In this document: one piece after another, positions 1 through 64,000 of the stretch
Layout of the letters: every line of letters begins with the position of its first letter
How positions within the stretch are numbered: position 1 is the stretch's first letter
From: Rhizobium sp. Q54
GTDB taxonomy: Bacteria > Pseudomonadota > Alphaproteobacteria > Rhizobiales > Xanthobacteraceae
NCBI GenBank assembly: GCA_945861265.1
Contig: CAMAUC010000001.1
Location: forward strand, 186,001 to 250,000
Reading direction: 5' to 3'
DNA length: 64,000 nucleotides
Program-made: the position numbers and the translations under genes
Notes under the pieces: generated by a model
The model's database searches: none
What the model saw: the letters and a program-made list of their open reading frames with translations, nothing else
Told to the model about the DNA's origin: nothing

Positions 1-417
1 GGAGATCGCATCGGCGAACTCGCGCACCAGTTCGCGTTCCATCTCGGTGAGAATATTTTTTCGCTTGGCCGGCAGCTTGCCGAGTTCGTTGAGCTGAATT
101 TTATGCTCGTCGTCGGCGTCGCGATAGACCTCGAGCAGCGCGCCGACCAGAGCGCGTAACCGCTGGCGCGGCGGCAAGGTGCGGCTGACCGCGGCGACCG
201 CGTCGAGCAATTCCTGCAAATGAGCTTGCAGAATATCGAACAGCAGCTCCGCCTTGTTGACGTAATAATGATACAGCAGCGCCTTGGAGACACGGCAAGC
301 CTTGGCGACCTGCGCCATCGAGGCGCGGTCATAGCCATGCTTGGCGAAGACGGCAGCGGATCGATCGAGGATCGCCTGCCGTTTGCCATCGTAGTCGGCA
401 GCCCGTGGGCGCGCCAT
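1..417 (-). CDS. TetR/AcrR family transcriptional regulator (3' end outside window)
   Basis: The gene starts with ATG at 417 and runs off the left edge, leaving 139 N-terminal residues. The first 50 or so residues form a TetR helix-turn-helix: an AVFAKHGYDRASMAQVAKA stretch, then VSKALLYHYYVNKAEL with the family's Tyr-Tyr recognition-helix end. The visible C-terminal part is helical ligand-binding domain. It is the last gene of the leftward paaG-paaI-paaK group, 65 bp after paaK, with a palindromic repeat in the gap. TetR proteins of this kind commonly repress acyl-CoA catabolic operons (PaaR type), so it probably senses phenylacetyl-CoA or a related thioester. That effector is inference. The ring-hydroxylase genes paaABCDE are not in view. 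Confidence 0.88.
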   Translation of the reverse strand, partial: MARPRAADYDGKRQAILDRSAAVFAKHGYDRASMAQVAKACRVSKALLYHYYVNKAELLFDILQAHLQELLDAVAAVSRTLPPRQRLRALVGALLEVYRDADDEHKIQLNELGKLPAKRKNILTEMERELVREFADAIS

Positions 418-434
418 TAGCGTCCCTCTCCTTT

Positions 435-483
435 GCGCATGATCTTGACCGAAAACCGGTACCTACTTTTCGGGATCATGCGC
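435..483. repeat. Intergenic palindromic repeat (REP-like)
   Basis: Perfect 10-bp arms, GCGCATGATC at 435-444 and GATCATGCGC at 474-483, enclose inner arms CGAAAA (450-455) and TTTTCG (467-472). The right end touches the first base of the paaK stop codon. From memory this is a common Rhizobiales intergenic palindrome. It may form an RNA hairpin between paaK and the TetR gene. Confidence 0.75.
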
Positions 484-1793
484 TACTCCTTCGGCCGCTT
501 GTCGACGATGCGGCGGGCCTTGCCGCCCGACCGCTCGATACCGCCCGGATCGGCGACAACAATATCGACGCCGATGCCGACGACATTGCGGATGTGCGCC
601 GCGAGCAGCGCCGCCTGCGCGGCACGCGAAGCCTCATCGGTATGGTCGGCGCGCGCTTCGACATGCAGGCGCACGACGTCGAGCCGCTGCTCGCGGTCAA
701 GCTCGATCAGGAAATGCGGGCTCAAGCCGTCGCAGCGCAGCAGTTGCTCCTCGATCTGCGTTGGAAAAACATTGACCCCGCGCACGATCATCATGTCGTC
801 GGAACGGCCTGTCACCTTCTCCATCCGCCGCATGCTGCGCGCGGTGCCAGGCAGCAGCCGCGTCAGGTCGCGGGTGCGATAGCGGATCACCGGCATCGCT
901 TCCTTGCTTAGCGAGGTGAAAACCAGTTCGCCGCGCTCGCCGTCAGGCAGCACCTTGCCGGTCTCGGGATCGATCACCTCCGGATAGAAATGATCTTCCC
1001 ATATGTGCAGCCCGTCCTTGGTCTCGACGCATTCATTGGCAACGCCCGGCCCCATCACTTCCGATAGGCCGTAAATATCGACCGCGTCCATGTCGAATGC
1101 CTTCTCGATTTCCGATCGCATCGAATTGGTCCACGGCTCGGCGCCGAAGATGCCGATCTTGAGTGAGCAATTGCGTGGATCGATCTGCTTGGCGCGAAAC
1201 TCATCGAGGATCGCCAGCATGTATGACGGTGTGACCATGATGATGTCGGGCGCAAAATCGGTGATGAGAGAAACCTGACGCTCGGTCATGCCTCCCGACA
1301 CCGGGATGACCGTGCAGCCGAGCCGTTCCGCGCCGTAATGCGCGCCCAAACCGCCAGTAAACAGGCCGTAGCCGTAGGAAATATGCACCTTCATGCCCGG
1401 GCGGCCGCCGGAGGCGCGGATCGAGCGCGCCATCATGTCGGCCCAGATGTCGATGTCCTTTTGCGTATAACCGACCACGGTCGGCTTGCCGGTCGTCCCG
1501 GACGACGCATGAATGCGCGCAACTTTCTCCTGCGGCACCGCGAACATACCGAACGGATAATTATCGCGCAGGTCCTGCTTGGTGGTGAACGGGAAGCGGG
1601 CGAGATCGCTCAATGTCCTGAAGTCGTCCGGATGCACACCGGCCGCGTCGAACTTGCTGCGATAGGCGGCAACGTTGTCATAGGCGTGCTTGAGTGACCA
1701 TTTCAGACGCTGCGTCTGCAAGGCGGCGATCTCGTCGCGCGATGCCGTCTCGATAGGCTCGAGGCCGTAAGGCCGGTAGGACTTGTCGAGCAT
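483..1793 (-). CDS. paaK: Phenylacetate-CoA ligase
   Basis: A 436-residue cytoplasmic enzyme that activates phenylacetate with ATP and CoA to phenylacetyl-CoA, the entry step of the aerobic phenylacetate pathway. The length fits the PaaK family. The AMP/ATP-binding loop SSGTTGKPTVVGYT lies at about residues 97-110, followed by DIYGLSEVMGPG and YRTRDLTRLLPG, all characteristic of PaaK adenylate-forming enzymes. The start is the ATG at 1793, preceded by a near-perfect GGAGGAGG ribosome site. A longer upstream in-frame extension has no such signal. It lies 17 bp downstream of paaI, in the leftward operon paaG-paaI-paaK-tetR. Confidence 0.96.
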   Translation of the reverse strand: MLDKSYRPYGLEPIETASRDEIAALQTQRLKWSLKHAYDNVAAYRSKFDAAGVHPDDFRTLSDLARFPFTTKQDLRDNYPFGMFAVPQEKVARIHASSGTTGKPTVVGYTQKDIDIWADMMARSIRASGGRPGMKVHISYGYGLFTGGLGAHYGAERLGCTVIPVSGGMTERQVSLITDFAPDIIMVTPSYMLAILDEFRAKQIDPRNCSLKIGIFGAEPWTNSMRSEIEKAFDMDAVDIYGLSEVMGPGVANECVETKDGLHIWEDHFYPEVIDPETGKVLPDGERGELVFTSLSKEAMPVIRYRTRDLTRLLPGTARSMRRMEKVTGRSDDMMIVRGVNVFPTQIEEQLLRCDGLSPHFLIELDREQRLDVVRLHVEARADHTDEASRAAQAALLAAHIRNVVGIGVDIVVADPGGIERSGGKARRIVDKRPKE

Positions 1794-1810
1794 TATTACC
1801 TCCTCCCCAC

Positions 1811-2248
1811 TCAGCCGGCCGCAAGGCCCGGCACGAGTTCGCCTTCGATAGTGCGCGAATGACCGCGGAATTCGGCGATCACAATGCCGTCCTGCCGCGT
1901 GACCGTGATGTCGTAGATGCCGGAACGGCCGGCGCGGTGGCGCTCGGCGGCGCGCGCGGTCAGCCGGTCGCCCAGTTTGCCGGCGACCAGAAAAGTGATC
2001 GCGCAATGCTGCGCGACGGTGCGCTGGTTATAGGTGTTGCAGGAGAACGCGAAGGCGGAATCGGCCAGCGTGAAGATGAAGCCACCATGGCAGATGTTGT
2101 GGCCGTTGACGTGGCGCTTGGCCACGGTCAACGCCACCTCCGAGCGGCCGGGGCCGACCGAGATCAGCTCGATGCCGAGCCCGCGGCTGGCCTCGTCGTC
2201 GGCCCACATCGCCTGGGCGCAAGCCTGTGCCAATTCGTCGGCGGTCAC
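1811..2248 (-). CDS. paaI: Hydroxyphenylacetyl-CoA thioesterase (hotdog fold)
   Basis: A 145-residue single hotdog-domain thioesterase. The conserved HGGFIFTLADSAFAF block at about residues 54-68 carries the catalytic Asp63, with the preceding VNGHNICHGG typical of PaaI. PaaI hydrolyses stalled ring-hydroxylated phenylacetyl-CoA and so rescues CoA when the pathway backs up. It starts with GTG at 2248, directly after the TAA of paaG with no intervening base. An AAGGGGG ribosome site lies inside the end of paaG, so the two genes are translationally coupled. Confidence 0.94.
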   Translation of the reverse strand: MTADELAQACAQAMWADDEASRGLGIELISVGPGRSEVALTVAKRHVNGHNICHGGFIFTLADSAFAFSCNTYNQRTVAQHCAITFLVAGKLGDRLTARAAERHRAGRSGIYDITVTRQDGIVIAEFRGHSRTIEGELVPGLAAG

Positions 2249-3043
2249 TTAGTCCCCCTTGCCGGTGAAGACCGGCGCGCGCTTGTCCATGAATGCCCGC
2301 ACGCCCTCGGCGTAATCCGCCGAGAAGCCGGCCTTGCGTTGCAGATCGCGCTCGAGCTCAAGCTGCGCGCCGAGATCGTTGCTCTCGGAGGCATCTAACG
2401 CGCGCTTGATCTGCGCCAGACCGAAGGTCGGTCCGGCGGCGAATTGCGCGCACATCTTTTCGGCCTCGGGCAAAAGCTTGTCGTCGTCGAGCGCCTTCCA
2501 GATCAGGCCCCATTCGGCCGCTGTTTCCGCCGGCAATGGCTCGGCCAACAGCGACAGCGCACGCGCCCGCGCCGCGCCGACCAGGCGCGGCAGGAACCAG
2601 GTGCCGCCGGAATCCGGTACGAGGCCGATCTTGGCGAAGGCCTGGACGAACTTGGCGCTTTTGCCGGCCAGCACGATGTCGCAAGCGAGCGCGATATTGG
2701 CGCCGGCACCGGCCGCGACGCCATTGACGGCCGCGACCACCGGAAACGGCAGCGCGCGCAATTTTTTCACCAGCGGATTGTAGAAAGCGCCGATCGTGGC
2801 GCCGAGATCGGGGCGGACGTCGCCGCTCGCCAGCCGGTCGCCGAGATCCTGTCCGGCGCAGAAGCCGCGCCCGGCGCCGGTGAGCAGCAACGCGCGGCAT
2901 TCCGGGTCGGCTTCGGCCTGCGTCAACGCCGCCATCAGCGCCCGGTGCATGGCTTCGGTAAAGGAATTGAGGCGATCCGGCCGATTCAGCGTGATCGCGT
3001 AATAGCCTGCGCGTTTGTCGACGAGGATGGGGGTCTCGTCCAT
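2249..3043 (-). CDS. paaG: Enoyl-CoA hydratase/isomerase family, 1,2-epoxyphenylacetyl-CoA isomerase
   Basis: A 264-residue crotonase-fold protein. GFCAGQDL at residues 60-67 and LVPDSGGTWFLPRLVG at about 141-156 are characteristic of PaaG. Asp144 is the likely catalytic acid corresponding to the PaaG active-site Asp. PaaG isomerises ring-1,2-epoxyphenylacetyl-CoA to the oxepin-CoA that PaaN/PaaZ then opens. It is the first gene of the leftward operon and diverges from paaN across a 205-bp regulatory gap. Other crotonases (PaaF) are similar, but the QDLGDR sequence and the neighbours favour PaaG. Confidence 0.93.
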   Translation of the reverse strand: MDETPILVDKRAGYYAITLNRPDRLNSFTEAMHRALMAALTQAEADPECRALLLTGAGRGFCAGQDLGDRLASGDVRPDLGATIGAFYNPLVKKLRALPFPVVAAVNGVAAGAGANIALACDIVLAGKSAKFVQAFAKIGLVPDSGGTWFLPRLVGAARARALSLLAEPLPAETAAEWGLIWKALDDDKLLPEAEKMCAQFAAGPTFGLAQIKRALDASESNDLGAQLELERDLQRKAGFSADYAEGVRAFMDKRAPVFTGKGD

Positions 3044-3112
3044 GGCGTCCTCCCCGATCGGCGCTTCTTTGTCCCCCCGAGGAGGAGTTTGAGCGTCCTG
3101 ATCGAATAATAC

Positions 3113-3141
3113 TTGACTGACCGGCCGGTCGGCTAATTAAT
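3113..3141 (+). promoter_or_regulatory. Candidate promoter with embedded palindromic operator, paaG/paaN divergent region
   Basis: TTGACT (3113-3118) and an AT-rich ATTAAT (3136-3141) are spaced 17 bp apart and face paaN. Between them lies the perfect 12-bp palindrome GACCGGCCGGTC (3119-3130). A GC-rich ACCGG..CCGGT-type dyad between -35 and -10 is typical of TetR operators. The TetR gene at the window start is the obvious candidate to bind it. This is inferred from sequence layout only. Confidence 0.5.
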
Positions 3142-3248
3142 AGGCCACGCAAGATAGAGGTGTCAACGCGGCGCGGCGGCCGAAGGCGAACCGGATCGGT
3201 TCATCGATAAGCCGCCAGAACGACCGCGAGGCGCCAGGAGGAAATGCC

Positions 3249-4913
3249 ATGAGCCGCTTTTTCGAAGCGCATCGCGCCATGCTTGATCGCGCCGTTGAGG
3301 CGTGCCGCGCGCGAACCTACTGGAGCGCTTTTCCGGAATCGGCCAGCGGCAAAATCTATGGCGAGACCGCCAAGGCCGACGGCGAAGCGGCGTTCAAGGC
3401 CCTGCTCGGCAAGCCCTTCGATCTCGACCAGCCGGGTGAGCGCCGCGTCGGCCATGAGGTGTCGCCCTACGGCGTCACGCTTGGCATCACCTATCCGGCC
3501 GCATCCGCCGACACTCTGATCGCCGCGTCGCAGCGCGCCGGCGAAGCATGGGCGAAAGCCTCCATCGAGGATCGCGTCGGCGTCTGCCTGGAAATCCTGC
3601 ATCGCGTGAACCGGCAGAGTTTCCTGATGGCCAACGCCGTCATGCATACGACCGGCCAGGCCTTCATGATGGCGTTCCAGGCCGGCGGCCCGCACGCGCA
3701 GGACCGCGGCCTCGAAGCCGTCGCCTACGCCTATGACGAAATGAACCGCGTGCCGCGCAGCGCCGAATGGGCCAAGCCGCAAGGCAAAGGCGAGCCGCTG
3801 GTGCTCGACAAGACGTGGCGCATCGTGCCGCGCGGCGTCGCGCTGACCATCGGCTGCGCCACCTTCCCGACATGGAACGGCTATCCCGGCATTTTCGCCA
3901 GCCTGGCGACCGGCAATACCGTCATCGTCAAGCCGCATCCGGGCGCCATTTTGCCGCTGGCCATCACCGTGCAGATCGCACGCGCGGTCTTGCGCGAAGC
4001 CGGCTTCGATCCCAACGTGCTGATGCTCGCCGCCGACGAGGCGGAAACGCCGATCACCAAGGATCTGGTCATGCGGCTGGACATCGCCATCGTCGACTTC
4101 ACCGGAGGGCCCGCTTTCGGCAGCTGGCTGCGCGCCAACGCCAAGACCGATCTGGTGTTCACCGAAGAAGCCGGCATCAATCCGATCGTCATCGCCTCGA
4201 CCAACGATTTCCGCGGCCTGTGTGGCAATGTCGCCTTCTCGCTGTCGCTCTATTCCGGCCAGATGTGCACGGCGCCGCAGAATATCTTCGTACCGGCCGG
4301 CGGCATTGAGACCAATGACGGCCCCAAGAGCTTCGACGAGGTCGCATCCGGTATCGGCACGGCGATCGACAAGCTCCTGGGCGAGCCCGAGCGCGCCGCG
4401 GGCATTCTCGGCGCCGTGCAGAACGAGGCCACAGTGGCGCGCGTCAATGCCGCGCGCAAACTCGGCCGGATCGTCCGCGATTCTTCGGCCGTGCCGGTGA
4501 CCGGTTTTGCCGATGCGCGCACCGCCAGCCCGCTGGTCTTGGCGGTCGATGCCGCCGATGAAGCGGCCTGGGGTGAGGAACGCTTCGGCCCGATCAGCTT
4601 CATCGTCAAAGCCGCCTCGATCGCCGACGCCATTATGCGCGCCGCGGAATCGGCGCGGCGCAAGGGCGCCATCACCGCCTCGCTCTACGCCACTGACGAC
4701 GCCACCATCAACGCGGCGGGCGATGCGTTTGCCCGCGCCGGCGTGGCGTTGTCCGTTAATCTCACCGGCGGGGTTTACGTCAACCAGTCCGCCGCCTTCA
4801 GCGACTATCACGTCACCGGCGCCAACCCCGCCGGCAATGCGTGCCTGACCGACGCGGCATTCGTCGCCAATCGATTCCGCGTCGCCACGATCCGCCGGCA
4901 AAGGGCGGCCTAA
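3249..4913 (+). CDS. paaN: Phenylacetic acid degradation protein PaaN (aldehyde dehydrogenase-type)
   Basis: A 554-residue ALDH-superfamily protein of the PaaN type. Cys340 in SGQMCTAPQN is the catalytic thiol, TEEAGINP around 305-312 holds the general-base Glu, and the cofactor region includes TFPTWNGYPGIFASLATGN. It lacks the C-terminal MaoC hydratase domain of the bifunctional PaaZ. Ring-hydrolysis of oxepin-CoA therefore needs a separate hydratase, or PaaN oxidises the aldehyde after another enzyme opens the ring. The start at 3249 is supported by AGGAGGAA 5 bp upstream. It is divergent from paaG and followed after 42 bp by an importer operon. Confidence 0.93.
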   Translation: MSRFFEAHRAMLDRAVEACRARTYWSAFPESASGKIYGETAKADGEAAFKALLGKPFDLDQPGERRVGHEVSPYGVTLGITYPAASADTLIAASQRAGEAWAKASIEDRVGVCLEILHRVNRQSFLMANAVMHTTGQAFMMAFQAGGPHAQDRGLEAVAYAYDEMNRVPRSAEWAKPQGKGEPLVLDKTWRIVPRGVALTIGCATFPTWNGYPGIFASLATGNTVIVKPHPGAILPLAITVQIARAVLREAGFDPNVLMLAADEAETPITKDLVMRLDIAIVDFTGGPAFGSWLRANAKTDLVFTEEAGINPIVIASTNDFRGLCGNVAFSLSLYSGQMCTAPQNIFVPAGGIETNDGPKSFDEVASGIGTAIDKLLGEPERAAGILGAVQNEATVARVNAARKLGRIVRDSSAVPVTGFADARTASPLVLAVDAADEAAWGEERFGPISFIVKAASIADAIMRAAESARRKGAITASLYATDDATINAAGDAFARAGVALSVNLTGGVYVNQSAAFSDYHVTGANPAGNACLTDAAFVANRFRVATIRRQRAA

Positions 4914-4955
4914 AGAATAATCGGGAACAACAAGAATCCACCACGGGAGGAAAAG

Positions 4956-6107
4956 ATGACGACACACCTGCGAAACAGTCTGCCGAAACTGCTGGCCGCG
5001 GCCGCATTCATTGTGGCTGCCAGCGCCGCTCATGCCGACATCAAGATCGGCGCGGTGCTTTCGGTGACCGGACCCGCCTCGTTCCTTGGCGATCCGGAAA
5101 AGAAGACCCTGGAAATGTACGTCGCCGACATCAACGCCAAGGGCGGCGTCAACGGCCAGAAGATCAACTTGATCATCTATGACGATGCCGGGAATCCCAA
5201 TCAGGCCCGCACGTTCGGCACCCGCCTGATCGAGCAGGACGGCGTCGATGCGCTGCTTGCCGGATCGACCACCGCCACCAGCATGGCGATCATTCCGCTC
5301 GCGGAAGAAGCCAAGGTCCCCTTCATCAATTTCGCCGGCGCGGTGCAGGCGGTGTTTCCGGCCAAGCCTTATATCTTCAAGACCCCGCATACCGACCTGA
5401 TGGCGTGCGAGAAGATCTTCGAGGACCTCAAGAAGCGCGGCCTCACCAAGATCGCCATGATCTCGGGCAAGGACGCCTTCGGCGCCTCGATGCAGCAGCA
5501 GTGCATGACCGTCAATGCCAAGTACGGCATCGACGTGCTGCATCAGGAGACCTACGGCCCCGGCGACACCGACATGACGCCGCAACTCACCAACATCAAG
5601 GGCACCGCCGGCATCCAGGCTGTCGTCAATCCCGGCTTCGGCCAGGGCCCGGCGATCGTCACCCGCAACTACAAGCAGCTCGACATCAAGGTGCCGCTCT
5701 ATGAGAGCCATGGCGTGGGCTCCAAGCAGTATATCGACCTCGCCGGCGCCGCCGCCGACGGTGTCCGTCTGCCGGCCGCCGCCCTGCTCGTCGCCGACAA
5801 GCTGCCGGCCAACGATCCGCAGAAGAAGGTCGTGGTCGATTACAAGACGACCTACGAAAAGAACACCGGGCAGCCGGTGTCGACTTTCGGCGGTCACGCC
5901 TATGACGGCCTGATGATTTTGGTCGATGCGATGAAGCGCGCCAAGAGCGCCGACAAGGCGAAGGTGCGCGACGCCATCGAGGCGACCAAGAACTTCATGG
6001 GCACCGGCGGCGTGGTCAACATGTCGGCGACCGACCATCTCGGTCTCGATCTCTCGGCCTTCCGCATGCTCGAGATCAAGAACGGCGACTGGACCCTGGC
6101 GAACTAA
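4956..6107 (+). CDS. Branched-chain amino acid-type ABC transporter substrate-binding protein
   Basis: A 383-residue periplasmic binding protein of the LivK/AmiC type (Peripla_BP_6). The signal peptide ends at AHA (25-27), and the mature protein begins DIKIGAVLSVTGPASFLG. Its GGAGG ribosome site is strong. Its position between paaN and LivHMGF genes suggests that it binds an aromatic acid rather than an amino acid, since this family often serves aromatic-acid uptake in Rhizobiales. That ligand is inference. Two palindromic repeats separate it from the permease gene and may adjust the SBP:permease expression ratio. Confidence 0.92.
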   Translation: MTTHLRNSLPKLLAAAAFIVAASAAHADIKIGAVLSVTGPASFLGDPEKKTLEMYVADINAKGGVNGQKINLIIYDDAGNPNQARTFGTRLIEQDGVDALLAGSTTATSMAIIPLAEEAKVPFINFAGAVQAVFPAKPYIFKTPHTDLMACEKIFEDLKKRGLTKIAMISGKDAFGASMQQQCMTVNAKYGIDVLHQETYGPGDTDMTPQLTNIKGTAGIQAVVNPGFGQGPAIVTRNYKQLDIKVPLYESHGVGSKQYIDLAGAAADGVRLPAAALLVADKLPANDPQKKVVVDYKTTYEKNTGQPVSTFGGHAYDGLMILVDAMKRAKSADKAKVRDAIEATKNFMGTGGVVNMSATDHLGLDLSAFRMLEIKNGDWTLAN

Positions 6108-6132
6108 GGGCCCGCGAAGCCAAACGGCGCTT

Positions 6133-6182
6133 CCCCTCATCCTTCGAGACGGCCGCTCTCGCGGCCTCCTCAGGATGAGGGG
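6133..6182. repeat. Intergenic palindromic repeat, first of a pair
   Basis: Outer arms CCCCTCATCCT (6133-6143) and AGGATGAGGGG (6172-6182) are perfect. Inner arms GGCCGC (6151-6156) and GCGGCC (6161-6166) enclose TCTC. This is a long hairpin just after the SBP stop codon and a familiar type of intergenic repeat in Bradyrhizobium-like genomes. Confidence 0.8.
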
Positions 6183-6193
6183 GCGTTTTGCCT

Positions 6194-6234
6194 CATGGTG
6201 AGGAGCATCGCGCAGCGATGCGTCTCGAACCATG
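6194..6234. repeat. Intergenic palindromic repeat, second of a pair
   Basis: Arms CATGGT (6194-6199) and ACCATG (6229-6234) flank inner arms GCATCGC (6205-6211) and GCGATGC (6215-6221). It lies 11 bp after the first palindrome and 22 bp before the livH start. A longer in-frame start for livH at 6188 would translate this repeat, so that start was rejected. Confidence 0.78.
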
Positions 6235-6256
6235 CGGCGCCCCACTGAGAGAGCCG

Positions 6257-7129
6257 ATGCCCGAATTCCTGCAATTCGCATTTTCCGGGCTGACCGTGGG
6301 CGCGATCTACGCGCTGGTCGCGCTCGGCTTCACGCTGATCTACAACGCCTCCGGCGTGATCAATTTCGCGCAGGGCGAATTCGTCATGCTCGGCGGCATG
6401 GTGACTGTGTTCGCGCATGCGGCGGGCTTGCCGTTGCCGCTCGCCGCCTTGACTGCGCTCGTGACCGCGGTGGTGATTGGACTGGCGCTGTACCGCTTCG
6501 CCATCGAGCCGGCGCGCGGCGCCTCGGCGGTGTCGCTGATCATCATCACCATCGGTGCGTCGATCCTGCTGCGCGGCGCCACCAGCATCGTGTTCGACAA
6601 GAATTTCCATTCGCTGCCGCCCTATGCCGGAAGCGCGCCCTGGATCGTCGGCGGCGCGGCGCTATTGCCGCAAAGCCTCATCGTTCTCGGAGGTGCCGCG
6701 GCTATCGTCGTCGCACTTTGGTATTTCCTCACCCGCACGCTCACCGGCAAGGCCTTGCTGGCGACCGCCGCCAACCGGCTGGCCGCGCGCCTCGTCGGCA
6801 TCAACACCAACGCGGTTGTCGGGCTCTCCTTCGCGGTGTCGGCGGCGATCGGCGCCCTCGGCGGCATCCTGATGACGCCGATCACCTTCACCAGTTACGA
6901 TTCCGGCACGCTGCTGGCGCTCAAAGGTTTTGCCGCGGCGATGCTCGGCGGCATGGGCAATCCGCTCGGCGCGGTGGTCGGCGGGCTCGTCGTCGGCCTT
7001 TTGGAGGCCTTCAGCGCCGGCTACATCTCGTCGAGTTACAAGGACGCTGTCGCCTTCCTCGTCATTCTCGGCGTGCTGTTCCTGATGCCGCAGGGCCTGT
7101 TCGGCCGCGGCGGCGTGGAGCGTGTCTAG
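6257..7129 (+). CDS. Branched-chain amino acid-type ABC permease, LivH-like
   Basis: A 290-residue integral inner-membrane protein with about eight hydrophobic segments. The family block YNASGVINFAQGEFVMLGG lies near the N-terminus and GGMGNPLGAVVGGLVVGLLE in the C-terminal half. It forms the heterodimeric channel with the LivM-like protein encoded immediately downstream (TAG then ATG with no gap). The start at 6257 (MPEFLQFAF) is chosen because the upstream extension is made of repeat sequence. The cognate SBP, LivM, LivG and LivF genes are all adjacent, so this is a complete importer. Confidence 0.93.
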   Translation: MPEFLQFAFSGLTVGAIYALVALGFTLIYNASGVINFAQGEFVMLGGMVTVFAHAAGLPLPLAALTALVTAVVIGLALYRFAIEPARGASAVSLIIITIGASILLRGATSIVFDKNFHSLPPYAGSAPWIVGGAALLPQSLIVLGGAAAIVVALWYFLTRTLTGKALLATAANRLAARLVGINTNAVVGLSFAVSAAIGALGGILMTPITFTSYDSGTLLALKGFAAAMLGGMGNPLGAVVGGLVVGLLEAFSAGYISSSYKDAVAFLVILGVLFLMPQGLFGRGGVERV

Positions 7130-8077
7130 ATGATGCGCCGCTTTTTCGACAGTCCTTATGCCGTCGTCCTGGTGCTGGCGATCGTCGTCGCCGTCCTGCC
7201 GCTGCTGCTGCCGTCGCTGTTCTATCTGCGTGTCGCCGCGCTGATCTGCATCTTCGCGCTCGTCGTGGTCGGGCTCAATCTGCTGATCGGCTTTGCCGGA
7301 CAAGTGAGCCTTGGCCATGCCGGCTTCTTCGGTATCGGCGCTTACGCTGTTGCAATCGGGCCGACGCATCTCGGCATTCCGCCGTGGCTGGCGCTGATCC
7401 TTGGCGCCATCGCCGCCGGCGTCGTCGCCTTCCTGGTCGGCCGTCCGATTTTAAGACTGCGCGGCCACTATCTCGCGGTGGCGACGCTCGGCATGGGTCT
7501 CCTGTTCGCCATGGTGTTCGCCAATGAGTCGGCCTGGACCGGCGGTCCGGACGGCATGCCGGTGCCGCGCCTAGTCCTGTTCGGCTGGCGCATGAGCGGC
7601 CCGTGGACCTGGTACTGGATCGCCGGCGTGACCTTGGTGATCGGCGCATGGATCGCCGCCAATGTCATCGCTAGCCCGACCGGCCGGGCCCTGCGCGCCA
7701 TCCATGACAGCGAGACCGCGGCGCAGGTGCTCGGCATCGACGTCGCGCGCTACAAGCTGATCGCCTTCGTGCTGTCGGCGGTCTATGCCGCGGTCGCTGG
7801 CGCCTATCTGGCGATGTTCGACGGGCTGGTGACGCCGGAGGCGTCCGGATTCCTGCGCTCGATCGAATTCGTCACCATGGCCGTGCTCGGCGGACTGGGC
7901 TCGACGCTCGGCGGCATCGTCGGCGCGGCGCTGCTGGTGCTGCTGCCGCAACTGCTCACCGTGTTTCACGATTACGAGCACATCGCGCTCGGGCTGGTCA
8001 TGATCGTGGTCATGATCTTCGTGCCGGCCGGCATCGTGCCGTCGCTCGCCAATCTGCTCGGATGGAGGAAGTCGTGA
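7130..8077 (+). CDS. Branched-chain amino acid-type ABC permease, LivM-like
   Basis: A 315-residue polytopic membrane protein. The LivM signature GLNLLIGFAGQVSLGHAGFF lies near residues 46-65, and a cytoplasmic coupling region follows ATGRALRAIHDSETAAQVLGI-type sequence before VARYKLIAFVLSAVYA. It is the second permease of the importer. It starts directly after the livH stop. The livG gene overlaps its last 4 bases through a GTGA junction, showing tight coupling in the rightward operon. Confidence 0.93.
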   Translation: MMRRFFDSPYAVVLVLAIVVAVLPLLLPSLFYLRVAALICIFALVVVGLNLLIGFAGQVSLGHAGFFGIGAYAVAIGPTHLGIPPWLALILGAIAAGVVAFLVGRPILRLRGHYLAVATLGMGLLFAMVFANESAWTGGPDGMPVPRLVLFGWRMSGPWTWYWIAGVTLVIGAWIAANVIASPTGRALRAIHDSETAAQVLGIDVARYKLIAFVLSAVYAAVAGAYLAMFDGLVTPEASGFLRSIEFVTMAVLGGLGSTLGGIVGAALLVLLPQLLTVFHDYEHIALGLVMIVVMIFVPAGIVPSLANLLGWRKS

Positions 8078-8848
8078 GCAGGCTCGCAGTCGAAGGGCTC
8101 GGCATCGGCTTCGGCGGCGTCACCGCGCTGACCGACGTGTCGTTCAACGTCGAAGCCGGCGAGATTTTCGCCATCATCGGCCCCAACGGCGCCGGCAAGA
8201 CGACCTTGTTCAATGTCGTCTCCGGCCTCTATCCGCCGCGGCAGGGCCGCGTGCGCATCAACGACGAGGACGTGACCGGCCTGCCGCCATTCAAGCTGGC
8301 GCGGCGCGGCCTGTCGCGCACGTTCCAGAACCTGCAAGTGTTCTTCCGCATGAGCGCTGCCGACAACGTCATGGTCGGCCGGCACATGCACGAAAAGCGC
8401 AACGTGCTCGCGCATCTGTTCACGCTGCCCTCGGTACTCGAGCAGAACCGCGTCACCCGCGCCAAGGCCGAGGAGTTGCTGGCCTTTGTCGATTTATCCG
8501 ACGTCGCCGACCGTACCGCCGGCAACCTGCCCTATGGCGCGCTGCGCCGGCTGGAAATCGCACGCGCTTTGGCGACCGAGCCGCAAATCCTGTTGCTCGA
8601 CGAGCCGGCCGCCGGCTGCAACCCGGTTGAGACCGAAGAGATCGACAATGTGATCCAGAAGATCGCGGCGACCGGCGTCGCCATCGTGCTGGTCGAGCAC
8701 GACATGAAGCTGGTGATGAAAATCTCGCATCGCATTCATGTGCTGGATCAGGGCCACACCATCGCGCAAGGCACCGCCGGCGAGGTGCGCACCAACGAGC
8801 GGGTGATCGCCGCCTATCTCGGCCGGCACGGCCAGCGGGAGGCCGCGC

Positions 8849-8856
<8 letters not shown>
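8074..8856 (+). CDS. ABC transporter ATP-binding protein, LivG-like
   Basis: A 260-residue cytoplasmic ATPase energising the Liv-type importer. Walker A GPNGAGKT is at 36-43 and Walker B LLLDEPAAGCNP in the C-terminal half, with the switch His in VEHDMK. The signature reads LPYGALRRLEIARAL: the usual Gln before RRLE in LivG proteins is Leu here, a small deviation worth noting. GTG at 8074 is chosen because the in-frame ATG at 8062 would lie on its own GGAGGAA ribosome site. GTG gives the usual 4-base overlap with livM. Confidence 0.9.
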
Positions 8857-9550
<694 letters not shown>

Positions 9551-9552
9551 CG

Positions 9553-10329
9553 ATGTCCGACGAATTCACATCCACGCGCGGATTGAGCGTGTCGCGCGGC
9601 GGCATCGGCGGACCTTTGGCCGTGCTGTTGCACGGAATCGGCGCCAATCGCGCCGTGTGGCAACGCATGATCGCGATGGCCGACAAGCACTGGCCGGGGC
9701 GCTGGATGGCGCCTGATCTGCGCGGCCACGGCCGCTCGCTGCACGAAGGCCCCTACGGCTATGCGATGCACGCCGCCGATATCGCCGAACTCATTGGCGA
9801 CGAGCCGGTCGACAACGTCACGCTGGCCGGACATTCGTTCGGCGGGGTCGTCGCGGCGGTGACCGGCACCGGCTGGTTCGGGCCGCGGGTGAAAGACGTC
9901 GCCGCCTTCGGCGTCAAGATCGTGTGGACGGCGGACGAGGAAGCCAAGGCGCACGAATTGGCGCACCGCCCGGCCCGCGTCTTCGCCACACGCGCGGAGG
10001 CCATCGACCGGTTCCTGAAATCGTCGGGCCTGTTTGGCCTGGTCGATCCCGCCTCCGACGCGGCAGCCTCGGGGATCACCGGCGGCGATGGTCACTGGCA
10101 GGTCGCCATGGACCCGCGCTGCTTTGGCGCCGTCGGGCCTTCACTCGATAAGTTGCTTCGCCTCAGCGCAGCGCCATTGCGACTCGCGGCTGGTGAAAGC
10201 GATCCCATGGTGACGCTCGATCAAATGCGCAGCATCGACGCGGCGGCGCGGACATTTACCGGCGCCGCGCATAACGCGCATTGGGAAAAGCCGGAACAGG
10301 TTTGGGATTTCATCGCCGGCGGGAAATAA
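9553..10329 (+). CDS. Alpha/beta hydrolase
   Basis: A 258-residue cytoplasmic alpha/beta-hydrolase-fold protein. The oxyanion-hole HG is in LLHGIGANR (26-34), the nucleophile Ser95 in GHSFGG, a likely Asp217 in AAGESDPM and the catalytic His243 in HNAHWEKP, so the triad is complete. The substrate cannot be read from sequence. Sitting 2 bp after livF and 30 bp before a flavin-dependent monooxygenase, it may hydrolyse an ester, lactone or ring-cleavage product of the imported compound. That role is inference. Confidence 0.87.
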   Translation: MSDEFTSTRGLSVSRGGIGGPLAVLLHGIGANRAVWQRMIAMADKHWPGRWMAPDLRGHGRSLHEGPYGYAMHAADIAELIGDEPVDNVTLAGHSFGGVVAAVTGTGWFGPRVKDVAAFGVKIVWTADEEAKAHELAHRPARVFATRAEAIDRFLKSSGLFGLVDPASDAAASGITGGDGHWQVAMDPRCFGAVGPSLDKLLRLSAAPLRLAAGESDPMVTLDQMRSIDAAARTFTGAAHNAHWEKPEQVWDFIAGGK

Positions 10330-10359
10330 CGGACAAGAAATAGCAGGAGTGAGTGCGCC

Positions 10360-11358
10360 ATGCGCCTATCGATTTTTTCAGTGCAGGATCATTACCCCGC
10401 CGGCGCCCGCAGCGTGGCGCAGCTCTACGGCGAGGTGATCGCTCAGGCGGAGCTCGCCGACCGCATCGGCTATGACACATTCTGGGTGGCCGAGCATCAT
10501 TTCCACGAATACGGCGTCGTGCCCAATCCGGCGCTGATGCTGGCGACCCTGGCGCAACGCACCAAGCGGCTTCGGCTCGGCACCGCCATTTCTATTCTCA
10601 CCTTTCACAATCCGCTGACGGTGGCCGAAAACTACGCCATGGTCGATGTGCTGTCGGGCGGACGGCTGGTCTATGGCGTCGGCTCCGGCTATCTGCCGCA
10701 CGAATTCGCAGGCTACTCCATCGATCCGGCCAAGAAGCGCGACCGCTTCGACGAGAACCTCGCCATTGTGCGCCGCCTGCTCGCCGGCGAGCGAGTCAGC
10801 GCCAAGGGCAAATTCAGCCATGTCGACGCGGTGGCGCTCAATGTGCGGCCGTTGCAGCGAGAGGTGCCGATCTATGTCGCGGTGCTGCGGCGCGAAGCCG
10901 CCTTCCACATCGGCAAGCAAGGCAACAATTTGATGTGCGTGCCTTACGCCTCGGTCGATCATTTCAACGAAATCAGCGATCTGATCGGCGACTACCGGCG
11001 CGGCCGCTCCGAGGCCGGCTTTGCGCCGTCGGACGACGACGCCGTGGTGACGCTGCATACGCATGTCGCCGAGAGCGACGCGGCTGCGCGCCGCAACGTC
11101 GAGGCGGCGTTCAACCTTTACGTCGATACAAGGCTCTACGCCAAGAAGTCCACCTACGACGACGCCATGCGCAACGAGGTGCATCTGTTCGGCTCGGTCG
11201 ACACCGTGGCCGACAAACTGGTGGCACTGCATCGCATGGGCGTGCGCCATGTCTCGATGTTGCAGAATTTCGGCATGCTGGCGCAGGCGCTGGTGCACGA
11301 ATCGATGGAGCGGATGATGCGCGAGGTCATGCCGAAGGTTGCGGCGCGGGTCGGATGA
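10360..11358 (+). CDS. LLM class flavin-dependent oxidoreductase
   Basis: A 332-residue bacterial-luciferase-like (TIM-barrel, FMN-dependent) monooxygenase. Typical features are the N-terminal LSIFSVQDHYPAG, YDTFWVAEHHFHEYG around residues 40-55, and VLSGGRLVYGVGSGYLPHEF. Such enzymes use reduced flavin from a partner reductase to hydroxylate, desulfonate or cleave small organics. It is the last gene of the rightward paaN-associated operon and converges with hyuB, 39 bp away. Substrate unknown; the context suggests an aromatic or ester-linked compound. Confidence 0.88.
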   Translation: MRLSIFSVQDHYPAGARSVAQLYGEVIAQAELADRIGYDTFWVAEHHFHEYGVVPNPALMLATLAQRTKRLRLGTAISILTFHNPLTVAENYAMVDVLSGGRLVYGVGSGYLPHEFAGYSIDPAKKRDRFDENLAIVRRLLAGERVSAKGKFSHVDAVALNVRPLQREVPIYVAVLRREAAFHIGKQGNNLMCVPYASVDHFNEISDLIGDYRRGRSEAGFAPSDDDAVVTLHTHVAESDAAARRNVEAAFNLYVDTRLYAKKSTYDDAMRNEVHLFGSVDTVADKLVALHRMGVRHVSMLQNFGMLAQALVHESMERMMREVMPKVAARVG

Positions 11359-11397
11359 CCCGAGGCTCGAAAGCGGTAATGGCGAACAAAGCCCCGG

Positions 11398-13317
11398 TTA
11401 CGAACAGCACCGGCAATTCATGGCAAACACCATGCGTTCTTCGTCCGTGAGCTTTTCCGGCATTTCGTTGCGCACCGGCTGCGGCTCGAACGCCATGCGC
11501 TCCGGGAAAATCGGCATCGGTGCGATCGGCTCGTCGACCGGCAAATTCTTCGCGCGCATGTCGGATCTGTTCGCAGCCGTCGCGCTGGCATCGATCGTGC
11601 CGTCCGGCGCGAACACGGCGCCGAATTTGCTCTCCGCCTGCTCGCGCGTCACGTAACCGCAACGCACGTCACGCGCCAGCATGTCGAGATCACGCTCCAG
11701 CGGCGAACCGTAGCCGCCGCCGCCGCCGGAGCGCAAAATGTAGGCGTCGCCCGGCTTGAGCACCTGGTTGAGCGCCTTGCCGTTGGGGAAGTGCGTCTCC
11801 TTCTCGGCACCGCCGCGCGAAATGGCGACCGAATTGCCCTCGCCTGAATGACCGTCGAACAGGCCCCACGGCTTGCACTTGACGCGGTCCATCTGCGACG
11901 AGAAATTGATCTGGTTGATCGCCTGTACCACCTGTTCGGTGCCGAGCCCGCCGCGGAACCGCCCGGCGCCGCCGGAGTCCGGGCGCAACGTGTAACGCTC
12001 CACCAGCAGCGGATACTTTGCCTCGACCTGTTCCGACGGCCCGTTATGCGTGTCGCCGTCGTTCATGGCGATGGTCGCACTCATGCCATCGCTGTTGTGC
12101 TTGGCGCCCCAGCCGCCGCCAATCAGGCCACCGAGATAAATGTAGAACGCATTGTCCGCCGCCTTGCGGCCGTTGACACGCCCGACCACGAGATCGGCAT
12201 GATGTCCGGCAGCGACCTGGTCCGGCATCGCCGGCCCCACCGCCTTGAAAATCGTATCGACGACCGTCATTGGATAGGTCATCCACATGCGCATCGCCGC
12301 CGGCTTCACCGCGCTGACGACGCGGCCGGCCGGCAGAACGATATCCAGCGCGCGAAACTGGCCTTCGTTGATCGGCATGTCGAGCGGCGACGTCAGGCAC
12401 TTGAACGCCACCTGACAACAGGACAGACCGGCGGTGATGCCGGAATTGTAGAAGCCGTTGACCTGCTTGGAGACCTCGGACAGATCGACTTTCATGCGGT
12501 CGCCCTTGATCTCGACCTTGACGCGGATCGGCACCCGCGCGCCAACGCTGACGCCATCGTCGTCCATGAACGACTCGGCTTCATAAATGCCGTCCGGCAT
12601 GGCGAGCACGCGCTCGCGCGCCAGCCGCTCGCTCTGGTCCATGATGGCGTCGATAGCCCCCAGCACATCGTCGCGGCCGTATTTGCGCATCATGTCGAGG
12701 AAGCGCTTTTCGCCGGTCTTTACCGCCGCGATCTGGGCGCGGAAGTCGCCCATGGCGCGGTCGGCCAGGCGCACATTGGTCTTGATGATGGACACCAGTT
12801 CGTCGTTGATCTGCCCCTTGCGGTAGATCTTGACGATCGGCATTTGCAGGCCTTCGGAATAGATATCCGTGGTCGAGCCCGACAGCGTGCCGCCGACATC
12901 CGGCCAGTGCGCCATGCAGCAGGAGAAGCCGACCAGTTCGCCGTCGTGAAACACCGGCACGGTGAAGGTCATGTGATTGAGATGGCTGCCGGTGATGTAG
13001 GCGTCATTGGTCAGCAGAATGTCGCCGGGCTCGATATCGCCCTTGAAGTGGGCGATCTTGGCCTTCACCGTCTCGCTCATGCCGCGAATGAACATCGGCA
13101 GACCGAGGCCGATCGACACCGTATTGCCCTCGGCGTCGAAAAGCCCGACCGTGAAATCCAGAGCCTCGTAAATGATCATGTTGTAGGCGGTGCGCATCAG
13201 ATTGATCTTCATCTCCTCGGTGACGGCGATGAGACCGTTGCGCACGATTTCAGTCACCACCGGATCGATGGTGCGCGTCTTCTGCATATCCTGATCCTTC
13301 TCGGCGATTGCGTCCAT
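11398..13317 (-). CDS. hyuB: Hydantoinase B/oxoprolinase family protein, B subunit
   Basis: A 639-residue HyuB-type subunit of an ATP-dependent cyclic-amide hydrolase (N-methylhydantoinase, 5-oxoprolinase or acetophenone-carboxylase class). Recognisable blocks are DPVVTEIVRNGL near the N-terminus, LLTNDAYITGSHLNHMTF, GPSEQVEAKYPLLVERYTLRPDSGG and PGDAYILRSGGGGGYG near the C-terminus. It ends in a short Cys-rich tail (NCRCCS). It starts 2 bp after the hyuA stop (TGA-TC-ATG), so the subunits are co-translated. The exact substrate within the class is not determined by sequence. Confidence 0.92.
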   Translation of the reverse strand: MDAIAEKDQDMQKTRTIDPVVTEIVRNGLIAVTEEMKINLMRTAYNMIIYEALDFTVGLFDAEGNTVSIGLGLPMFIRGMSETVKAKIAHFKGDIEPGDILLTNDAYITGSHLNHMTFTVPVFHDGELVGFSCCMAHWPDVGGTLSGSTTDIYSEGLQMPIVKIYRKGQINDELVSIIKTNVRLADRAMGDFRAQIAAVKTGEKRFLDMMRKYGRDDVLGAIDAIMDQSERLARERVLAMPDGIYEAESFMDDDGVSVGARVPIRVKVEIKGDRMKVDLSEVSKQVNGFYNSGITAGLSCCQVAFKCLTSPLDMPINEGQFRALDIVLPAGRVVSAVKPAAMRMWMTYPMTVVDTIFKAVGPAMPDQVAAGHHADLVVGRVNGRKAADNAFYIYLGGLIGGGWGAKHNSDGMSATIAMNDGDTHNGPSEQVEAKYPLLVERYTLRPDSGGAGRFRGGLGTEQVVQAINQINFSSQMDRVKCKPWGLFDGHSGEGNSVAISRGGAEKETHFPNGKALNQVLKPGDAYILRSGGGGGYGSPLERDLDMLARDVRCGYVTREQAESKFGAVFAPDGTIDASATAANRSDMRAKNLPVDEPIAPMPIFPERMAFEPQPVRNEMPEKLTDEERMVFAMNCRCCS

Positions 13318-13319
13318 GA

Positions 13320-15389
13320 TCAGGCCCTTCCAATATCGATATGCAGATTGCCGAAGGCATCGACCTCGACCTTGTCCTGCGGCCACACCACCGTGGTCGA
13401 GGCGTGCTCCTCGATCAGCGCCGGCCCGTCGATGCGATTGCCCGCCTGCAACATCGCGCGGTCATAGGTTGAAGTCTCGCAGATGCCGACGCCGGAAAAA
13501 TATACCGGACGCTTGCCGCGGAAGGCGGCGTCAGGCGAGACCCCGCCCCTCGCCATCGCTTCGCGCTCGGGCTTGCGCATCAAGCCGATGGTGGCGGACC
13601 GCAACGAAACGATCTCGGCCTTCTCGTCGGCATTGAAATAGCCGTAGCGCGTCTCGTGCACGGCGTCGAAATGCTTCTTGATGCCGTCACGGTCCTGCAT
13701 CTTGAACAGCTCCATCGGAATATCGACCGACACGGCATGTTCCTGCCCGACATAGCGCATGTCGGCGCCGCGCTGATTGACGACCTCGACCATCATGTCG
13801 CGGCTGCGCCGCAAGTCCTCGGCGCCACGCTTCTCCATGGCGCTGTAGAGCGCCTCCATTTCCTCGAAGGAGGCATCGGCGAAGGGCTTGAACCAGGTGT
13901 TGACCAGATCGCGGCGCAGATCGGCAAACAACATGCCGTAGGCCGAGAAATGTCCAGGTGCAAAGGGAATGATGACTTTGGCGATGCGCAGTTCCCGCGC
14001 GATCATCGTTGCGTGCAACGGGCCGGCGCCACCATAAGCGATCAACGCGAAGTCGGCGGCATCCAGGCCGCGCTCGGTCGTCACCCAGCGCACCATATGC
14101 GACATCTTGGTCGCGGCGACGCGCAGGACGCCGTCGGCGGCTTCAACCGCCTCAAGGCCGAGCGGCTTGGCCACCTTGGCCTCGATCGCCGCGCGCGCGG
14201 CAGCAAGATCAAGTTTCATCTCGCCGCCGAGAAAGCGGTCGGAGGCCAATCGGCCCAGAACCAGATTGCAGTCGGTCACGGTCGGCTCAGCGCCGCCCTG
14301 CCCGTAACAGGCCGGGCCCGGCTGCGCGCCGGCGCTTTCCGGACCGACGCGCAAGGCCCCGGCTTCGATATGGGCAATGCTGCCGCCGCCGGTGCCGACT
14401 TCCTGAATATCGATCATCGGAATCTGCAACGGCAGGCCGGAGGAATAACCGCCGACCAGCGCGCCGCCGGTCATCAGCACCTCGCCCTCATAAATGACAC
14501 CGGCCTTGGCGGTGGTGCCGCCCATGTCGAAGGCGATGGCGTTCTTCAGGCCGATACTGGCGCACAGGGTTTTAGAACCGATGACGCCGGCGGCGGGACC
14601 GGACTCGAGCATGCGGATGCAGGAATTCTGTGCCTCCTCGATATCGAACAGACCACCGGTCGATTGCACCACCAGAAAGGTGCCGGTGAAGCCGGTGTCG
14701 CCGAGATGCGTGTCCATTTCGGCAAGGTAGCGGCGCACGCGCGGGCCGACATACGCATTCGCCGCCGTCGTCGAGGTGCGCTCGTATTCCCGGTACTCCT
14801 GCGACAGTTCATGCGAGGCGGTGACGAACAGATCCGGGAACGCCTTTTCGACGATTTCCTTGGCGCGCTGCTCGTGCACCGGGTTGCGGTAGGAGTGCAG
14901 GAACAGAATGGCGATCGCCTTGACGCCTTTCTTGACCGCCTCGGTGGCAATCTCCAGCACCTGCGCCTCGTCGAGCGGGATCAGCACCCTGCCCGACGCA
15001 TCCATACGTTCGCGGATGTCGAAGCGCATGTCGCGGCCGATCAAAGGCACGTGCTTCTTGAAGAACAGATTGTAGGCTTCCGGCCGGTTGACGCGGCCGA
15101 TCTCGTAGATGTCGCGGAAGCCCTGCGTGGTCAGCAGCGCGCAAGGCGCGCCGGTACGTTCAAGGATCGTGTTGATCGCCACCGTGGTGCCATGCAGGAA
15201 CAATTGCGCCGCCGAGAACGCCGCTTCGGCCTTGCCGACGCCATTCTCGATGCCATCGACCAGCCGTTGCGGCGTGGTCAATGTCTTGCCGAGCTTGAGG
15301 CGTCCGGTCTTCTCGTCAAAGGCCGCGACATCGGTAAAGGTTCCGCCGACATCGGCCGACAGGCGCAAGCGGCCTTGATCCGTCTTCAT
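13320..15389 (-). CDS. hyuA: Hydantoinase/oxoprolinase family protein, A subunit
   Basis: A 689-residue HyuA-type subunit with an actin-like ATPase fold: phosphate-binding SADVGGTFTDV at about residues 10-20 and FDMGGTTAKAG in the middle. It activates the cyclic amide carbonyl with ATP for hydrolysis with HyuB. The start at 15389 (MKTDQGRL) matches the family N-terminus; a much longer upstream extension overlaps the DUF1445 gene and was rejected. Neighbours are DUF1445 upstream (23-bp gap) and hyuB downstream. The pair could act on 5-oxoproline, hydantoins or another lactam. Confidence 0.92.
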   Translation of the reverse strand: MKTDQGRLRLSADVGGTFTDVAAFDEKTGRLKLGKTLTTPQRLVDGIENGVGKAEAAFSAAQLFLHGTTVAINTILERTGAPCALLTTQGFRDIYEIGRVNRPEAYNLFFKKHVPLIGRDMRFDIRERMDASGRVLIPLDEAQVLEIATEAVKKGVKAIAILFLHSYRNPVHEQRAKEIVEKAFPDLFVTASHELSQEYREYERTSTTAANAYVGPRVRRYLAEMDTHLGDTGFTGTFLVVQSTGGLFDIEEAQNSCIRMLESGPAAGVIGSKTLCASIGLKNAIAFDMGGTTAKAGVIYEGEVLMTGGALVGGYSSGLPLQIPMIDIQEVGTGGGSIAHIEAGALRVGPESAGAQPGPACYGQGGAEPTVTDCNLVLGRLASDRFLGGEMKLDLAAARAAIEAKVAKPLGLEAVEAADGVLRVAATKMSHMVRWVTTERGLDAADFALIAYGGAGPLHATMIARELRIAKVIIPFAPGHFSAYGMLFADLRRDLVNTWFKPFADASFEEMEALYSAMEKRGAEDLRRSRDMMVEVVNQRGADMRYVGQEHAVSVDIPMELFKMQDRDGIKKHFDAVHETRYGYFNADEKAEIVSLRSATIGLMRKPEREAMARGGVSPDAAFRGKRPVYFSGVGICETSTYDRAMLQAGNRIDGPALIEEHASTTVVWPQDKVEVDAFGNLHIDIGRA

Positions 15390-15412
15390 ATCCACTGATC
15401 GAAACTCCGTAC

Positions 15413-16189
15413 TTAAGGCGTCATCAGGCTTTCCGCCCGCATGTCGGTAATGAAACTGTGCGCGGCGGCGTGCACGATGAACAAAGGCAGGCGAGCGGCT
15501 TCCGCGGCCGATTGCGGCGTCACCCCGCAGGCCCAGAACAATGCGGTCTTGTCGCGCGGCATGTCCGGCACCGGTCCGCCGAACATCGGGTTCTTCAGGT
15601 CGGCGCCGATGGCGGCCGGATCGCCGATGTGGATGGGCGCGCCGTGGTTGAACGGAAAGCGCGCCGACACTTGCGTCGCGGTGATCGCCTGCTGCGGCGT
15701 CAGCCAGCGCATGGTGACAATAAGATCGCCCTTGAACGGACCCGCCGGCTCGGTCGGCTGGTTTGTACGCAGCACCCACCGGTCCTTATCGGTCGGCACG
15801 CCGGCGCGCTCGAAGGCGTCGTCGAAGGTGATGCCCGAACCGATCAGGAACGACACCAGGTCGTCGCGCCACAGGTCGCTGATATCGGTGCGGTCGTTTT
15901 GGCGTTCGCCGTCGACGAACACCGAATACTTGGCGCAATCGGTCCGCAGATCGGCATTCGGCGCCAGCTTGCGCGGCACCGGACTACCGGCATCGCACAC
16001 CTCCAGCACCGGACAGGCGCGCTGGTTGCGCTGGCAATACAGCATGAAATCGAAGGCATAAGCCTTCGGCATGATGGCGAGATTGACCTGCACGAAGCCG
16101 TGCGCGAGGCCGCGGCTGGTGCCGGTCAGGCGGCCGGCGCGGATCTCGGCGCGGATGCGCTGGCTCTCAAGCGGCGCGTCGGCCTTCAC
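15413..16189 (-). CDS. DUF1445 family protein, putative hydro-lyase
   Basis: A 258-residue protein of the DUF1445/UPF0317 family. The motif GLAHGFVQVNLAIMP lies at about 27-41, FMLYCQRNQRACPVLEV follows, and FWACGVTPQ is near the C-terminus, all family hallmarks. Members are annotated as putative hydro-lyases, and the domain occurs in a eukaryotic D-glutamate cyclase protein, but the catalysed step is not established here. It begins with GTG overlapping the stop of the gene upstream (GTGA) and precedes hyuAB. It may therefore form or open a cyclic amide or hydroxy acid that HyuAB handles, which is inference. Confidence 0.88.
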   Translation of the reverse strand: MKADAPLESQRIRAEIRAGRLTGTSRGLAHGFVQVNLAIMPKAYAFDFMLYCQRNQRACPVLEVCDAGSPVPRKLAPNADLRTDCAKYSVFVDGERQNDRTDISDLWRDDLVSFLIGSGITFDDAFERAGVPTDKDRWVLRTNQPTEPAGPFKGDLIVTMRWLTPQQAITATQVSARFPFNHGAPIHIGDPAAIGADLKNPMFGGPVPDMPRDKTALFWACGVTPQSAAEAARLPLFIVHAAAHSFITDMRAESLMTP

Positions 16190-17340
16190 GGCGCGCCTCC
16201 CAAAGAATCAGAGTCCAGTTCGACTTCGTAGATTTGCGCAAAGCCGGTGCGGTCTGACGTAAAGACGACGCGCTGGCCATCCGGCGAAAAGCGCGGATGC
16301 GGATGCGTGTGCTGGCGTGCTTCGACGGCGACTGGACCGTCATTGTAGGGAAATGGATGCGCCCAGTGCGCGCCTTCGGATGTGGCTTCGCTGGCGCAGA
16401 GGAATTGCGGCGCGCCGCCCAACGGAATGATGTGCAGGCCCTGGTCTGGGAAATTCGTGTCGCAGACGAAGCGCGTGCCGGTGGCGTCCGGCGCGGCATG
16501 CCACGACGGAAAGCGGTGCAGCCATTCGGCCTTGCCGGTGTCGATATCGATCAGCCGCATGCCGCGCGGCCAGTCGACGAAAGCGATTGCCCGCCGGCCC
16601 GGCAGCCACACTTCGTGCGTCACCCACTGCATTTTGTCTTCGCGGGCGTAGACGCGGCGGTTGTCGGCGCCGTCGCGCGCCACGGTCCAGACCCGGTCGG
16701 TCAAAGGACCGGCGTAGAGAATGAGGTTGTCGTCGTCCGGGCAGAACTGCGGATGGCCGATGGTGTCGCGTTCGAGAATGACGCTGCTCTTGGCCGTAGC
16801 GGTTTCGACGACAATGAAGCGCGACACCTTGCCGGTCTTGACGGGAATAGCCCACCACTCGCCATTGGCCGACAGCGCGGTTGTCCCCATCGCAGCGCCG
16901 ACCATGCCCTTTTCGCGCATTTCGACAGCGCCGAAGTCGGCGAGTTGCGTCTCCTCGAACGTATCAAGATCGACCTTCCACGCCCCGGTGCCGGCGGTGA
17001 AATAGACGAAGCGTCCGTCCGGCGACGGCGAGATCGACCATTCCGCCAGATCGGGACGATCGGTTGCCTGGACCAGTTGTCCCGATGCGCGGTCCTCGAA
17101 GAAGATCTGCGGCGTGCCCGTACGATACGAAATGAAAATCAATTTCGTGCCGGCCCTGTCATAGGCCGGCACAAAAAAGAACGGGTGATGATGGATGCTC
17201 GCGTGATCCGTCACCTGCCGCACCTGCCTTCCCGACGCCGCATCGGTCAGCACCCGTCCCTCGCCGGGAAAACGTGCGCCCTTTGCCGAGCGCGCGCGCA
17301 TGATCGGCGCCGTCATCGACATGACGGCGGCGCCTTGCAT
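16186..17340 (-). CDS. Oligogalacturonate lyase-like beta-propeller protein
   Basis: A 384-residue protein with repeated propeller blades: short motifs such as SPSPDGRFVYFT and FSPDGQRVVFTSDRTGFAQIY, with HHHPFFFVPAYD near residue 50. This matches the seven-bladed oligogalacturonate-lyase/TolB-like (PD40) group. There is no secretion signal, so it is probably cytoplasmic. No pectin genes are nearby. In this operon it may act on a different substrate as a lyase or be a structural relative. It overlaps the DUF1445 gene by 4 bases and starts 30 bp after the SBP. Starts at residues 7 or 9 are alternatives. Confidence 0.78.
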   Translation of the reverse strand: MQGAAVMSMTAPIMRARSAKGARFPGEGRVLTDAASGRQVRQVTDHASIHHHPFFFVPAYDRAGTKLIFISYRTGTPQIFFEDRASGQLVQATDRPDLAEWSISPSPDGRFVYFTAGTGAWKVDLDTFEETQLADFGAVEMREKGMVGAAMGTTALSANGEWWAIPVKTGKVSRFIVVETATAKSSVILERDTIGHPQFCPDDDNLILYAGPLTDRVWTVARDGADNRRVYAREDKMQWVTHEVWLPGRRAIAFVDWPRGMRLIDIDTGKAEWLHRFPSWHAAPDATGTRFVCDTNFPDQGLHIIPLGGAPQFLCASEATSEGAHWAHPFPYNDGPVAVEARQHTHPHPRFSPDGQRVVFTSDRTGFAQIYEVELDSDSLGGAP

Positions 17341-17370
17341 AGACCGTGCGCGCGGGCTGTCGCGACCATG

Positions 17371-18444
17371 TCAGGCCTTGTAGTTCTTCGCCTGGTCGAC
17401 GATCTTGGCGCGGTCGAAGTTGTTGATCTCGTCGATCATCTCGTTGGTGAACAGCGGCTTGACGTCGGTGATGCCGTCGAGCCCAAGGAACTTGGCATCG
17501 CGCATCAACTCGGCTTCCTGTATGAAGCCCATCTTGGTGTTCGGATATGGCGGCTTGAACAGCGGAATGCGCCGCTGCGCCGCGAACAGCACCGATTTCA
17601 CCGCATCGGCTTCGCTGGCGCCGCGCGGCGCCGTTTCCGGGAACAGCTTGAGGAAGACGCGCGCGCCGGCTTCCGGATTGGCCAGCAGGAACTCCGACGA
17701 CTTGGCGACGCCGCGGGCAAAGCCGACGCAGATCTTGCGATTGGCCTTGATGTAATCTTCCATGGCGCTGAGGAACAGGCCGCCGATCAACGGAACATCC
17801 TTGGGCCGATCCAGCATGCGCAGCGGAATATTCGCCGCCTCGATCTGGCCGAAGCCGGTGTCGAAATAAGCGAGCGCGTCGATAACGCCCCGTTGCAGGG
17901 CGACGCCGGCCGTAACACCGGCGCCGACCGCGATCCAGGTCACGTCCTTGTCCGGGTCGAGGCCGATATTCTTGATGACGGCGCGGGTGACGGGGTAGTC
18001 GGTGGTGCCGAGATCGGAGACGCCTATCTTCTTGCCCTTCAGCGCTTCATAACTCTTGAGTGGAGAATCCGGCAGCACCGCCACATCCCACTTATAAGGA
18101 TAGGTGTACTCATAGAAGTTGACGATCTTCGGCAGCTCTTTCTTGGCATAGAGCGGCATCTGGAAGCTCGGCGTGCCGACGGCAAACTGCACGTCACCCT
18201 TGTCGACGGCGATCTGCGCGTTGGAATTGGTGCCGAGCGGCCGGGCGGTGAAGTCGAGGCCCTCTTCCTTGTAATAGCCAAGTCCGCTGCCGATCAGGAT
18301 GTTGATAATGATCGGGTTGATCGACTTGATGCCGAAGCCCATCGATATCTTGGTCAATTCCTGCGCGCGCAGGACCGAAGACGATGCAACGCCCGCAAGA
18401 GCAACAGCGCCTAAGCCTTTAACGACGTCACGACGATTAGCCAT
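17371..18444 (-). CDS. NitT/TauT-type ABC transporter substrate-binding protein (NMT1-like)
   Basis: A 357-residue periplasmic binding protein of the SsuA/THI5-NMT1 class. The N-terminus NRRDVVKGLGAVALAGVA is Tat-like (Arg-Arg plus hydrophobic core), suggesting export folded. ATG at 18444 is preferred over the one at 18450 because the GGGAGG ribosome site sits 6 bases upstream of it. Adjacent permease and ATPase genes upstream complete the importer. Unlike the other importer operons here, the SBP is the third transporter gene rather than the first. The ligand is unknown, plausibly the cyclic amide or acid used by the downstream enzymes. Confidence 0.91.
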   Translation of the reverse strand: MANRRDVVKGLGAVALAGVASSSVLRAQELTKISMGFGIKSINPIIINILIGSGLGYYKEEGLDFTARPLGTNSNAQIAVDKGDVQFAVGTPSFQMPLYAKKELPKIVNFYEYTYPYKWDVAVLPDSPLKSYEALKGKKIGVSDLGTTDYPVTRAVIKNIGLDPDKDVTWIAVGAGVTAGVALQRGVIDALAYFDTGFGQIEAANIPLRMLDRPKDVPLIGGLFLSAMEDYIKANRKICVGFARGVAKSSEFLLANPEAGARVFLKLFPETAPRGASEADAVKSVLFAAQRRIPLFKPPYPNTKMGFIQEAELMRDAKFLGLDGITDVKPLFTNEMIDEINNFDRAKIVDQAKNYKA

Positions 18445-18465
18445 TCTCATCCTCCCATCATTTTT

Positions 18466-19323
18466 CTAGTGTTTTCCGCGATTGGCCCAATGAACGACGG
18501 AGCGCTCGATCCGGCGCACGACCAGGTGCAGCAGGATGCCGGTGACGCCAAGGACAACGAGCGCGCCGAATACGCCGGCGACATCGGTCACCGCCTGCGC
18601 CTTGGTGATGGCGACTCCCATGCCGGACTGCGCGCCGAGGAATTCGGCGACGATCGTGCCGAGCAGCGCATAGACGATACCCATATCGAGGCCGGCGAAA
18701 ATGTACGGCGCGGCCGAAGGCAGCTTGACCAGGTAGTAGGTCTCCAGCCGCGAGGCCGCCAATGCCTTCATCAGTTCCAGGCGCTCGACTTCCGCGGCGC
18801 GAATGCCGGCAAAGCAGTTCACCAGCATGGGAAAGAAAGCGAGCAGCGCGGCCATCGCCACCTTGGAGCCGTCGCCGAAGCCGCACCAGATGACGATCAG
18901 CGGCGCAATGGCGACTTTCGGCAGGCTCTGCAACGCAAAGGCATATGGCATCAGCGCGGTCTCGACGGAACGGAACTCCGCCATCAAGGAGCCGAGCAGT
19001 AGTCCGAGACTGGCGCCGATGACGAAGCCGAGCAGCGCATTCGACATCGTGCTCCACAGCGGCATGTACCAGCCGAGCGGGCTCGCCGGCGATACGGCGA
19101 TGCCGCTCCATAGCGCGACGAAAACCTGTTCCGGCGCCGGCAGAATATAGGGCGGCACCTTGAGCACGATCACGCCGGCCTTCCAGACCAGCAGCAGCGT
19201 CAGGAAGCCGGCGATGCCGATGCCGATATTGCGGATGCGGACATTGCGGCGGCGCGACTGCGCAGCGGCCGCCGACGTGGCGATGAGGTCCAAAGCGTTG
19301 GTTTCGGTGCGAACGTCGGCCAT
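18466..19323 (-). CDS. NitT/TauT-type ABC transporter permease
   Basis: A 285-residue membrane protein with about six hydrophobic segments and the EAA-type coupling loop. The loop region, RLELMKALAASRLETYYLV, leads into LPSAAPYIFAGLDMG. It belongs to the SsuC/TauC class. The start at 19323 (MADVRTE) follows the ATPase stop by 7 bp; a longer reading would overlap the ATPase gene. It forms a homodimeric channel energised by the upstream ATPase. Confidence 0.92.
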   Translation of the reverse strand: MADVRTETNALDLIATSAAAAQSRRRNVRIRNIGIGIAGFLTLLLVWKAGVIVLKVPPYILPAPEQVFVALWSGIAVSPASPLGWYMPLWSTMSNALLGFVIGASLGLLLGSLMAEFRSVETALMPYAFALQSLPKVAIAPLIVIWCGFGDGSKVAMAALLAFFPMLVNCFAGIRAAEVERLELMKALAASRLETYYLVKLPSAAPYIFAGLDMGIVYALLGTIVAEFLGAQSGMGVAITKAQAVTDVAGVFGALVVLGVTGILLHLVVRRIERSVVHWANRGKH

Positions 19324-19330
19324 GCGCCCA

Positions 19331-20164
19331 TTACTCCAGAAGCATTCGGATTTCGCGCGCCAGCGCGACATGGCTCGGGCTGCCGAACGTCTCGGCGGCG
19401 ATGCGCGGCCTCGGGACGTCGACGACTAGATCTCGGACGATCCGGCCGGGGCGCGGCGACATGACGACGACACGGTCGCCAAGGAAGATCGCCTCGTCGA
19501 TCGAATGCGTGATCAGGACCACGGTCTTCTTGCTGGCGAGCCAGATGCGCTGCAGTTCGGCGTTCATTCGTTCTCTGGTTAGCGCGTCGAGCGCGCCGAA
19601 CGGCTCGTCCATCAGCAGCAATTTCGGGTCGCGGGCCAGCGCGCGGACGATGGCCGCGCGCTGCTGCATGCCGCCGGACAGCTCGTAGGGATATTTGTTC
19701 TCGAAACCCTTGAGTCCGGCGATCTCGAGCAGCTTGTGGATTTCGGCGATCTTGCCGGCGTCGCGCGAACTGCCGCCGACGCGCAGGGGCAGCATGACGT
19801 TCTGCAACACAGTGAACCACGGCAGCAGATTGGACTGCTGGAACACGACGCCAACTTCCGGCGACGGACCATTCAGAGCCTTGCCGGCAAGCGACGAGGT
19901 TCCGGCATCCGCGGTATCGAGTCCGGCGAGAAGCCGCAACAAGGTCGTTTTGCCGCAACCCGACGGCCCGACAAGGCAGACAAATTCGCCGTCGCGCACC
20001 GTCAGGTCGATATTGTCGAGCGCGAGCACGGAATCACCGGCGACGGTCGAATAAATCTTCACGACGCCTTCAACCACGATCAAGGGATCGCGCGCGCCGT
20101 GTTGCCTGGCCGCGGCGGCCACCGCCGGCGCGGCGAAACCTGGTGCTTCTGTCGCTAGACTCAT
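19331..20164 (-). CDS. NitT/TauT-type ABC transporter ATP-binding protein
   Basis: A 277-residue ATPase of the SsuB/TauB class: Walker A GPSGCGKT near residue 75, signature LSGGMQQRAAIVRAL, Walker B LLLMDEPFGALD and the switch in ITHSIDEA. AAGGAG lies 6 bp upstream of the ATG. The gene follows the IclR regulator by 9 bp, so regulator and transporter are probably one transcript. Confidence 0.93.
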   Translation of the reverse strand: MSLATEAPGFAAPAVAAAARQHGARDPLIVVEGVVKIYSTVAGDSVLALDNIDLTVRDGEFVCLVGPSGCGKTTLLRLLAGLDTADAGTSSLAGKALNGPSPEVGVVFQQSNLLPWFTVLQNVMLPLRVGGSSRDAGKIAEIHKLLEIAGLKGFENKYPYELSGGMQQRAAIVRALARDPKLLLMDEPFGALDALTRERMNAELQRIWLASKKTVVLITHSIDEAIFLGDRVVVMSPRPGRIVRDLVVDVPRPRIAAETFGSPSHVALAREIRMLLE

Positions 20165-20173
20165 CGTGTCTCC

Positions 20174-21031
20174 TTAAACCGCAGCTGAAATCGTTCCGCT
20201 TGCCTGCACCACCCGCGCAATTTCCTTGGCCGCCCGCCGCACCGCGATGAGGGCCTTGTCGCGAAACTCGTCGACCGAAACCTGCATCTGTGGCACCGCG
20301 ACGCTGACCGCGGCGAGCGGGTAATTGTCGATGTCGAGCACCGGCACCGCGAGCACGCGCAAGCCGCTGCCGAAATAGGAATCGCGCAGGGCGTAACCGT
20401 CCTGACGGATGCTTCGCAGGCTGCGCTCGATTTCATCACGCTGCATCGGCTTGTGCGGAAAGCCGCCGGGCCGCGGCTTGAGCGCGAGGACGCGCGCCAG
20501 TTCGCGCGGCGGCAGAAAGGCCAGCATGGCCTCGCCGATCGTGCTCCAGAAGGCGGGGATCGTCGTGCCGATGCGGATGTCGACGCCGATGCGCGTCAAA
20601 CCCGCGCGCACGCGCTCGATGTAAAGTATGTCGGCGCCATCGAGCACGCCGAGGCTGGCGGCCTCGTTCACCTCGCCGACCAACGAGCGCAGGATCGGCC
20701 GCGCGATTTCGCGCAAGTCGGCGCGGCCAATCGCATGCAAGCCGAGATCGGTGCATTTGAGCGTCAGGCGGAAGCGCTTGCTGTCCGGGATGCGGCTGAC
20801 ATAGCCGGCCATCACCAACGTATTGAGCATGCGGAAGGCTGTGCCGGGATCGAGCTTCGCCAGCGCGCCCACTTCGCTCAGCGTCAACTCGGCCCGCTCG
20901 GCGGTGAAGGCTTCAAGAACGCGCAGACCCTTGGCGAGCGAATTGACCAGATTGCGCGAGTCGTCGTCCGGCTCGGCCTTCGCAGCCACCAGCGCGCTTT
21001 TGTCCAACCTGGACTGTCTCTTCCCCGTCAT
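20174..21031 (-). CDS. IclR family transcriptional regulator
   Basis: A 285-residue IclR-type regulator. An N-terminal winged helix (about residues 30-90, LVNSLAKGLRVLEAFTAERAE onward) is followed by the GAF-like effector domain with GEAMLAFLPPRELARVLA and VLDIDNYPLAAVSVAVP. The start at 21031 (MTGKRQSR) is chosen over a long upstream extension with atypical composition. It heads the leftward operon IclR-ATPase-permease-SBP-propeller-DUF1445-hyuA-hyuB and probably controls it. The effector is unknown. Confidence 0.9.
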   Translation of the reverse strand: MTGKRQSRLDKSALVAAKAEPDDDSRNLVNSLAKGLRVLEAFTAERAELTLSEVGALAKLDPGTAFRMLNTLVMAGYVSRIPDSKRFRLTLKCTDLGLHAIGRADLREIARPILRSLVGEVNEAASLGVLDGADILYIERVRAGLTRIGVDIRIGTTIPAFWSTIGEAMLAFLPPRELARVLALKPRPGGFPHKPMQRDEIERSLRSIRQDGYALRDSYFGSGLRVLAVPVLDIDNYPLAAVSVAVPQMQVSVDEFRDKALIAVRRAAKEIARVVQASGTISAAV

Positions 21032-21245
21032 CGCTGTTCTTATGTTTCGGATTGCGAAACTTATTTGCAAGATCATTAAAGACGGATCGCATGGCGCAGT
21101 CAATCGTGACGCCCAACCTTTTAAAGATGCGGTCCGCGGCCGGCTCGCGATGCGAAGCTCATTTCCGGTGCGGCAAATGGACGGGTCGGACGGACGCCTG
21201 GCTGCAAAGACACAGGCTGACAACGAGAAGGCGCGTCGAACGCGC

Positions 21246-22472
21246 TCAGCGTGCGAGCCGCTCGATCAGGCCGAGCAGCACATTGGCGCCAGCCTCCAGA
21301 TCCTTCGGTACGGTATACTCGCGCACATTATGACTTAGCCCGCCGACGCTCGGCACGAAGATCATGCCGGACGGGCAGACGCGCGCCATCATCTGCGCGT
21401 CATGGCCGGCGCCGGACGGCAGACGCCGCGACGAAAGCCCGCGCGCCTGCGCCACCTCCTGCACCATCGAGACCATCGTCTCTGGAAAAATGACCGGCGC
21501 GAACCGCGCCAGACTGCGCGTCTTCACCGACACGCCTTCGCGCGCAGCCAGTTCGGCAACGAACGTCGCCAGCCGGGCCTCGGCATCTTGCAGCAGCGGC
21601 TCGTCGATATTGCGCAAATCGACGGTCATCGTCGCCCGTCCGGCGATGACGTTGACAAGCCCCGGCTGAAGCTCCAGGCGGCCGACGGTGCCGACCTGAT
21701 AGCCGCCGAATTCCCGGGCGATGCGACGCACGCACACGGCGATCTCGGCAGCGACATAAGCGGCGTCGTGGCGCAGCCGCATCGGTGTCGCGCCGGCGTG
21801 ACCGGACTGGCCTTCAATGGTCAATTCAGACCACGACAGGCCCTGCACGCCTTCAACGGCGCCGATGCTCAGGCCCTCGTCTTCGAGGATCGGGCCCTGT
21901 TCGATGTGCAATTCAAAATAAGCATGCGCCTTGATCGCGCCCGGCCGCGCGGCGCCGGCATAGCCAATGCGCCGCAATTCGTCGCCAACCGAAGCCCCAT
22001 CGATGCCTTTGATGGCATAGGCGTCGTCGAGCGACAGCGCGCCGACATGCACCAGGCTGCCGAGCGCGAAAGGCGCGAAGCGCGAGCCCTCCTCATTGGT
22101 GAAGGCCGCCAGCGCCACCGGCCGCCGCGTCGTCGCGCCGGCATCGTTGAGCGACTCCAGCGCTTCGAGCCCGGCCAGTACGCCATAGAGCCCGTCATAG
22201 CGACCGCCCGTGCCGACCGTGTCGATGTGCGAGCCGACCATCACCGGATCGAGCGACTCGGCGCCGGCGCGCAGGCCGAAGATATTGCCGATAGCATCGA
22301 CGCTGACGGCGAGCCCCAGTTCCTTCATCCACGTCACCAGCAGGTCGCGGCCCTGCCGGTCCTCGTCGGAAAGCGCGAGGCGGCAATTGCCGCCGCCCGG
22401 CAGCGCGCCGATCTCGTTGAACGTCTCGAGCCGGCGCAAAAGCCGCCCGCCATTGATGGATGTGTGCGTCAT
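21246..22472 (-). CDS. M20-family Zn-dependent amidohydrolase (N-carbamoyl-L-amino acid hydrolase/allantoate amidohydrolase type)
   Basis: A 408-residue dinuclear metal hydrolase. Metal ligands are visible as His82 in GSHIDTV, Asp93 in RYDGLYG and the Glu pair in FTNEEGSRF (about 125-133), with HIEQGPIL farther on; this pattern is typical of the hydantoinase/carbamoylase (HyuC/AllC) group. Such enzymes release CO2 and ammonia from N-carbamoyl amino acids, the product of hydantoin ring opening. It is the last gene of the leftward oligopeptide-importer operon, overlapping the OppD-like gene by one base. beta-Ureidopropionase activity is an alternative. Confidence 0.88.
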   Translation of the reverse strand: MTHTSINGGRLLRRLETFNEIGALPGGGNCRLALSDEDRQGRDLLVTWMKELGLAVSVDAIGNIFGLRAGAESLDPVMVGSHIDTVGTGGRYDGLYGVLAGLEALESLNDAGATTRRPVALAAFTNEEGSRFAPFALGSLVHVGALSLDDAYAIKGIDGASVGDELRRIGYAGAARPGAIKAHAYFELHIEQGPILEDEGLSIGAVEGVQGLSWSELTIEGQSGHAGATPMRLRHDAAYVAAEIAVCVRRIAREFGGYQVGTVGRLELQPGLVNVIAGRATMTVDLRNIDEPLLQDAEARLATFVAELAAREGVSVKTRSLARFAPVIFPETMVSMVQEVAQARGLSSRRLPSGAGHDAQMMARVCPSGMIFVPSVGGLSHNVREYTVPKDLEAGANVLLGLIERLAR

Positions 22473-23470
22473 CACGCCGATAGTGCCACGGACGCGGCGT
22501 CGACGCGAATGCAGGCGGCGGCGTGTCCGGGGCCGGTGACGACCAGCGGCGGCACGATCTGGCGGCAAGCCTCTATCGCGCGCGGGCAACGCGGGCTGAA
22601 CGAACAACCCGGCGGCAGGTTGGTCAGATCGGGCGGCGAGCCGGGAATGGTCACCAGCCGCGATCCCTTCGCCGCGCCATGTCCGGTACGCGACGCCAGC
22701 AGGCCGAGCGTATAGGGATGCGCGGCGTTGCGAATGACGTCGGCACAGGGCCCGGTCTCGACGATGCGGCCGCCGTACATCACGGCGATGCGGTCGGCGA
22801 CCTCGACGGCGACGCCGATGTCATGGGTGACGAAGATGACCGCAAGGCCGAGTTCGCGCTGCAATTCGCGCAACAGCAGCAGCACCTGAATCTGCACCGT
22901 GGCGTCGAGCGCCGTGGTCGGCTCGTCGGCAAGCAGCACCTTGGGCCGGCAGGCCAGCGCCAATGCGATCATCGCGCGTTGCCGCATGCCGCCGGACATT
23001 TCGTGGGGATAGTTGTCGAGCCGCCGGTCCGGCGAGGGAATGCGCACCCGCTCGAACAGGCCAAGCGCGCGCTTGCGCGCCTCGGCGCGGGAGATGCCCT
23101 CGTGCCGCATCACCGCTTCGGCGATCTGATCGCCGACGCGATAGACCGGGTCGAGCGCCAGACCGGGGTCCTGGAAAATCATCGAAACGATCTTGCCGCG
23201 GTAGCGCGCGAGGTCGCCCGCCGGCATCGCCAGGATATCGCGACCATCGACATTGACCGAGCCGCCGAAGCGCGCCGATTTCGGGTGCAGCCGCATCAGC
23301 GCGCGTAAGGTCACGCTCTTGCCGGAGCCGGATTCGCCGAGCAGCGCCAGGGTTTCGCCCGGCTTCAAAGTGAGATCGACGCCGGCGACCGCGCGCACGC
23401 TGGCGCCGCCTCCGGTCGCAAAATCGACGGTCAGTTGTTTCACATCGACGATTGGTCCGGCGCCGTTCAT
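22472..23470 (-). CDS. Oligopeptide/dipeptide ABC transporter ATP-binding protein, OppD/DppD-like
   Basis: A 332-residue ATPase: Walker A GESGSGKS, signature MSGGMRQRAMIALAL, Walker B LLADEPTTALD, and the C-terminal oligopeptide/dipeptide extension with the Cys-containing PGCSFSPRCPRAIEAC block. It starts at 23470 in a 4-base overlap with the OppF-like gene. It pairs with OppF as the ATPase heterodimer of the importer encoded upstream. Confidence 0.93.
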   Translation of the reverse strand: MNGAGPIVDVKQLTVDFATGGGASVRAVAGVDLTLKPGETLALLGESGSGKSVTLRALMRLHPKSARFGGSVNVDGRDILAMPAGDLARYRGKIVSMIFQDPGLALDPVYRVGDQIAEAVMRHEGISRAEARKRALGLFERVRIPSPDRRLDNYPHEMSGGMRQRAMIALALACRPKVLLADEPTTALDATVQIQVLLLLRELQRELGLAVIFVTHDIGVAVEVADRIAVMYGGRIVETGPCADVIRNAAHPYTLGLLASRTGHGAAKGSRLVTIPGSPPDLTNLPPGCSFSPRCPRAIEACRQIVPPLVVTGPGHAAACIRVDAASVALSA

Positions 23471-24537
23471 GCCGCCACCTTCGCTTGCGTCGCCAGCGGA
23501 TGGCCGGACGCCGGGTTGGCGATGTGACAGGCGGCGAGATGCATGTCCCCGACGCCGTACAACAACGGCTCGTCGACCTTGCAGACATCGGCGGCGTATT
23601 TGCACCGCGTGTGGAAGCGGCAGCCCGGCGGCGGATTGATTGGGTTCGGCGGATCGCCGGTGATCGGCGCTTCCTGCGTGCGGTTGTCCGGGTCCATCGA
23701 CGGCATCGAGGCGAGCAACGCCTCGGTATAAGGATGGCCAGGCTTGGAAAATACCGCGTCGGCCGGACCGACCTCGGCGACCTTGCCGAGATACATGACC
23801 ATCACCCGGTCGGACATGAAGCGCACGACATTGAGGTCGTGCGAGATGAAGATGTAGGTCAGGCCGAATTCGGCCTTCAGGTCGAGCAGAAGATTCAGGA
23901 CCTGCGCCTCGACCGATTTGTCGAGCGCCGAGACCGCCTCGTCGAGGATCAACAGGCGCGGATTGAGCGCCAGGCCGCGCGCGATGTTGACGCGCTGGCG
24001 CTGGCCGCCGGAGATTTCGTGCGGATAGCGTCCGGCAAAACGACCCGGTTCCAGGCCAACGCGGTGCAGCAGGTCATGCGCCAAAGTGATCGACTGCGCG
24101 CGCGACGCGCCGTGCACGCGCGGCCCGAAGGCGACCGTGTCCTCGACCGTCAGGCGCGGGTTGAGCGAGGCGTAGCTGTCCTGGAAGATCATCTGTACTT
24201 GCTTGCGAAAGCTGCGGATGTCGAGTTCGGCAGAGCCGACCGCCTCGCCGTCGAACAGCAACTCCCCGGCGTCCGGCTTGATGATCTGCATGATCAATCG
24301 CGCCACGGTCGATTTGCCGCAACCGCTCTCGCCGACGATGCCGAGCGTCTCGCCCTTGGCGACGTCGAAGGAGACGCCATCGACCGCGCGCACCACGGCG
24401 CCGGCCTTGCTCAAAAAGCCGCCGCGCTTGCCGAAATGCTTGATCAGTCCGCTGACGGCGAGCAGCGGCGTCGCCGGGCCGCCGCGATCCTCGCCGAGCT
24501 CGGGCACATGCGCGGGAAGGCCGATCACCCCGGTCAT
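23467..24537 (-). CDS. Oligopeptide/dipeptide ABC transporter ATP-binding protein, OppF/DppF-like
   Basis: A 356-residue ATPase with Walker A GESGCGKS, signature ISGGQRQRVNIARGL, Walker B LLILDEAVSALD and the C-terminal PGCRFHTRCKYAADVC block. Walker B is followed by DEAVS rather than the common DEPTS, a frequent variant. The ATG at 24537 overlaps the permease stop (ATGA). A longer in-frame reading through the permease gene is not real. Confidence 0.93.
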   Translation of the reverse strand: MTGVIGLPAHVPELGEDRGGPATPLLAVSGLIKHFGKRGGFLSKAGAVVRAVDGVSFDVAKGETLGIVGESGCGKSTVARLIMQIIKPDAGELLFDGEAVGSAELDIRSFRKQVQMIFQDSYASLNPRLTVEDTVAFGPRVHGASRAQSITLAHDLLHRVGLEPGRFAGRYPHEISGGQRQRVNIARGLALNPRLLILDEAVSALDKSVEAQVLNLLLDLKAEFGLTYIFISHDLNVVRFMSDRVMVMYLGKVAEVGPADAVFSKPGHPYTEALLASMPSMDPDNRTQEAPITGDPPNPINPPPGCRFHTRCKYAADVCKVDEPLLYGVGDMHLAACHIANPASGHPLATQAKVAA

Positions 24538-25421
24538 TGCTTGACCTCCATGGCGGAGCGCAGGCCATCGGAAAACAGATTGAATGAGATCGACACCATG
24601 AAGATCATCAAGCCCGGCAAGGCCGCGACCAGCGGCTGGCTGTAGATCGCTGTGCGCAAAGTGTTGAGCATCAGGCCCCATTCGGCTTCCGGCGGCTTCA
24701 CGCCGAGGCCGAGGAACGACAGGCCGGCGGCGAGGATCATCGACACGCTGATGAGACTGGTCGAAAAAACGAAAATCGGGCCGAGCACATTGCCCAGCAC
24801 GTGCATGCGCACGATGGTGAAGGCCCCCGCTCCCGACACCCTTGCCGCCTCGACATAGTCCCGCGTGCGGATCTGCGTCGTCACCGCTTCGGCGACGCGC
24901 GCGATCTGCGGCACGAAAACGATCGTCAGCGACACGATCGAATTGAGGATGCCGGCCCCGAGCGCGCCCGACAGCGCAATGGCCAGCAGCACCGAGGGAA
25001 ATGCGAAGAACACGTCGATGATGCGCATCAGCAGCGTGTTGATCCAGCCGCCGACATAGCCGGCGAAAATGCCGATGCTGGAGCCGACGACAAAGGCGCA
25101 CAAGACCGGCAGCACGCCCATGAAGATCGACAGCCGGCCGCCATAGATCAGGCGGGTCAGCATATCGCGGCCGAGTTCGTCGCCGCCGAGCGGATAGCCG
25201 GGAAAACCGATCGGCTTCAGCCGGCGCAGCATCGATCCTTTGAACGGATCGGCGGGGGCGATGTAGGGCGCGAAGATCGCCGCCAGCACGATGACGAGGA
25301 TGACCGCCAGCGCTGTCATCGCCACTTTGTCCTTGATCAGCCGCGACCAGACGCTGGCCCAATAGCCCTTGCCGGCCTGGGCCAGCACGACAACGGGAGG
25401 CGAGTCGGCGATCGCGGACAT
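24534..25421 (-). CDS. Oligopeptide/dipeptide ABC transporter permease, OppC/DppC-like
   Basis: A 295-residue inner-membrane protein. An N-terminal membrane segment (about residues 33-53) leads into FAPYIAPADPF and the characteristic GFPGYPLGGDELGRDMLTRLIYGGR block. Five further segments follow, with an EAA-type loop near RTRDYVEAARVSGAGAFTI. It partners the OppB-like permease encoded 4 bp upstream. Confidence 0.93.
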   Translation of the reverse strand: MSAIADSPPVVVLAQAGKGYWASVWSRLIKDKVAMTALAVILVIVLAAIFAPYIAPADPFKGSMLRRLKPIGFPGYPLGGDELGRDMLTRLIYGGRLSIFMGVLPVLCAFVVGSSIGIFAGYVGGWINTLLMRIIDVFFAFPSVLLAIALSGALGAGILNSIVSLTIVFVPQIARVAEAVTTQIRTRDYVEAARVSGAGAFTIVRMHVLGNVLGPIFVFSTSLISVSMILAAGLSFLGLGVKPPEAEWGLMLNTLRTAIYSQPLVAALPGLMIFMVSISFNLFSDGLRSAMEVKQ

Positions 25422-25425
25422 GGCG

Positions 25426-26379
25426 CTAGCCCCGCTGGATGCGCGGATCGAGCGCGGTTTGCAAAACGTCGACGATCAGGTTCAGCACGACGAAAAACAT
25501 GGCCAGCACCAGAATCGTGCCTTGCAGCAGCGGCAGGTCGCGCTGGAAAATCGCGGCGTTCAAAAGGAAGCCGGTGCCGGGCCAGGAGAACACAGTCTCG
25601 ATCAGGATCGATCCGCCGAGCAGATAGCCGAGTTGCAGGCCCATCACCGCGAGCGCCGTCGGCGCCGCGTTGCGCACGACGTGCTTGAATACGCCCCACT
25701 CGCTCAATCCCTTGGCGCGCAGCGCCTGGACGAATTCCTGCGCGAGAATATCGGCAACCAAAGCCCGCACGGTCCGCGCGATGATACCCATTGGAATGAC
25801 CGACATCGTGATCGCCGGCAGAATGATATAGCGCAAATGCTCGGCGTCGGGCCGCCAGTGGTCGGAACCGCCAGGGCCGGCGCCGGTCGCCGGCAGCCAA
25901 TTCAACTGCACCGAAAAGACGATGACCAGCACCATGCCGAGCCAGTAATGCGGCACGCTGACGCCGAACACCGACAGCGCGGAAGCGGCCTTGTCGAGCG
26001 GCGAGTTGCGGAAGTAACCGGCGACGAAGCCGAACAGCGAGCCGAAGGTGAAACCGATGAGCGTCGCAACGGCGGCGAGGATCAGCGAATTGACCACCGC
26101 GCGGCTGACTTCCGACAGCACGGGGCGGCCGCTGGCGATGGAGTTGCCAAGATCGGCGTGCAGAACCTTCCACAGCCACAGACCGTATTGCACGATCAGC
26201 GGCCGGTCGAAGCCGTAGATCGCGCGCATCTGCGCCTGCTGTTCGGCGGTGGCGTCGATCGGCAGCACCGAGGTCAGCGGATCGCCGGGCGCCAGATGCA
26301 CCAGGAGGAAGCAGACGACGCTGACGCCGAGCGCGACCGGCGTGACGTAGATGATGCGTTTGACGATGTAGCCCAGCAT
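25426..26379 (-). CDS. Oligopeptide/dipeptide ABC transporter permease, OppB/DppB-like
   Basis: A 317-residue membrane protein. LGYIVKRIIYVTPVALGVSV forms the first membrane helix, followed by LVHLAPGDPLTSVLP, which is the OppB/DppB hallmark. The C-terminal EAA-type loop includes DILAQEFVQALRAKGLSE. A 69-bp gap containing a strong hairpin separates it from the upstream SBP gene. Confidence 0.93.
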   Translation of the reverse strand: MLGYIVKRIIYVTPVALGVSVVCFLLVHLAPGDPLTSVLPIDATAEQQAQMRAIYGFDRPLIVQYGLWLWKVLHADLGNSIASGRPVLSEVSRAVVNSLILAAVATLIGFTFGSLFGFVAGYFRNSPLDKAASALSVFGVSVPHYWLGMVLVIVFSVQLNWLPATGAGPGGSDHWRPDAEHLRYIILPAITMSVIPMGIIARTVRALVADILAQEFVQALRAKGLSEWGVFKHVVRNAAPTALAVMGLQLGYLLGGSILIETVFSWPGTGFLLNAAIFQRDLPLLQGTILVLAMFFVVLNLIVDVLQTALDPRIQRG

Positions 26380-26411
26380 GCGGCTAGTCCTTCGGCATCA
26401 ACTGGAGAGGG

Positions 26412-26431
26412 GCCGGCGGCGAACCGCCGGC
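26412..26431. terminator. Hairpin between SBP and permease genes
   Basis: Perfect 8-bp arms GCCGGCGG (26412-26419) and CCGCCGGC (26424-26431) enclose the tetraloop CGAA. It lies just past the SBP stop in the leftward operon and lacks a clear U-tract. It is more likely an attenuator or 3'-end stabiliser than a full terminator. Confidence 0.55.
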
Positions 26432-26448
26432 TCCCGTGTTTCCGCGGT

Positions 26449-28059
26449 CTACTTCGCCATCGTGATCGGCGAGAAGTCCTGGAACCAGTTCTTGGCCTGC
26501 ACGAAGCCCTGCACCTTCGGGCTGAGCGCGCGCGCGTTGACATCATGCGTGACCATCAGGAACAGCGCGTCGTCGACATACTTCTCGTGCACCTTCTGGA
26601 GAACGGCGAGCTGCTCCTTCGGATCGAAGGTGTTGCGCACCGCGTCCAGCAGCTTGTCCATTTCGGGATCGCAATAGTGGCCCCAGTTGGTGCCCGTCGG
26701 CGCTTTCAAATTGCACTGGAGATGGCGGATGAAGCCGGTGAACGGGTCCTGGATGAAGTAGGAGAAGTTGATGCTCGAGGCGCCCTTGGCGTTCGGATCG
26801 AGCGCGCCGGCGCGCCAGAGATTGATCACCTGGTTCCATTCGACGACTTCGAACTCGACCTTGATGCCGACCTCGGCGAGGTTCTGCTGGATCAGTTCGT
26901 TCATCGGCAGCGGCTGCATCTGTCCCGAGCCCGACGGCGAGATGATCGCCTTCACCGTCAGCGGCTTGTCCTTGCTGTAGCCGGCTTCGGCGAGCAGCTT
27001 CTTGGCCTCGGCGATGTCGGTCTTCACCTTGAACTTCGGATTGCCGAACCACTGGTGACCCGGCGGCATGAAGCCTTCGGCCGGGATCATCAAGCCGGCG
27101 AGCAGTTCCTTCATGCCTTCGCGGTCGATGGCCAGATTGGCGGCCTTGCGCACGCGGATGTCGTTCCAGGGCGAGCCCGGCGCGCGCGACAGATGCCACG
27201 TCCAGTTATGCGGATAGGCATTGATGATGATCGGAAAACCCGCGGCCTTCAGCGAGGCGACCGCGTCCGGCGCCGGCGCTTCGATCCAGTCCACCTGCCC
27301 CGAGCGCAACGCGGCGACGCGCGCATTGGCTTCCGGCAGCGGCAACAGTACCAGCTTGTCGAGCTTCGGGACGCGCGCCTTGTCCCAGTAATCCTTGAAC
27401 GGCACCATCTCGGCGCGTTCGCGCGGCACGAATAGCGTAAGCTTCCACGGTCCGGTGCCGGATGGCGTCTTGGCGAATTCGTCCCAGTTCTTACCGACCT
27501 TTTCAAACTGCGCCGGCGACGACATCATGATCCAGGCAAGCTGGTACGGCAAAGTCGCGTCCGGCGACTTGGTCACGATTTCGACGGTGTATTTGTCGAT
27601 CGTCTTGTAGGTGGCGACCGCGGGGATGCGCGATTTGCCCTGCGCCGACTGGCGCTTGTCGAATTGCGGCGCGTCTATCTTAAGCAGCTTGTCGAAATTC
27701 CAGACGACCGCGTCGGCGTCGAATTCCGAACCGTCGTGGAATTTCACGCCTTGGCGCAGCTTGAACACCCAGCGCGTCTTGGTCGCATCGGCGGGATCGA
27801 CGCCGTAGCTTTCGGCAAGGCCGGGCACCAGATCGGACGGCTTGGTCGCGCTCGACAGGTCCCAGTTGATGAGGCCGTCATAGACCGTATAGCCCATGAA
27901 GCGCATGCCTTCGCCGCCCTGGTCGGTCTGGCCGGTGGTGAGCGGAATGTCAGACGCGGTCATACCGATGCGCAAAGTCCCTTGCGCGAAAACGGTCGAC
28001 GACACGGCAAGTAGCAAGCCGACGCCGAGAACGGTGGATTTTTTCAAGAAACTCGACAT
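26449..28059 (-). CDS. ABC transporter substrate-binding protein, family 5 (oligopeptide/dipeptide type)
   Basis: A 536-residue periplasmic binding protein (SBP_bac_5). The signal peptide covers about residues 1-25 (cleavage after VFA), and the mature protein begins QGTLRIGMTASDIPLT. The family core ADAVVWNFDKLLKID and CDPEMDKLLDAVRNTFD are visible. It is the first gene of the operon SBP-oppB-oppC-oppF-oppD-M20 hydrolase. Its partnership with a carbamoylase suggests that it binds a small peptide-like or N-carbamoyl compound, which is inference. Confidence 0.92.
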   Translation of the reverse strand: MSSFLKKSTVLGVGLLLAVSSTVFAQGTLRIGMTASDIPLTTGQTDQGGEGMRFMGYTVYDGLINWDLSSATKPSDLVPGLAESYGVDPADATKTRWVFKLRQGVKFHDGSEFDADAVVWNFDKLLKIDAPQFDKRQSAQGKSRIPAVATYKTIDKYTVEIVTKSPDATLPYQLAWIMMSSPAQFEKVGKNWDEFAKTPSGTGPWKLTLFVPRERAEMVPFKDYWDKARVPKLDKLVLLPLPEANARVAALRSGQVDWIEAPAPDAVASLKAAGFPIIINAYPHNWTWHLSRAPGSPWNDIRVRKAANLAIDREGMKELLAGLMIPAEGFMPPGHQWFGNPKFKVKTDIAEAKKLLAEAGYSKDKPLTVKAIISPSGSGQMQPLPMNELIQQNLAEVGIKVEFEVVEWNQVINLWRAGALDPNAKGASSINFSYFIQDPFTGFIRHLQCNLKAPTGTNWGHYCDPEMDKLLDAVRNTFDPKEQLAVLQKVHEKYVDDALFLMVTHDVNARALSPKVQGFVQAKNWFQDFSPITMAK

Positions 28060-28393
28060 TTGCGGTCACCCCAAGGTTTCGTTGCCTTGAATTCAGCAAT
28101 TGCCGTGCCAAAAAATAACTGCGCTAAATCAACGATATAAACGAGCCCCGGGAACTGGTTTTGTTTGCGTGCCTATGATTTAGGCGGACCCAGATGCACA
28201 TTTTTCAATGGGCCAGCCGTAGCCTAAAGGAGCCAGCCGTGGCGCAGCGGCTGCCAAGCCGACGAAGAATGCGCCGGCATCGCGCAGAAATCCCCGCCAC
28301 CGACGCGCTGCCGGCGAACTCGACAATGTCTTCACGCCCGTTAAAACTCGCGCGCACCGTCCGCGCCCACCGCGGTAAACCGGGATCCAGTTC
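28060..28393. other. 334-bp intergenic region between divergent genes
   Basis: This lies between the divergent SBP and racemase-like genes and should hold both promoters. The left half is AT-rich for this window. A 9-bp direct repeat GCCAGCCGT occurs twice around 28208-28245. No convincing gene, RNA or clear promoter pair could be read; short open frames here lack a ribosome site. Confidence 0.4.
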
Positions 28394-29038
28394 ATGCGCG
28401 TACTGCTGCTCAATGCCAATACCAATCCGGCGATGACCGAGCATGTCGTTGGCGCGGCGCGTGCGCTGGCGCCGGACATCGAATTTACCGGCGCCACCGG
28501 CCGCTTTGGCTCGGCCCATATCGGCACGCGCGCGACTTACGCCGTCGCCGCGCATGCGGCGATTGACTGCTACGAGGCGCAAACCGAACGATACGACGCT
28601 GTCATCCTCGCCTGCTTTGGCGATCCGGGTTTAAGCGCGCTTCAGGAAATCGCCGATGTGCCGGTGTTCGGACTTGCCGAAGCGGCCTGCCGCGCGGCGG
28701 CGCAACAGCGGCAGCGTTTCTCCATCGTCACCGGCGGCGAGCGCTGGATTACGATGCTGCGCGACTATCTGATGCCGCTCGGTCTGACAGAGCATCTCGC
28801 ATCGATTCGCACCGTCGAACCGACGGGCTCGCAAATTCTGGCCGATCCGCAAGGCAGCCTCGATAAACTGGCGCAGGCCTGCCGGCTGGCCGCGGACGAA
28901 GACGGCGCGAAAAGCATCATTCTCGGCGGCGCCGGACTGGTCGGATTGGCCGGGCGCGTTGCCGCCAATGTGCCGGTGCCAGTGATCGATTGCCTGGAAC
29001 CGGCGATCGCCGCCGTTCGCGCGCTGCGCCGCGATTAG
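28394..29038 (+). CDS. Asp/Glu/hydantoin racemase family protein with one catalytic Cys missing
   Basis: A 214-residue protein of the Asp/Glu/hydantoin racemase superfamily. The N-terminal LLLNANTNPAMTEHV and VILACFGDPGLSALQE with Cys74 match hydantoin racemase (HyuE). The second catalytic Cys, expected in an LGCAG motif, is Gly179 (ILGGAGLVG; codon GGC at that point). Two-base racemisation therefore looks impossible. It may be a one-Cys isomerase or decarboxylase-like enzyme, or inactive. It sits alone on the plus strand between a carbamoylase/Opp operon and a PcaB-family lyase. Confidence 0.85.
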   Translation: MRVLLLNANTNPAMTEHVVGAARALAPDIEFTGATGRFGSAHIGTRATYAVAAHAAIDCYEAQTERYDAVILACFGDPGLSALQEIADVPVFGLAEAACRAAAQQRQRFSIVTGGERWITMLRDYLMPLGLTEHLASIRTVEPTGSQILADPQGSLDKLAQACRLAADEDGAKSIILGGAGLVGLAGRVAANVPVPVIDCLEPAIAAVRALRRD

Positions 29039-29051
29039 CACGCCAAGGCCA

Positions 29052-30398
29052 TCAACCTCCGGCGGCGATGGCCCGATCCACCATTTTGCCCGAGAGCCCA
29101 AGATAATTGGCCGGATCGCAATGGCGGCGGATCGCTTCGACGCCCCCCAGCGCCTCGACGATTTCGGGAACGGCGCCGAGGATGTCGGCGAGATTGCCGT
29201 CACCCTCGATCGCCTCGCGGCAGGCGGCATAAACAACATCGTGCGCGTGCTGACGGCCGAGCTTCGGCGCCGCCGCCATCATCACGGCTTCCGCCACGAT
29301 CAGGCCGCGCGTAAGCCCGAGATTATCCAGCATTCTCTTTTCATGCACCACAAGGCCGGCCAGCATGAATTTCGCATTGGCCAACGACGCGCCGGCGAGC
29401 AGAAAACTCTCCGGCAGCGAGGCCCATTCGAGATGCCACGGACCGGTGGCGCGCTCGAAGTCATGGATCATCGCATCCAGCATGGTGGCGACATGCTGGC
29501 GCACGGCCTTGGCCGCCGCGAGCATCAGTTCGCTGGAGATCGGATTGCGCTTTTGCGGCATGGTCGACGACGCACCGCGGCCGTGTACGAATGGCTCCGA
29601 CACTTCGCCAAATTCGGTCGCCGACATCAACATCACATCGGTAGCGATTTTGCCGAGCGTGCCGGTAATCAGCCCAAGCAACGTGACTGCTTCCGCCAGG
29701 CCATCACGGGCGACGTGCCAGGTAATGGCAGGCTGGCCAAGCCCGAGTTCCTCGCAAAACAGTTGCTGCATCTCCAGTCCGCGCTCGCCAACCGAGGCCA
29801 GCGTGCCCGCGGCGCCGGCGAACTCGCCGACCAGAACGCGCGGTTTGACCTGCGCGACGCGCTCGATGTGGCGATCGACCGACGACAGCCACACCGCCGC
29901 CTTGTAGCCGAAGGTGATCGGCAGCGCCTGCTGAAGATGGGTGCGGCCCGCCATCGGCGTATCGCGATGACGTTTCGCCATCGCCGCCAAAATATCGCGA
30001 AGCTCCCTGAGGTCGCGTTCGACGATTGCCAGCGCCGCACGCACCTGAAGCACATTGGCGGTATCCATGATGTCCTGGGTGGTAGCGCCCCAGTGTACAT
30101 ATCGCCCGGCTTCACCAGCGGCCGCGGCCAGTTGATGCACCAGCGGCAGGATCGGATAACCGACGATATCCGTCTCCTGCTTGAGCTTGTCGAAATCAAG
30201 CTTGATGCCTTTCGACGCCGCCTCGATGGCGATGGCGGCCTCCTTCGGGATCACGCCCATACGTGCCTGCGCGCGGGCGAGCGCCACTTCGGCCTCGATA
30301 TAGTACCCGACCAGCGCCTCGTCGCCGAAAATGGCGCGCATCTCCACCGTGCCAAACATGTCGCGAAATAACGCGGAATCGAAAACCGTGCTGCCCAA
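29052..30398 (-). CDS. Adenylosuccinate lyase/3-carboxymuconate cycloisomerase family lyase
   Basis: A 448-residue class II fumarase/aspartase-superfamily lyase. The signature GASSTMPQKRNP (three-quarters through the first 300 residues) carries the catalytic Ser loop, and HWGATTQDIMDTA is the second conserved block. Overall it resembles PcaB-type cycloisomerases and non-purine ADSL-like lyases. TTG at 30398 is preferred because AGAGGAGG sits 5 bp upstream; the in-frame ATG at 30419 lies before that ribosome site and has none of its own. No pcaHG genes are in the window, so the substrate is open. Confidence 0.85.
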   Translation of the reverse strand: MGSTVFDSALFRDMFGTVEMRAIFGDEALVGYYIEAEVALARAQARMGVIPKEAAIAIEAASKGIKLDFDKLKQETDIVGYPILPLVHQLAAAAGEAGRYVHWGATTQDIMDTANVLQVRAALAIVERDLRELRDILAAMAKRHRDTPMAGRTHLQQALPITFGYKAAVWLSSVDRHIERVAQVKPRVLVGEFAGAAGTLASVGERGLEMQQLFCEELGLGQPAITWHVARDGLAEAVTLLGLITGTLGKIATDVMLMSATEFGEVSEPFVHGRGASSTMPQKRNPISSELMLAAAKAVRQHVATMLDAMIHDFERATGPWHLEWASLPESFLLAGASLANAKFMLAGLVVHEKRMLDNLGLTRGLIVAEAVMMAAAPKLGRQHAHDVVYAACREAIEGDGNLADILGAVPEIVEALGGVEAIRRHCDPANYLGLSGKMVDRAIAAGG

Positions 30399-30545
30399 CG
30401 TAACCTCCTCTGAATTCATTCAAATGCGCGGACGCCGCCGGCGCGGCGTTACCACGATAAGGCTTCGCGGTCGAAAAAATCCGCCGGTATCCGCCATCGT
30501 CAGCGAGGCGATTATGACGCGCACGCGCCTAGGTGCGGGTCCTCG

Positions 30546-31250
30546 TCAGACGACGAGCGCCCCGCCATCGATATAGACGATCGAGCCGGTGGCAAAGCCG
30601 TTGTTCACAAACGCAAGGATCTGCCCGGCGATGTCCTCGGCGACGCCGACGCGGCCGACCGGCAGGCCGGCGGCGATCTTGGCCAGCATTTCCACGCGCG
30701 CGGCTTCCGCCATGCCGGCCCGGATCGGCGTATCGATGATGCCGGGCGAGACGCAGTTCACCCGCACCGGCGCCAGTTCGAGCGCGAGGCTGCGCGCCAG
30801 CGACTCGATCGCGCCATTGGCGGCGCCGACGATCGCCGAGTTCGGCCGTGGGCGAACGCTGAGGAAGCCGGAAACCAAAGTCAGCGAGCCGCCGGCATTG
30901 ATGCTGGCCGCGCGCGCGACGCGCCAGGCGCCCCAGAACTTGCCTTCCATGGTGGCACGCACGTCGTCCATCGCGACGGTTTTGAATGGACCCGACTTGA
31001 GCTGCGCCGCGGTGACGACGACATGATCGACCGCGCCACAATCGCGGAAAAGAATTTTGACGCTATCGTCATCTGTGACGTCGGCGACGATAGCCTTGAC
31101 GCCGATCCCGTCGGCGGCCGTCTTGAGCTTATCGGGGCTCCGCGAAGCGATGATAACCTCGGCGCCTTGTGCCTTCGCCATTGCCGCGGTCGCCAGACCG
31201 ATGCCGGACGATCCACCGACGACGACGATTTTCTTGCCTGCGAGCGACAT
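30546..31250 (-). CDS. SDR-family protein lacking the catalytic Tyr and Lys
   Basis: A 234-residue Rossmann-fold short-chain dehydrogenase relative. The cofactor motif GGSSGIG (12-18) is intact and the C-terminal VNCVSPGIIDTPIRAGM is typical. Where YxxxK should stand, the sequence is VGAANGAIESLARSL, with Val141 and Asn145 in place of Tyr and Lys. Ser127 remains in LVSGF. It may bind NAD(P) without standard hydride-transfer chemistry, or use another mechanism. ATG at 31250 has GGGAGAGG upstream; it is downstream of the TPP enzyme by 37 bp. Confidence 0.85.
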   Translation of the reverse strand: MSLAGKKIVVVGGSSGIGLATAAMAKAQGAEVIIASRSPDKLKTAADGIGVKAIVADVTDDDSVKILFRDCGAVDHVVVTAAQLKSGPFKTVAMDDVRATMEGKFWGAWRVARAASINAGGSLTLVSGFLSVRPRPNSAIVGAANGAIESLARSLALELAPVRVNCVSPGIIDTPIRAGMAEAARVEMLAKIAAGLPVGRVGVAEDIAGQILAFVNNGFATGSIVYIDGGALVV

Positions 31251-31287
31251 GCCCTCTCCCACTTTCTTTTATGTAGCCGGGTTGCGA

Positions 31288-33090
31288 TCAGTCCGGCATG
31301 AACTGCTTGCCGATCGACGGCTTGCTGACGCCGAGGCCGGGCAATTCCCAGACGCCGGCGCCGGCGGGGTTGGTGTCGGCGGCAATATCGACATCGATCA
31401 GATAGGGCTTGTTGGCGGCGATGCCCTTGCGGACGGCCTCGGCCAGATCGGCGGCACGATCCACGCGCACGCCTTCGACGCCGCAGGAGCGCGCCATCGC
31501 GGCGAAGTCCGGATTGTAGCGCTCGCCCGTCAGCGGGTTATGGAAATCCGTCGCTAGTTCGCGCTTGTCGAGATAGCCGCGCTGCAAACCGCGGATCGAC
31601 GCATAGGCGTAATTGTTCCACACCACCCAGACGACCGGGAGATTGTATTCGACCGCCGTGCCAAGAACGTTGGCGTGCATGAAGAAAGCGCCATCGCCGC
31701 ACACCGACACGCACGGCCGGTCCGGCGCGGCGAACTTCGCGCCCATGACGCCGGCGACACCGAATCCCATCGAGCCAAAGGCCATGCAGCCGATCAACGA
31801 ATCCGGGCGCCTCGGCTTGGTGTAGCCGAGCAGCCAGTTGTGATGCACCCCGATGTCGCTGACCAGGATCGCGTCGTCCGGCAGTCCGCGCTGAATTTCA
31901 AACGCCGCGCGCTGCGGATTGATCGGCTGGGTGTCGTCGGTGAAGCCGGGCGCAACGAGCTTGTCCCACTCCTTGCGATAGGTGTCGATCTGCGCCAGCC
32001 ACTTCTTGCGCGCCTCGGCCTTCTTCGTCAGATCCTTGCGGCGATCGAGTTCAGCCAGCACCTGTCGCAAGAAGGTGCGAATGTCGGCCATCAGCCCGAG
32101 CGCCACCGGATAATTGCGGCCGATCTCGTCCGGATCGATGTCGACGTGAATAAGCTGCGTCGGCGGGATGGTGAATGAGTAGCCGGGAATCCACGAACTC
32201 GACGTGCGGTCGTCGAAACGCGCGCCGAGCGACAACAGCACGTCGGCCTGACGCGTAGCGTGATTGGCCTGATAGTGACCGCCGCGCGCGACCATGCCGA
32301 GCGCCAGCGGATGAAGCGTGTCGATCGCGCCCAGCCCGCTCATCGACGCCGCCACCGGAATTTGCAGACGTTCGGCAAGTTGAAGCAATTCGCCGGCCGC
32401 GCCGCCGTGGCGGATGGCCTGTCCGACGAAAATAACCGGCCGCTCGGCGTTAAGCAGCATGTCGACAGCCTTGATGACGCCGTCGGGATCGGCGCCGCAT
32501 CGGCTGGAGATGTTGGCGTTCCATTCCTTGGCTTTGGGCGCCTCCTCGGCGGCCGCTTCCATAAACACGTCGTACGGCACGTCCAGCACCACCGGACCGG
32601 GCCGGCCCGTGACCATCGTCTTCCACGCCTGCCGCACCGCGAGCGGCACCATGTCGCCGCGCGTCGGCTGGAACACGCGCTTGCACAGGCTGCGCACGGT
32701 CGAGGGGAAGTCGGCCTGGTTCTGCCGATACATTTCCTGGAAGGCGCCGCGGTTGAACTGGCTGGTCGGCACATTGCCGGTCACCGCCAGGAACGGCACC
32801 GAATCGAGATAGGCGGTCGCCAGTGAAATCGGCAGATTGGCGGAGCCAGGGCCGCACGATGTGAAGGTCGCGGTCGCCTTGCCGGACACGCGGTAATAGC
32901 AATCGGCCATGAAACCGGCGACGCTCTCGTGATGCGTCGAAATGGTCTTGATCTCGGAGGAGCGCTCATACAGCGCATCGATGAACTGGATATTGCCGTG
33001 GCCGCACAGGCCGAACACCTGCGGCACCTTTTCCTGGATCAAGTAATCGACAATGACCTGCGCGCCATTGAGTTTATTTCCAGTCGGCAT
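31288..33090 (-). CDS. Thiamine pyrophosphate-dependent enzyme, acetolactate synthase/decarboxylase superfamily
   Basis: A 600-residue ThDP enzyme. The activating Glu55 lies in THHESVAGF, GPGSANLP is in the N-terminal domain, and the ThDP/Mg motif runs from GDG (465-467) to NN (492-493), so the cofactor machinery is complete. Family assignment beyond that (ALS-like carboligase, 2-oxoacid decarboxylase, or sulfoacetaldehyde acetyltransferase-like) is not secure. No small regulatory subunit (ilvH) follows, which argues against the housekeeping ALS. It is divergent from a cupin gene and followed by an SDR, consistent with a catabolic operon. Confidence 0.87.
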   Translation of the reverse strand: MPTGNKLNGAQVIVDYLIQEKVPQVFGLCGHGNIQFIDALYERSSEIKTISTHHESVAGFMADCYYRVSGKATATFTSCGPGSANLPISLATAYLDSVPFLAVTGNVPTSQFNRGAFQEMYRQNQADFPSTVRSLCKRVFQPTRGDMVPLAVRQAWKTMVTGRPGPVVLDVPYDVFMEAAAEEAPKAKEWNANISSRCGADPDGVIKAVDMLLNAERPVIFVGQAIRHGGAAGELLQLAERLQIPVAASMSGLGAIDTLHPLALGMVARGGHYQANHATRQADVLLSLGARFDDRTSSSWIPGYSFTIPPTQLIHVDIDPDEIGRNYPVALGLMADIRTFLRQVLAELDRRKDLTKKAEARKKWLAQIDTYRKEWDKLVAPGFTDDTQPINPQRAAFEIQRGLPDDAILVSDIGVHHNWLLGYTKPRRPDSLIGCMAFGSMGFGVAGVMGAKFAAPDRPCVSVCGDGAFFMHANVLGTAVEYNLPVVWVVWNNYAYASIRGLQRGYLDKRELATDFHNPLTGERYNPDFAAMARSCGVEGVRVDRAADLAEAVRKGIAANKPYLIDVDIAADTNPAGAGVWELPGLGVSKPSIGKQFMPD

Positions 33091-33148
33091 CGGTTCAGTC
33101 TCCTACCGGGCGTTTTCGCGTGAGGCGCGGCTGACGGCAGCGCGCGAC

Positions 33149-33171
33149 CGTATTTCTCATAATGCTGTACG
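33149..33171. promoter_or_regulatory. Candidate operator shared with the site at 34754
   Basis: CGTAT at 33149 and TACG ending at 33171 frame a 23-bp site that matches 15 of 23 positions with the site at 34754-34776, including CGTAT, TCxCAT and TACG. It lies in the divergent TPP-enzyme/cupin gap. It could be bound by the IclR regulator at 33773. Prediction only. Confidence 0.3.
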
Positions 33172-33233
33172 TCAATTGATAATGTGGTATGCCTGCGGCC
33201 TGGGAAGAAACGCCGGTAGCGAAGGAGCGCGCC

Positions 33234-33620
33234 ATGAATTCCACATTGCCGACGACACGCCAGTGGTTCATCCGCAACATCGCCGAAGTGCCGTGGCGCC
33301 AATTCCCGGATCATTTCGGCGGCGCGCTGTCCAAGCCGCTGGTCATGCCGGAAACCGCCGGCTCGCAGCACATCGACTATCGGATTTCGATGTACCAGCC
33401 GATGGCCTATGTGAAAATTCACCAGCACAAGGTGCAGGAGCAGGTCTATCACGTCATCGAAGGCGAAGGCCTGATGCATATCGACGGCAAGGACCACCTG
33501 GTGCGCAAGCACGACTACATCTTCCTGCCGCCGGGCATCGATCATTCGATCTCGAACACCGGTCTGGTCGATCTTGTTTTCCTCGTTGTCACCTCCCCTG
33601 TCACCGATGATGTCATGTAG
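33234..33620 (+). CDS. Cupin domain-containing protein
   Basis: A 128-residue single-domain cupin. Motif 1 is KIHQHKVQEQVYHVIEGEG (His-His-Glu metal ligands in HQHKVQEQ) and motif 2 is LPPGIDHSISN with the final His. Metal binding therefore looks intact. The start at 33234 has GAAGGAG 6 bp upstream; an upstream in-frame start at 33189 lacks one. It is divergent from the TPP enzyme and 152 bp before an IclR regulator. Small cupins act as isomerases, dioxygenases or sensor proteins; the role here is unknown. Confidence 0.86.
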   Translation: MNSTLPTTRQWFIRNIAEVPWRQFPDHFGGALSKPLVMPETAGSQHIDYRISMYQPMAYVKIHQHKVQEQVYHVIEGEGLMHIDGKDHLVRKHDYIFLPPGIDHSISNTGLVDLVFLVVTSPVTDDVM

Positions 33621-33772
33621 CGTCAAACCCGCCGTGGATGCGATCGACGAACAAAAGACTTTGTTCAGCGACGAGACTGCTGCGAATTCCCCAGAAACGC
33701 TATATGAATGTGGCACGGCACCCTTGCTACCAAGCCGATTAGAATCGGCACCGCCGTTCGGAGGCTCCTGAC

Positions 33773-34681
33773 GTGAACGCGCGAACCAAGACCAAGATTG
33801 CAGCAAAACCGCCCAAAGCATCAAAGTCCGACAAGGCGGAAAAGCCCGGCAAGCTGCCGGCCGCCCGGCTGGTGAAAGACGCGGGCTCCGATATCGACGA
33901 TGACGCCGAAGACAAGCAGCGCTCCGGCGTTCAATCGCTTGGCCGCGCCTTTAGCATTCTGGAAGAAATTGCCCGGCACCGTGACGGCATCGGCCTTGCC
34001 GACCTGAGCAAGCTCGTCGGGCTGCATAACTCGACAACGTTCCACCTTGCGAAAACGATGGTGTCGCTCGGCTATATCCGCCAGGAAAAAGATACCAAGC
34101 GGTACCGCATCGGCCGGCCGTTGTTCGCGCTCGCGGCCAGCGCCCTCGACGAGATCGAGATGGTGAAGGTCGCGACGCCGCTGCTTGAAGATATGTCGCG
34201 CGAAACCGGCGAGACCAGCCACTTCGCCGTTCGCATGGGCGACACTGTGGTGGTGATCGCCCGCACCAGCGGCCCGGGCGCCTTCCAGATGACGGATCGC
34301 GTCGGCATGGTGCGTCCGGCGCATTGCACCGCGCTCGGCAAAATCATTCTGGCCGCGTTGCGACCCGACCAGTTGGAACGCTTTCTCGCCCGCCTCGACT
34401 TGAAGCCGTCGACCGATAAGTCGATCACGGACATTCCGCTGCTGCTGCGTGAGATCGAAGCCATCCGGCGCAGCGGCGTCGCGCTCGACGACGGCGAGTT
34501 CAATCCGGAGGTCCGTTGCCTTGCGGTGCCGGTCAGGGACTTCACCGGCCAGTTCATCGGCGCGCTCGGAATTTCCGGTCCGATCTGGCGCTTGTCGAAC
34601 CAGACCCTGAAGGACCGCACGAAAATCGTGCAGGCGTTCGCCCACCGTTTGTCCGAAGAGTTTGGCGCAAAGCCATCCTGA
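33773..34681 (+). CDS. IclR family transcriptional regulator
   Basis: A 302-residue IclR regulator with a long Lys/Asp-rich N-terminal tail (residues 1-50). A winged helix follows from about 52-115 (VQSLGRAFSILEEIARH onward), then the GAF-like effector domain with GMVRPAHCTALGKIILAAL. It starts with GTG at 33773; GGAGG lies 7 bp upstream. It precedes the second Liv importer by 147 bp and is the likely regulator of that operon and of the TPP/cupin pair. Confidence 0.91.
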   Translation: MNARTKTKIAAKPPKASKSDKAEKPGKLPAARLVKDAGSDIDDDAEDKQRSGVQSLGRAFSILEEIARHRDGIGLADLSKLVGLHNSTTFHLAKTMVSLGYIRQEKDTKRYRIGRPLFALAASALDEIEMVKVATPLLEDMSRETGETSHFAVRMGDTVVVIARTSGPGAFQMTDRVGMVRPAHCTALGKIILAALRPDQLERFLARLDLKPSTDKSITDIPLLLREIEAIRRSGVALDDGEFNPEVRCLAVPVRDFTGQFIGALGISGPIWRLSNQTLKDRTKIVQAFAHRLSEEFGAKPS

Positions 34682-34753
34682 GAACGACCGCCGCCCCACT
34701 TAGGCGTTGACAGCGGCCCACCTCCCCGTAAATATCATCCAACAATAAAAAAA

Positions 34754-34776
34754 CGTATCTCACATTGTCGCATACG
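34754..34776. promoter_or_regulatory. Candidate IclR-type operator upstream of second Liv operon
   Basis: CGTAT (34754-34758) and ATACG (34772-34776) form a 5-bp dyad with a 13-bp spacer, about 52 bp before the SBP start. IclR proteins usually bind imperfect palindromes of this size. A similar site lies at 33149. Low certainty. Confidence 0.35.
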
Positions 34777-34828
34777 CGACGGGTGAGGCCGAAAGGGGCA
34801 AACGCGGCAATCCGGGAGGACAATTACT

Positions 34829-36073
34829 ATGACCAGCTACAACCGTCGGCACGTGTTGAAGGCGAGCGCGGCATTTGCCGGCGCATCGGCCCTGGGTTTT
34901 CCGGCAATCGTCCGCGCCCAGGCAAGCACCATCAAGATCGGCCATCTGGTGCCGCTCACCGGATTTCTCGGCGCGATCGGCAGCTACGCGCAACTCGGCG
35001 TCAAACTGGCGGCCGAAGAGATCAATGAAGCCGGCGGCATCACGGGCCGCAAGATCGACCTGATATCGGAAGACTCGGTCAATCCCGCGACCGCCGCCAA
35101 CAAGGCGCAGCGCATGATCGAACAGGACGGCGCCGCTGTTCTGCTTGGCGAAATTTCGTCGGCGTCGGCGCTGACCATCATGCAGGTGGCCGAGCGCAAC
35201 AAGAAGGTGTTTTTCTCAACCGGCGCCCGCTCCGACGCTTTGCGCGGCAAGAACTGCAATCGCTATTCCTTCCACTGCGACATTCCCAACACCGTGATGG
35301 TGAACGCGGTCGGCACCGCGCTCAATCAAAAGGGCCTGGTGAAGGGCAAGAAATTCGTCACGCTGACCGCCGACTACATTTTCGGCCACGATCTGCTCAA
35401 GGCGGCCAAATCCTTCTTCGCCGCCAATGACGCCACCCTCATCGGCGACGAACTGATCGCCACCGACGTAACCGACTTCAGCCCCTATCTCCTGAAGATC
35501 CGCCAGGCGAAGCCGGACGTGGTGTGCTGCAATCTCGCCGGCAATCAGGTGACCAATCTGGTCAAACAATATGCCGAGTTTGGATTCCCCTACCCGCTGG
35601 TCGGCTTCAATCTCAACACCGGCGACGCCTGGGCGGCCGGCGCCGGCAATCTCAGCGGCTTCTGGCCGACGGTCTGGTATCACACGCTCGACAATCCGGC
35701 CTCGAAGGCCTTCGTCGCCAACTTCACCAAGAAGTACGGCAAGCCGCCGGAGAACCACGCCTGGATCGAATACGTCACGCTCAAGCTGCTGGCCCAGGCG
35801 ATCACCGACACCAAATCGACCGACAGCGAAGCGCTGATCGCGCACTTCGAAAAGCAGTCGCAATTCGACATCATGAAGGCGCGCAAGGCGTACTTCCGCT
35901 CCTGGGATCATCAGCTCGTGCAGGAGGCTTATCCGTTCACGGTGAAGGCCAAGGCCGACATGAAAGACCAGTGGGATATGCTGGTGCTCGGCGACACGGT
36001 GCCGGTGGCGAGCGCGCCGCTTGAATCGATCTATCCGAACAAAGAACAGAATCCCTGCGCCATGAAGGCGTAG
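34829..36073 (+). CDS. Branched-chain amino acid-type ABC transporter substrate-binding protein, second system
   Basis: A 414-residue periplasmic binding protein (Peripla_BP_6). The N-terminus NRRHVLKASAAFAGASALGF is a Tat-type signal ending near VRAQA. The mature protein starts STIKIGHLVPLTGFLGAIG. It has GGGAGG upstream. It is the first gene of SBP-LivH-(LivM-LivG-LivF fusion), followed by a strong hairpin. It is only distantly similar by eye to the SBP at 4956, so the two importers probably differ in ligand. The flanking genes suggest an aromatic or oxo-acid substrate. Confidence 0.92.
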   Translation: MTSYNRRHVLKASAAFAGASALGFPAIVRAQASTIKIGHLVPLTGFLGAIGSYAQLGVKLAAEEINEAGGITGRKIDLISEDSVNPATAANKAQRMIEQDGAAVLLGEISSASALTIMQVAERNKKVFFSTGARSDALRGKNCNRYSFHCDIPNTVMVNAVGTALNQKGLVKGKKFVTLTADYIFGHDLLKAAKSFFAANDATLIGDELIATDVTDFSPYLLKIRQAKPDVVCCNLAGNQVTNLVKQYAEFGFPYPLVGFNLNTGDAWAAGAGNLSGFWPTVWYHTLDNPASKAFVANFTKKYGKPPENHAWIEYVTLKLLAQAITDTKSTDSEALIAHFEKQSQFDIMKARKAYFRSWDHQLVQEAYPFTVKAKADMKDQWDMLVLGDTVPVASAPLESIYPNKEQNPCAMKA

Positions 36074-36107
36074 CGTGCGCTTGGCGTATTAGCTGTTGAT
36101 GGGCGGG

Positions 36108-36135
36108 GCGGCGCCGGCATACGAGCCGGCGCCGC
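36108..36135 (+). terminator. Strong hairpin between SBP and LivH genes
   Basis: Perfect 11-bp arms GCGGCGCCGGC (36108-36118) and GCCGGCGCCGC (36125-36135) flank the loop ATACGA and are followed by TTTCG. The very stable stem 35 bp after the SBP stop suggests partial termination or 3'-end protection of the SBP message. Confidence 0.65.
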
Positions 36136-36168
36136 TTTCGCATTAGGTTTACGACCACCGGAAAGCTT

Positions 36169-37044
36169 ATGCAGATCGTGTTCCTGCTTGAACAAGTCGT
36201 GAATGGCCTCGTGCTCGGCGGCTATTATCTGCTGATCGCGCTCGGCCTGTCGCTGATCTTCAGCGTCGGCGGCGTCGTCAATCTGGCGCATGGCGCTTTC
36301 TATGCGCTGGGCGCCTATATCTCGGTGCAACTGACCGGCTATATCGGCTTTGGCCCCGCGGTGGCTGTCTCGCCGCTACTGGTGGCGCTGCTCGGCATTT
36401 TGTTCGAACGCTATCTCCTGCGCCGCTTCTATTCAGCCGATCCAATCCTCGGCCTTCTGGTCACCTTCGGCCTGGCGATGATCGTCGAGCAAATGATCCG
36501 CATCATCTGGGGCGCGCCGCCGATATCGGCCATCATGCCGCAGGCCCTGAAGGGCTCGTTCATCATCGGCGACTTCCTGTTTTCACGTTACCGCCTGATC
36601 CTGCTGGCGATCGTCGCTCTGGTTCTGGCCGGACTTTGGCTGCTGCTGCAAAAAACGTCCTTCGGCCGCGTCGTGCGCGCCGGCATCCAGCGCCCCGATA
36701 TGGTTGCCGTGCTGGGCATTCGCCTGCAGCCTTACATGACCACTATCGTGATGTTGGGCGTCGGCATGGCCGCGTTGGGCGGCGCCTTGTTTGCCCCGAT
36801 CACCATCGTGCATCCGGCGATGGGCGCGGACGTGTTGATCGTTGCCTTCGTCGTGGTGGTCATCGGCGGGCTCGGCAGTTTCTGGGGCGTCGTTCTTGCC
36901 GCGCTGCTGGTCGGCGTGGTGCGCGGCGTCACCATCCACTTCATGCCGGCGGCGGGCGAAGCCTCGATCTACGCCCTGATGTTCCTGGTCCTGTTGATCC
37001 GGCCGCGCGGCCTGCTGGGCGAACGCATTGAGAAATTCGAATGA
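36169..37044 (+). CDS. Branched-chain amino acid-type ABC permease, LivH-like, second system
   Basis: A 291-residue polytopic inner-membrane protein. The family block SLIFSVGGVVNLAHGAFYALG is near residues 28-48, and GLGSFWGVVLAALLVGVVRG in the C-terminal half. GGAAAG precedes the ATG. Its stop overlaps the start of the fusion gene (ATGA), so the LivM partner is the N-terminal domain of the next protein. Confidence 0.93.
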   Translation: MQIVFLLEQVVNGLVLGGYYLLIALGLSLIFSVGGVVNLAHGAFYALGAYISVQLTGYIGFGPAVAVSPLLVALLGILFERYLLRRFYSADPILGLLVTFGLAMIVEQMIRIIWGAPPISAIMPQALKGSFIIGDFLFSRYRLILLAIVALVLAGLWLLLQKTSFGRVVRAGIQRPDMVAVLGIRLQPYMTTIVMLGVGMAALGGALFAPITIVHPAMGADVLIVAFVVVVIGGLGSFWGVVLAALLVGVVRGVTIHFMPAAGEASIYALMFLVLLIRPRGLLGERIEKFE

Positions 37045-39575
37045 CCGGCGCGTTCGCATCCAGGAAATATCGCCCGCTATGGATCGGAGCGGCGTCGCTG
37101 ATCGCGCTGCCCTTCGCCATGCATGTCATGGGCCTTTCGATCAATACCGCGACAGCGGCGGTCATTCTGGCGATCGCGGCGCTCGGGCTCAATCTGCTGA
37201 TCGGCTATACCGGATTGACCTCGTTTGGGCATAGCGCCTGGTTCGGCATCGGCGCCTATGCCGCGGGCCTCATTCAGAAGAACTGGTTTCACGGACAGAT
37301 CTTCATTCCGCTGGTGCTGTCGATGCTGCTGGTCGCCGCCGCGTCGCTGGTGACCGGCGCACTGATTCTGCGGCGGCGCGGCGTCTATTTCTCGCTGCTG
37401 ACGTTGGCGCTCGCAGCGCTGACTTATACCGTGTCTTTCCGCTGGACCGAAGTGACCGGCGGCGAGGACGGGCTCGGCGGCTTGCAGCGCGGCGGCATCG
37501 GACCGTGGAGCTTCGATGACTCGCGTCTCTACTACGCAGCGGTCGCTGTCATCGCCTTCGGCGTGCTTTATGCGATGCTGCGGCTGGTGCGCTCGCCATT
37601 CGGTCATGTGCTGGTGGCGATCCGCGAAAATCAGTTGCGCGCGATGTTTCAGGGCTATCCGGTCGAGCGCTACAAGTTGATCGCCTTTGTCATTTCCGCC
37701 GTCATTACGGGGCTTGCCGGCGCGCTGCTCGGATTTCAAAACTATCTGGTGTCGGCGGAGGCGACCTCGGTCACCCTCTCCGGCGAACTGCTGGCCGTCG
37801 TCGTCATCGGCGGCATGCACAGCATCCTCGGGCCGGCGCTCGGCGCCTTGTTCTACATTCTGTTCCGCGAACTGTTTTCGATTTGGACGCAGAACTGGCT
37901 GCTCTGGTTCGGCTTGATATTCGTCGGCTTCGTACTGTTTTCGCCGGGCGGACTGATCGGCGTTTGGCAGTCGTTGCGCAAGCGCTGGATCACCGCGCCG
38001 GACGAAGGCGCGGCGATGAGCAATCGCAAGATCTACGAAGGCCTGCCGCTGCCCGGCTTTCTGCGGCCGAAGCCCGCGGCCGGCACGGTTCTCGAAGTCA
38101 CCGGGGTGTCCAAACATTTCGGCGGCATCCGCGCCGTCACCGAGGCCAGCCTGCGACTTGGCGCAGGCGAGATTCACGCACTGATCGGCCCGAATGGCGC
38201 CGGCAAGACGACCTTGTTCAATATCGTCTCGAACCTGTTCCCGCCGAGCCAGGGCACCGTGCGGCTGCACGGCCGCGACATTCAGGGCCTGCCGGTGCAA
38301 GACGTCTGCCAGGGCGGGCTGGCGCGCTCGTTCCAGATCACCAGCCTGTTCAAGACACTGACGATCTACGAAAACATCCGTCTATCATTGCAGGCGCGCC
38401 ACCCCGGCCGCTTCAATATCTGGCGCGATATCGACAGCTACCCGGCGACGCATGGCGAGACCGCCGAACTGATCAAGTTTCTCGGGCTCGAAGGCATCGA
38501 AACTGTCCAGGGCGGAGAACTTTCGTACGGAGGCCAGCGGCTCGTCGACCTCGGCATCGCGCTTGGCTCGAAGCCCGAAGTTCTGCTGCTCGATGAACCA
38601 CTTGCCGGCCTGGCCGCGGCCGAGCGCGAGCGGGTGTCGCGCCTCATTACCAACATCGCGACGAACATCCCGGTGCTGATCGTCGAACATGACATCGATC
38701 GCGTGCTGGGCTTCTCGCAGCGCGTTACGGTCATGAACCAGGGCGAAGTGCTGCTGACCGGCACGCCGGACGAGGTTCGCAACGACGCCCGCGTTCAGGA
38801 AATCTATACCGGCACCGGCATCCCACCGGTCACCGGGCGCGCGGCGCCGAATTCCGAGCAGCGCCTCATTCTACGCTTCGAGAAGGTCAATTCCTATTAC
38901 GGCAAGAGCCACATCCTCAACGACGCGACGCTCGACGTCCACGCCGGCGAAATCGTCGCTCTGCTGGGACGCAATGGCGCGGGAAAATCGACGCTGCTGA
39001 AGACACTAAGCGGCCTGATCGTACCTGCCTCCGGCACCATAGAGTTCGACGGCAAAAACATTGCCGGCCTCCCCGCTCCCGATATCGCGCGCATGGGCAT
39101 CGGCTATGTGCCGCAAGGTCGAGGCCTGTTCGCCGGCATGACGGTGGCCGACAATCTCTCGCTCGGCCGTCTGGCCCGCAAGACCGACGGCAGCGATGGC
39201 GTTGTATGGGACGAGGACAGGATATTCGCCTACTTCCCCCGCCTGAAAGAGCGGATCAATATATCCGCGGACTATCTATCCGGGGGTGAGCAGCAAATGG
39301 TCGCGGTCGCCCGCGCGCTGTCGGGCAACGTCAAACTCTTGCTTCTCGACGAACCGTTTGAAGGCCTGTCGCCCGCGATTGTCCTTGAACTGTTCAAGGT
39401 GTTCGATGCGCTGCGCAAGGAAATTCCGATCGTCATCGTCGAACACAATCTCGATCTTGTGCTGGCTTTGGCCGATCGCGTTTTTGCCCTTGAGCGTGGC
39501 GCTGTGTTCCACCAGGGACCGGCTCAACCGTTGCTGGACGACCTGACCTATCGAAAGAAAATATTGTGGATTTGA
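37041..39575 (+). CDS. Fused LivM-LivG-LivF: ABC permease with two ATPase domains
   Basis: An 844-residue three-part fusion. Residues 1 to about 315 are a LivM-like permease (LNLLIGYTGLTSFGHSAWFG at 50-69). Residues 350-590 are a LivG-like ATPase with Walker A GPNGAGKT (383-390), signature LSYGG (494-498) and Walker B LLLDEP (515-520). Residues 608-844 are a LivF-like ATPase with Walker A GRNGAGKS (643-650), signature LSGGE (746-750) and Walker B ending DEP (770-772). All nucleotide motifs are intact, so one polypeptide supplies half of the membrane channel and both ATPases. An internal ATG at 38016 (Met326) could give a free ATPase pair but has only a weak ribosome site. Confidence 0.93.
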   Translation: MTGAFASRKYRPLWIGAASLIALPFAMHVMGLSINTATAAVILAIAALGLNLLIGYTGLTSFGHSAWFGIGAYAAGLIQKNWFHGQIFIPLVLSMLLVAAASLVTGALILRRRGVYFSLLTLALAALTYTVSFRWTEVTGGEDGLGGLQRGGIGPWSFDDSRLYYAAVAVIAFGVLYAMLRLVRSPFGHVLVAIRENQLRAMFQGYPVERYKLIAFVISAVITGLAGALLGFQNYLVSAEATSVTLSGELLAVVVIGGMHSILGPALGALFYILFRELFSIWTQNWLLWFGLIFVGFVLFSPGGLIGVWQSLRKRWITAPDEGAAMSNRKIYEGLPLPGFLRPKPAAGTVLEVTGVSKHFGGIRAVTEASLRLGAGEIHALIGPNGAGKTTLFNIVSNLFPPSQGTVRLHGRDIQGLPVQDVCQGGLARSFQITSLFKTLTIYENIRLSLQARHPGRFNIWRDIDSYPATHGETAELIKFLGLEGIETVQGGELSYGGQRLVDLGIALGSKPEVLLLDEPLAGLAAAERERVSRLITNIATNIPVLIVEHDIDRVLGFSQRVTVMNQGEVLLTGTPDEVRNDARVQEIYTGTGIPPVTGRAAPNSEQRLILRFEKVNSYYGKSHILNDATLDVHAGEIVALLGRNGAGKSTLLKTLSGLIVPASGTIEFDGKNIAGLPAPDIARMGIGYVPQGRGLFAGMTVADNLSLGRLARKTDGSDGVVWDEDRIFAYFPRLKERINISADYLSGGEQQMVAVARALSGNVKLLLLDEPFEGLSPAIVLELFKVFDALRKEIPIVIVEHNLDLVLALADRVFALERGAVFHQGPAQPLLDDLTYRKKILWI

Positions 39576-39642
39576 CGGGCGCACGCGACCTGCCGGTCGT
39601 TTCTTCAAGCGCGTCGTTTCATACAAGATCACTGATGCTCGC

Positions 39643-40623
39643 TTAAGGCGCGACAATCGGTTGGCCGGCGAGCGTCGGCTCTTTTACATCGACCCCCTGA
39701 AACAGGCTGCCTTCTTCGAACCATGACCTCGGCGCCGGTGCGCCCCACAAGGTCTGGCGCTGCGGGTCCTTGAGATCCCACTTGATCGGCTCAAGGTCCG
39801 GATCGACGGTCTGGTAATCCGAACAATAGATTTCAATGCGATGACCGTCGGGATCGCGCAGATACAGAAAGAAGGCATTGGAGATGCCGTGCCGGCCCGG
39901 CCCGCGCTCGATATTCTGGAGGTAACCTGTCGTCGCCATCAGATCGAGCAGATCGATGATGGCAATCGGATGCGGCACCCAGAAAGCGACATGATGCAGT
40001 CGCGGACCGCGCCCGTTGGTGAAGGCGATATCGTGCACACCACCCTTGCGATGCGTCCAGGCAGCCCAAAGGCGGTGGGAAATTTCGTCTTCCGTATATT
40101 CTGTGACGCGGAAGCCAATTTCGTTGTAAAAGGCAACCGCCTCGTCGACGTCCGGTGAAAAGCAGTTGAAGTGATCGATGCGCAACGGCTTGACGCCTTT
40201 GTAGAGCGCATATTTCTGATGGATCGGCGGCAAACGGTCCATATGCGCGTAAAGCTCGAGCGGCACGCCTTGCACGTCGCATGTCCGCAAGGCGCGCGAC
40301 TGGAACGGCCGCTCAACCCATTCGACAGGAAGTTTCTTCTCGCCAAAAAACCGCTCGGCTTTATCGAGATCGTCTTCGCTGAACAGCTTGAAGCCGAGAT
40401 GACCCGCCCGCGCCTCCTTGCCTTGACGCAGTATGATGCAGTGATGCCCCCGCTCCTCGAGCGCACGCAGATGAATTTCATCTTTATCTTCGTGGGTAAC
40501 CTGCAAGCCGAGCGTATCGACGTAAAAGGCGCGGCTCGTGGCGAGATCGGTCACCACCAGCTCAACGTGACTGAGGCGGACGATATTGAATGGCGGGTAG
40601 AGATTGGGTGCGGGAACCGGCAT
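39643..40623 (-). CDS. hpaD: Homoprotocatechuate 2,3-dioxygenase (extradiol, VOC superfamily)
   Basis: A 326-residue type I extradiol dioxygenase that opens the ring of 3,4-dihydroxyphenylacetate with O2. Metal ligands are His151, His211 and Glu264; His197 and Tyr254 match the second-sphere residues known as His200 and Tyr257 in the Brevibacterium enzyme. The C-terminal SDYQTVDPDLEPIKWD and QTLWGAPAPRSWFEE are typical of that enzyme. The start is ATG at 40623, with GGAG upstream. It lies 29 bp after hpaE in the leftward hpa operon. Substrate specificity for a close catechol derivative is possible. Confidence 0.93.
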   Translation of the reverse strand: MPVPAPNLYPPFNIVRLSHVELVVTDLATSRAFYVDTLGLQVTHEDKDEIHLRALEERGHHCIILRQGKEARAGHLGFKLFSEDDLDKAERFFGEKKLPVEWVERPFQSRALRTCDVQGVPLELYAHMDRLPPIHQKYALYKGVKPLRIDHFNCFSPDVDEAVAFYNEIGFRVTEYTEDEISHRLWAAWTHRKGGVHDIAFTNGRGPRLHHVAFWVPHPIAIIDLLDLMATTGYLQNIERGPGRHGISNAFFLYLRDPDGHRIEIYCSDYQTVDPDLEPIKWDLKDPQRQTLWGAPAPRSWFEEGSLFQGVDVKEPTLAGQPIVAP

Positions 40624-40652
40624 GGCTGCTGTCTCCGATGAGTAGCTTGTTT

Positions 40653-42167
40653 TTAACCGCCTAATTTCGGGATATTGTGCGGCGCCGTCGCGATCGCGAC
40701 ATTCTTGGTTTCCATGTAGAAATCGAAAGACCAATCGCCGCCGTCGCGACCGACTCCTGAATTCTTGACGCCGCCAAAGGGCGCCGGAAGATGGCGGATA
40801 TTTTCCGAATTCACCCAGATCATGCCGGCTTCCACATTCTCCGTGAAGCGCAAGGCACGGGTCACGTCGGAGGTCCATACATAGGCGGTCAATCCGTAGT
40901 CGACGTCATTGGCGATCCGCAATGCCTCGGCTTCGTCCTTGAACGAAATGGCGGTCAGCACCGGCCCAAAGATTTCCTCGCGCGATATGCGCATCGACTG
41001 ATCCGCGCCAGTAAACAAGGTCGGCTCAACATAGCAGCCGCCTCCGGCGATATCGGCCTTTTTGCCGCCAGTCGCGATCGTCGCCCCCTCGGCGCGGGCA
41101 ATGTCGAAATAGGACAGCACCTTTTCTAAATGTACCGGATGAATCAACGGACCGATGACGGTGTCGGGATCGAGTGGATGGCCAATCTTGATACGTGCGG
41201 CCTTCTCGGCGACCTTTTCGGTGAAGGCATCATAGACGCTTTCTTCGACCAAAAGCCGCGACGATGACGTGCAGCGCTCGCCGTTGAGCGAATAGATCAT
41301 GAAAACGGCGGCGTCGGCGGCACGTTCCAGATCCGCGTCGGCAAAAACGACAACCGGATTTTTGCCGCCAAGTTCGAAATGCAGCCGCTTCAACGTCCTG
41401 GCGCCTTGCGCCATGATCAGCGAGCCGGTGCCGCTTTCGCCGACAAAGCCAATCGCCTTGATCGCCGGGTGCTCGGTCAGCGCCTTGCCGGCCTCCTCGC
41501 CCAGGCCGTTGACCAGATTCCACACGCCATTGGGCAGGCCGGCTTTCTCGGCGATTTCCACCAGCAGCCGGGCGGTCAGCGGCGATAATTCGGCCGGCTT
41601 GTGGACCACGGTGCATCCCGCGGCCAGCGCCGGCGCGATCTTCCATGTCGAGAGCATGAAAGGTGTATTCCATGGCGTGATGATGCCGACAGGGCCGATC
41701 GGCGTCCGCGTGGTAAAGTTCAATTGATCCGGCGCTCGCAGCGCCCGCCCGTCACGCGCTTGCGGCGCCTGGTCGGCAAAGAAGCGAAAGTTTTCGGCGC
41801 CGCGTAGCGCGGCTTTTGACATGAAGCGATAGGCCTGGCCGGTATCCATGCATTCGACCAGAGCGATCTCGTCGGCGCGCGCGACAATCGCATCGGCGAC
41901 CTTGTTCAGGAGCGCCTTGCGCTTGTCGCCATTCATTGCCGCCCAGGCTGGAAACGCCGCCTTGGCCGCTTTGGCGGCGCGATCGATATCCTCGGCCTTG
42001 CCGCGCGCGACCTTGCCAAGGGGTTTGAGGTCGATGGGCGAAATGGTTTCGAACGTCTCGCCGGAAACGGCATCGACCGCCTCCCCCGCGATCTGGTTTT
42101 TGACGCCGTCACGGACGAAACGCTCCAGATAGGCCGCGGCCTTTCGTTGATTGTCCTGGAAGCTCAT
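40653..42167 (-). CDS. hpaE: 5-carboxymethyl-2-hydroxymuconate semialdehyde dehydrogenase
   Basis: A 504-residue NAD-dependent aldehyde dehydrogenase. PWNTPFMLSTWKIAPALAAG is the nucleotide-binding approach, HFELGGKNPVVVF carries the general-base Glu, and NGERCTSSSRL carries the catalytic Cys. Sequence style and adjacency to hpaD and hpaR support HpaE, which oxidises the ring-cleavage product of HpaD. A GAGG ribosome site overlaps the end of hpaR; the gap is 5 bp. The later steps (hpaF, hpaG, hpaH, hpaI) are not in the window. Confidence 0.93.
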   Translation of the reverse strand: MSFQDNQRKAAAYLERFVRDGVKNQIAGEAVDAVSGETFETISPIDLKPLGKVARGKAEDIDRAAKAAKAAFPAWAAMNGDKRKALLNKVADAIVARADEIALVECMDTGQAYRFMSKAALRGAENFRFFADQAPQARDGRALRAPDQLNFTTRTPIGPVGIITPWNTPFMLSTWKIAPALAAGCTVVHKPAELSPLTARLLVEIAEKAGLPNGVWNLVNGLGEEAGKALTEHPAIKAIGFVGESGTGSLIMAQGARTLKRLHFELGGKNPVVVFADADLERAADAAVFMIYSLNGERCTSSSRLLVEESVYDAFTEKVAEKAARIKIGHPLDPDTVIGPLIHPVHLEKVLSYFDIARAEGATIATGGKKADIAGGGCYVEPTLFTGADQSMRISREEIFGPVLTAISFKDEAEALRIANDVDYGLTAYVWTSDVTRALRFTENVEAGMIWVNSENIRHLPAPFGGVKNSGVGRDGGDWSFDFYMETKNVAIATAPHNIPKLGG

Positions 42168-42172
42168 GATCG

Positions 42173-42724
42173 CTACCTCAGATCAGGCGCGCGCATCCGC
42201 GCATGGTTCGTGTGTTTCTTCGGAGAAGCCGCGGGCGTCGGTTCCGCCAACGAATGTTCGAGCAACTCCAGAAGCTGGTGCAGCGCGCGCAATTTGTCGG
42301 CACCGAAGCGCCGGGTGATCTCGCTATAGATTTTTTCGGATTGCGCCCCAACGGTCTCAATCATCGCCATGCCGCGCGGGGATATCGATACCAGGCCTCG
42401 CCGCAGATCCTCAGGAATGGCACGGCGCAGGATCAGCTTGCGCACTTCCAGGTCGCGCAGAATGCGGGAGAGCGAGGGTGGCAATAGAAACGTGACTTCC
42501 GCCAGCGCCAGAATTTCAATCTCATTCTTGGCGGTCAGCGCCCGCAGCACGCGCCATTGCTGTTCGGTCATGCCATGCTGCCGCAGCGCCGCTCTGAACT
42601 CCCGCATGACGGCTTCGCGCGCCCGCAGCAGTGCCATCGGCAACGACCGGTCGAAACTGCGCAGTTGCCTTGCCGTCGGGCCAGGCTGTGAAGCGCCGCT
42701 ACCTGATCTGGAATCTTTCCCCAC
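42173..42724 (-). CDS. hpaR: MarR-family repressor of homoprotocatechuate degradation
   Basis: A 183-residue MarR regulator. SLPMALLRAREAVMREFR followed by HGMTEQQWRVLRALT is diagnostic of HpaR, and the winged-helix SLSRILRDLEVRKLI follows. It starts with GTG at 42724, 12 bp after the NTF2-like gene; the start is the least certain part. HpaR represses the meta-cleavage operon until a hydroxyphenylacetate is bound. A perfect 18-bp palindrome at 43443 upstream of the operon is its probable site, making this autoregulated. Confidence 0.92.
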   Translation of the reverse strand: MGKDSRSGSGASQPGPTARQLRSFDRSLPMALLRAREAVMREFRAALRQHGMTEQQWRVLRALTAKNEIEILALAEVTFLLPPSLSRILRDLEVRKLILRRAIPEDLRRGLVSISPRGMAMIETVGAQSEKIYSEITRRFGADKLRALHQLLELLEHSLAEPTPAASPKKHTNHARMRAPDLR

Positions 42725-42736
42725 CGGAGTTGCCTG

Positions 42737-43360
42737 CTATTTCCCCGTTTCAAGCCAGCGCTTCTCGCCGGCATAAAAAGTTTCCAGCAAATCGGGCCGA
42801 TCCTCGCCGAGCAGCTCAGGATTAACCGCATAGCCGCGACGCAACTGCGTATAGGCCAGAAATTTGTAGGACGGTCGCAAGGTCTTGATGAGATCCCAAT
42901 CGACCGGCAGTGTTTCCGCCGGATTGACCGCTCTGATATGATCGCGCTGATAGATTCCTTCGAACGAGGCCAGACGCCAGCCGGCCTCCGTGCGCTGCAC
43001 GCGGGAGACAAATCGGCAATACTGAAAGGAATCGAATTCGACGTTATCGAACGTCAGGCGGTCGAAAATCGTCGCCTGGCTTTCGATCAGCGCCCGATCG
43101 CCGTTGATCTGAAGCACGGTCGGCATGATCCAGTGCTTCGGCGAACTGATGATCGCGCCGGTCCGGCTCATCTTCTTGCGCGAAGCTTCAACGAACTCGG
43201 CCGCCGTTCCCTCGAACCAGGTCGTGCGAACGATCGCACCGGGCAGAAAGCTGCCCAGCAGACCATCCCAATTCTTCACATCGCGATAATGCCTCTCAAG
43301 CCTCACGAGATCGAATATCTCCGTGCGATCGAGCAGCCGCTTGAGGCGTTCGTCGAGCAT
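42737..43360 (-). CDS. NTF2/SnoaL-like protein, first gene of the hpa operon
   Basis: A 207-residue protein. Its first 150 residues look like an NTF2-fold (SnoaL-like) domain: the opening helix EIFDLVRLERHYRDVKNWDGLL, then IVRTTWFEGTAAEFVEAS, is typical of this fold, which also forms the small subunit of ring-hydroxylating dioxygenases. The start at 43360 has GGGGAAG upstream. It is 12 bp before hpaR and is not part of the classical hpa operon. It might be an isomerase or dehydratase on the pathway or on a precursor. No iron-sulfur alpha subunit is nearby. Function unknown. Confidence 0.75.
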   Translation of the reverse strand: MLDERLKRLLDRTEIFDLVRLERHYRDVKNWDGLLGSFLPGAIVRTTWFEGTAAEFVEASRKKMSRTGAIISSPKHWIMPTVLQINGDRALIESQATIFDRLTFDNVEFDSFQYCRFVSRVQRTEAGWRLASFEGIYQRDHIRAVNPAETLPVDWDLIKTLRPSYKFLAYTQLRRGYAVNPELLGEDRPDLLETFYAGEKRWLETGK

Positions 43361-43442
43361 TATCTTCCCCTCGAGTTCCCGGCGGACATTTTTTAATAGA
43401 AGCCGCCGCTCCACGCCCGGCGACAACAATGTCTCACGGCTA

Positions 43443-43460
43443 TGCTTAACATGTTAAGCA
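43443..43460. promoter_or_regulatory. Perfect 18-bp palindrome, probable HpaR operator
   Basis: TGCTTAACATGTTAAGCA is exactly self-complementary and stands out as AT-rich in a GC-rich context. It lies 83 bp upstream of the first gene of the leftward hpa operon. MarR proteins bind such dyads of 16-20 bp, so HpaR is the natural ligand. Confidence 0.7.
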
Positions 43461-43511
43461 CATGTCGGTCAATCCGCACCGGCTGGACTTCGTTCGCCGT
43501 CGGCGCTGACG

Positions 43512-44201
43512 TCAGCTTTCGGCGATCCGGTAACCGATCCCCGGCTCGGTCAGGATGATGCGCGGGTCGTCGGCGTGCTCTTCGACCTTCTGCCGCAACT
43601 GGCCGACATAAACGCGCAGATACTGGGTGTCCTCGGTATGCGCCGGCCCCCACACCGCGGTGAGGATCTGGCGATGGGTCAGCACGCGGCCGGCGTGCTT
43701 GGACAGGAACGACAGCAGCTCGAATTCCTTGGGCGTCAGCTTCAACTCCGCGCCGGCGCGGGTCGCGCGGTGGCGGACGGCATCCACTTCGAGATTGCCG
43801 ACGCGCAGCACCGGCACTTCCGCCTTGCGCTGCATGCGATGGCGCAACGCCGTGCGCATGCGCGCCAGCAATTCGCCGACATTGAACGGCTTGTTGACGT
43901 AGTCGTCGGCGCCAAGATCGAGGGACTCAATCTTTTCGGTCTCGCGCTCGCGCGCCGACAGAACGATAATCGGCACGTCGGACCACTCGCGGGCGCGCTT
44001 GATGACTTCCTTGCCGTCGCCGTCGGGCAGGCCGAGATCGAGCAGCACGATATCGGGAGACTCGGCGGCGATGCGCTTAGTCGCCTCGGCGACCGTGCCG
44101 GCGCTGACCATCTCATAGCCGTTGGCTTCCAGCGCCGGTTTGAGAAAACGCAGAATGGCCGCTTCGTCATCGACGACCAGAACGCGGGTGTTGGCGGTCA
44201 T
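43512..44201 (-). CDS. kdpE: Two-component response regulator KdpE
   Basis: A 229-residue OmpR/PhoB-type regulator. The receiver domain has the acidic pair Asp11-Asp12 and phospho-acceptor Asp55 in LLDLGLPDGDG. The C-terminal winged helix includes LTPKEFELLSFLSKHAG and ends GIGYRIAES. It activates kdpFABC under potassium limitation after phosphorylation by KdpD. The ATG overlaps the kdpD stop by 4 bases. It is the last gene of the leftward kdp operon. Confidence 0.96.
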   Translation of the reverse strand: MTANTRVLVVDDEAAILRFLKPALEANGYEMVSAGTVAEATKRIAAESPDIVLLDLGLPDGDGKEVIKRAREWSDVPIIVLSARERETEKIESLDLGADDYVNKPFNVGELLARMRTALRHRMQRKAEVPVLRVGNLEVDAVRHRATRAGAELKLTPKEFELLSFLSKHAGRVLTHRQILTAVWGPAHTEDTQYLRVYVGQLRQKVEEHADDPRIILTEPGIGYRIAES

Positions 44202-46867
44202 GCTGGCGTTTCCTCGCGCGGGAAAGTCAAGGCGATACGCGTGCCGGCGCCGCCACGCGGCGGACTCTCGGCGGCGATGGTACCGCCATGCGCCTCCATG
44301 ATCCCCTTGGCAATGGCCAGGCCAAGGCCGGTGCCCTGCCCGCCATCGGCAAGCGAATCCGCCTTGATGAATTTCTCGAACACCTTTGGCAAGGCTTGCG
44401 CGGGAATGCCAGGACCGTCGTCGGCAATGCGCAGCGTTACGTTTTCAGGCGCAATCGCCGCGTCGATTAGCACATTGGTTTGCGGCGGGGTATGCGTGAT
44501 CGCGTTGCCTATGACGTTGCCAATCGCCTGCTCTACCAATGTCGCATCGGCGCGCACCAGCGGCAGATCGGCCGGCAAAGCGACCGCGAATTGCTGCTTT
44601 GCGCCGCGGCGTCGGGCGGCGCTGACGACGCGGTCGACGATCTCGCGCAGATCGATCCAGTCGTGCCGCAGTTCGAGCGCGCCGGCGTCGATACGCGTGA
44701 TCGCGAGCAAATTACGCACCATCTCGTCAAGCTCTTCGGCTTCCTGCTTGATCTGCAGCAGCATGTCCTGTTTCGCCGGAGCGCCTAGCTTGTCGCCGTA
44801 ACTGAGCAGACTGGTCGCGGCCCCGAGAATCGACGACAGCGGCGTGCGAAAATCATGCGAGATCGACGCCAGCAAAGTATTGCGCACGCGCTCGGTTTCG
44901 GTCGCGGTTTTGGCACTGACCATGTCGCGCGCCAGCGAGGCGCGCTCGAGCGCCGCTGCCGCCTGCTCGGACAAGGCATCGAGCAAGGCGCGCGCTTCCG
45001 AATCGAGCGCCCCCGTGCCCTCGGGCTTGGCAACGCCGATGACCCCGAGAGTCTTGTCGCCGATGCGCAGCGGCACGAAGTACCACGGCACAGTCGGCAG
45101 GGTGCCGGTGTCAGCGCCGGCCGGTTCGCCGTGCGTGAATGCCCAGTGCGCCGCCATCATCGGCGCGGCATCGAGCGCATCCTCAGGCGGCCATGCCGCG
45201 GTCATGACCAGATCCCCGCCGCTGTCGAGCAAAACAACGACGCCCCGGCCGAGGCTGGCGTGGATTTCACTGGCCGCGCCTTCGGCGACCGCGTCGAACG
45301 ACGCCAGGCCGGACAGCCGTCTTGTAAACTCAAAAAGCCGCCGCGTCGCCCGCATGCGGGTTGCCGCGATTGTCGCCTGCGCCCGCACCCGGCCGCCGAG
45401 CGCGGAGGTGATGACCGCTACGATCAGGAAAATGACCAGCGCCAGAAGTTCGTAGGGCTCGGCGATCGTGAAGCTGTGCACCGGCTCGATGAAGAAAAAA
45501 TTGTACACAAGAAAAGACAGCGCGGACGCATAGATCGCGGGCCAAATGCCGAAGTTCACCGCCATCAGCACGACACCGACGAGGAACAGCATCGACAAAT
45601 TGGGTATCGGCGTCATCGCGGTGAGCAGTTTGCCGACACCCGCGGCGGCGGCGATCGCCAGTGTCGCATAGAGGAAAGGCAGCGGCGCGAGTGCGAATCC
45701 GGCGCGACGGCGCCGCGGCGGCGGCGCGGCTTCCGAATGCCGCGTCACCAGATGAATGGCAATGTCCTGCGCGCGCCGGGCCAGTTCGTTCGGCAACGAG
45801 CGGCGCAGCAAAACATTGAGGAAGCCGCTCTGCGACCGGCCAATGACGATCTGCGTCACGTTCTCGAATTTGGCGAAGCGCAGCACTTCCTCGGGCAGAT
45901 CGCTACCCGTCAGGGTCTTTGTTTCGCCACCGAGCCTCTCGGCCAGCTTCATGGCCTCGTCGATCCGCGCGCGCGCGCTGTCGTCGAGATGGCCGCCCGG
46001 GCGCTCAACCGTCACGGCGAGCCAGGGGGCGTCCATCAGATCGGCGAGGCGCTTGGCCGTGCGCACCACGGCGGGCGAGTTGGCGTCCGGCCCGATGCAG
46101 GCAAGAATGCGCTCGCCGGCCGCCCACGGCCCTTCGATCGCCTGCGCCTGCATGCGCGACACCAGATCGGCGTCGATGCGCTCGGCGGCGCGCCGCAGCG
46201 CCAGCTCCCGCAACGCTGTCAGGTTCTGCGGCTTGAAGAAGCTCTCGACCGCGCGCGCCGCCGTGTCCTGCACATAGACCTTGCCTTCGGCGAGGCGCTT
46301 GAGCAACTCGTCGGGCGGAAAGTCGACCAGGATGATTTCGTCGGCTTTGTCGAATACCGTATCCGGCACGGTCTCGCGCACGCGCACCTTGGTGATCTTC
46401 AAGACCACATCGTTCAGGCTTTCCAGATGCTGGATGTTGAGCGTGGTCCAGACATCGATGCCGGCGGCGAGCAGCTCGTCGACGTCCTGCCAGCGTTTCG
46501 GGTGGCGGCTGCCAGGTACATTGGTGTGCGCGTATTCATCGACCAGCAGCAGCCCCGGCTTGCGCTTGAGCGCCGCGTCCAGATCGAACTCCTTCATGAT
46601 CTGGTTGCGGTAAACGATCGGCAGGCGCGGCAGTAAGTCGAAGCCCTCTAACTGACGTTCGGTCTCGCGGCGGCCATGTGTCTCGATCAGCCCGGCGACG
46701 ACATCGCGCCCGCCCGCCTTTTCGGTCTGGGCGGCGGCGAGCATGGCGTAGGTCTTGCCTACGCCGGGCGCCGCGCCGAGAAATATCTTGAGCCGCCCGC
46801 GCCCTTCCTTTCGGGCGAGCGCCAGCAGGGCGTCAGGCGAAGCACGTTGCTCGGGATCGAAGGCCAT
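44198..46867 (-). CDS. kdpD: Potassium-responsive sensor histidine kinase KdpD
   Basis: An 889-residue membrane kinase. The N-terminal KdpD domain has Walker A GAAPGVGKT (31-39), followed by a universal-stress-protein domain (around 250-370). A cluster of four membrane helices lies at about 395-495, followed by a GAF-like segment, then HisKA with the phospho-acceptor His671 in SISHDFRTPLSS. The HATPase domain ends in GTGLGLAIAKGI. Length and order match full-length KdpD. It senses potassium/ionic conditions and c-di-AMP in known homologues. It lies 22 bp after kdpC. Confidence 0.96.
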   Translation of the reverse strand: MAFDPEQRASPDALLALARKEGRGRLKIFLGAAPGVGKTYAMLAAAQTEKAGGRDVVAGLIETHGRRETERQLEGFDLLPRLPIVYRNQIMKEFDLDAALKRKPGLLLVDEYAHTNVPGSRHPKRWQDVDELLAAGIDVWTTLNIQHLESLNDVVLKITKVRVRETVPDTVFDKADEIILVDFPPDELLKRLAEGKVYVQDTAARAVESFFKPQNLTALRELALRRAAERIDADLVSRMQAQAIEGPWAAGERILACIGPDANSPAVVRTAKRLADLMDAPWLAVTVERPGGHLDDSARARIDEAMKLAERLGGETKTLTGSDLPEEVLRFAKFENVTQIVIGRSQSGFLNVLLRRSLPNELARRAQDIAIHLVTRHSEAAPPPRRRRAGFALAPLPFLYATLAIAAAAGVGKLLTAMTPIPNLSMLFLVGVVLMAVNFGIWPAIYASALSFLVYNFFFIEPVHSFTIAEPYELLALVIFLIVAVITSALGGRVRAQATIAATRMRATRRLFEFTRRLSGLASFDAVAEGAASEIHASLGRGVVVLLDSGGDLVMTAAWPPEDALDAAPMMAAHWAFTHGEPAGADTGTLPTVPWYFVPLRIGDKTLGVIGVAKPEGTGALDSEARALLDALSEQAAAALERASLARDMVSAKTATETERVRNTLLASISHDFRTPLSSILGAATSLLSYGDKLGAPAKQDMLLQIKQEAEELDEMVRNLLAITRIDAGALELRHDWIDLREIVDRVVSAARRRGAKQQFAVALPADLPLVRADATLVEQAIGNVIGNAITHTPPQTNVLIDAAIAPENVTLRIADDGPGIPAQALPKVFEKFIKADSLADGGQGTGLGLAIAKGIMEAHGGTIAAESPPRGGAGTRIALTFPREETPA

Positions 46868-46889
46868 GCGTCTCCTTTAGACGAACATA

Positions 46890-47492
46890 CTACGACCGCA
46901 GAGCATCCAGCGCGAGGTTGAGTTTGAGGACGTTCACACGCGGTTCGCCCAGCAGGCCGAGAGTGCGCCCTTCAGTTTGCGCCTCGACCAGCGCCCGCAC
47001 ATTTTGATCCGGCAGACCGCGCGCCTTGGCGACACGGGGCACCTGGAACAAAGCCGCCGCCGGCGAGACATCGGGGTCGAGGCCGCTGCCGGAGGCCGTC
47101 ACCAGATCGACCGGCACCGCCGCGTTCGGATTCTTCGCCTTGAGTTTATCGACGTCTTCCTTGAGCCGGTCGGCCAGCGCCTTGCTGGTCGGGCCAAGAT
47201 TGGAGCCCATGGAGTTCGACGCATTGTAAGGCGCGGAGACGGTCTTGGTCGCATCTTTCGGGTCAGGGCCGGTCGTCGCCGACGGGCGGCCGTGGAAATA
47301 CTTGTCGCTCTCGAAGGCCTGGCCGATCAACGCCGAGCCGATCACCTTGCCGTCCTTCTCGATCAGGCTGCCTTGCGCCTGTTTCGGAAAGAGCGCGCCG
47401 GCGATGCCGGTCATGCCCAGCGGATAGACTAGACCCGTGATGAGGGTCAGCAGGACCAGAACGACGATGGCGGGGCGGAGTTCCTTAAGCAT
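46890..47492 (-). CDS. kdpC: K+-transporting ATPase subunit KdpC
   Basis: A 200-residue subunit. A single N-terminal membrane anchor ([20 protein letters not shown]) is followed by the periplasmic domain with [11 protein letters not shown] and [17 protein letters not shown], both KdpC hallmarks. KdpC stabilises the KdpAB complex and raises ATP affinity. It follows kdpB by 12 bp. Confidence 0.96.
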
Positions 47493-47504
47493 GGCAAATT
47501 CTCC

Positions 47505-49577
<2,073 letters not shown>

Positions 49578-49602
49578 TGCCGTAACTCCAATTTAAATCC
49601 GT

Positions 49603-51306
49603 TTAGAACACGGTGCCGGCGAGCATCGCCAGATGCTCGACGATCGGCCCGAGCGCGAGCACGGGGAAGAATGTAAGGCCGCCGACAACCAGGATGACGC
49701 CGACGGTAAGGCCGACGAACAAGCCACCGGTGGTCGGGAACGTGCCGGCGGAGGCAGCGATGCTCTTCTTCTCGACCAGCGAACCGGCAATCGCCATCGC
49801 GGGTACGATCATGAAGAAGCGGCCGACGAACATCGCGATCGCGCCGGTGGTGTTGAAGAACACCGTGTTGGCGGTGATGCCTCCGAAGGCCGAACCGTTA
49901 TTGGCGGTGCTCGAGACGTAAAGGTAGAGCATCTCCGAGAAGCCATGCGGCCCGGAATTGCCAAGTTGCGTCAGCGCCTGCGGGTTGACAGCGGCGACCG
50001 CGGTCCATCCGAGCATCATCAGCGGCATGGCCAGGATGGCGAGCATGGCCATCTTGACTTCCTTGGCCTCGATCTTCTTGCCGACATATTCCGGCGTCCG
50101 GCCGACCATCAGTCCGGCGATGAAGATCGTAATGACAACGAACAGCAGCATGCCGTAAAGGCCGGCGCCGACACCACCGATGACGATCTCGCCGAGCTGC
50201 ATGTTGATCAGCGGGATCATGCCGCCGAGCGCGGTGAACGAGTCATGCATGGCGTTGACCGCGCCGCACGACGCCGCCGTGGTGATAACCGCGAACAGAG
50301 CCGAAGCGACAATTCCGAAGCGAACTTCCTTGCCCTCCATGTTGCCGCCGGTGAGGCCGAGCGCGTTGAGCGTGGCGGTGCCGTTGGCTTCCGCCCAGTA
50401 GCAGAACGCCACGCCGGCAATGAACAGGATGCCCATCACAGAAAGAATCGCCCAGCCCTGGCGCTGGTTGCCGACCATGCGGCCGAACACATTGGTCAGC
50501 GCGGCGCCGAGCACGAAGATCGACAGCATCTGGACGAAGTTCGACAGCGCGGTCGGGTTCTCGAACGGATGCGCGGCATTGGCGTTGAAGAAGCCGCCGC
50601 CGTTGGTGCCGAGCATCTTGATGGCCACCTGCGAGGCCACGGGACCGACCGCGATGGTCTGCTTGGCGCCTTCCAGCGTGGTGGCCTCGACGTAAGCACC
50701 CAAAGTCTGCGGCATACCCTGCCAGACCAGGAAGATCGTGTAGACGACGCAAATCGGCAGCAGGATATAGAGCGTGCAACGGGTGATATCGACCCAGAAA
50801 TTGCCAACTGTCTTGGCCGACGCGCGGGCGAAACCGCGAATCAGCGCCACCGCCAGTACAATGCCGGTCGCCGCCGACAGGAAGTTCTGGTGCGTCAGGC
50901 CGAGCATCTGCGTGAGGTACGACATCGTGCCCTCCCCGCCGTAGTTCTGCCAGTTGGTGTTGGTGATGAAGCTGACCGCCGTATTGAAGGCGAGATCCGG
51001 CGCGACGTTGGCTTGCTCGGCCGGGTTCAACGGCAGCGAGGCTTGAACGCGCATCAAGATATAGAGAATGAGGAAGCCGCCGACATGGAACAGCAGCATG
51101 GCGACCGTGTAGGTCAGCCAGTGCTGTTCGCGTTTGTCGTCGACGCCGCCGGTCCAATAAATGGCGGTTTCGATGGGTCGCAAAACCGGCGTCAGGAATG
51201 TCCACTCGCCGGCGAAAACGCGCGTCATGAAGCCGCCGACGAGCGGCGTCAGCGCGACGATGATCGCGCAGAAAAGGATGATTTGAACCCAGCCGATAAC
51301 GGTCAT
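49603..51306 (-). CDS. kdpA: K+-transporting ATPase subunit KdpA
   Basis: A 567-residue channel-like subunit with about ten membrane helices. Selectivity-filter-like repeats are visible, including [14 protein letters not shown] and [19 protein letters not shown], which are typical of KdpA. It selects and conducts K+ in the KdpFABC complex of the inner membrane. It follows kdpF by 43 bp. Confidence 0.97.
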
Positions 51307-51349
51307 GACTCGTCTCTATGATTGCTTGCTTGGTTGCTCGGTTGCAGCG

Positions 51350-51439
51350 TCAGAATTTCTCCGGCCGCACCAACGCGTAGGTGAGGTAGAACAGCAATCC
51401 CGCGGCCACGATGGCGGCGAGCGAATAATCAAGGGTCAT
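51350..51439 (-). CDS. kdpF: K+-transporting ATPase subunit KdpF
   Basis: A 29-residue single-span peptide, TLDYSLAAIVAAGLLFYLTYALVRPEKF after Met, cut here as LVRPEKF at the end, the KdpF signature. It stabilises the KdpFABC complex as a lipid-like subunit. The ATG at 51439 has GGAGAG 5 bp upstream. Short enough to be missed by gene finders, it is unambiguous by the terminal YALVRPE motif and position ahead of kdpA. Confidence 0.92.
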   Translation of the reverse strand: MTLDYSLAAIVAAGLLFYLTYALVRPEKF

Positions 51440-51474
51440 AACGCTCTCCGTTTTTTCTTGCGCCTGATCGCGCG

Positions 51475-51558
51475 CTATAGCCTGTCGCAGGCGTAGGCGT
51501 AGCCGATCGACAATGCGAACAAGCCAATTCCAAGCGCTAGTAAGATGAGGTCGAACAT
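51475..51558 (-). CDS. 27-residue membrane micropeptide upstream of kdpF
   Basis: ATG at 51558 to TAG at 51475 encodes 27 residues. A hydrophobic core DLILLALGIGLFALSIGY runs into AYACDRL at the end, giving one membrane span with a short polar tail. It lies 35 bp before kdpF, on the same strand. I recall similar tiny peptides ending in C(D/E)RL ahead of kdpF in other proteobacteria, which supports it being real. A subunit-like or regulatory role in the Kdp complex is a guess. The ribosome site (GGGCG) is weak. Confidence 0.65.
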   Translation of the reverse strand: MFDLILLALGIGLFALSIGYAYACDRL

Positions 51559-51730
51559 GGTCTGCGCCCTTCAAATTAATTCCGGAGCGAGCTTGCACGT
51601 AGGCTTTGCACCGTAAGGAAGCGATGCGGAATGCGGTTGCGCTATATCAAGAGGTTATAAAGATCGCCGGGAGCGCTGAGCGCCCGCCGGATCGGCCGTC
51701 TTTTATGACGCGATTATTTGCCGGTGCTTA

Positions 51731-51743
51731 TTTCCCAATCGAA
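51731..51743 (+). promoter_or_regulatory. Repeated 13-bp element, copy 1
   Basis: TTTCCCAATCGAA occurs here and again at 52261, each followed closely by a CTAT-containing stretch. Each lies about 70 bp before a small open reading frame (ATG at 51812 and 52346). It is probably a promoter or regulatory element common to the two; the binding factor is unknown. Confidence 0.42.
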
Positions 51744-51811
51744 TTCCTATGCCATACCGCACACATTGCCGGCATAGAAGCAGCATGCTTCCGCAATTTG
51801 GAGCGGCCGCC

Positions 51812-51970
51812 ATGTTTGCCCTGCTGGTCGAACGCCTCAAGCTCATCATCCTGTTCCTGCTTATCGTCACTCTTATTGGCCTTTGGCATCTCAGCGATTG
51901 GCGGGCTACGCCCTCGTGCGCCCTTGCGCGCCGAACCCGCCGCACGCGGCGCCGCTCAGCTCACCGCTAA
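51812..51970 (+). CDS. Possible small membrane protein (52 aa)
   Basis: ATG at 51812, with GGAG about 10 bp upstream. A hydrophobic span LLVERLKLIILFLLIVTLIG is followed by an Arg-rich tail. The TAA stop overlaps the AAAGGAGG ribosome site of the next small gene, as in a two-gene operon. No family recognised. Moderate to low certainty because the tail composition is unusual. Confidence 0.4.
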   Translation: MFALLVERLKLIILFLLIVTLIGLWHLSDWRATPSCALARRTRRTRRRSAHR

Positions 51971-51982
51971 AGGAGGCTAACT

Positions 51983-52219
51983 ATGTCAGTCATGACACAT
52001 AGGTATGTTTCGAGATTGCGCGATGGCGCCGACCGGCCGGCTACGGCATCCGATCTCGCCTTCGCGCGCCAAAAGGCAAACCGCCATTTCTGGCGGCGCA
52101 CGAAGACGCTGGTCCGGCACGCATGGGGCCCACTTATCATCTACTCGATTCTTTCCATCGCCCTGGTCGCGGCTATCGCGATCCGGATGGGGGTCTGGGT
52201 CCCCCAGGTTTGGCGCTGA
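51983..52219 (+). CDS. Small membrane protein (78 aa), uncharacterised
   Basis: Start at 51983 with an excellent AAAGGAGG ribosome site 6 bp upstream. The basic N-terminal 45 residues (VSRLRDGADRPATASDL, then RRTKTLVRHAWG) lead to one membrane span, PLIIYSILSIALVAAIAIRMG, and a short end. Topology is probably N-in. It is divergent from the kdp operon and not similar to a known Kdp component. Function unknown; the strong translation signal is the main support. Confidence 0.65.
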   Translation: MSVMTHRYVSRLRDGADRPATASDLAFARQKANRHFWRRTKTLVRHAWGPLIIYSILSIALVAAIAIRMGVWVPQVWR

Positions 52220-52260
52220 TCATTCGCCGTCCTTATCGCGCACTTATAGGGCGGCTCCGC

Positions 52261-52273
52261 TTTCCCAATCGAA
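52261..52273 (+). promoter_or_regulatory. Repeated 13-bp element, copy 2
   Basis: This is an exact second copy of the element at 51731, 72 bp before the ATG at 52346, with CTATAT just downstream that could serve as a -10 box. Confidence 0.42.
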
Positions 52274-52294
52274 ACTATATGCGCCGGGGGCCAC

Positions 52295-52317
52295 CTGTAT
52301 TGGGCAGGCCAATACAG
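52295..52317. repeat. Perfect 9-bp inverted repeat
   Basis: CTGTATTGG (52295-52303) and CCAATACAG (52309-52317) are separated by GCAGG. It sits between the 13-bp element and the small gene at 52346. It could be an operator or a leader hairpin. Confidence 0.55.
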
Positions 52318-52345
52318 CTTGCGGCAAAGACAAGGACAGACTTCC

Positions 52346-52540
52346 ATGACGATTCTCGTGCTCGAAAATTTCTCGATCGTGCCGCTCCTGGTACGGAACC
52401 TGCGCGTGCTGCTGGCGCGCTGGACTGGAACACTCGATCGGCTCGTCAGCGCGCGCGCCGCGCGCCAAGTCCCGGAGTGGCAAATGCGCGAGGTAGAAAT
52501 CGAGATCAAACGCTATCGGCGGTCTCGCTCGCACCGTTGA
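52346..52540 (+). CDS. Possible small protein (64 aa)
   Basis: ATG at 52346, with AAGGA about 10 bp upstream. The first 25 residues are amphipathic to hydrophobic (LVLENFSIVPLLVRNLRVLL) and the rest is highly charged, ending in KRYRRSRSHR. No domain recognised. The repeated element and inverted repeat upstream suggest a controlled small gene, but coding status is not certain. The 173 bp that follow (52541-52713) hold no gene I can support. Confidence 0.4.
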   Translation: MTILVLENFSIVPLLVRNLRVLLARWTGTLDRLVSARAARQVPEWQMREVEIEIKRYRRSRSHR

Positions 52541-52713
52541 AATGCCGCCACGTCCGCCGGACGGATGCTCGCTGTATGTGACCGACCTGAGGAGCCTTTT
52601 CGACATTCATCTGTGAATGCCTTGTCCACGATCTAGCTGTAGCGGCCGTCACCACTGGCGCAGCATTCAGATGGCCCGTAGGATTGTCCCCTTTTTGCAA
52701 GGGATATCGCCAC

Positions 52714-53661
52714 ATGGGCGCTCACCATTTATTGTCGGCGGACGCCGGCACCGTGCATCGCGGCACTTTCGATGCCGCCTTTCCCGCCGTCCTGACGATG
52801 AATTCCGGCGACACGGTCGAGATAACGTCCCTGTCGGGCGACAGGGCCGATCTGCCGGCAGCCGGCTCCGGCTTCACCGTTTCCGCCGCGCATCGCAATG
52901 TGCTCGACCAAGTGGCGCCGGGGCTCGGTCCGCATTTCATGACCGGGCCGATTGCCGTCAAAGGCGCGATGCCGGGCGACGAATTGATCGTCGATATCCT
53001 CGCCGTTGAACTGGCCTTCGATTGGGGCTGGAACCTGATCCGCGCCGGCAAGGGCACCCTGCCGGATGAGTTTCCCAACGAACGCCGCATGCATATCGGC
53101 ATCGACCGGCAGCGCCGGGTCGTGACGATGCCGTGGGGGCTAGAACTTCCAGCCGCGCCGTTTTTCGGCATTGTTGGCGTCGCCCCGCCGCCGGGCGACG
53201 GGCCGCAGACCTCGGTGATCCCGCGCGCCTGGGGCGGCAATATCGATTGCAAACATCTCGGCGCCGGCGCGCGGCTGCATCTGCCGGTATTCAACGAAGG
53301 CGCATTGCTGTCGGCGGGCGATGGGCACGCCGCGCAAGGTGACGGCGAAGTCTGCCTCACCGCTGTCGAGACCGGTTTGCGCGGCACCTTGCGTCTCACA
53401 ATCGCCAAGGGCACCGACATTCGCGGCCCTTGGGCGGAGACGCCGACGCATATCATCGCCATGGCGTTCGACCCCGATCTCGACGTCGCGGCGCAATCGG
53501 CCGTCCGCAATATGGTGGGGCTGATCGAGCGTATCGGCGGATTGGCCGCCGCCGACGCCTATACATTATGCAGTGTCGCCGCCGACGTACATGTGACGCA
53601 GCTCGTCAATGTCCACAAAGGCGCCCATGTGATGCTGGCAAAATCGGCGCTGGGGATTTAG
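52714..53661 (+). CDS. Acetamidase/formamidase family protein
   Basis: A 315-residue FmdA/AmdA-family amidase. Conserved blocks are GHAAQGDGEVCLTAVET in the C-terminal half, VIPRAWGGNIDCKHLGAGARLHLPV, and NVHKGAHVMLAKSALG near the C-terminus. Such enzymes release ammonia from formamide or short amides. ATG at 52714 is preferred over TTG at 52684. It converges with the cyanurate-hydrolase-like operon; two long palindromes fill the gap. It may mop up an amide product of that operon, which is inference. Confidence 0.9.
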   Translation: MGAHHLLSADAGTVHRGTFDAAFPAVLTMNSGDTVEITSLSGDRADLPAAGSGFTVSAAHRNVLDQVAPGLGPHFMTGPIAVKGAMPGDELIVDILAVELAFDWGWNLIRAGKGTLPDEFPNERRMHIGIDRQRRVVTMPWGLELPAAPFFGIVGVAPPPGDGPQTSVIPRAWGGNIDCKHLGAGARLHLPVFNEGALLSAGDGHAAQGDGEVCLTAVETGLRGTLRLTIAKGTDIRGPWAETPTHIIAMAFDPDLDVAAQSAVRNMVGLIERIGGLAAADAYTLCSVAADVHVTQLVNVHKGAHVMLAKSALGI

Positions 53662-53740
53662 CTAGTGGAGCGGATTTGGCGTTCGCTACCAATTTGCCGC
53701 GCATATCTTATGCGAACGTCAAATCCAAAGCTCCACTAGC
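53661..53740. repeat. Long intergenic palindrome, first of a pair
   Basis: Ends GCTAGTGGAGC and GCTCCACTAGC are perfectly complementary. Inside, GGATTTGGCGTTCGC pairs with GCGAACGTCAAATCC with a single mismatch. The element spans 80 bp starting at the stop codon of the amidase. It could fold as a bidirectional terminator hairpin or be a small mobile palindrome. Confidence 0.8.
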
Positions 53741-53752
53741 AACAATAATTTG

Positions 53753-53828
53753 CCAGTGGTCCTTTGATTCTAACATTCGCAAAAGTGGCTCCGCAGACGG
53801 GATGCGAATGTTAGAATCGGACCACTAG
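53753..53828. repeat. Long intergenic palindrome, second of a pair
   Basis: Left arm AGTGGTCC then GATTCTAACATTCGCA pairs with right arm TGCGAATGTTAGAATC then GGACCACT; only a TTT bulge interrupts it. Ends (CCAGTGG.., ..CCACTAG) resemble those of the neighbour 12 bp away, so the two belong to one family. The right arm contains the stop codon of the leftward cyanurate-hydrolase-like gene. Confidence 0.82.
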
Positions 53829-54916
53829 CCGCGGTCGACGATCAGCGCCACCGGCCCGCCGCCATCCGGCCCCTGATGCTCGGCGCCGCCGGACACATAT
53901 ATTTCGGCGTGCCCCACCAGCCCCGCCAAGGCGCCACAGACAAAGGCGCGCGCATGCCGCGTCGACGATATATCGCTGTCGTCGAGCATGGTGTGGCGAT
54001 TGCCGCGCAGGCGGCCATCATGGCTCGCTTCGGCCTTGCCGAGCACAGCGACCAGCCGTTGCCGGTCGGCAGCGCTGAGCTGCCCGGACGAGGAAAGCCC
54101 AAGCCGCGACAACGCCGCGCGCACCGGCTCGATATCGATCCCGTCCGCCATGACCGCATGATCGATGGCGAGCGGCCCCGACCATTGCGCCGACATGCCG
54201 AGCACGACGATCTCATGATTGACCAGTTCGATGCCCGCCGACGTGCTGGCGCGACCGGACCACAGATTCCAGTTGACGGCGATATCGGCATCGCCGACGA
54301 CCGCCGCGTCGATTTCACCGAGCGCCACGGCGGCGCCGAGCGCGCTCGCCGCCCGCGACAGGCCCATCGATTTCAAGGTATCGCGCGTCCCGACCATGGC
54401 ACCGCGGGCATCGGCGTCGGCAATGCGCTGCGCCGTCAGGAGCGGACACTTGATCTGGACGAAGTGGACGTCGCCGGTATCGGTCAATCCCGCGTCGCTC
54501 ATGGCCTCGCGCACGCCAGCGGCGACCTGTTGCACCTGCCCCACCCGGCCGAGCTGCTCGAACGGCAGCGAGGCTGTATGCGCGCGACCGATGGCGAGCG
54601 CCGGCGACACACCGCCGTCTCCCGGCGCACGCTCGAACACGACCCAATGCGGCGCCATCGCGCCTTCGGTGCCGCCCGACATCACCAGGCAGATGCGATC
54701 GGCGCTATCCAACGGCAAGTGACGGCGAAACAGCGCGCTCAGGCTCGTTGTCGCCAGACCGCGGCTGAAATCGTTGACCAGACCGTTGCCCTCGGTCTTG
54801 CCGAAAACGGCAATCACGCCGCTGGGCTCGATGCGTCCGGCGGCAATCGCGGCTTCTATGCCGCTGACATCATCCGGCGATCGGGCGGCGATACGATGCA
54901 CTTTGGCGACAGGCAC
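53825..54916 (-). CDS. Ring-opening amidohydrolase, cyanuric acid hydrolase/barbiturase family
   Basis: A 363-residue enzyme of the AtzD/TrzD/barbiturase family. All three Ser-Lys pairs of its threefold active site are visible: Lys40 (FGKTEGNG) with Ser80 (VMSGGTEG), Lys156 (VQIKCPLL) with Ser226 (RASTSAG), Lys294 with Ser342 (VSGGAEHQGPDGGG). It should hydrolyse cyanuric acid to carboxybiuret or barbituric acid to ureidomalonate; sequence alone does not separate them. It starts with GTG at 54916, 3 bp after the permease, and ends an operon with its own importer. No biuret hydrolase or ureidomalonase was seen here. Confidence 0.92.
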   Translation of the reverse strand: MPVAKVHRIAARSPDDVSGIEAAIAAGRIEPSGVIAVFGKTEGNGLVNDFSRGLATTSLSALFRRHLPLDSADRICLVMSGGTEGAMAPHWVVFERAPGDGGVSPALAIGRAHTASLPFEQLGRVGQVQQVAAGVREAMSDAGLTDTGDVHFVQIKCPLLTAQRIADADARGAMVGTRDTLKSMGLSRAASALGAAVALGEIDAAVVGDADIAVNWNLWSGRASTSAGIELVNHEIVVLGMSAQWSGPLAIDHAVMADGIDIEPVRAALSRLGLSSSGQLSAADRQRLVAVLGKAEASHDGRLRGNRHTMLDDSDISSTRHARAFVCGALAGLVGHAEIYVSGGAEHQGPDGGGPVALIVDRG

Positions 54917-54919
54917 AAC

Positions 54920-55693
54920 TCAACCCATCGCAAATTCGTCTTTGCGATGCGCCCATCCGGTAATTTTCGATTCGATCAAAGAGAATACCGCATAGAGCGC
55001 GACGCCGAGGATGGCGAGAATGATCAAACCGGCGAACACCAGGGGCACATCGAAATTCGACGAAGCGATCATCATCACGTTGCCGATGCCTCGGTTGGAG
55101 GCGACGGTTTCCGAAATGACGGTGCCGACAAAGGCCAAGGTCACCGCGACTTTCAACGAGGCGAAGAAAAACGGCATGGTGCGCGGCAGGCCGACATTCC
55201 AGAGAATGTCGAATTTAGTGGCGCGCAATGCCCGCATCACGTCTTCAAGCTCGGGCTCGGTCGTGGCCAGACCGGTGGCGACGTTCACGACAATCGGAAA
55301 AATGCACATGATCATCGCCGTCAGGACGGCAGGCACGGTGCCGGAGCCAAACCACAGCACAAAAATTGGCACTACCGCGACCTTGGGGATTGACGCAAAG
55401 CCGACCAGCAGCGGATAGGCAACGTCATAGGCAAGCCGCGACGAGCCGATCAGCACGCCGAGCGCGATGCCGATGAAAATGCCGAATCCGAATCCGACAA
55501 GCGTCGTATAGAGCGTCTGCAACGTATGCGGCCACAGCGCCGGCCCGCGCTGGATCAAAGTCACGATGATCTGGCTCGGCTTGGGGACAATGATGTCACT
55601 GACATTGAACAGCCAGCACAGCGCTTCCCACACCACGAAGAAGCCGACAATGAGAACGGCGGACCAGACTTTCCGGCGGGCTTGCGGGCTCAT
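54920..55693 (-). CDS. NitT/TauT-type ABC transporter permease, second system
   Basis: A 257-residue membrane protein with about six spans and the coupling loop EDVMRALRATKFDILWNVGLP, ahead of FFASLKVAVTLAFVGTVISE; SsuC/RutG-unrelated, SsuC/ThiX type. ATG overlaps the ATPase stop by one base (TAATG). Together with the SBP at 58872 and ATPase at 55693 it forms a complete importer for the operon's substrate. Confidence 0.92.
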   Translation of the reverse strand: MSPQARRKVWSAVLIVGFFVVWEALCWLFNVSDIIVPKPSQIIVTLIQRGPALWPHTLQTLYTTLVGFGFGIFIGIALGVLIGSSRLAYDVAYPLLVGFASIPKVAVVPIFVLWFGSGTVPAVLTAMIMCIFPIVVNVATGLATTEPELEDVMRALRATKFDILWNVGLPRTMPFFFASLKVAVTLAFVGTVISETVASNRGIGNVMMIASSNFDVPLVFAGLIILAILGVALYAVFSLIESKITGWAHRKDEFAMG

Positions 55694-56526
55694 TACACTG
55701 TCTCCTTTACCGGGCGTTGCGACACGATCAGTTCGCGCAAGCGCTGCGTCATTGAAACGAAGGTCGGCGTGTAGGACATGTCGATGGTGCGCGGCCTCGG
55801 AAACGGCACAGCGGCATCGTCGACGATCTGACCTGGCCGCGTCCGCATGACGCAGATGCGGGTAGCGAGATAACCAGCCTCCTTGAGATCGTGGGTGACC
55901 AGCAGCACCGTCGGCTTCAGCTTCATCCACAATTCCTGCATGACCGCCCACAATTCCTCGCGCGTGAACTGGTCGAGCGCGCCGAACGGCTCGTCGAGCA
56001 GCAGCAATTGCGGTTCGTGGATCAGCGCGCGGCACAACGAGGCACGCTGCAGCATGCCGCCGGACAATTGCCAAGGATGCTTGTCGCCGAAATTGGCGAG
56101 ACCGACTTCCTTCAGCAGCGCGTCGGCACGGTCGCGAAACTCGGTCTTTTTCTTGGCTCCGTATTCCTGCCGGAACGGCGGCACGATCTTGAGCGGCATC
56201 ATGACGTTGTCGCGCACCGTGAGCCACGGCAGCATGGTCGGATTCTGGAACGCCATACCGACGCGAATCGGCGTGGCGCCGACCTCGCGGCCGGCGACAT
56301 AGACATAGCCTTCCGAGGCCTTTATCAGCCCGGTGACCAGCTTGAGGATCGTCGACTTGCCGCAGCCGGACGGACCGACCAGCGCGACGAAGTCACCCTG
56401 GTTGACGCGCAAGTTGGTCAGGCCAAGCGCGGTCACCTGCTTGTCGCCGCGCCCATAAGTGAGCGTGACGTTCTCCAGCTCAATAAAGGTCTCTTCCGTC
56501 CTCGGCAGTTCTGTCACGGTCGTCAT
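55693..56526 (-). CDS. NitT/TauT-type ABC transporter ATP-binding protein, second system
   Basis: A 277-residue ATPase: Walker A GPSGCGKS, signature LSGGMLQRASLCRAL, Walker B LLLLDEPFGALD, switch VTHDLKEA. The ATG at 56526 overlaps the upstream amidohydrolase stop by 4 bases. A longer in-frame reading extends into that gene and was rejected. Confidence 0.93.
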   Translation of the reverse strand: MTTVTELPRTEETFIELENVTLTYGRGDKQVTALGLTNLRVNQGDFVALVGPSGCGKSTILKLVTGLIKASEGYVYVAGREVGATPIRVGMAFQNPTMLPWLTVRDNVMMPLKIVPPFRQEYGAKKKTEFRDRADALLKEVGLANFGDKHPWQLSGGMLQRASLCRALIHEPQLLLLDEPFGALDQFTREELWAVMQELWMKLKPTVLLVTHDLKEAGYLATRICVMRTRPGQIVDDAAVPFPRPRTIDMSYTPTFVSMTQRLRELIVSQRPVKETV

Positions 56527-58004
56527 GCAACCTGTTCCCTTCGCCCGGCAGAGCGTTGAGCGGTGATCGCCTGCATCGTATGTTCTGCATTGCGGACTTG
56601 CGGTGTCGGCATCTGCTGGATCGTGTGCACCGACCGGCCCCAGCCTTTGGTGTCCATCAGCGTGCGGTCCTTCATGACGAAGCGGCCGCGTACAATCGTG
56701 TGGATCGGCAGCCCCTTCACCTTGCGGCCGTCCCAGGGCGAAATCTTCGACCGCGACTGGATGTCGGCATCGCGGATCGTGTGCTCGCGGTCGAGATCGA
56801 CAATCGCGATGTCGGCGTCGGACCCCGGCAGCAGCGCGCCTTTGCGAGGATAAAGCCCCCAAATGCGCGCCGGGTTATAGGCGCTCATGCGCACATAGTC
56901 GGAAATCGACAGGCGGCCGCCATTCACCTCAGTCAGCATCAGTGGCATCTGCGTCTCGACGCCGGGAAAGCCGCAATCGACGGTCCAGATGTCGTTGCGG
57001 GTTTTCTCTTCCGGCGCATGCGGCGCGTGATCGGTGGCGATAACGTCGATGGCGCCGTCGAGCAGCGCCTGCCAGATCGGCGCCTGATTGCGGCTCTCGC
57101 GCACCGGCGGATTGACAGCGATGATGCCGGGCACCCGTGTGTAGTCGTCGGTCGACAGCATCAGGTAATGCGGGCAGGTCTCGCCGGTGATATCGACACC
57201 CCGCGCCTTCGCCTCGCGCAGTGGCCGCAACTCGTCGGCGCTCGAAATATGCAAAACATGAATGCGGGCGCCGGTCCACTCGGCCAAAATCGCGGCGCGG
57301 CTGACCGCTTCGACCGCGACCACCGGCGGCCGAGCCGCCAGATGCGCGAACTGGTCGTGAATGCCGGCAGCCATCAGCCGCTTCTGCCGGCGCTCCATGA
57401 TTTCGTTGTTCTCGGCATGCAGCGAAACGCGCTTGCCGCTCGCCGCCGCTACCTCGAAGAGCTCCAAAGTCGCACCAGTGTCGGGCGAGGCGATCTTGCC
57501 GAATGTGTTGCCCATGTAGAGCTTGAAACCGATGATGCCGCCATCGATCAGTTCGGGCACCGTCGCGAGGTTCTCATCGCCGAGCAGGCCGTACAGGCCA
57601 AAATCGACATGCGCCCTGGCGGCGGCAATCGCGTGCTTGGCGGCGAGGATGTCGCCATTCGCCGTCGGCGGAATCGTATTCGGCATGTCGAACACGCAGG
57701 TGACTCCGCCGAAAGCCGCCGCCGCTGTGCCGCTTTCCCAGTCTTCCTTGTGCGGATAGCCGGGATCGCGGAAATGCACATGGTCGTCGATGGCTCCTGG
57801 CAGGATATGCATGCCGGTAACGTCGAAGACTTCCTTGGCCGGCGGCATCGCGCTGTCGGCGCCGATGGCGAGGATCTTGCCATCCTTGATGGCGATCGAG
57901 GCTTCAATGACGGCATCCGGCGTCACCACCATGCCGTTGCGGATCACCAGGTCAGCCGTCATCGCGGTCATTGGAGGATTTTTGGCGTTCATCGCGTCAC
58001 TCAC
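56523..58004 (-). CDS. Dihydropyrimidinase/allantoinase-type cyclic amidohydrolase
   Basis: A 493-residue cytoplasmic metal-dependent hydrolase. Every ligand of the binuclear Zn site can be seen: His75 and His77 (DDHVHFRDPG), carbamylated Lys161 (GFKLYMGN), His196 (SLHAENN), His252 (HVLHISS) and Asp325 (TDHAPHA). The family opens cyclic ureides such as dihydropyrimidines, hydantoins and allantoin. It starts with GTG in a 4-base overlap with the SDR stop; ATG at 57992 is an alternative. A second ring-opening enzyme in the same operon as the barbiturase-like protein is the interesting point. Confidence 0.9.
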   Translation of the reverse strand: MSDAMNAKNPPMTAMTADLVIRNGMVVTPDAVIEASIAIKDGKILAIGADSAMPPAKEVFDVTGMHILPGAIDDHVHFRDPGYPHKEDWESGTAAAAFGGVTCVFDMPNTIPPTANGDILAAKHAIAAARAHVDFGLYGLLGDENLATVPELIDGGIIGFKLYMGNTFGKIASPDTGATLELFEVAAASGKRVSLHAENNEIMERRQKRLMAAGIHDQFAHLAARPPVVAVEAVSRAAILAEWTGARIHVLHISSADELRPLREAKARGVDITGETCPHYLMLSTDDYTRVPGIIAVNPPVRESRNQAPIWQALLDGAIDVIATDHAPHAPEEKTRNDIWTVDCGFPGVETQMPLMLTEVNGGRLSISDYVRMSAYNPARIWGLYPRKGALLPGSDADIAIVDLDREHTIRDADIQSRSKISPWDGRKVKGLPIHTIVRGRFVMKDRTLMDTKGWGRSVHTIQQMPTPQVRNAEHTMQAITAQRSAGRREQVA

Positions 58005-58795
58005 AGCATCGCCCAGCCGCCATCGACCGGCAGGTCGACGCCCGTTAACTGGCGCGAGACGTCGCTCGCCAGAAACAGGCAGGCATTGGCGACGTCGGCA
58101 TCCTCCGTCACGCGCTTGAGCGCGTAGTCGGCGGCGTGACGTTCCATCGCTTCCTCAAGCGTGATGCCGAGACGCTTGGCCATGTCGGCGCAAACCTTGT
58201 CGCGGAAGCGCGGCCCGTCGACCATGCCAGGAGCTACGTTGTTGACGTTGATATTGTACTGGCCGACCTCGAGCGCGAAGCTCTTGGTGATGCCGCGCAG
58301 GCCCCATTTCGACGCCGAATAGGCCATACGCCCGGCCCGCCCGCGCATGCCGAATGTGCCGCCGACATTGACGACCTTGCCATAGCGCTGCGCGATCATG
58401 GTCGGCAAAACGCTGCGCATCGTGTGAAAGCAGCCGTTCATGTTAAGCGTGACGATCTCGTCGAATTCCTCGGGCGTTGTCTCAACGCCGGTCTTGCCGA
58501 CGGGGCCGGAGCCGCCGGCGACATTGACCAGAATGTCGATGCGGTCGCCGAAGGCTTGCTTGGTCTTTTGTGCCGCGATGTCGCATTGAACGGGATCGGT
58601 AAGATCGCAGGCGACGACGATGGCCTGCGCACCCATCTTCTTGACTTCAGCGGCCACCGGTTCAATCGCCGCGACGTCGCGGCCAAGGAGAGCCAATTTC
58701 GCGCCTTCGGCGGCGAAAGCTGTGGTAATCGCAGCGCCCATTCCCTTGGCCGGGCCGGTGATCATCGCGACCTTGCCTTGGAGCTTCAGTTCCAT
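58001..58795 (-). CDS. SDR-family oxidoreductase with Gly in place of catalytic Ser
   Basis: A 264-residue short-chain dehydrogenase. The cofactor motif TGPAKGMG (13-20) and catalytic Tyr159 and Lys163 (YSASK) are present. The Ser normally 13 residues before the Tyr is Gly146 (VVNVGGTFG), with Thr147 next to it. The enzyme may still reduce or oxidise a substrate by using Thr147, or be altered. It is the second gene of the operon, after SBP and a hairpin. Reduction of a pyrimidine or oxidation of a side-chain alcohol are possible roles, both inferred. Confidence 0.87.
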   Translation of the reverse strand: MELKLQGKVAMITGPAKGMGAAITTAFAAEGAKLALLGRDVAAIEPVAAEVKKMGAQAIVVACDLTDPVQCDIAAQKTKQAFGDRIDILVNVAGGSGPVGKTGVETTPEEFDEIVTLNMNGCFHTMRSVLPTMIAQRYGKVVNVGGTFGMRGRAGRMAYSASKWGLRGITKSFALEVGQYNINVNNVAPGMVDGPRFRDKVCADMAKRLGITLEEAMERHAADYALKRVTEDADVANACLFLASDVSRQLTGVDLPVDGGWAML

Positions 58796-58823
58796 CGCCG
58801 CACCTTGAGAATAATCAGGAAGG

Positions 58824-58856
58824 CGGCCGCTCCTCCTCTAAGAAGAGGAACGGCCG
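58824..58856. terminator. Hairpin between SBP and SDR genes
   Basis: Inner arms TCCTCT (58834-58839) and AGAGGA (58844-58849) enclose loop AAGA. Outer arms CGGCCG pair at 58824-58829 and 58851-58856. It lies 15 bp past the SBP stop in the leftward operon, with no clear U-tract; probable attenuator or mRNA 3'-end protector. Confidence 0.6.
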
Positions 58857-58871
58857 AGTTTGCGGAGCGCC

Positions 58872-59912
58872 CTAGAAGGACTTGTGCGGCAGATCGGCAG
58901 CCGGCGGCAGGAACGAACCGTTCCAGACCTCGCTGACGGCCGGGGTCCGCGGCAGCGACGACGCTTCTACGATAATGCCGATCGACTTCTTCAGCCGTGC
59001 TTCGTCAACCGCACCGAGACCGATGGTCTTGATCTCGGGATGGTTCATCTCGTCGGCAACGGTGGCGTCGTAACGCTCACGCTCAAGCTTGACGTTGATC
59101 AGCGGTTCGCGCTTGGCGACCGCGGCGACCGAGGCATCCGGATCCTTGATCGAGTCCTGCATGCCCTTGTTGAGCGCGCGCAGGAAGCCCTTGATGACTT
59201 CGGGCTTTTCCGTGGTCATCTTCTTCGGCACGATGATGACGTTCGAGTAGAGATCCATGCCGGCATCCGAGTACTTGATGTAGCGGATCTTGTCCTCCTC
59301 GATCTTGGCCAGCTTGGCCGAGAAGCGGATGGTGTTCATGTAGCCGAACACGCCGTCGACCTGACCCTGCATCAACATGTTCTCGCGCAGGTTCGGCTGC
59401 ATGTTGGAGAGTTTGACGCCGGTGCAGTCGATCTTTGCCTGCTTGCAGAAGGCCGGGAACAGCTTGAGCGCACCGTCATTAGCCGGCCCGCCGATCGACT
59501 TGCCTTCGAGATCCTTGGCTGTCTTGATCGGGCTATCCGCCTTCACTGCGATGACGAAGGGAGGCTGATTGTACATGACATAAACCGCAACCGGCGCTTC
59601 ATCCGGCTTCTTGGCCGCGAGCTCGATCAGCGCATTCATGTCGCCGAAGCCGACGTCATAGGTGCCATTGGCGACCAGCGCCGGCACGCCGCCGGAGCCG
59701 TTGCCTTGATCGAGTTGCACCTCGATACCCTCGGCTTTGAAATAACCACGGTCGTCGGCAAGGAAGAACATCCCCTGCGGACCCTGGTATTTCCAGTTCA
59801 GCACGACTTTAAGCTTGGTTTGGGCCGCCGCGGGCGTTGCCGACGCGAGCGGACCGGCAATGCCGATCGCGGCCGCGGCGGCAATCAGCAAGGAACGGGA
59901 AGAAATGGTCAT
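58872..59912 (-). CDS. NitT/TauT-type ABC transporter substrate-binding protein (NMT1-like), second system
   Basis: A 346-residue periplasmic protein of the NMT1/THI5 class. The signal peptide ends at AAAQ near residue 31, and the mature protein begins TKLKVVLNWKYQGPQGMFF. The NWKYQGPQG motif resembles pyrimidine-precursor (HMP, RutG-unrelated) binders of this fold. AGGAG precedes the ATG at 59912. It is first in the six-gene operon and divergent from a LysR gene. A pyrimidine- or triazine-like ligand is plausible from fold and neighbours. Confidence 0.91.
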   Translation of the reverse strand: MTISSRSLLIAAAAAIGIAGPLASATPAAAQTKLKVVLNWKYQGPQGMFFLADDRGYFKAEGIEVQLDQGNGSGGVPALVANGTYDVGFGDMNALIELAAKKPDEAPVAVYVMYNQPPFVIAVKADSPIKTAKDLEGKSIGGPANDGALKLFPAFCKQAKIDCTGVKLSNMQPNLRENMLMQGQVDGVFGYMNTIRFSAKLAKIEEDKIRYIKYSDAGMDLYSNVIIVPKKMTTEKPEVIKGFLRALNKGMQDSIKDPDASVAAVAKREPLINVKLERERYDATVADEMNHPEIKTIGLGAVDEARLKKSIGIIVEASSLPRTPAVSEVWNGSFLPPAADLPHKSF

Positions 59913-60146
59913 TGGTGTACTCCTGTTGAGCATCTGAAGCATTTGCGCGCTCGTCCAGCCCGGCCTGCCGTCCGCCCGCGGTGCATGTCGGCGTCGTCGA
60001 AAGGATTTCGTCTCGGCGCGACCATGAATTTGTCCATGCAATTGTGGTGCCGGAAAAGACTAGCCCGGAGGAGCGTTGCCATCTGCCGCTGATTTTTTGC
60101 TAGACTGGTGCCGAAAAGGCATCACTCGCATTCCGATGGCGGACCG

Positions 60147-61049
60147 ATGAAACACCTGCGCATCCTGGATTATGTCGACGCGGTCGCGCGCGCCCGCTCG
60201 ATCCGCAAAGCCGCCGAGCAGCTCAACGTCACCGCCTCGGCCGTCAACCGGCGCATCGCCGACCTCGAGGAAGAACTGGGCGCGCTGCTGTTCGAGCGCC
60301 TGCCGCGCGGCGTCCGACTGACGGCGGCCGGCGAGGTTTTCGTCAATTATTTGCGCAAGCAAGGCGGCGAAGCCGAGCGGATGAAATCGCAGATCGAGGA
60401 CCTCAAGGGTCTGCGCCGCGGCACAGTCCGCCTCGCCTGCAGTCAGGCGCTGGCGCTCGACTTTCTGCCGAACGCCGTCGCTGAATTCCGCAAGACACAT
60501 CCGAAAGTCGAGTTCGACATTAAAGTGGTCGACCATGAATATGCGATGGCGGCTCTGTCCGCCTTCGAAGTCGACCTGGTATTGGTATTTCGCCCGCCAT
60601 TCCTGCCTAACTTTCATCCGCTGATGACAATCGAACAGCGCCTGGTCGCGGTAATGGCGAAGAACCACCCGCTCGCCAAGCTGCGCAAATTGCGACTGCG
60701 CGATTGCGCGGCGCATGCCGTCGCATTGCCGGAACGGTCGATTGGCGGACGCCAACTACTGGACCAGGTCGCCGCCCGCACCGGGCTTACTTTCAATATC
60801 GCCGCCGAATCCAATTCGTTTGAAATGCTGCGCGGTCTGGCCATTCATGCCGGACTGCTGTCGTTTCAGATCAAGATCGGCACCTTGAAGGACGGCAACA
60901 GGTTGGGCCTGGTGGCGCGCGAGATCGACGACCGCGACGTGCCAAGCGCCAAGCTCGTCTTCGGCCAATTGCGCGAGCGCAATCTGCCGGTGGCGACCGC
61001 CGTGTTCGCCGAACACATCACGCGCCGCCTGCGAGCAATGCTGCCATAG
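60147..61049 (+). CDS. LysR family transcriptional regulator
   Basis: A 300-residue LysR regulator. The N-terminal helix-turn-helix is RSIRKAAEQLNVTASAVNRRI (about residues 15-35, shown in part as AAEQLNVTASAVNRRI), followed by LFERLPRGVRLTAAGEVF. The C-terminal domain is substrate-binding-like. ATG at 60147 is preferred over GTG at 60108. It is divergent from the six-gene operon (234-bp gap) and precedes the URC genes by 227 bp, so it may control either. A TTG-N6-CAA dyad near 60030-60041 could be its site. Confidence 0.9.
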   Translation: MKHLRILDYVDAVARARSIRKAAEQLNVTASAVNRRIADLEEELGALLFERLPRGVRLTAAGEVFVNYLRKQGGEAERMKSQIEDLKGLRRGTVRLACSQALALDFLPNAVAEFRKTHPKVEFDIKVVDHEYAMAALSAFEVDLVLVFRPPFLPNFHPLMTIEQRLVAVMAKNHPLAKLRKLRLRDCAAHAVALPERSIGGRQLLDQVAARTGLTFNIAAESNSFEMLRGLAIHAGLLSFQIKIGTLKDGNRLGLVAREIDDRDVPSAKLVFGQLRERNLPVATAVFAEHITRRLRAMLP

Positions 61050-61096
61050 GCATCGTTCGCTTGGCTACGATGCGGATACCGTCATCGCCCATGGTC

Positions 61097-61124
61097 TTGC
61101 ACTTGTTAAAATAGGGGTTATACT
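61097..61124 (+). promoter_or_regulatory. Candidate sigma-70 promoter of the URC operon
   Basis: TTGCAC (61097-61102) and TATACT (61119-61124) are spaced 16 bp apart in an AT-rich stretch, about 150 bp before urc1. The long leader holds a GGCCCG/CGGGCC stem near 61215-61240. Moderate similarity to consensus. Confidence 0.45.
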
Positions 61125-61276
61125 TTTCTTTTAAGGGACGGCTTCATTCAGCCCATTGCGGGCCGGATTAACGAACGTCGGCCTTTAAAACCGAGTAAGC
61201 GCTGAAACGTACTGGCCCGTCCTCCCTGGCGGGCCATATCCTTTTTGCTTCGGCTTATGCTTATGGTTTTAAAACA

Positions 61277-62533
61277 ATGACACGATCGAACCGGCCCGAT
61301 CATATCCGCCTCACCTCGCATCCGGCGCCAGGCGGCAAATTGCGTTTTCCGATTCACTGGGGCGCACTGACCGCGCGCGAACGCGGGCCGGTGATTGGCA
61401 CAGTTTCGCGGCCCGGCGATCGTAATGTCATCGGCACGCATGGCGGCTCTTATGCGCTGTATCGCGCGCTGGCGGTATCGTCCGGCGCGCTCGATCCGAT
61501 CCGTCGCCCCGATCTCACCAATACCTACCCGGCCGCCACTATCGGGCCCTTCGCACAGTGGAACGACCCGAAGCGTATCGTCTCGCTCGATCCGTGGGGC
61601 CATTTGGCCGCCGATAGTTTCAAGGACGAAATCGCCGAAGGCATCGATATCCGGCCGAGCATTGCCATCACCAAGGCGCGGCTCGATCTGCACGAAATGC
61701 AGGACGCGATCCGCTTCGGCCGCATCAAGGTCGATAATGACATTGTGCATGCCAATGGCAGCGTCGGCGTCACCAAGATCGCCGTCGATCCGGTCTGGTA
61801 TCTGCCCGGCATCGCCGAGCGCTTCAACACGACAGAAAACGCGCTGCGCCGCGTTCTGTTCGAGCAGACCGCCGGCATGTTTCCCGAACTGGTGACGCGG
61901 CCGGACCTTCAGGTGTTTCTGCCGCCGATCGGCGGCATAACAGTATATATGTTCGGCGACCCGACCAAACTCAGCAATTCCGCGACTAAAATCACCTGCC
62001 GCGTCCACGACGAATGTAACGGTTCTGATGTGTTCGGCTCGGACATCTGTACCTGCCGGCCCTACCTCATTCACGGCATCGAGGAATGCGCACGCGGCGC
62101 GCAGGAAGGCGGCCTCGGCATCATTGTCTATAATCGCAAAGAAGGCCGAGCGCTCGGCGAGGTCACCAAATTCCTGGTCTACAACGCCCGCAAGCGCCAG
62201 GAAGGCGGCGACGCCGCCTCTGCCTATTTTGAGCGCACCGAGTGCGTCGCTGGTGTGCAGGACGCCCGTTTCCAGCAATTGATGCCCGATGTCATCAACT
62301 GGCTCGGTCTCAAGCGCCTCGACCGTTTCGTCTCAATGAGCGACATGAAATACAACGCGCTGGTCAACCAGGGTGTCGAGATCGTCGAGCGCGTCGCTAT
62401 CCCGGACTATCTCGTGCCGGCCGACGCCCATGTCGAGATCGCCGCCAAGAAGGCCGCCGGCTATTACTCGCCGGAACCGCCCAAGCCGGAAGACCTGTCG
62501 GATTCGGTCGGCCGTGGCCTCGACAAATATTGA
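61277..62533 (+). CDS. urc1: GTP cyclohydrolase II-like protein of the URC uracil-degradation pathway
   Basis: A 418-residue protein with a GTP-cyclohydrolase II core in its C-terminal half. Zn ligands are in VHDECNGSDVFGSDICTC (Cys247, Cys258, Cys260), and YNRKEGRALGE corresponds to the catalytic loop. The longer N-terminal region and the neighbours distinguish it from RibA of riboflavin synthesis. In yeast Urc1p acts in the URC route from uracil (via UMP) towards 3-hydroxypropionate and urea. No ribosome site is evident upstream of the ATG. It is followed after 49 bp by the DUF1688 gene, then upp: the diagnostic trio. Confidence 0.9.
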   Translation: MTRSNRPDHIRLTSHPAPGGKLRFPIHWGALTARERGPVIGTVSRPGDRNVIGTHGGSYALYRALAVSSGALDPIRRPDLTNTYPAATIGPFAQWNDPKRIVSLDPWGHLAADSFKDEIAEGIDIRPSIAITKARLDLHEMQDAIRFGRIKVDNDIVHANGSVGVTKIAVDPVWYLPGIAERFNTTENALRRVLFEQTAGMFPELVTRPDLQVFLPPIGGITVYMFGDPTKLSNSATKITCRVHDECNGSDVFGSDICTCRPYLIHGIEECARGAQEGGLGIIVYNRKEGRALGEVTKFLVYNARKRQEGGDAASAYFERTECVAGVQDARFQQLMPDVINWLGLKRLDRFVSMSDMKYNALVNQGVEIVERVAIPDYLVPADAHVEIAAKKAAGYYSPEPPKPEDLSDSVGRGLDKY

Positions 62534-62582
62534 GCGAACCTGTGAGCGAGACTTTGAACGATACTTTACACGAACCTTGCGC

Positions 62583-63818
62583 ATGAATCCCGAAGCGGCC
62601 GCGGCATTTTCCCTTCTCAGCGCCGAGGCCGTCCGCACGCGCGCGCAACAGATGCTTTTGCTCGGGCTAAGCGATAAACTACCGAACTTCCGCGTCGATC
62701 TCGCTCAACTCGACGCCACGGCCGATCGCGTGATTGCCATCACAAGGCAGAACTATCCCTCGCTCGATATTCCGTTTCATTCGCGCTGGCGGCATTTTGT
62801 CGTTGATGGCCATGATCGCTTCGCGGCAATCGCCAAGGCAGCCGCCTTCCCGGATGCCGCCGCCCGCGCCCGCGCCGAATTCGACCTCGCTATCGTCAGC
62901 GTCTTCCTCGATGCCGGTGCCGGCCCGCAGTGGCGTTATGCCGATCCGGAAAGTGGACGGCGCATCGGCCGTTCGGAAGGACTGGCGCTGGCCAGCCTCG
63001 ACATGTTCATGCGTGGTGCGTTTTCCGCCGATCCATCGCGCCCATTGCGTGTCGACGCCGCGGTGCTGGCGCATTTAAGCGCCGATCAGTTGGCGCAGGG
63101 CTTTCAGGTGACAGCGGACAATCCGCTGGTCGGTCTCGAAGGCCGCGCCGCTCTGCTGCGCCGGCTCGGAGCATTGATTGCCGAAAGCCCCGGAGTGTTT
63201 GCCCAGAATGACAGCGCGCGGCCCGGCGGGCTGTTCGATCATCTCGCCGCGCTCGCCGAAGATAATACTATTGCCGCGCCAGACATCCTGGCCGAACTGC
63301 TGCACGAACTCGGGCCGATCTGGCCATCGCGCATTTCACTCGGTGGCATTCCGCTCGGCGATTGCTGGCGACATGCATCGCTGCAGACGTCCGACGCCAC
63401 AAACGGGCTCGTCCCGTTGCACAAACTGTCGCAGTGGCTGGCCTATTCGCTCATCGAGCCGCTGCAACGCGGCGGCGTTACAGTCGCCGACATCGATGGC
63501 CTTACCGGCCTTGCCGAATACCGCAACGGCGGATTATTCGTCGATGCGGGTGTGTTGAACGTGCGCGATCCCGGCCAACTTGCTCGCTCGCACGATGCCG
63601 GCTCCGAACTCGTGGTCGAATGGCGCGCGCTGACCGTTGCCTTGCTCGATCGCCTCGCCGCAACCGTCCGCGAAAGATTGGACATGGACGCCGTCGCCTT
63701 GCCGCTGGCAAAAATTCTTGAAGGCGGCACCTGGGCGGCCGGCCGCGCCATCGCCCTTGAGAAGCGGCCGGACGGCACGCCACCGATAAACGTCGTCAGC
63801 GACGGCACGGTTTTTTAG
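62583..63818 (+). CDS. urc4: DUF1688 family protein, URC4-like
   Basis: A 411-residue DUF1688 protein. Typical blocks are LNFRVDLAQLDATADRV-like text (here LPNFRVDLAQLDATAD), FHSRWRHFVVDGHDR, WRYADPESGRRIGRSEGLALAS and LTGLAEYRNGGLFVDAGVL near the C-terminus. In yeast Urc4p is required for uracil degradation; its reaction is not established. The start at 62583 (MNPEAAAAF) is chosen over an upstream in-frame start inside urc1. It is followed by upp after 9 bp with a TAGGAG ribosome site. Confidence 0.92.
   Translation: MNPEAAAAFSLLSAEAVRTRAQQMLLLGLSDKLPNFRVDLAQLDATADRVIAITRQNYPSLDIPFHSRWRHFVVDGHDRFAAIAKAAAFPDAAARARAEFDLAIVSVFLDAGAGPQWRYADPESGRRIGRSEGLALASLDMFMRGAFSADPSRPLRVDAAVLAHLSADQLAQGFQVTADNPLVGLEGRAALLRRLGALIAESPGVFAQNDSARPGGLFDHLAALAEDNTIAAPDILAELLHELGPIWPSRISLGGIPLGDCWRHASLQTSDATNGLVPLHKLSQWLAYSLIEPLQRGGVTVADIDGLTGLAEYRNGGLFVDAGVLNVRDPGQLARSHDAGSELVVEWRALTVALLDRLAATVRERLDMDAVALPLAKILEGGTWAAGRAIALEKRPDGTPPINVVSDGTVF

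Positions 63819-64000
<182 letters not shown>

Follow-up and report, generated by a model that had tools for sequence, protein, structure and literature searches.

A conserved, uncharacterised operon joins a predicted cyanuric acid hydrolase with a cyclic amidohydrolase, an SDR-family protein and an importer in Rhizobium sp. Q54

What might an operon do that couples a cyanuric-acid-hydrolase-type enzyme with a second cyclic amidohydrolase and an importer, and is such a combination of genes more than a chance arrangement? The question is raised by a 64,000-nucleotide stretch of the genome of the soil bacterium Rhizobium sp. Q54 (the window), in which six genes, all on the minus strand, read as an import-and-degrade operon. 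From the highest coordinates downwards, they encode a substrate-binding protein of the NMT1/THI5 type (SBP1; 58872–59912, PF09084), an SDR-family protein (58001–58795, PF00106), a cyclic amidohydrolase of the binuclear metal type (AHase; 56523–58004, PF01979), an SsuB/TauB-type ABC transporter ATPase (55693–56526, PF00005) and an SsuC/TauC-type permease (54920–55693, PF00528), both with starts read from the sequence, and AtzD, a predicted cyanuric acid hydrolase (53825–54916, PF09663 with 482.8 bits). Junctions are tight: SDR and AHase overlap in GTGA, AHase and ATPase in ATGA, ATPase and permease in TAATG, and 3 bp (54917–54919) separate the permease from AtzD. The GTGA overlap holds because the AHase start is taken as GTG at 58004; a codon-usage script favours ATG at 57971. 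Sequence and profile matches thus agree with the first-pass annotation, which had described a six-gene operon with these limits, overlaps and an internal hairpin.

The hairpin lies on the minus strand between SBP1 and SDR (58824–58856), with a stem of 15 bp and a loop of 3 nt. A 76-nt fold has an energy of -36.2 kcal/mol (z -3.9), and none of 200 shuffles was equally stable. Within it, a terminator scan revealed a weaker terminator-like match (58836–58819, tail CTGATTATTC), of a kind found at 12 sites per 10 kb compared to 8.7 +/- 3.6 in shuffles; because of this match, partial termination may occur. The same scan found no sigma-70-type promoter. A divergent LysR-type gene (60108–61049, plus strand, PF00126/PF03466; the start may be 60147) is likely to encode the regulator of the operon. 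Beyond it are genes with PF12471 and DUF1688, which we take to be URC1-like and URC4-like uracil catabolism genes; the first-pass annotation contained neither these nor the repeat element described below. No papers on DUF3830 were found in the open-licence literature.

The earlier reading of AtzD as a cyanurate/barbiturate hydrolase can be narrowed to its first half. The protein scores 550.1 bits with the curated equivalog NF052395 (cut-off 360), and among solved proteins it comes closest to 4nq3, a cyanuric acid amidohydrolase that is presumably the Azorhizobium enzyme of PMC4051656, with agreeing residue numbers. All three Ser-Lys pairs noticed previously were confirmed by the residue check, and the catalytic set (K40, S80, K156, S226, K294, S342) is completed by R52, R188 and R323. 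A five-position signature distinguishes cyanuric acid hydrolases (R-T-R-G-G) from barbiturases (N-H-K-V-S/A) (PMC3758960). AtzD carries RTRGG, the complete published cyanuric-acid-hydrolase set, common to 31/31 operon-type rows, so the choice resolves to a predicted cyanuric acid hydrolase and the barbiturase reading is rejected on the signature.

For AHase, the six metal ligands announced by the first-pass annotation are in place (H75, H77, K161, H196, H252 and D325). In addition, the enzyme keeps the dihydroorotase substrate-binding residues R79, N109 and H329, and of 61 rows with at least 47% identity, 60 have the full residue set. In ScDHOase, replacing the matching R, N or H by Ala gives inactive enzymes (PMC8267945 Table 2). 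Because these three residues are kept, the sequence suggests a carboxylated ring as substrate. The proposed dihydropyrimidinase type fits less well: in the dihydropyrimidinase encoded by this genome, the R/N/H positions hold A, M and F, and AHase reaches 335.7 with the dihydropyrimidinase/D-hydantoinase model TIGR02033 (cut-off 393.25), so that this reading is set back by both the cut-off and the active-site residues. Substrate-binding positions are dihydroorotase-like; the nearest solved protein is nevertheless L-hydantoinase 1gkr, and the nearest folds are those of hydantoinase and allantoinase. The dihydroorotase subfamily model TIGR00857 is passed (335.8, cut-off 279.05). AHase thus shares its metal ligands and the R, N, H set with dihydroorotase (pyrC; huDHOase, ScDHOase), but differs in residing in a catabolic-looking operon and in scoring below the dihydroorotase equivalog PRK09060 (402.8, cut-off 482); a distinct dihydroorotase of the PRK09060 type is encoded at C49 of this genome. 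A pyrC-like ORF of the genome (L191) was left out as a reference because it aligned poorly to AHase. In locus L070, AHase is divided between two ORFs; a molybdenum-hydroxylase label of this locus was not used, with identity below 30%.

The classical SDR tetrad is Asn-Ser-Tyr-Lys. In the window's SDR, the canonical catalytic Ser is replaced by Gly (NVGGTFG), while Asn118 and the Tyr and Lys of YSASK are retained, and Gly occupies this position in 52/52 rows (at least 60% identity, window counted). The reaction is uncertain because Ser is missing. The SBP1 model (pLDDT 89.6) has as its nearest solved folds the thiamine-bound 4nmy, ThiY (3ix1) and Thi5, whose chains make up the first 21 Foldseek hits. 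A profile search agrees with this likeness to thiamine/pyrimidine binders; SBP1 differs from them in sequence, with 15–23% identity.

Conservation was assessed in 62 AHase loci, a sample in which AtzD is over-represented, as it had served to draw many of them. SDR was found in 54 loci, SBP in 44, a LysR similar to that of the window in 37, AtzD in 33, the aminohydrolase TRZ15 described below in 32, and the acetamidase/formamidase-family gene AmdA in 20. Among the 32 loci drawn by AHase alone, AtzD is nearby in 6. SDR and AHase are the core of the operon, and AtzD is optional. AtzD as the operon-defining gene is ruled out by orthologous operons that lack it (L189, L220, L222). In the AtzD tree, operon context switches at least six times on well-supported branches, which suggests that AtzD has been coupled repeatedly to the operon, although some of these changes may be losses and not gains; row L253 forms a long branch of unsure placement. 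Since the gene order is seen again in several genera, the arrangement is not due to chance, and the union of AtzD, AHase, SDR and importer genes in one conserved, uncharacterised operon is supported. What stands of the undescribed route for a cyclic ureide postulated earlier is this conserved operon, no published description of which was found in a search of open-licence papers.

AmdA (52684–53661, plus strand, PF03069; the start may be 52732) is convergent with the operon, as had been noted, and is separated from AtzD by a repeat element. It is a member of the system, beyond the next-door neighbour it had been taken for: in Skermanella it follows AtzD as part of a complete operon with all genes in line, and it recurs in the 20 loci counted above.

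Relatives carry a fuller version of the operon. In 10 of 12 same-genus AtzD operons, a second binding protein (SBP2) and the TRZ/ATZ-type aminohydrolase TRZ15, together about 2.5 kb, lie between permease and AtzD, at the junction that holds neither in the window. For this reason, the window is most simply read as a shortened copy from which the SBP2/TRZ15 pair would have been lost by deletion. The pair is also absent in L044, which has the same 3-bp gap. In the AtzD tree, the window and L044 are each sister to a row that keeps the pair (L051 and L032, respectively); the loss may have been one event or two. In L040, SBP2 is kept and TRZ15 is absent. TRZ15 adjoins AtzD in L032 and L105 and is a few kb away in L087 and L103, in four distinct gene settings. 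Its best model is N-ethylammeline chlorohydrolase (143.7 bits), far under the cut-offs of the models listed, which makes it a distant TRZ/ATZ-type protein; its presumed metal residues are conserved in 36/36 rows. The conserved operon repeatedly couples AtzD to the dihydroorotase-like AHase, the atypical SDR, an aminohydrolase and an importer of pyrimidine type, and thereby points to partners that cannot be seen in the shortened copy.

The first-pass annotation had also remarked that neither usual partner of the ring opener is visible. This is correct for an adjacent biuret step, as neither BiuH nor AtzE, expected in a mineralisation operon, was found among operon and flanking genes; the gap is partly explained by the loss just described. 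No biuret hydrolase reaches the cut-off in the genome (the best BiuH match, at C5, scores 273.8 against 370), and an allophanate hydrolase above its cut-off is encoded elsewhere (G000:C119). The isochorismatase-like gene heading Rhodoplanes-type operons was set aside as a candidate biuret hydrolase, with two members under the cut-offs: L058 with 132.2 for RutB (cut-off 377.95) and 113.7 for BiuH (cut-off 370), and L222 with 82.9 for BiuH. The AtzD-BiuH cluster of Rhizobium leguminosarum (PMC5806882) is similar in having an AtzD with RTRGG and an adjoining importer, and AtzD in R. leguminosarum records is 58–59% identical to that of the window. It differs in that AtzD is flanked by BiuH and another ABC importer, of nucleoside type by eye; related loci have an allophanate-hydrolase-like gene, and SDR and AHase orthologs are absent from loci of this type. 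The atzDGEHF operon of Pseudomonas sp. ADP (PMC6219798) likewise has a cyanuric acid hydrolase as ring opener, but neither an AtzE/AtzF of the amidase family nor an AtzH was found beside the window's AtzD; AtzE/AtzH-like and AtzF genes are elsewhere in its genome.

On balance, we favour a catabolic operon that would scavenge nitrogen from small N-heterocycles, with all activities and substrates being predictions. ThiY-like SBP1 would capture a pyrimidine-, triazine- or cyclic-ureide-like compound, to be taken in by the SsuBC-type transporter. The SDR-fold protein and AHase may work together on a single substrate, AHase hydrolysing a cyclic amide at its binuclear metal site with a carboxylate gripped by R79, N109 and H329. 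AtzD would convert cyanuric acid to carboxybiuret/biuret, from which ammonia could be released by some biuret step together with the allophanate hydrolase from another part of the genome, and AmdA may handle a resulting small amide. In the longer version, TRZ15 with its own SBP2 would share the permease and probably feed the pathway by deaminating an amino-heterocycle. We infer a single route for AtzD and AHase, as opposed to two with a common transporter; AtzD may serve a separate route, because it is missing within 12 kb of AHase in 29 of the 62 loci. It is a speculative and rather unlikely extension that SDR, AHase and AtzD form one natural, pre-industrial pathway, with cyanuric acid or a closely related triazine either formed in the cell or imported alongside a carboxylated ring derived from oxidised purines or pyrimidines. 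If true, this would provide a native role for cyanuric acid hydrolases, and new reactions both for an SDR without the catalytic serine and for a dihydroorotase-like enzyme of catabolism.

Other functions were weighed against nitrogen scavenging from N-heterocycles. If AHase were an allantoinase or hydantoinase, the operon would be of an allantoin/hydantoin type with AtzD as a loosely attached passenger, in line with its absence from those 29 loci. The allantoinase AllB model TIGR03178 is narrowly passed (369.4, cut-off 357.85), some database records name AHase orthologs allantoinase AllB, and the nearest solved protein and folds point in the same direction. We nevertheless consider it unlikely, given the dihydroorotase R/N/H set in 60/61 rows and the TIGR02033 score below cut-off; in the alignment with 3hm7, the sole allantoinase compared, N and S stand where AHase has R and H. 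Distinctly unlikely is an s-triazine operon in which TRZ15 would deaminate ammeline/ammelide-type amino-triazines to cyanuric acid, opened by AtzD, with the remaining genes in transport or accessory roles. The proximity of TRZ15 to AtzD in four gene settings and its conserved presumed metal residues speak for it; against this, TRZ15 stays far under the model cut-offs and is absent from the window, SDR and AHase are left unexplained, and the gene set occurs across several orders.

Salvage or catabolism of the thiamine pyrimidine (HMP), with SBP1 as a ThiY-like HMP/FAMP importer, would account for the fold and profile matches of SBP1. It appears improbable considering the 15–23% identity to those hits, the lack of a recognised thiamine gene among the operon's neighbours, and a 2-methylpyrimidine ill-suited to cyanuric acid chemistry. 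Very improbable is the oxidative uracil route, with AtzD as a barbiturase beside URC uracil genes, although URC1-like genes adjoin 14 and URC4-like genes 13 of the 62 AHase loci. AtzD carries RTRGG instead of the barbiturase signature, and R188 is present, replaced in barbiturases by Gln (PMC4051656) or Asn (PMC3758960). A barbiturase-like paralog, with the signature NHKVD, is located elsewhere in the genome.

We judge the operon in the window to be a shortened copy of a widespread, undescribed nitrogen-scavenging operon of alphaproteobacteria; no description of an operon of this kind was found in the open-licence literature, which misses most subscription papers. All six genes are on the minus strand and encode the first substrate-binding protein (SBP1, 58872-59912), an SDR (58001-58795), the cyclic amidohydrolase (AHase, 56523-58004), an ABC ATPase (55693-56526), a permease (54920-55693) and an AtzD-family protein (53825-54916). 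Gene overlaps are present as described in the first-pass annotation, and the hairpin reported 3' of the SBP gene was confirmed (15-bp stem, 3-nt loop, z -3.9) and is overlapped by a terminator-like match in a terminator scan. The operon is flanked by a divergent LysR gene (60108-61049) and by a convergent gene for an acetamidase/formamidase-family protein, AmdA (52684-53661).

AmdA and AtzD are separated by a 167-bp repeat (53662-53828) composed of two hairpins and bounded by CTAGTGG and CCACTAG, with the AtzD stop codon falling within the last CTAG. Counting this one, seven near-full copies (at least 89% identity) and one partial copy are found in the 3.75-Mb draft genome of 133 contigs, of which C1 carries the window. 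In the comparison loci L044 and L051, AmdA and AtzD overlap by 4 bp in place of the repeat. Downstream of AmdA, a kdp-like potassium transporter operon (44198-51306) was recognized by eye and from gene lengths only. Beyond LysR, PF12471 (61277-62533) and DUF1688 (62583-63818) genes, which we take to be URC1-like and URC4-like uracil-catabolism genes, run on into locus L183, where they are followed by a uracil phosphoribosyltransferase.

Comparison with 12 same-genus AtzD operons revealed two further genes between permease and AtzD in 10 of them, encoding a second substrate-binding protein (SBP2, 41-46% identical to SBP1) and TRZ15, a distant TRZ/ATZ-type amidohydrolase of roughly 480 aa. The best model for TRZ15 is N-ethylammeline chlorohydrolase (143.7 bits, far below cut-off), and its presumed metal residues are kept in 36/36 rows. 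L040 has SBP2 without TRZ15 and L044 lacks both, its permease-AtzD gap being 3 bp, as in the window; no close homolog of TRZ15 was found in the window's genome (best 28% identity). Because the AtzD sisters L051 and L032 retain both genes, their loss from the window and L044 is the simplest reading. On the Skermanella rosea plasmid pSR-2, all genes of the set share one orientation and follow a divergent LysR, in the order SBP, SDR, AHase, ATPase, permease, SBP2, amidohydrolase, AtzD, acetamidase/formamidase and DUF3830; Azospirillum argentinense plasmid p4 carries the same genes without AtzD. AmdA, noted previously as a convergent acetamidase next door, is indeed convergent in the window, but its in-line position in S. 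rosea shows that it belongs to the system and is not a mere neighbour.

Against the NCBIfam cyanuric-acid-amidohydrolase model, with a cut-off of 360, the AtzD protein reaches 550.1 bits, and 4nq3 is its closest relative of solved structure. The protein keeps the Ser-Lys dyads and active-site Arg residues of the Azorhizobium enzyme, including R188, which is replaced by Gln in barbiturases according to PMC4051656. In PMC3758960, a five-position signature, R-T-R-G-G in cyanuric acid hydrolases and N-H-K-V-S/A in barbiturase, separates the two activities. RTRGG is present in the window, in 31/31 operon-type rows and in 90/101 distinct AtzD rows, the remaining 11, all same-genus, having NHKVD. Of the cyanurate/barbiturate alternatives offered initially, only the former stands, and AtzD is a well-supported predicted cyanuric acid hydrolase. 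A second AtzD-family gene on the same contig, outside the window (G000:C1:99095-100165; L031:9081-10175), is one of these 11 NHKVD rows and lies among amidase-like and ABC transporter genes and others that look HyuA/HyuB-like by eye; it is therefore barbiturase-like, and its region is a candidate barbiturase cluster. Regarding the fate of the product of AtzD, no biuret hydrolase over cut-off was found in the genome (best C5:96111-96734, 273.8 bits vs 370). An allophanate hydrolase is over cut-off on contig C119 (792.6 bits vs 511.05), and C37 carries an AtzE-like amidase and an AtzH-like gene.

AHase is over cut-off for two models, TIGR00857 for the dihydroorotase subfamily and, by a small margin, TIGR03178 for allantoinase; it falls under cut-off for TIGR02033 (dihydropyrimidinase) and PRK09060 (dihydroorotase). 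When 69 fetched homologs were aligned, 60 of the 61 sequences at least 47% identical to the window proved to have intact metal ligands and R79, N109 and H329; the sole exception, L256, has Ser at N109. Table 2 of PMC8267945 gives the dihydroorotase counterparts (R1475, N1505 and H1690, human numbering) as substrate-binding and ScDHOase Ala mutants at matching positions as inactive. At these three positions, the dihydropyrimidinase encoded by the window's genome (555.5 bits on TIGR02033) carries A, M and F. Since the genome also has a separate PRK09060 dihydroorotase gene (764.2 bits), AHase is probably not required for pyrimidine synthesis. Hydrolysis of a carboxylated cyclic ring by AHase is moderately supported by these comparisons; this reading is reasonable but not settled, because the closest folds to the predicted structure (pLDDT 80.9, built from 18 sequences), and the closest sequences too, are hydantoinase and allantoinase.

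In the SDR, the position that we take to be the catalytic serine of the classical tetrad with Asn and Tyr-x3-Lys is Gly in 52/52 rows (at least 60% identity, window counted). Asn and Tyr-x3-Lys are retained, and the position was checked by alignment to solved SDRs. For the SBP1 model (pLDDT 89.6), the first 21 Foldseek matches are 4nmy (thiamine-bound), ThiY and Thi5 chains, with taurine and sulfonate binders ranking below them; a profile search is in agreement.

Neighbours within 12 kb of AHase were scored by script labels in 62 loci carrying an AHase ortholog, after removal of nine duplicates and paralogs L190 and L098. SDR was found in 54, SBP in 44 (at least two in 27), ATPase in 41, permease in 41, LysR in 37, AtzD in 33, TRZ15 in 32, AmdA in 20, isochorismatase-like hydrolase in 10, 2OG oxygenase in 10, DUF3830 in 8 and molybdenum-hydroxylase large subunit in 6 (one below 30% identity), absences being upper bounds because some loci stop at contig ends. 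A URC-type uracil cluster is near the operon in 13-14 loci (URC1 14, URC4 13). The set is AtzD-enriched because many loci were drawn by AtzD; among 32 drawn by AHase alone, six have it (L230, L233, L234, L253, L255 and L261). By similarity, AHase occurs in 25 of the 397 genomes from the order (E 1e-130); at E 1e-120 it occurs in 6/385 from the class and 4/398 from the phylum (overlapping samples, own genome counted). AtzD-family genes of any kind occur in 22/35 same-genus relatives and 2/24 other sampled genomes of the order.

Mapped onto a maximum-likelihood tree built from 101 AtzD rows, operon context requires 10 changes (gains or losses), at least six of them forced by well-supported branches, and the two Skermanella-type rows (L240, L255) fall with the Rhizobium type rather than with the Pseudolabrys type. 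Evidently, AtzD joined or left the operon context several times. The L253 operon comprises SDR, isochorismatase-like hydrolase, AHase and AtzD, and adjoins a gene 32% identical to molybdenum-hydroxylase large subunit, preceded by two smaller ORFs.

Six loci from other families (L231, L235, L237, L239, L254 and L259) combine AHase with a 2OG-Fe(II) oxygenase, without AtzD, and also hold a second SDR of the serine-less kind, along with a protein judged by eye to be pyroglutamyl-peptidase-like; L231 additionally carries a Gfo/Idh dehydrogenase. Loci with the oxygenase and without AtzD perhaps employ the enzyme in another pathway. In L233, L234, L238, L253 and L257, AHase lies near a molybdenum hydroxylase large subunit of CoxL/XdhA-like type, a possible ring-hydroxylating partner; AtzD is also present in L233, L234 and L253.
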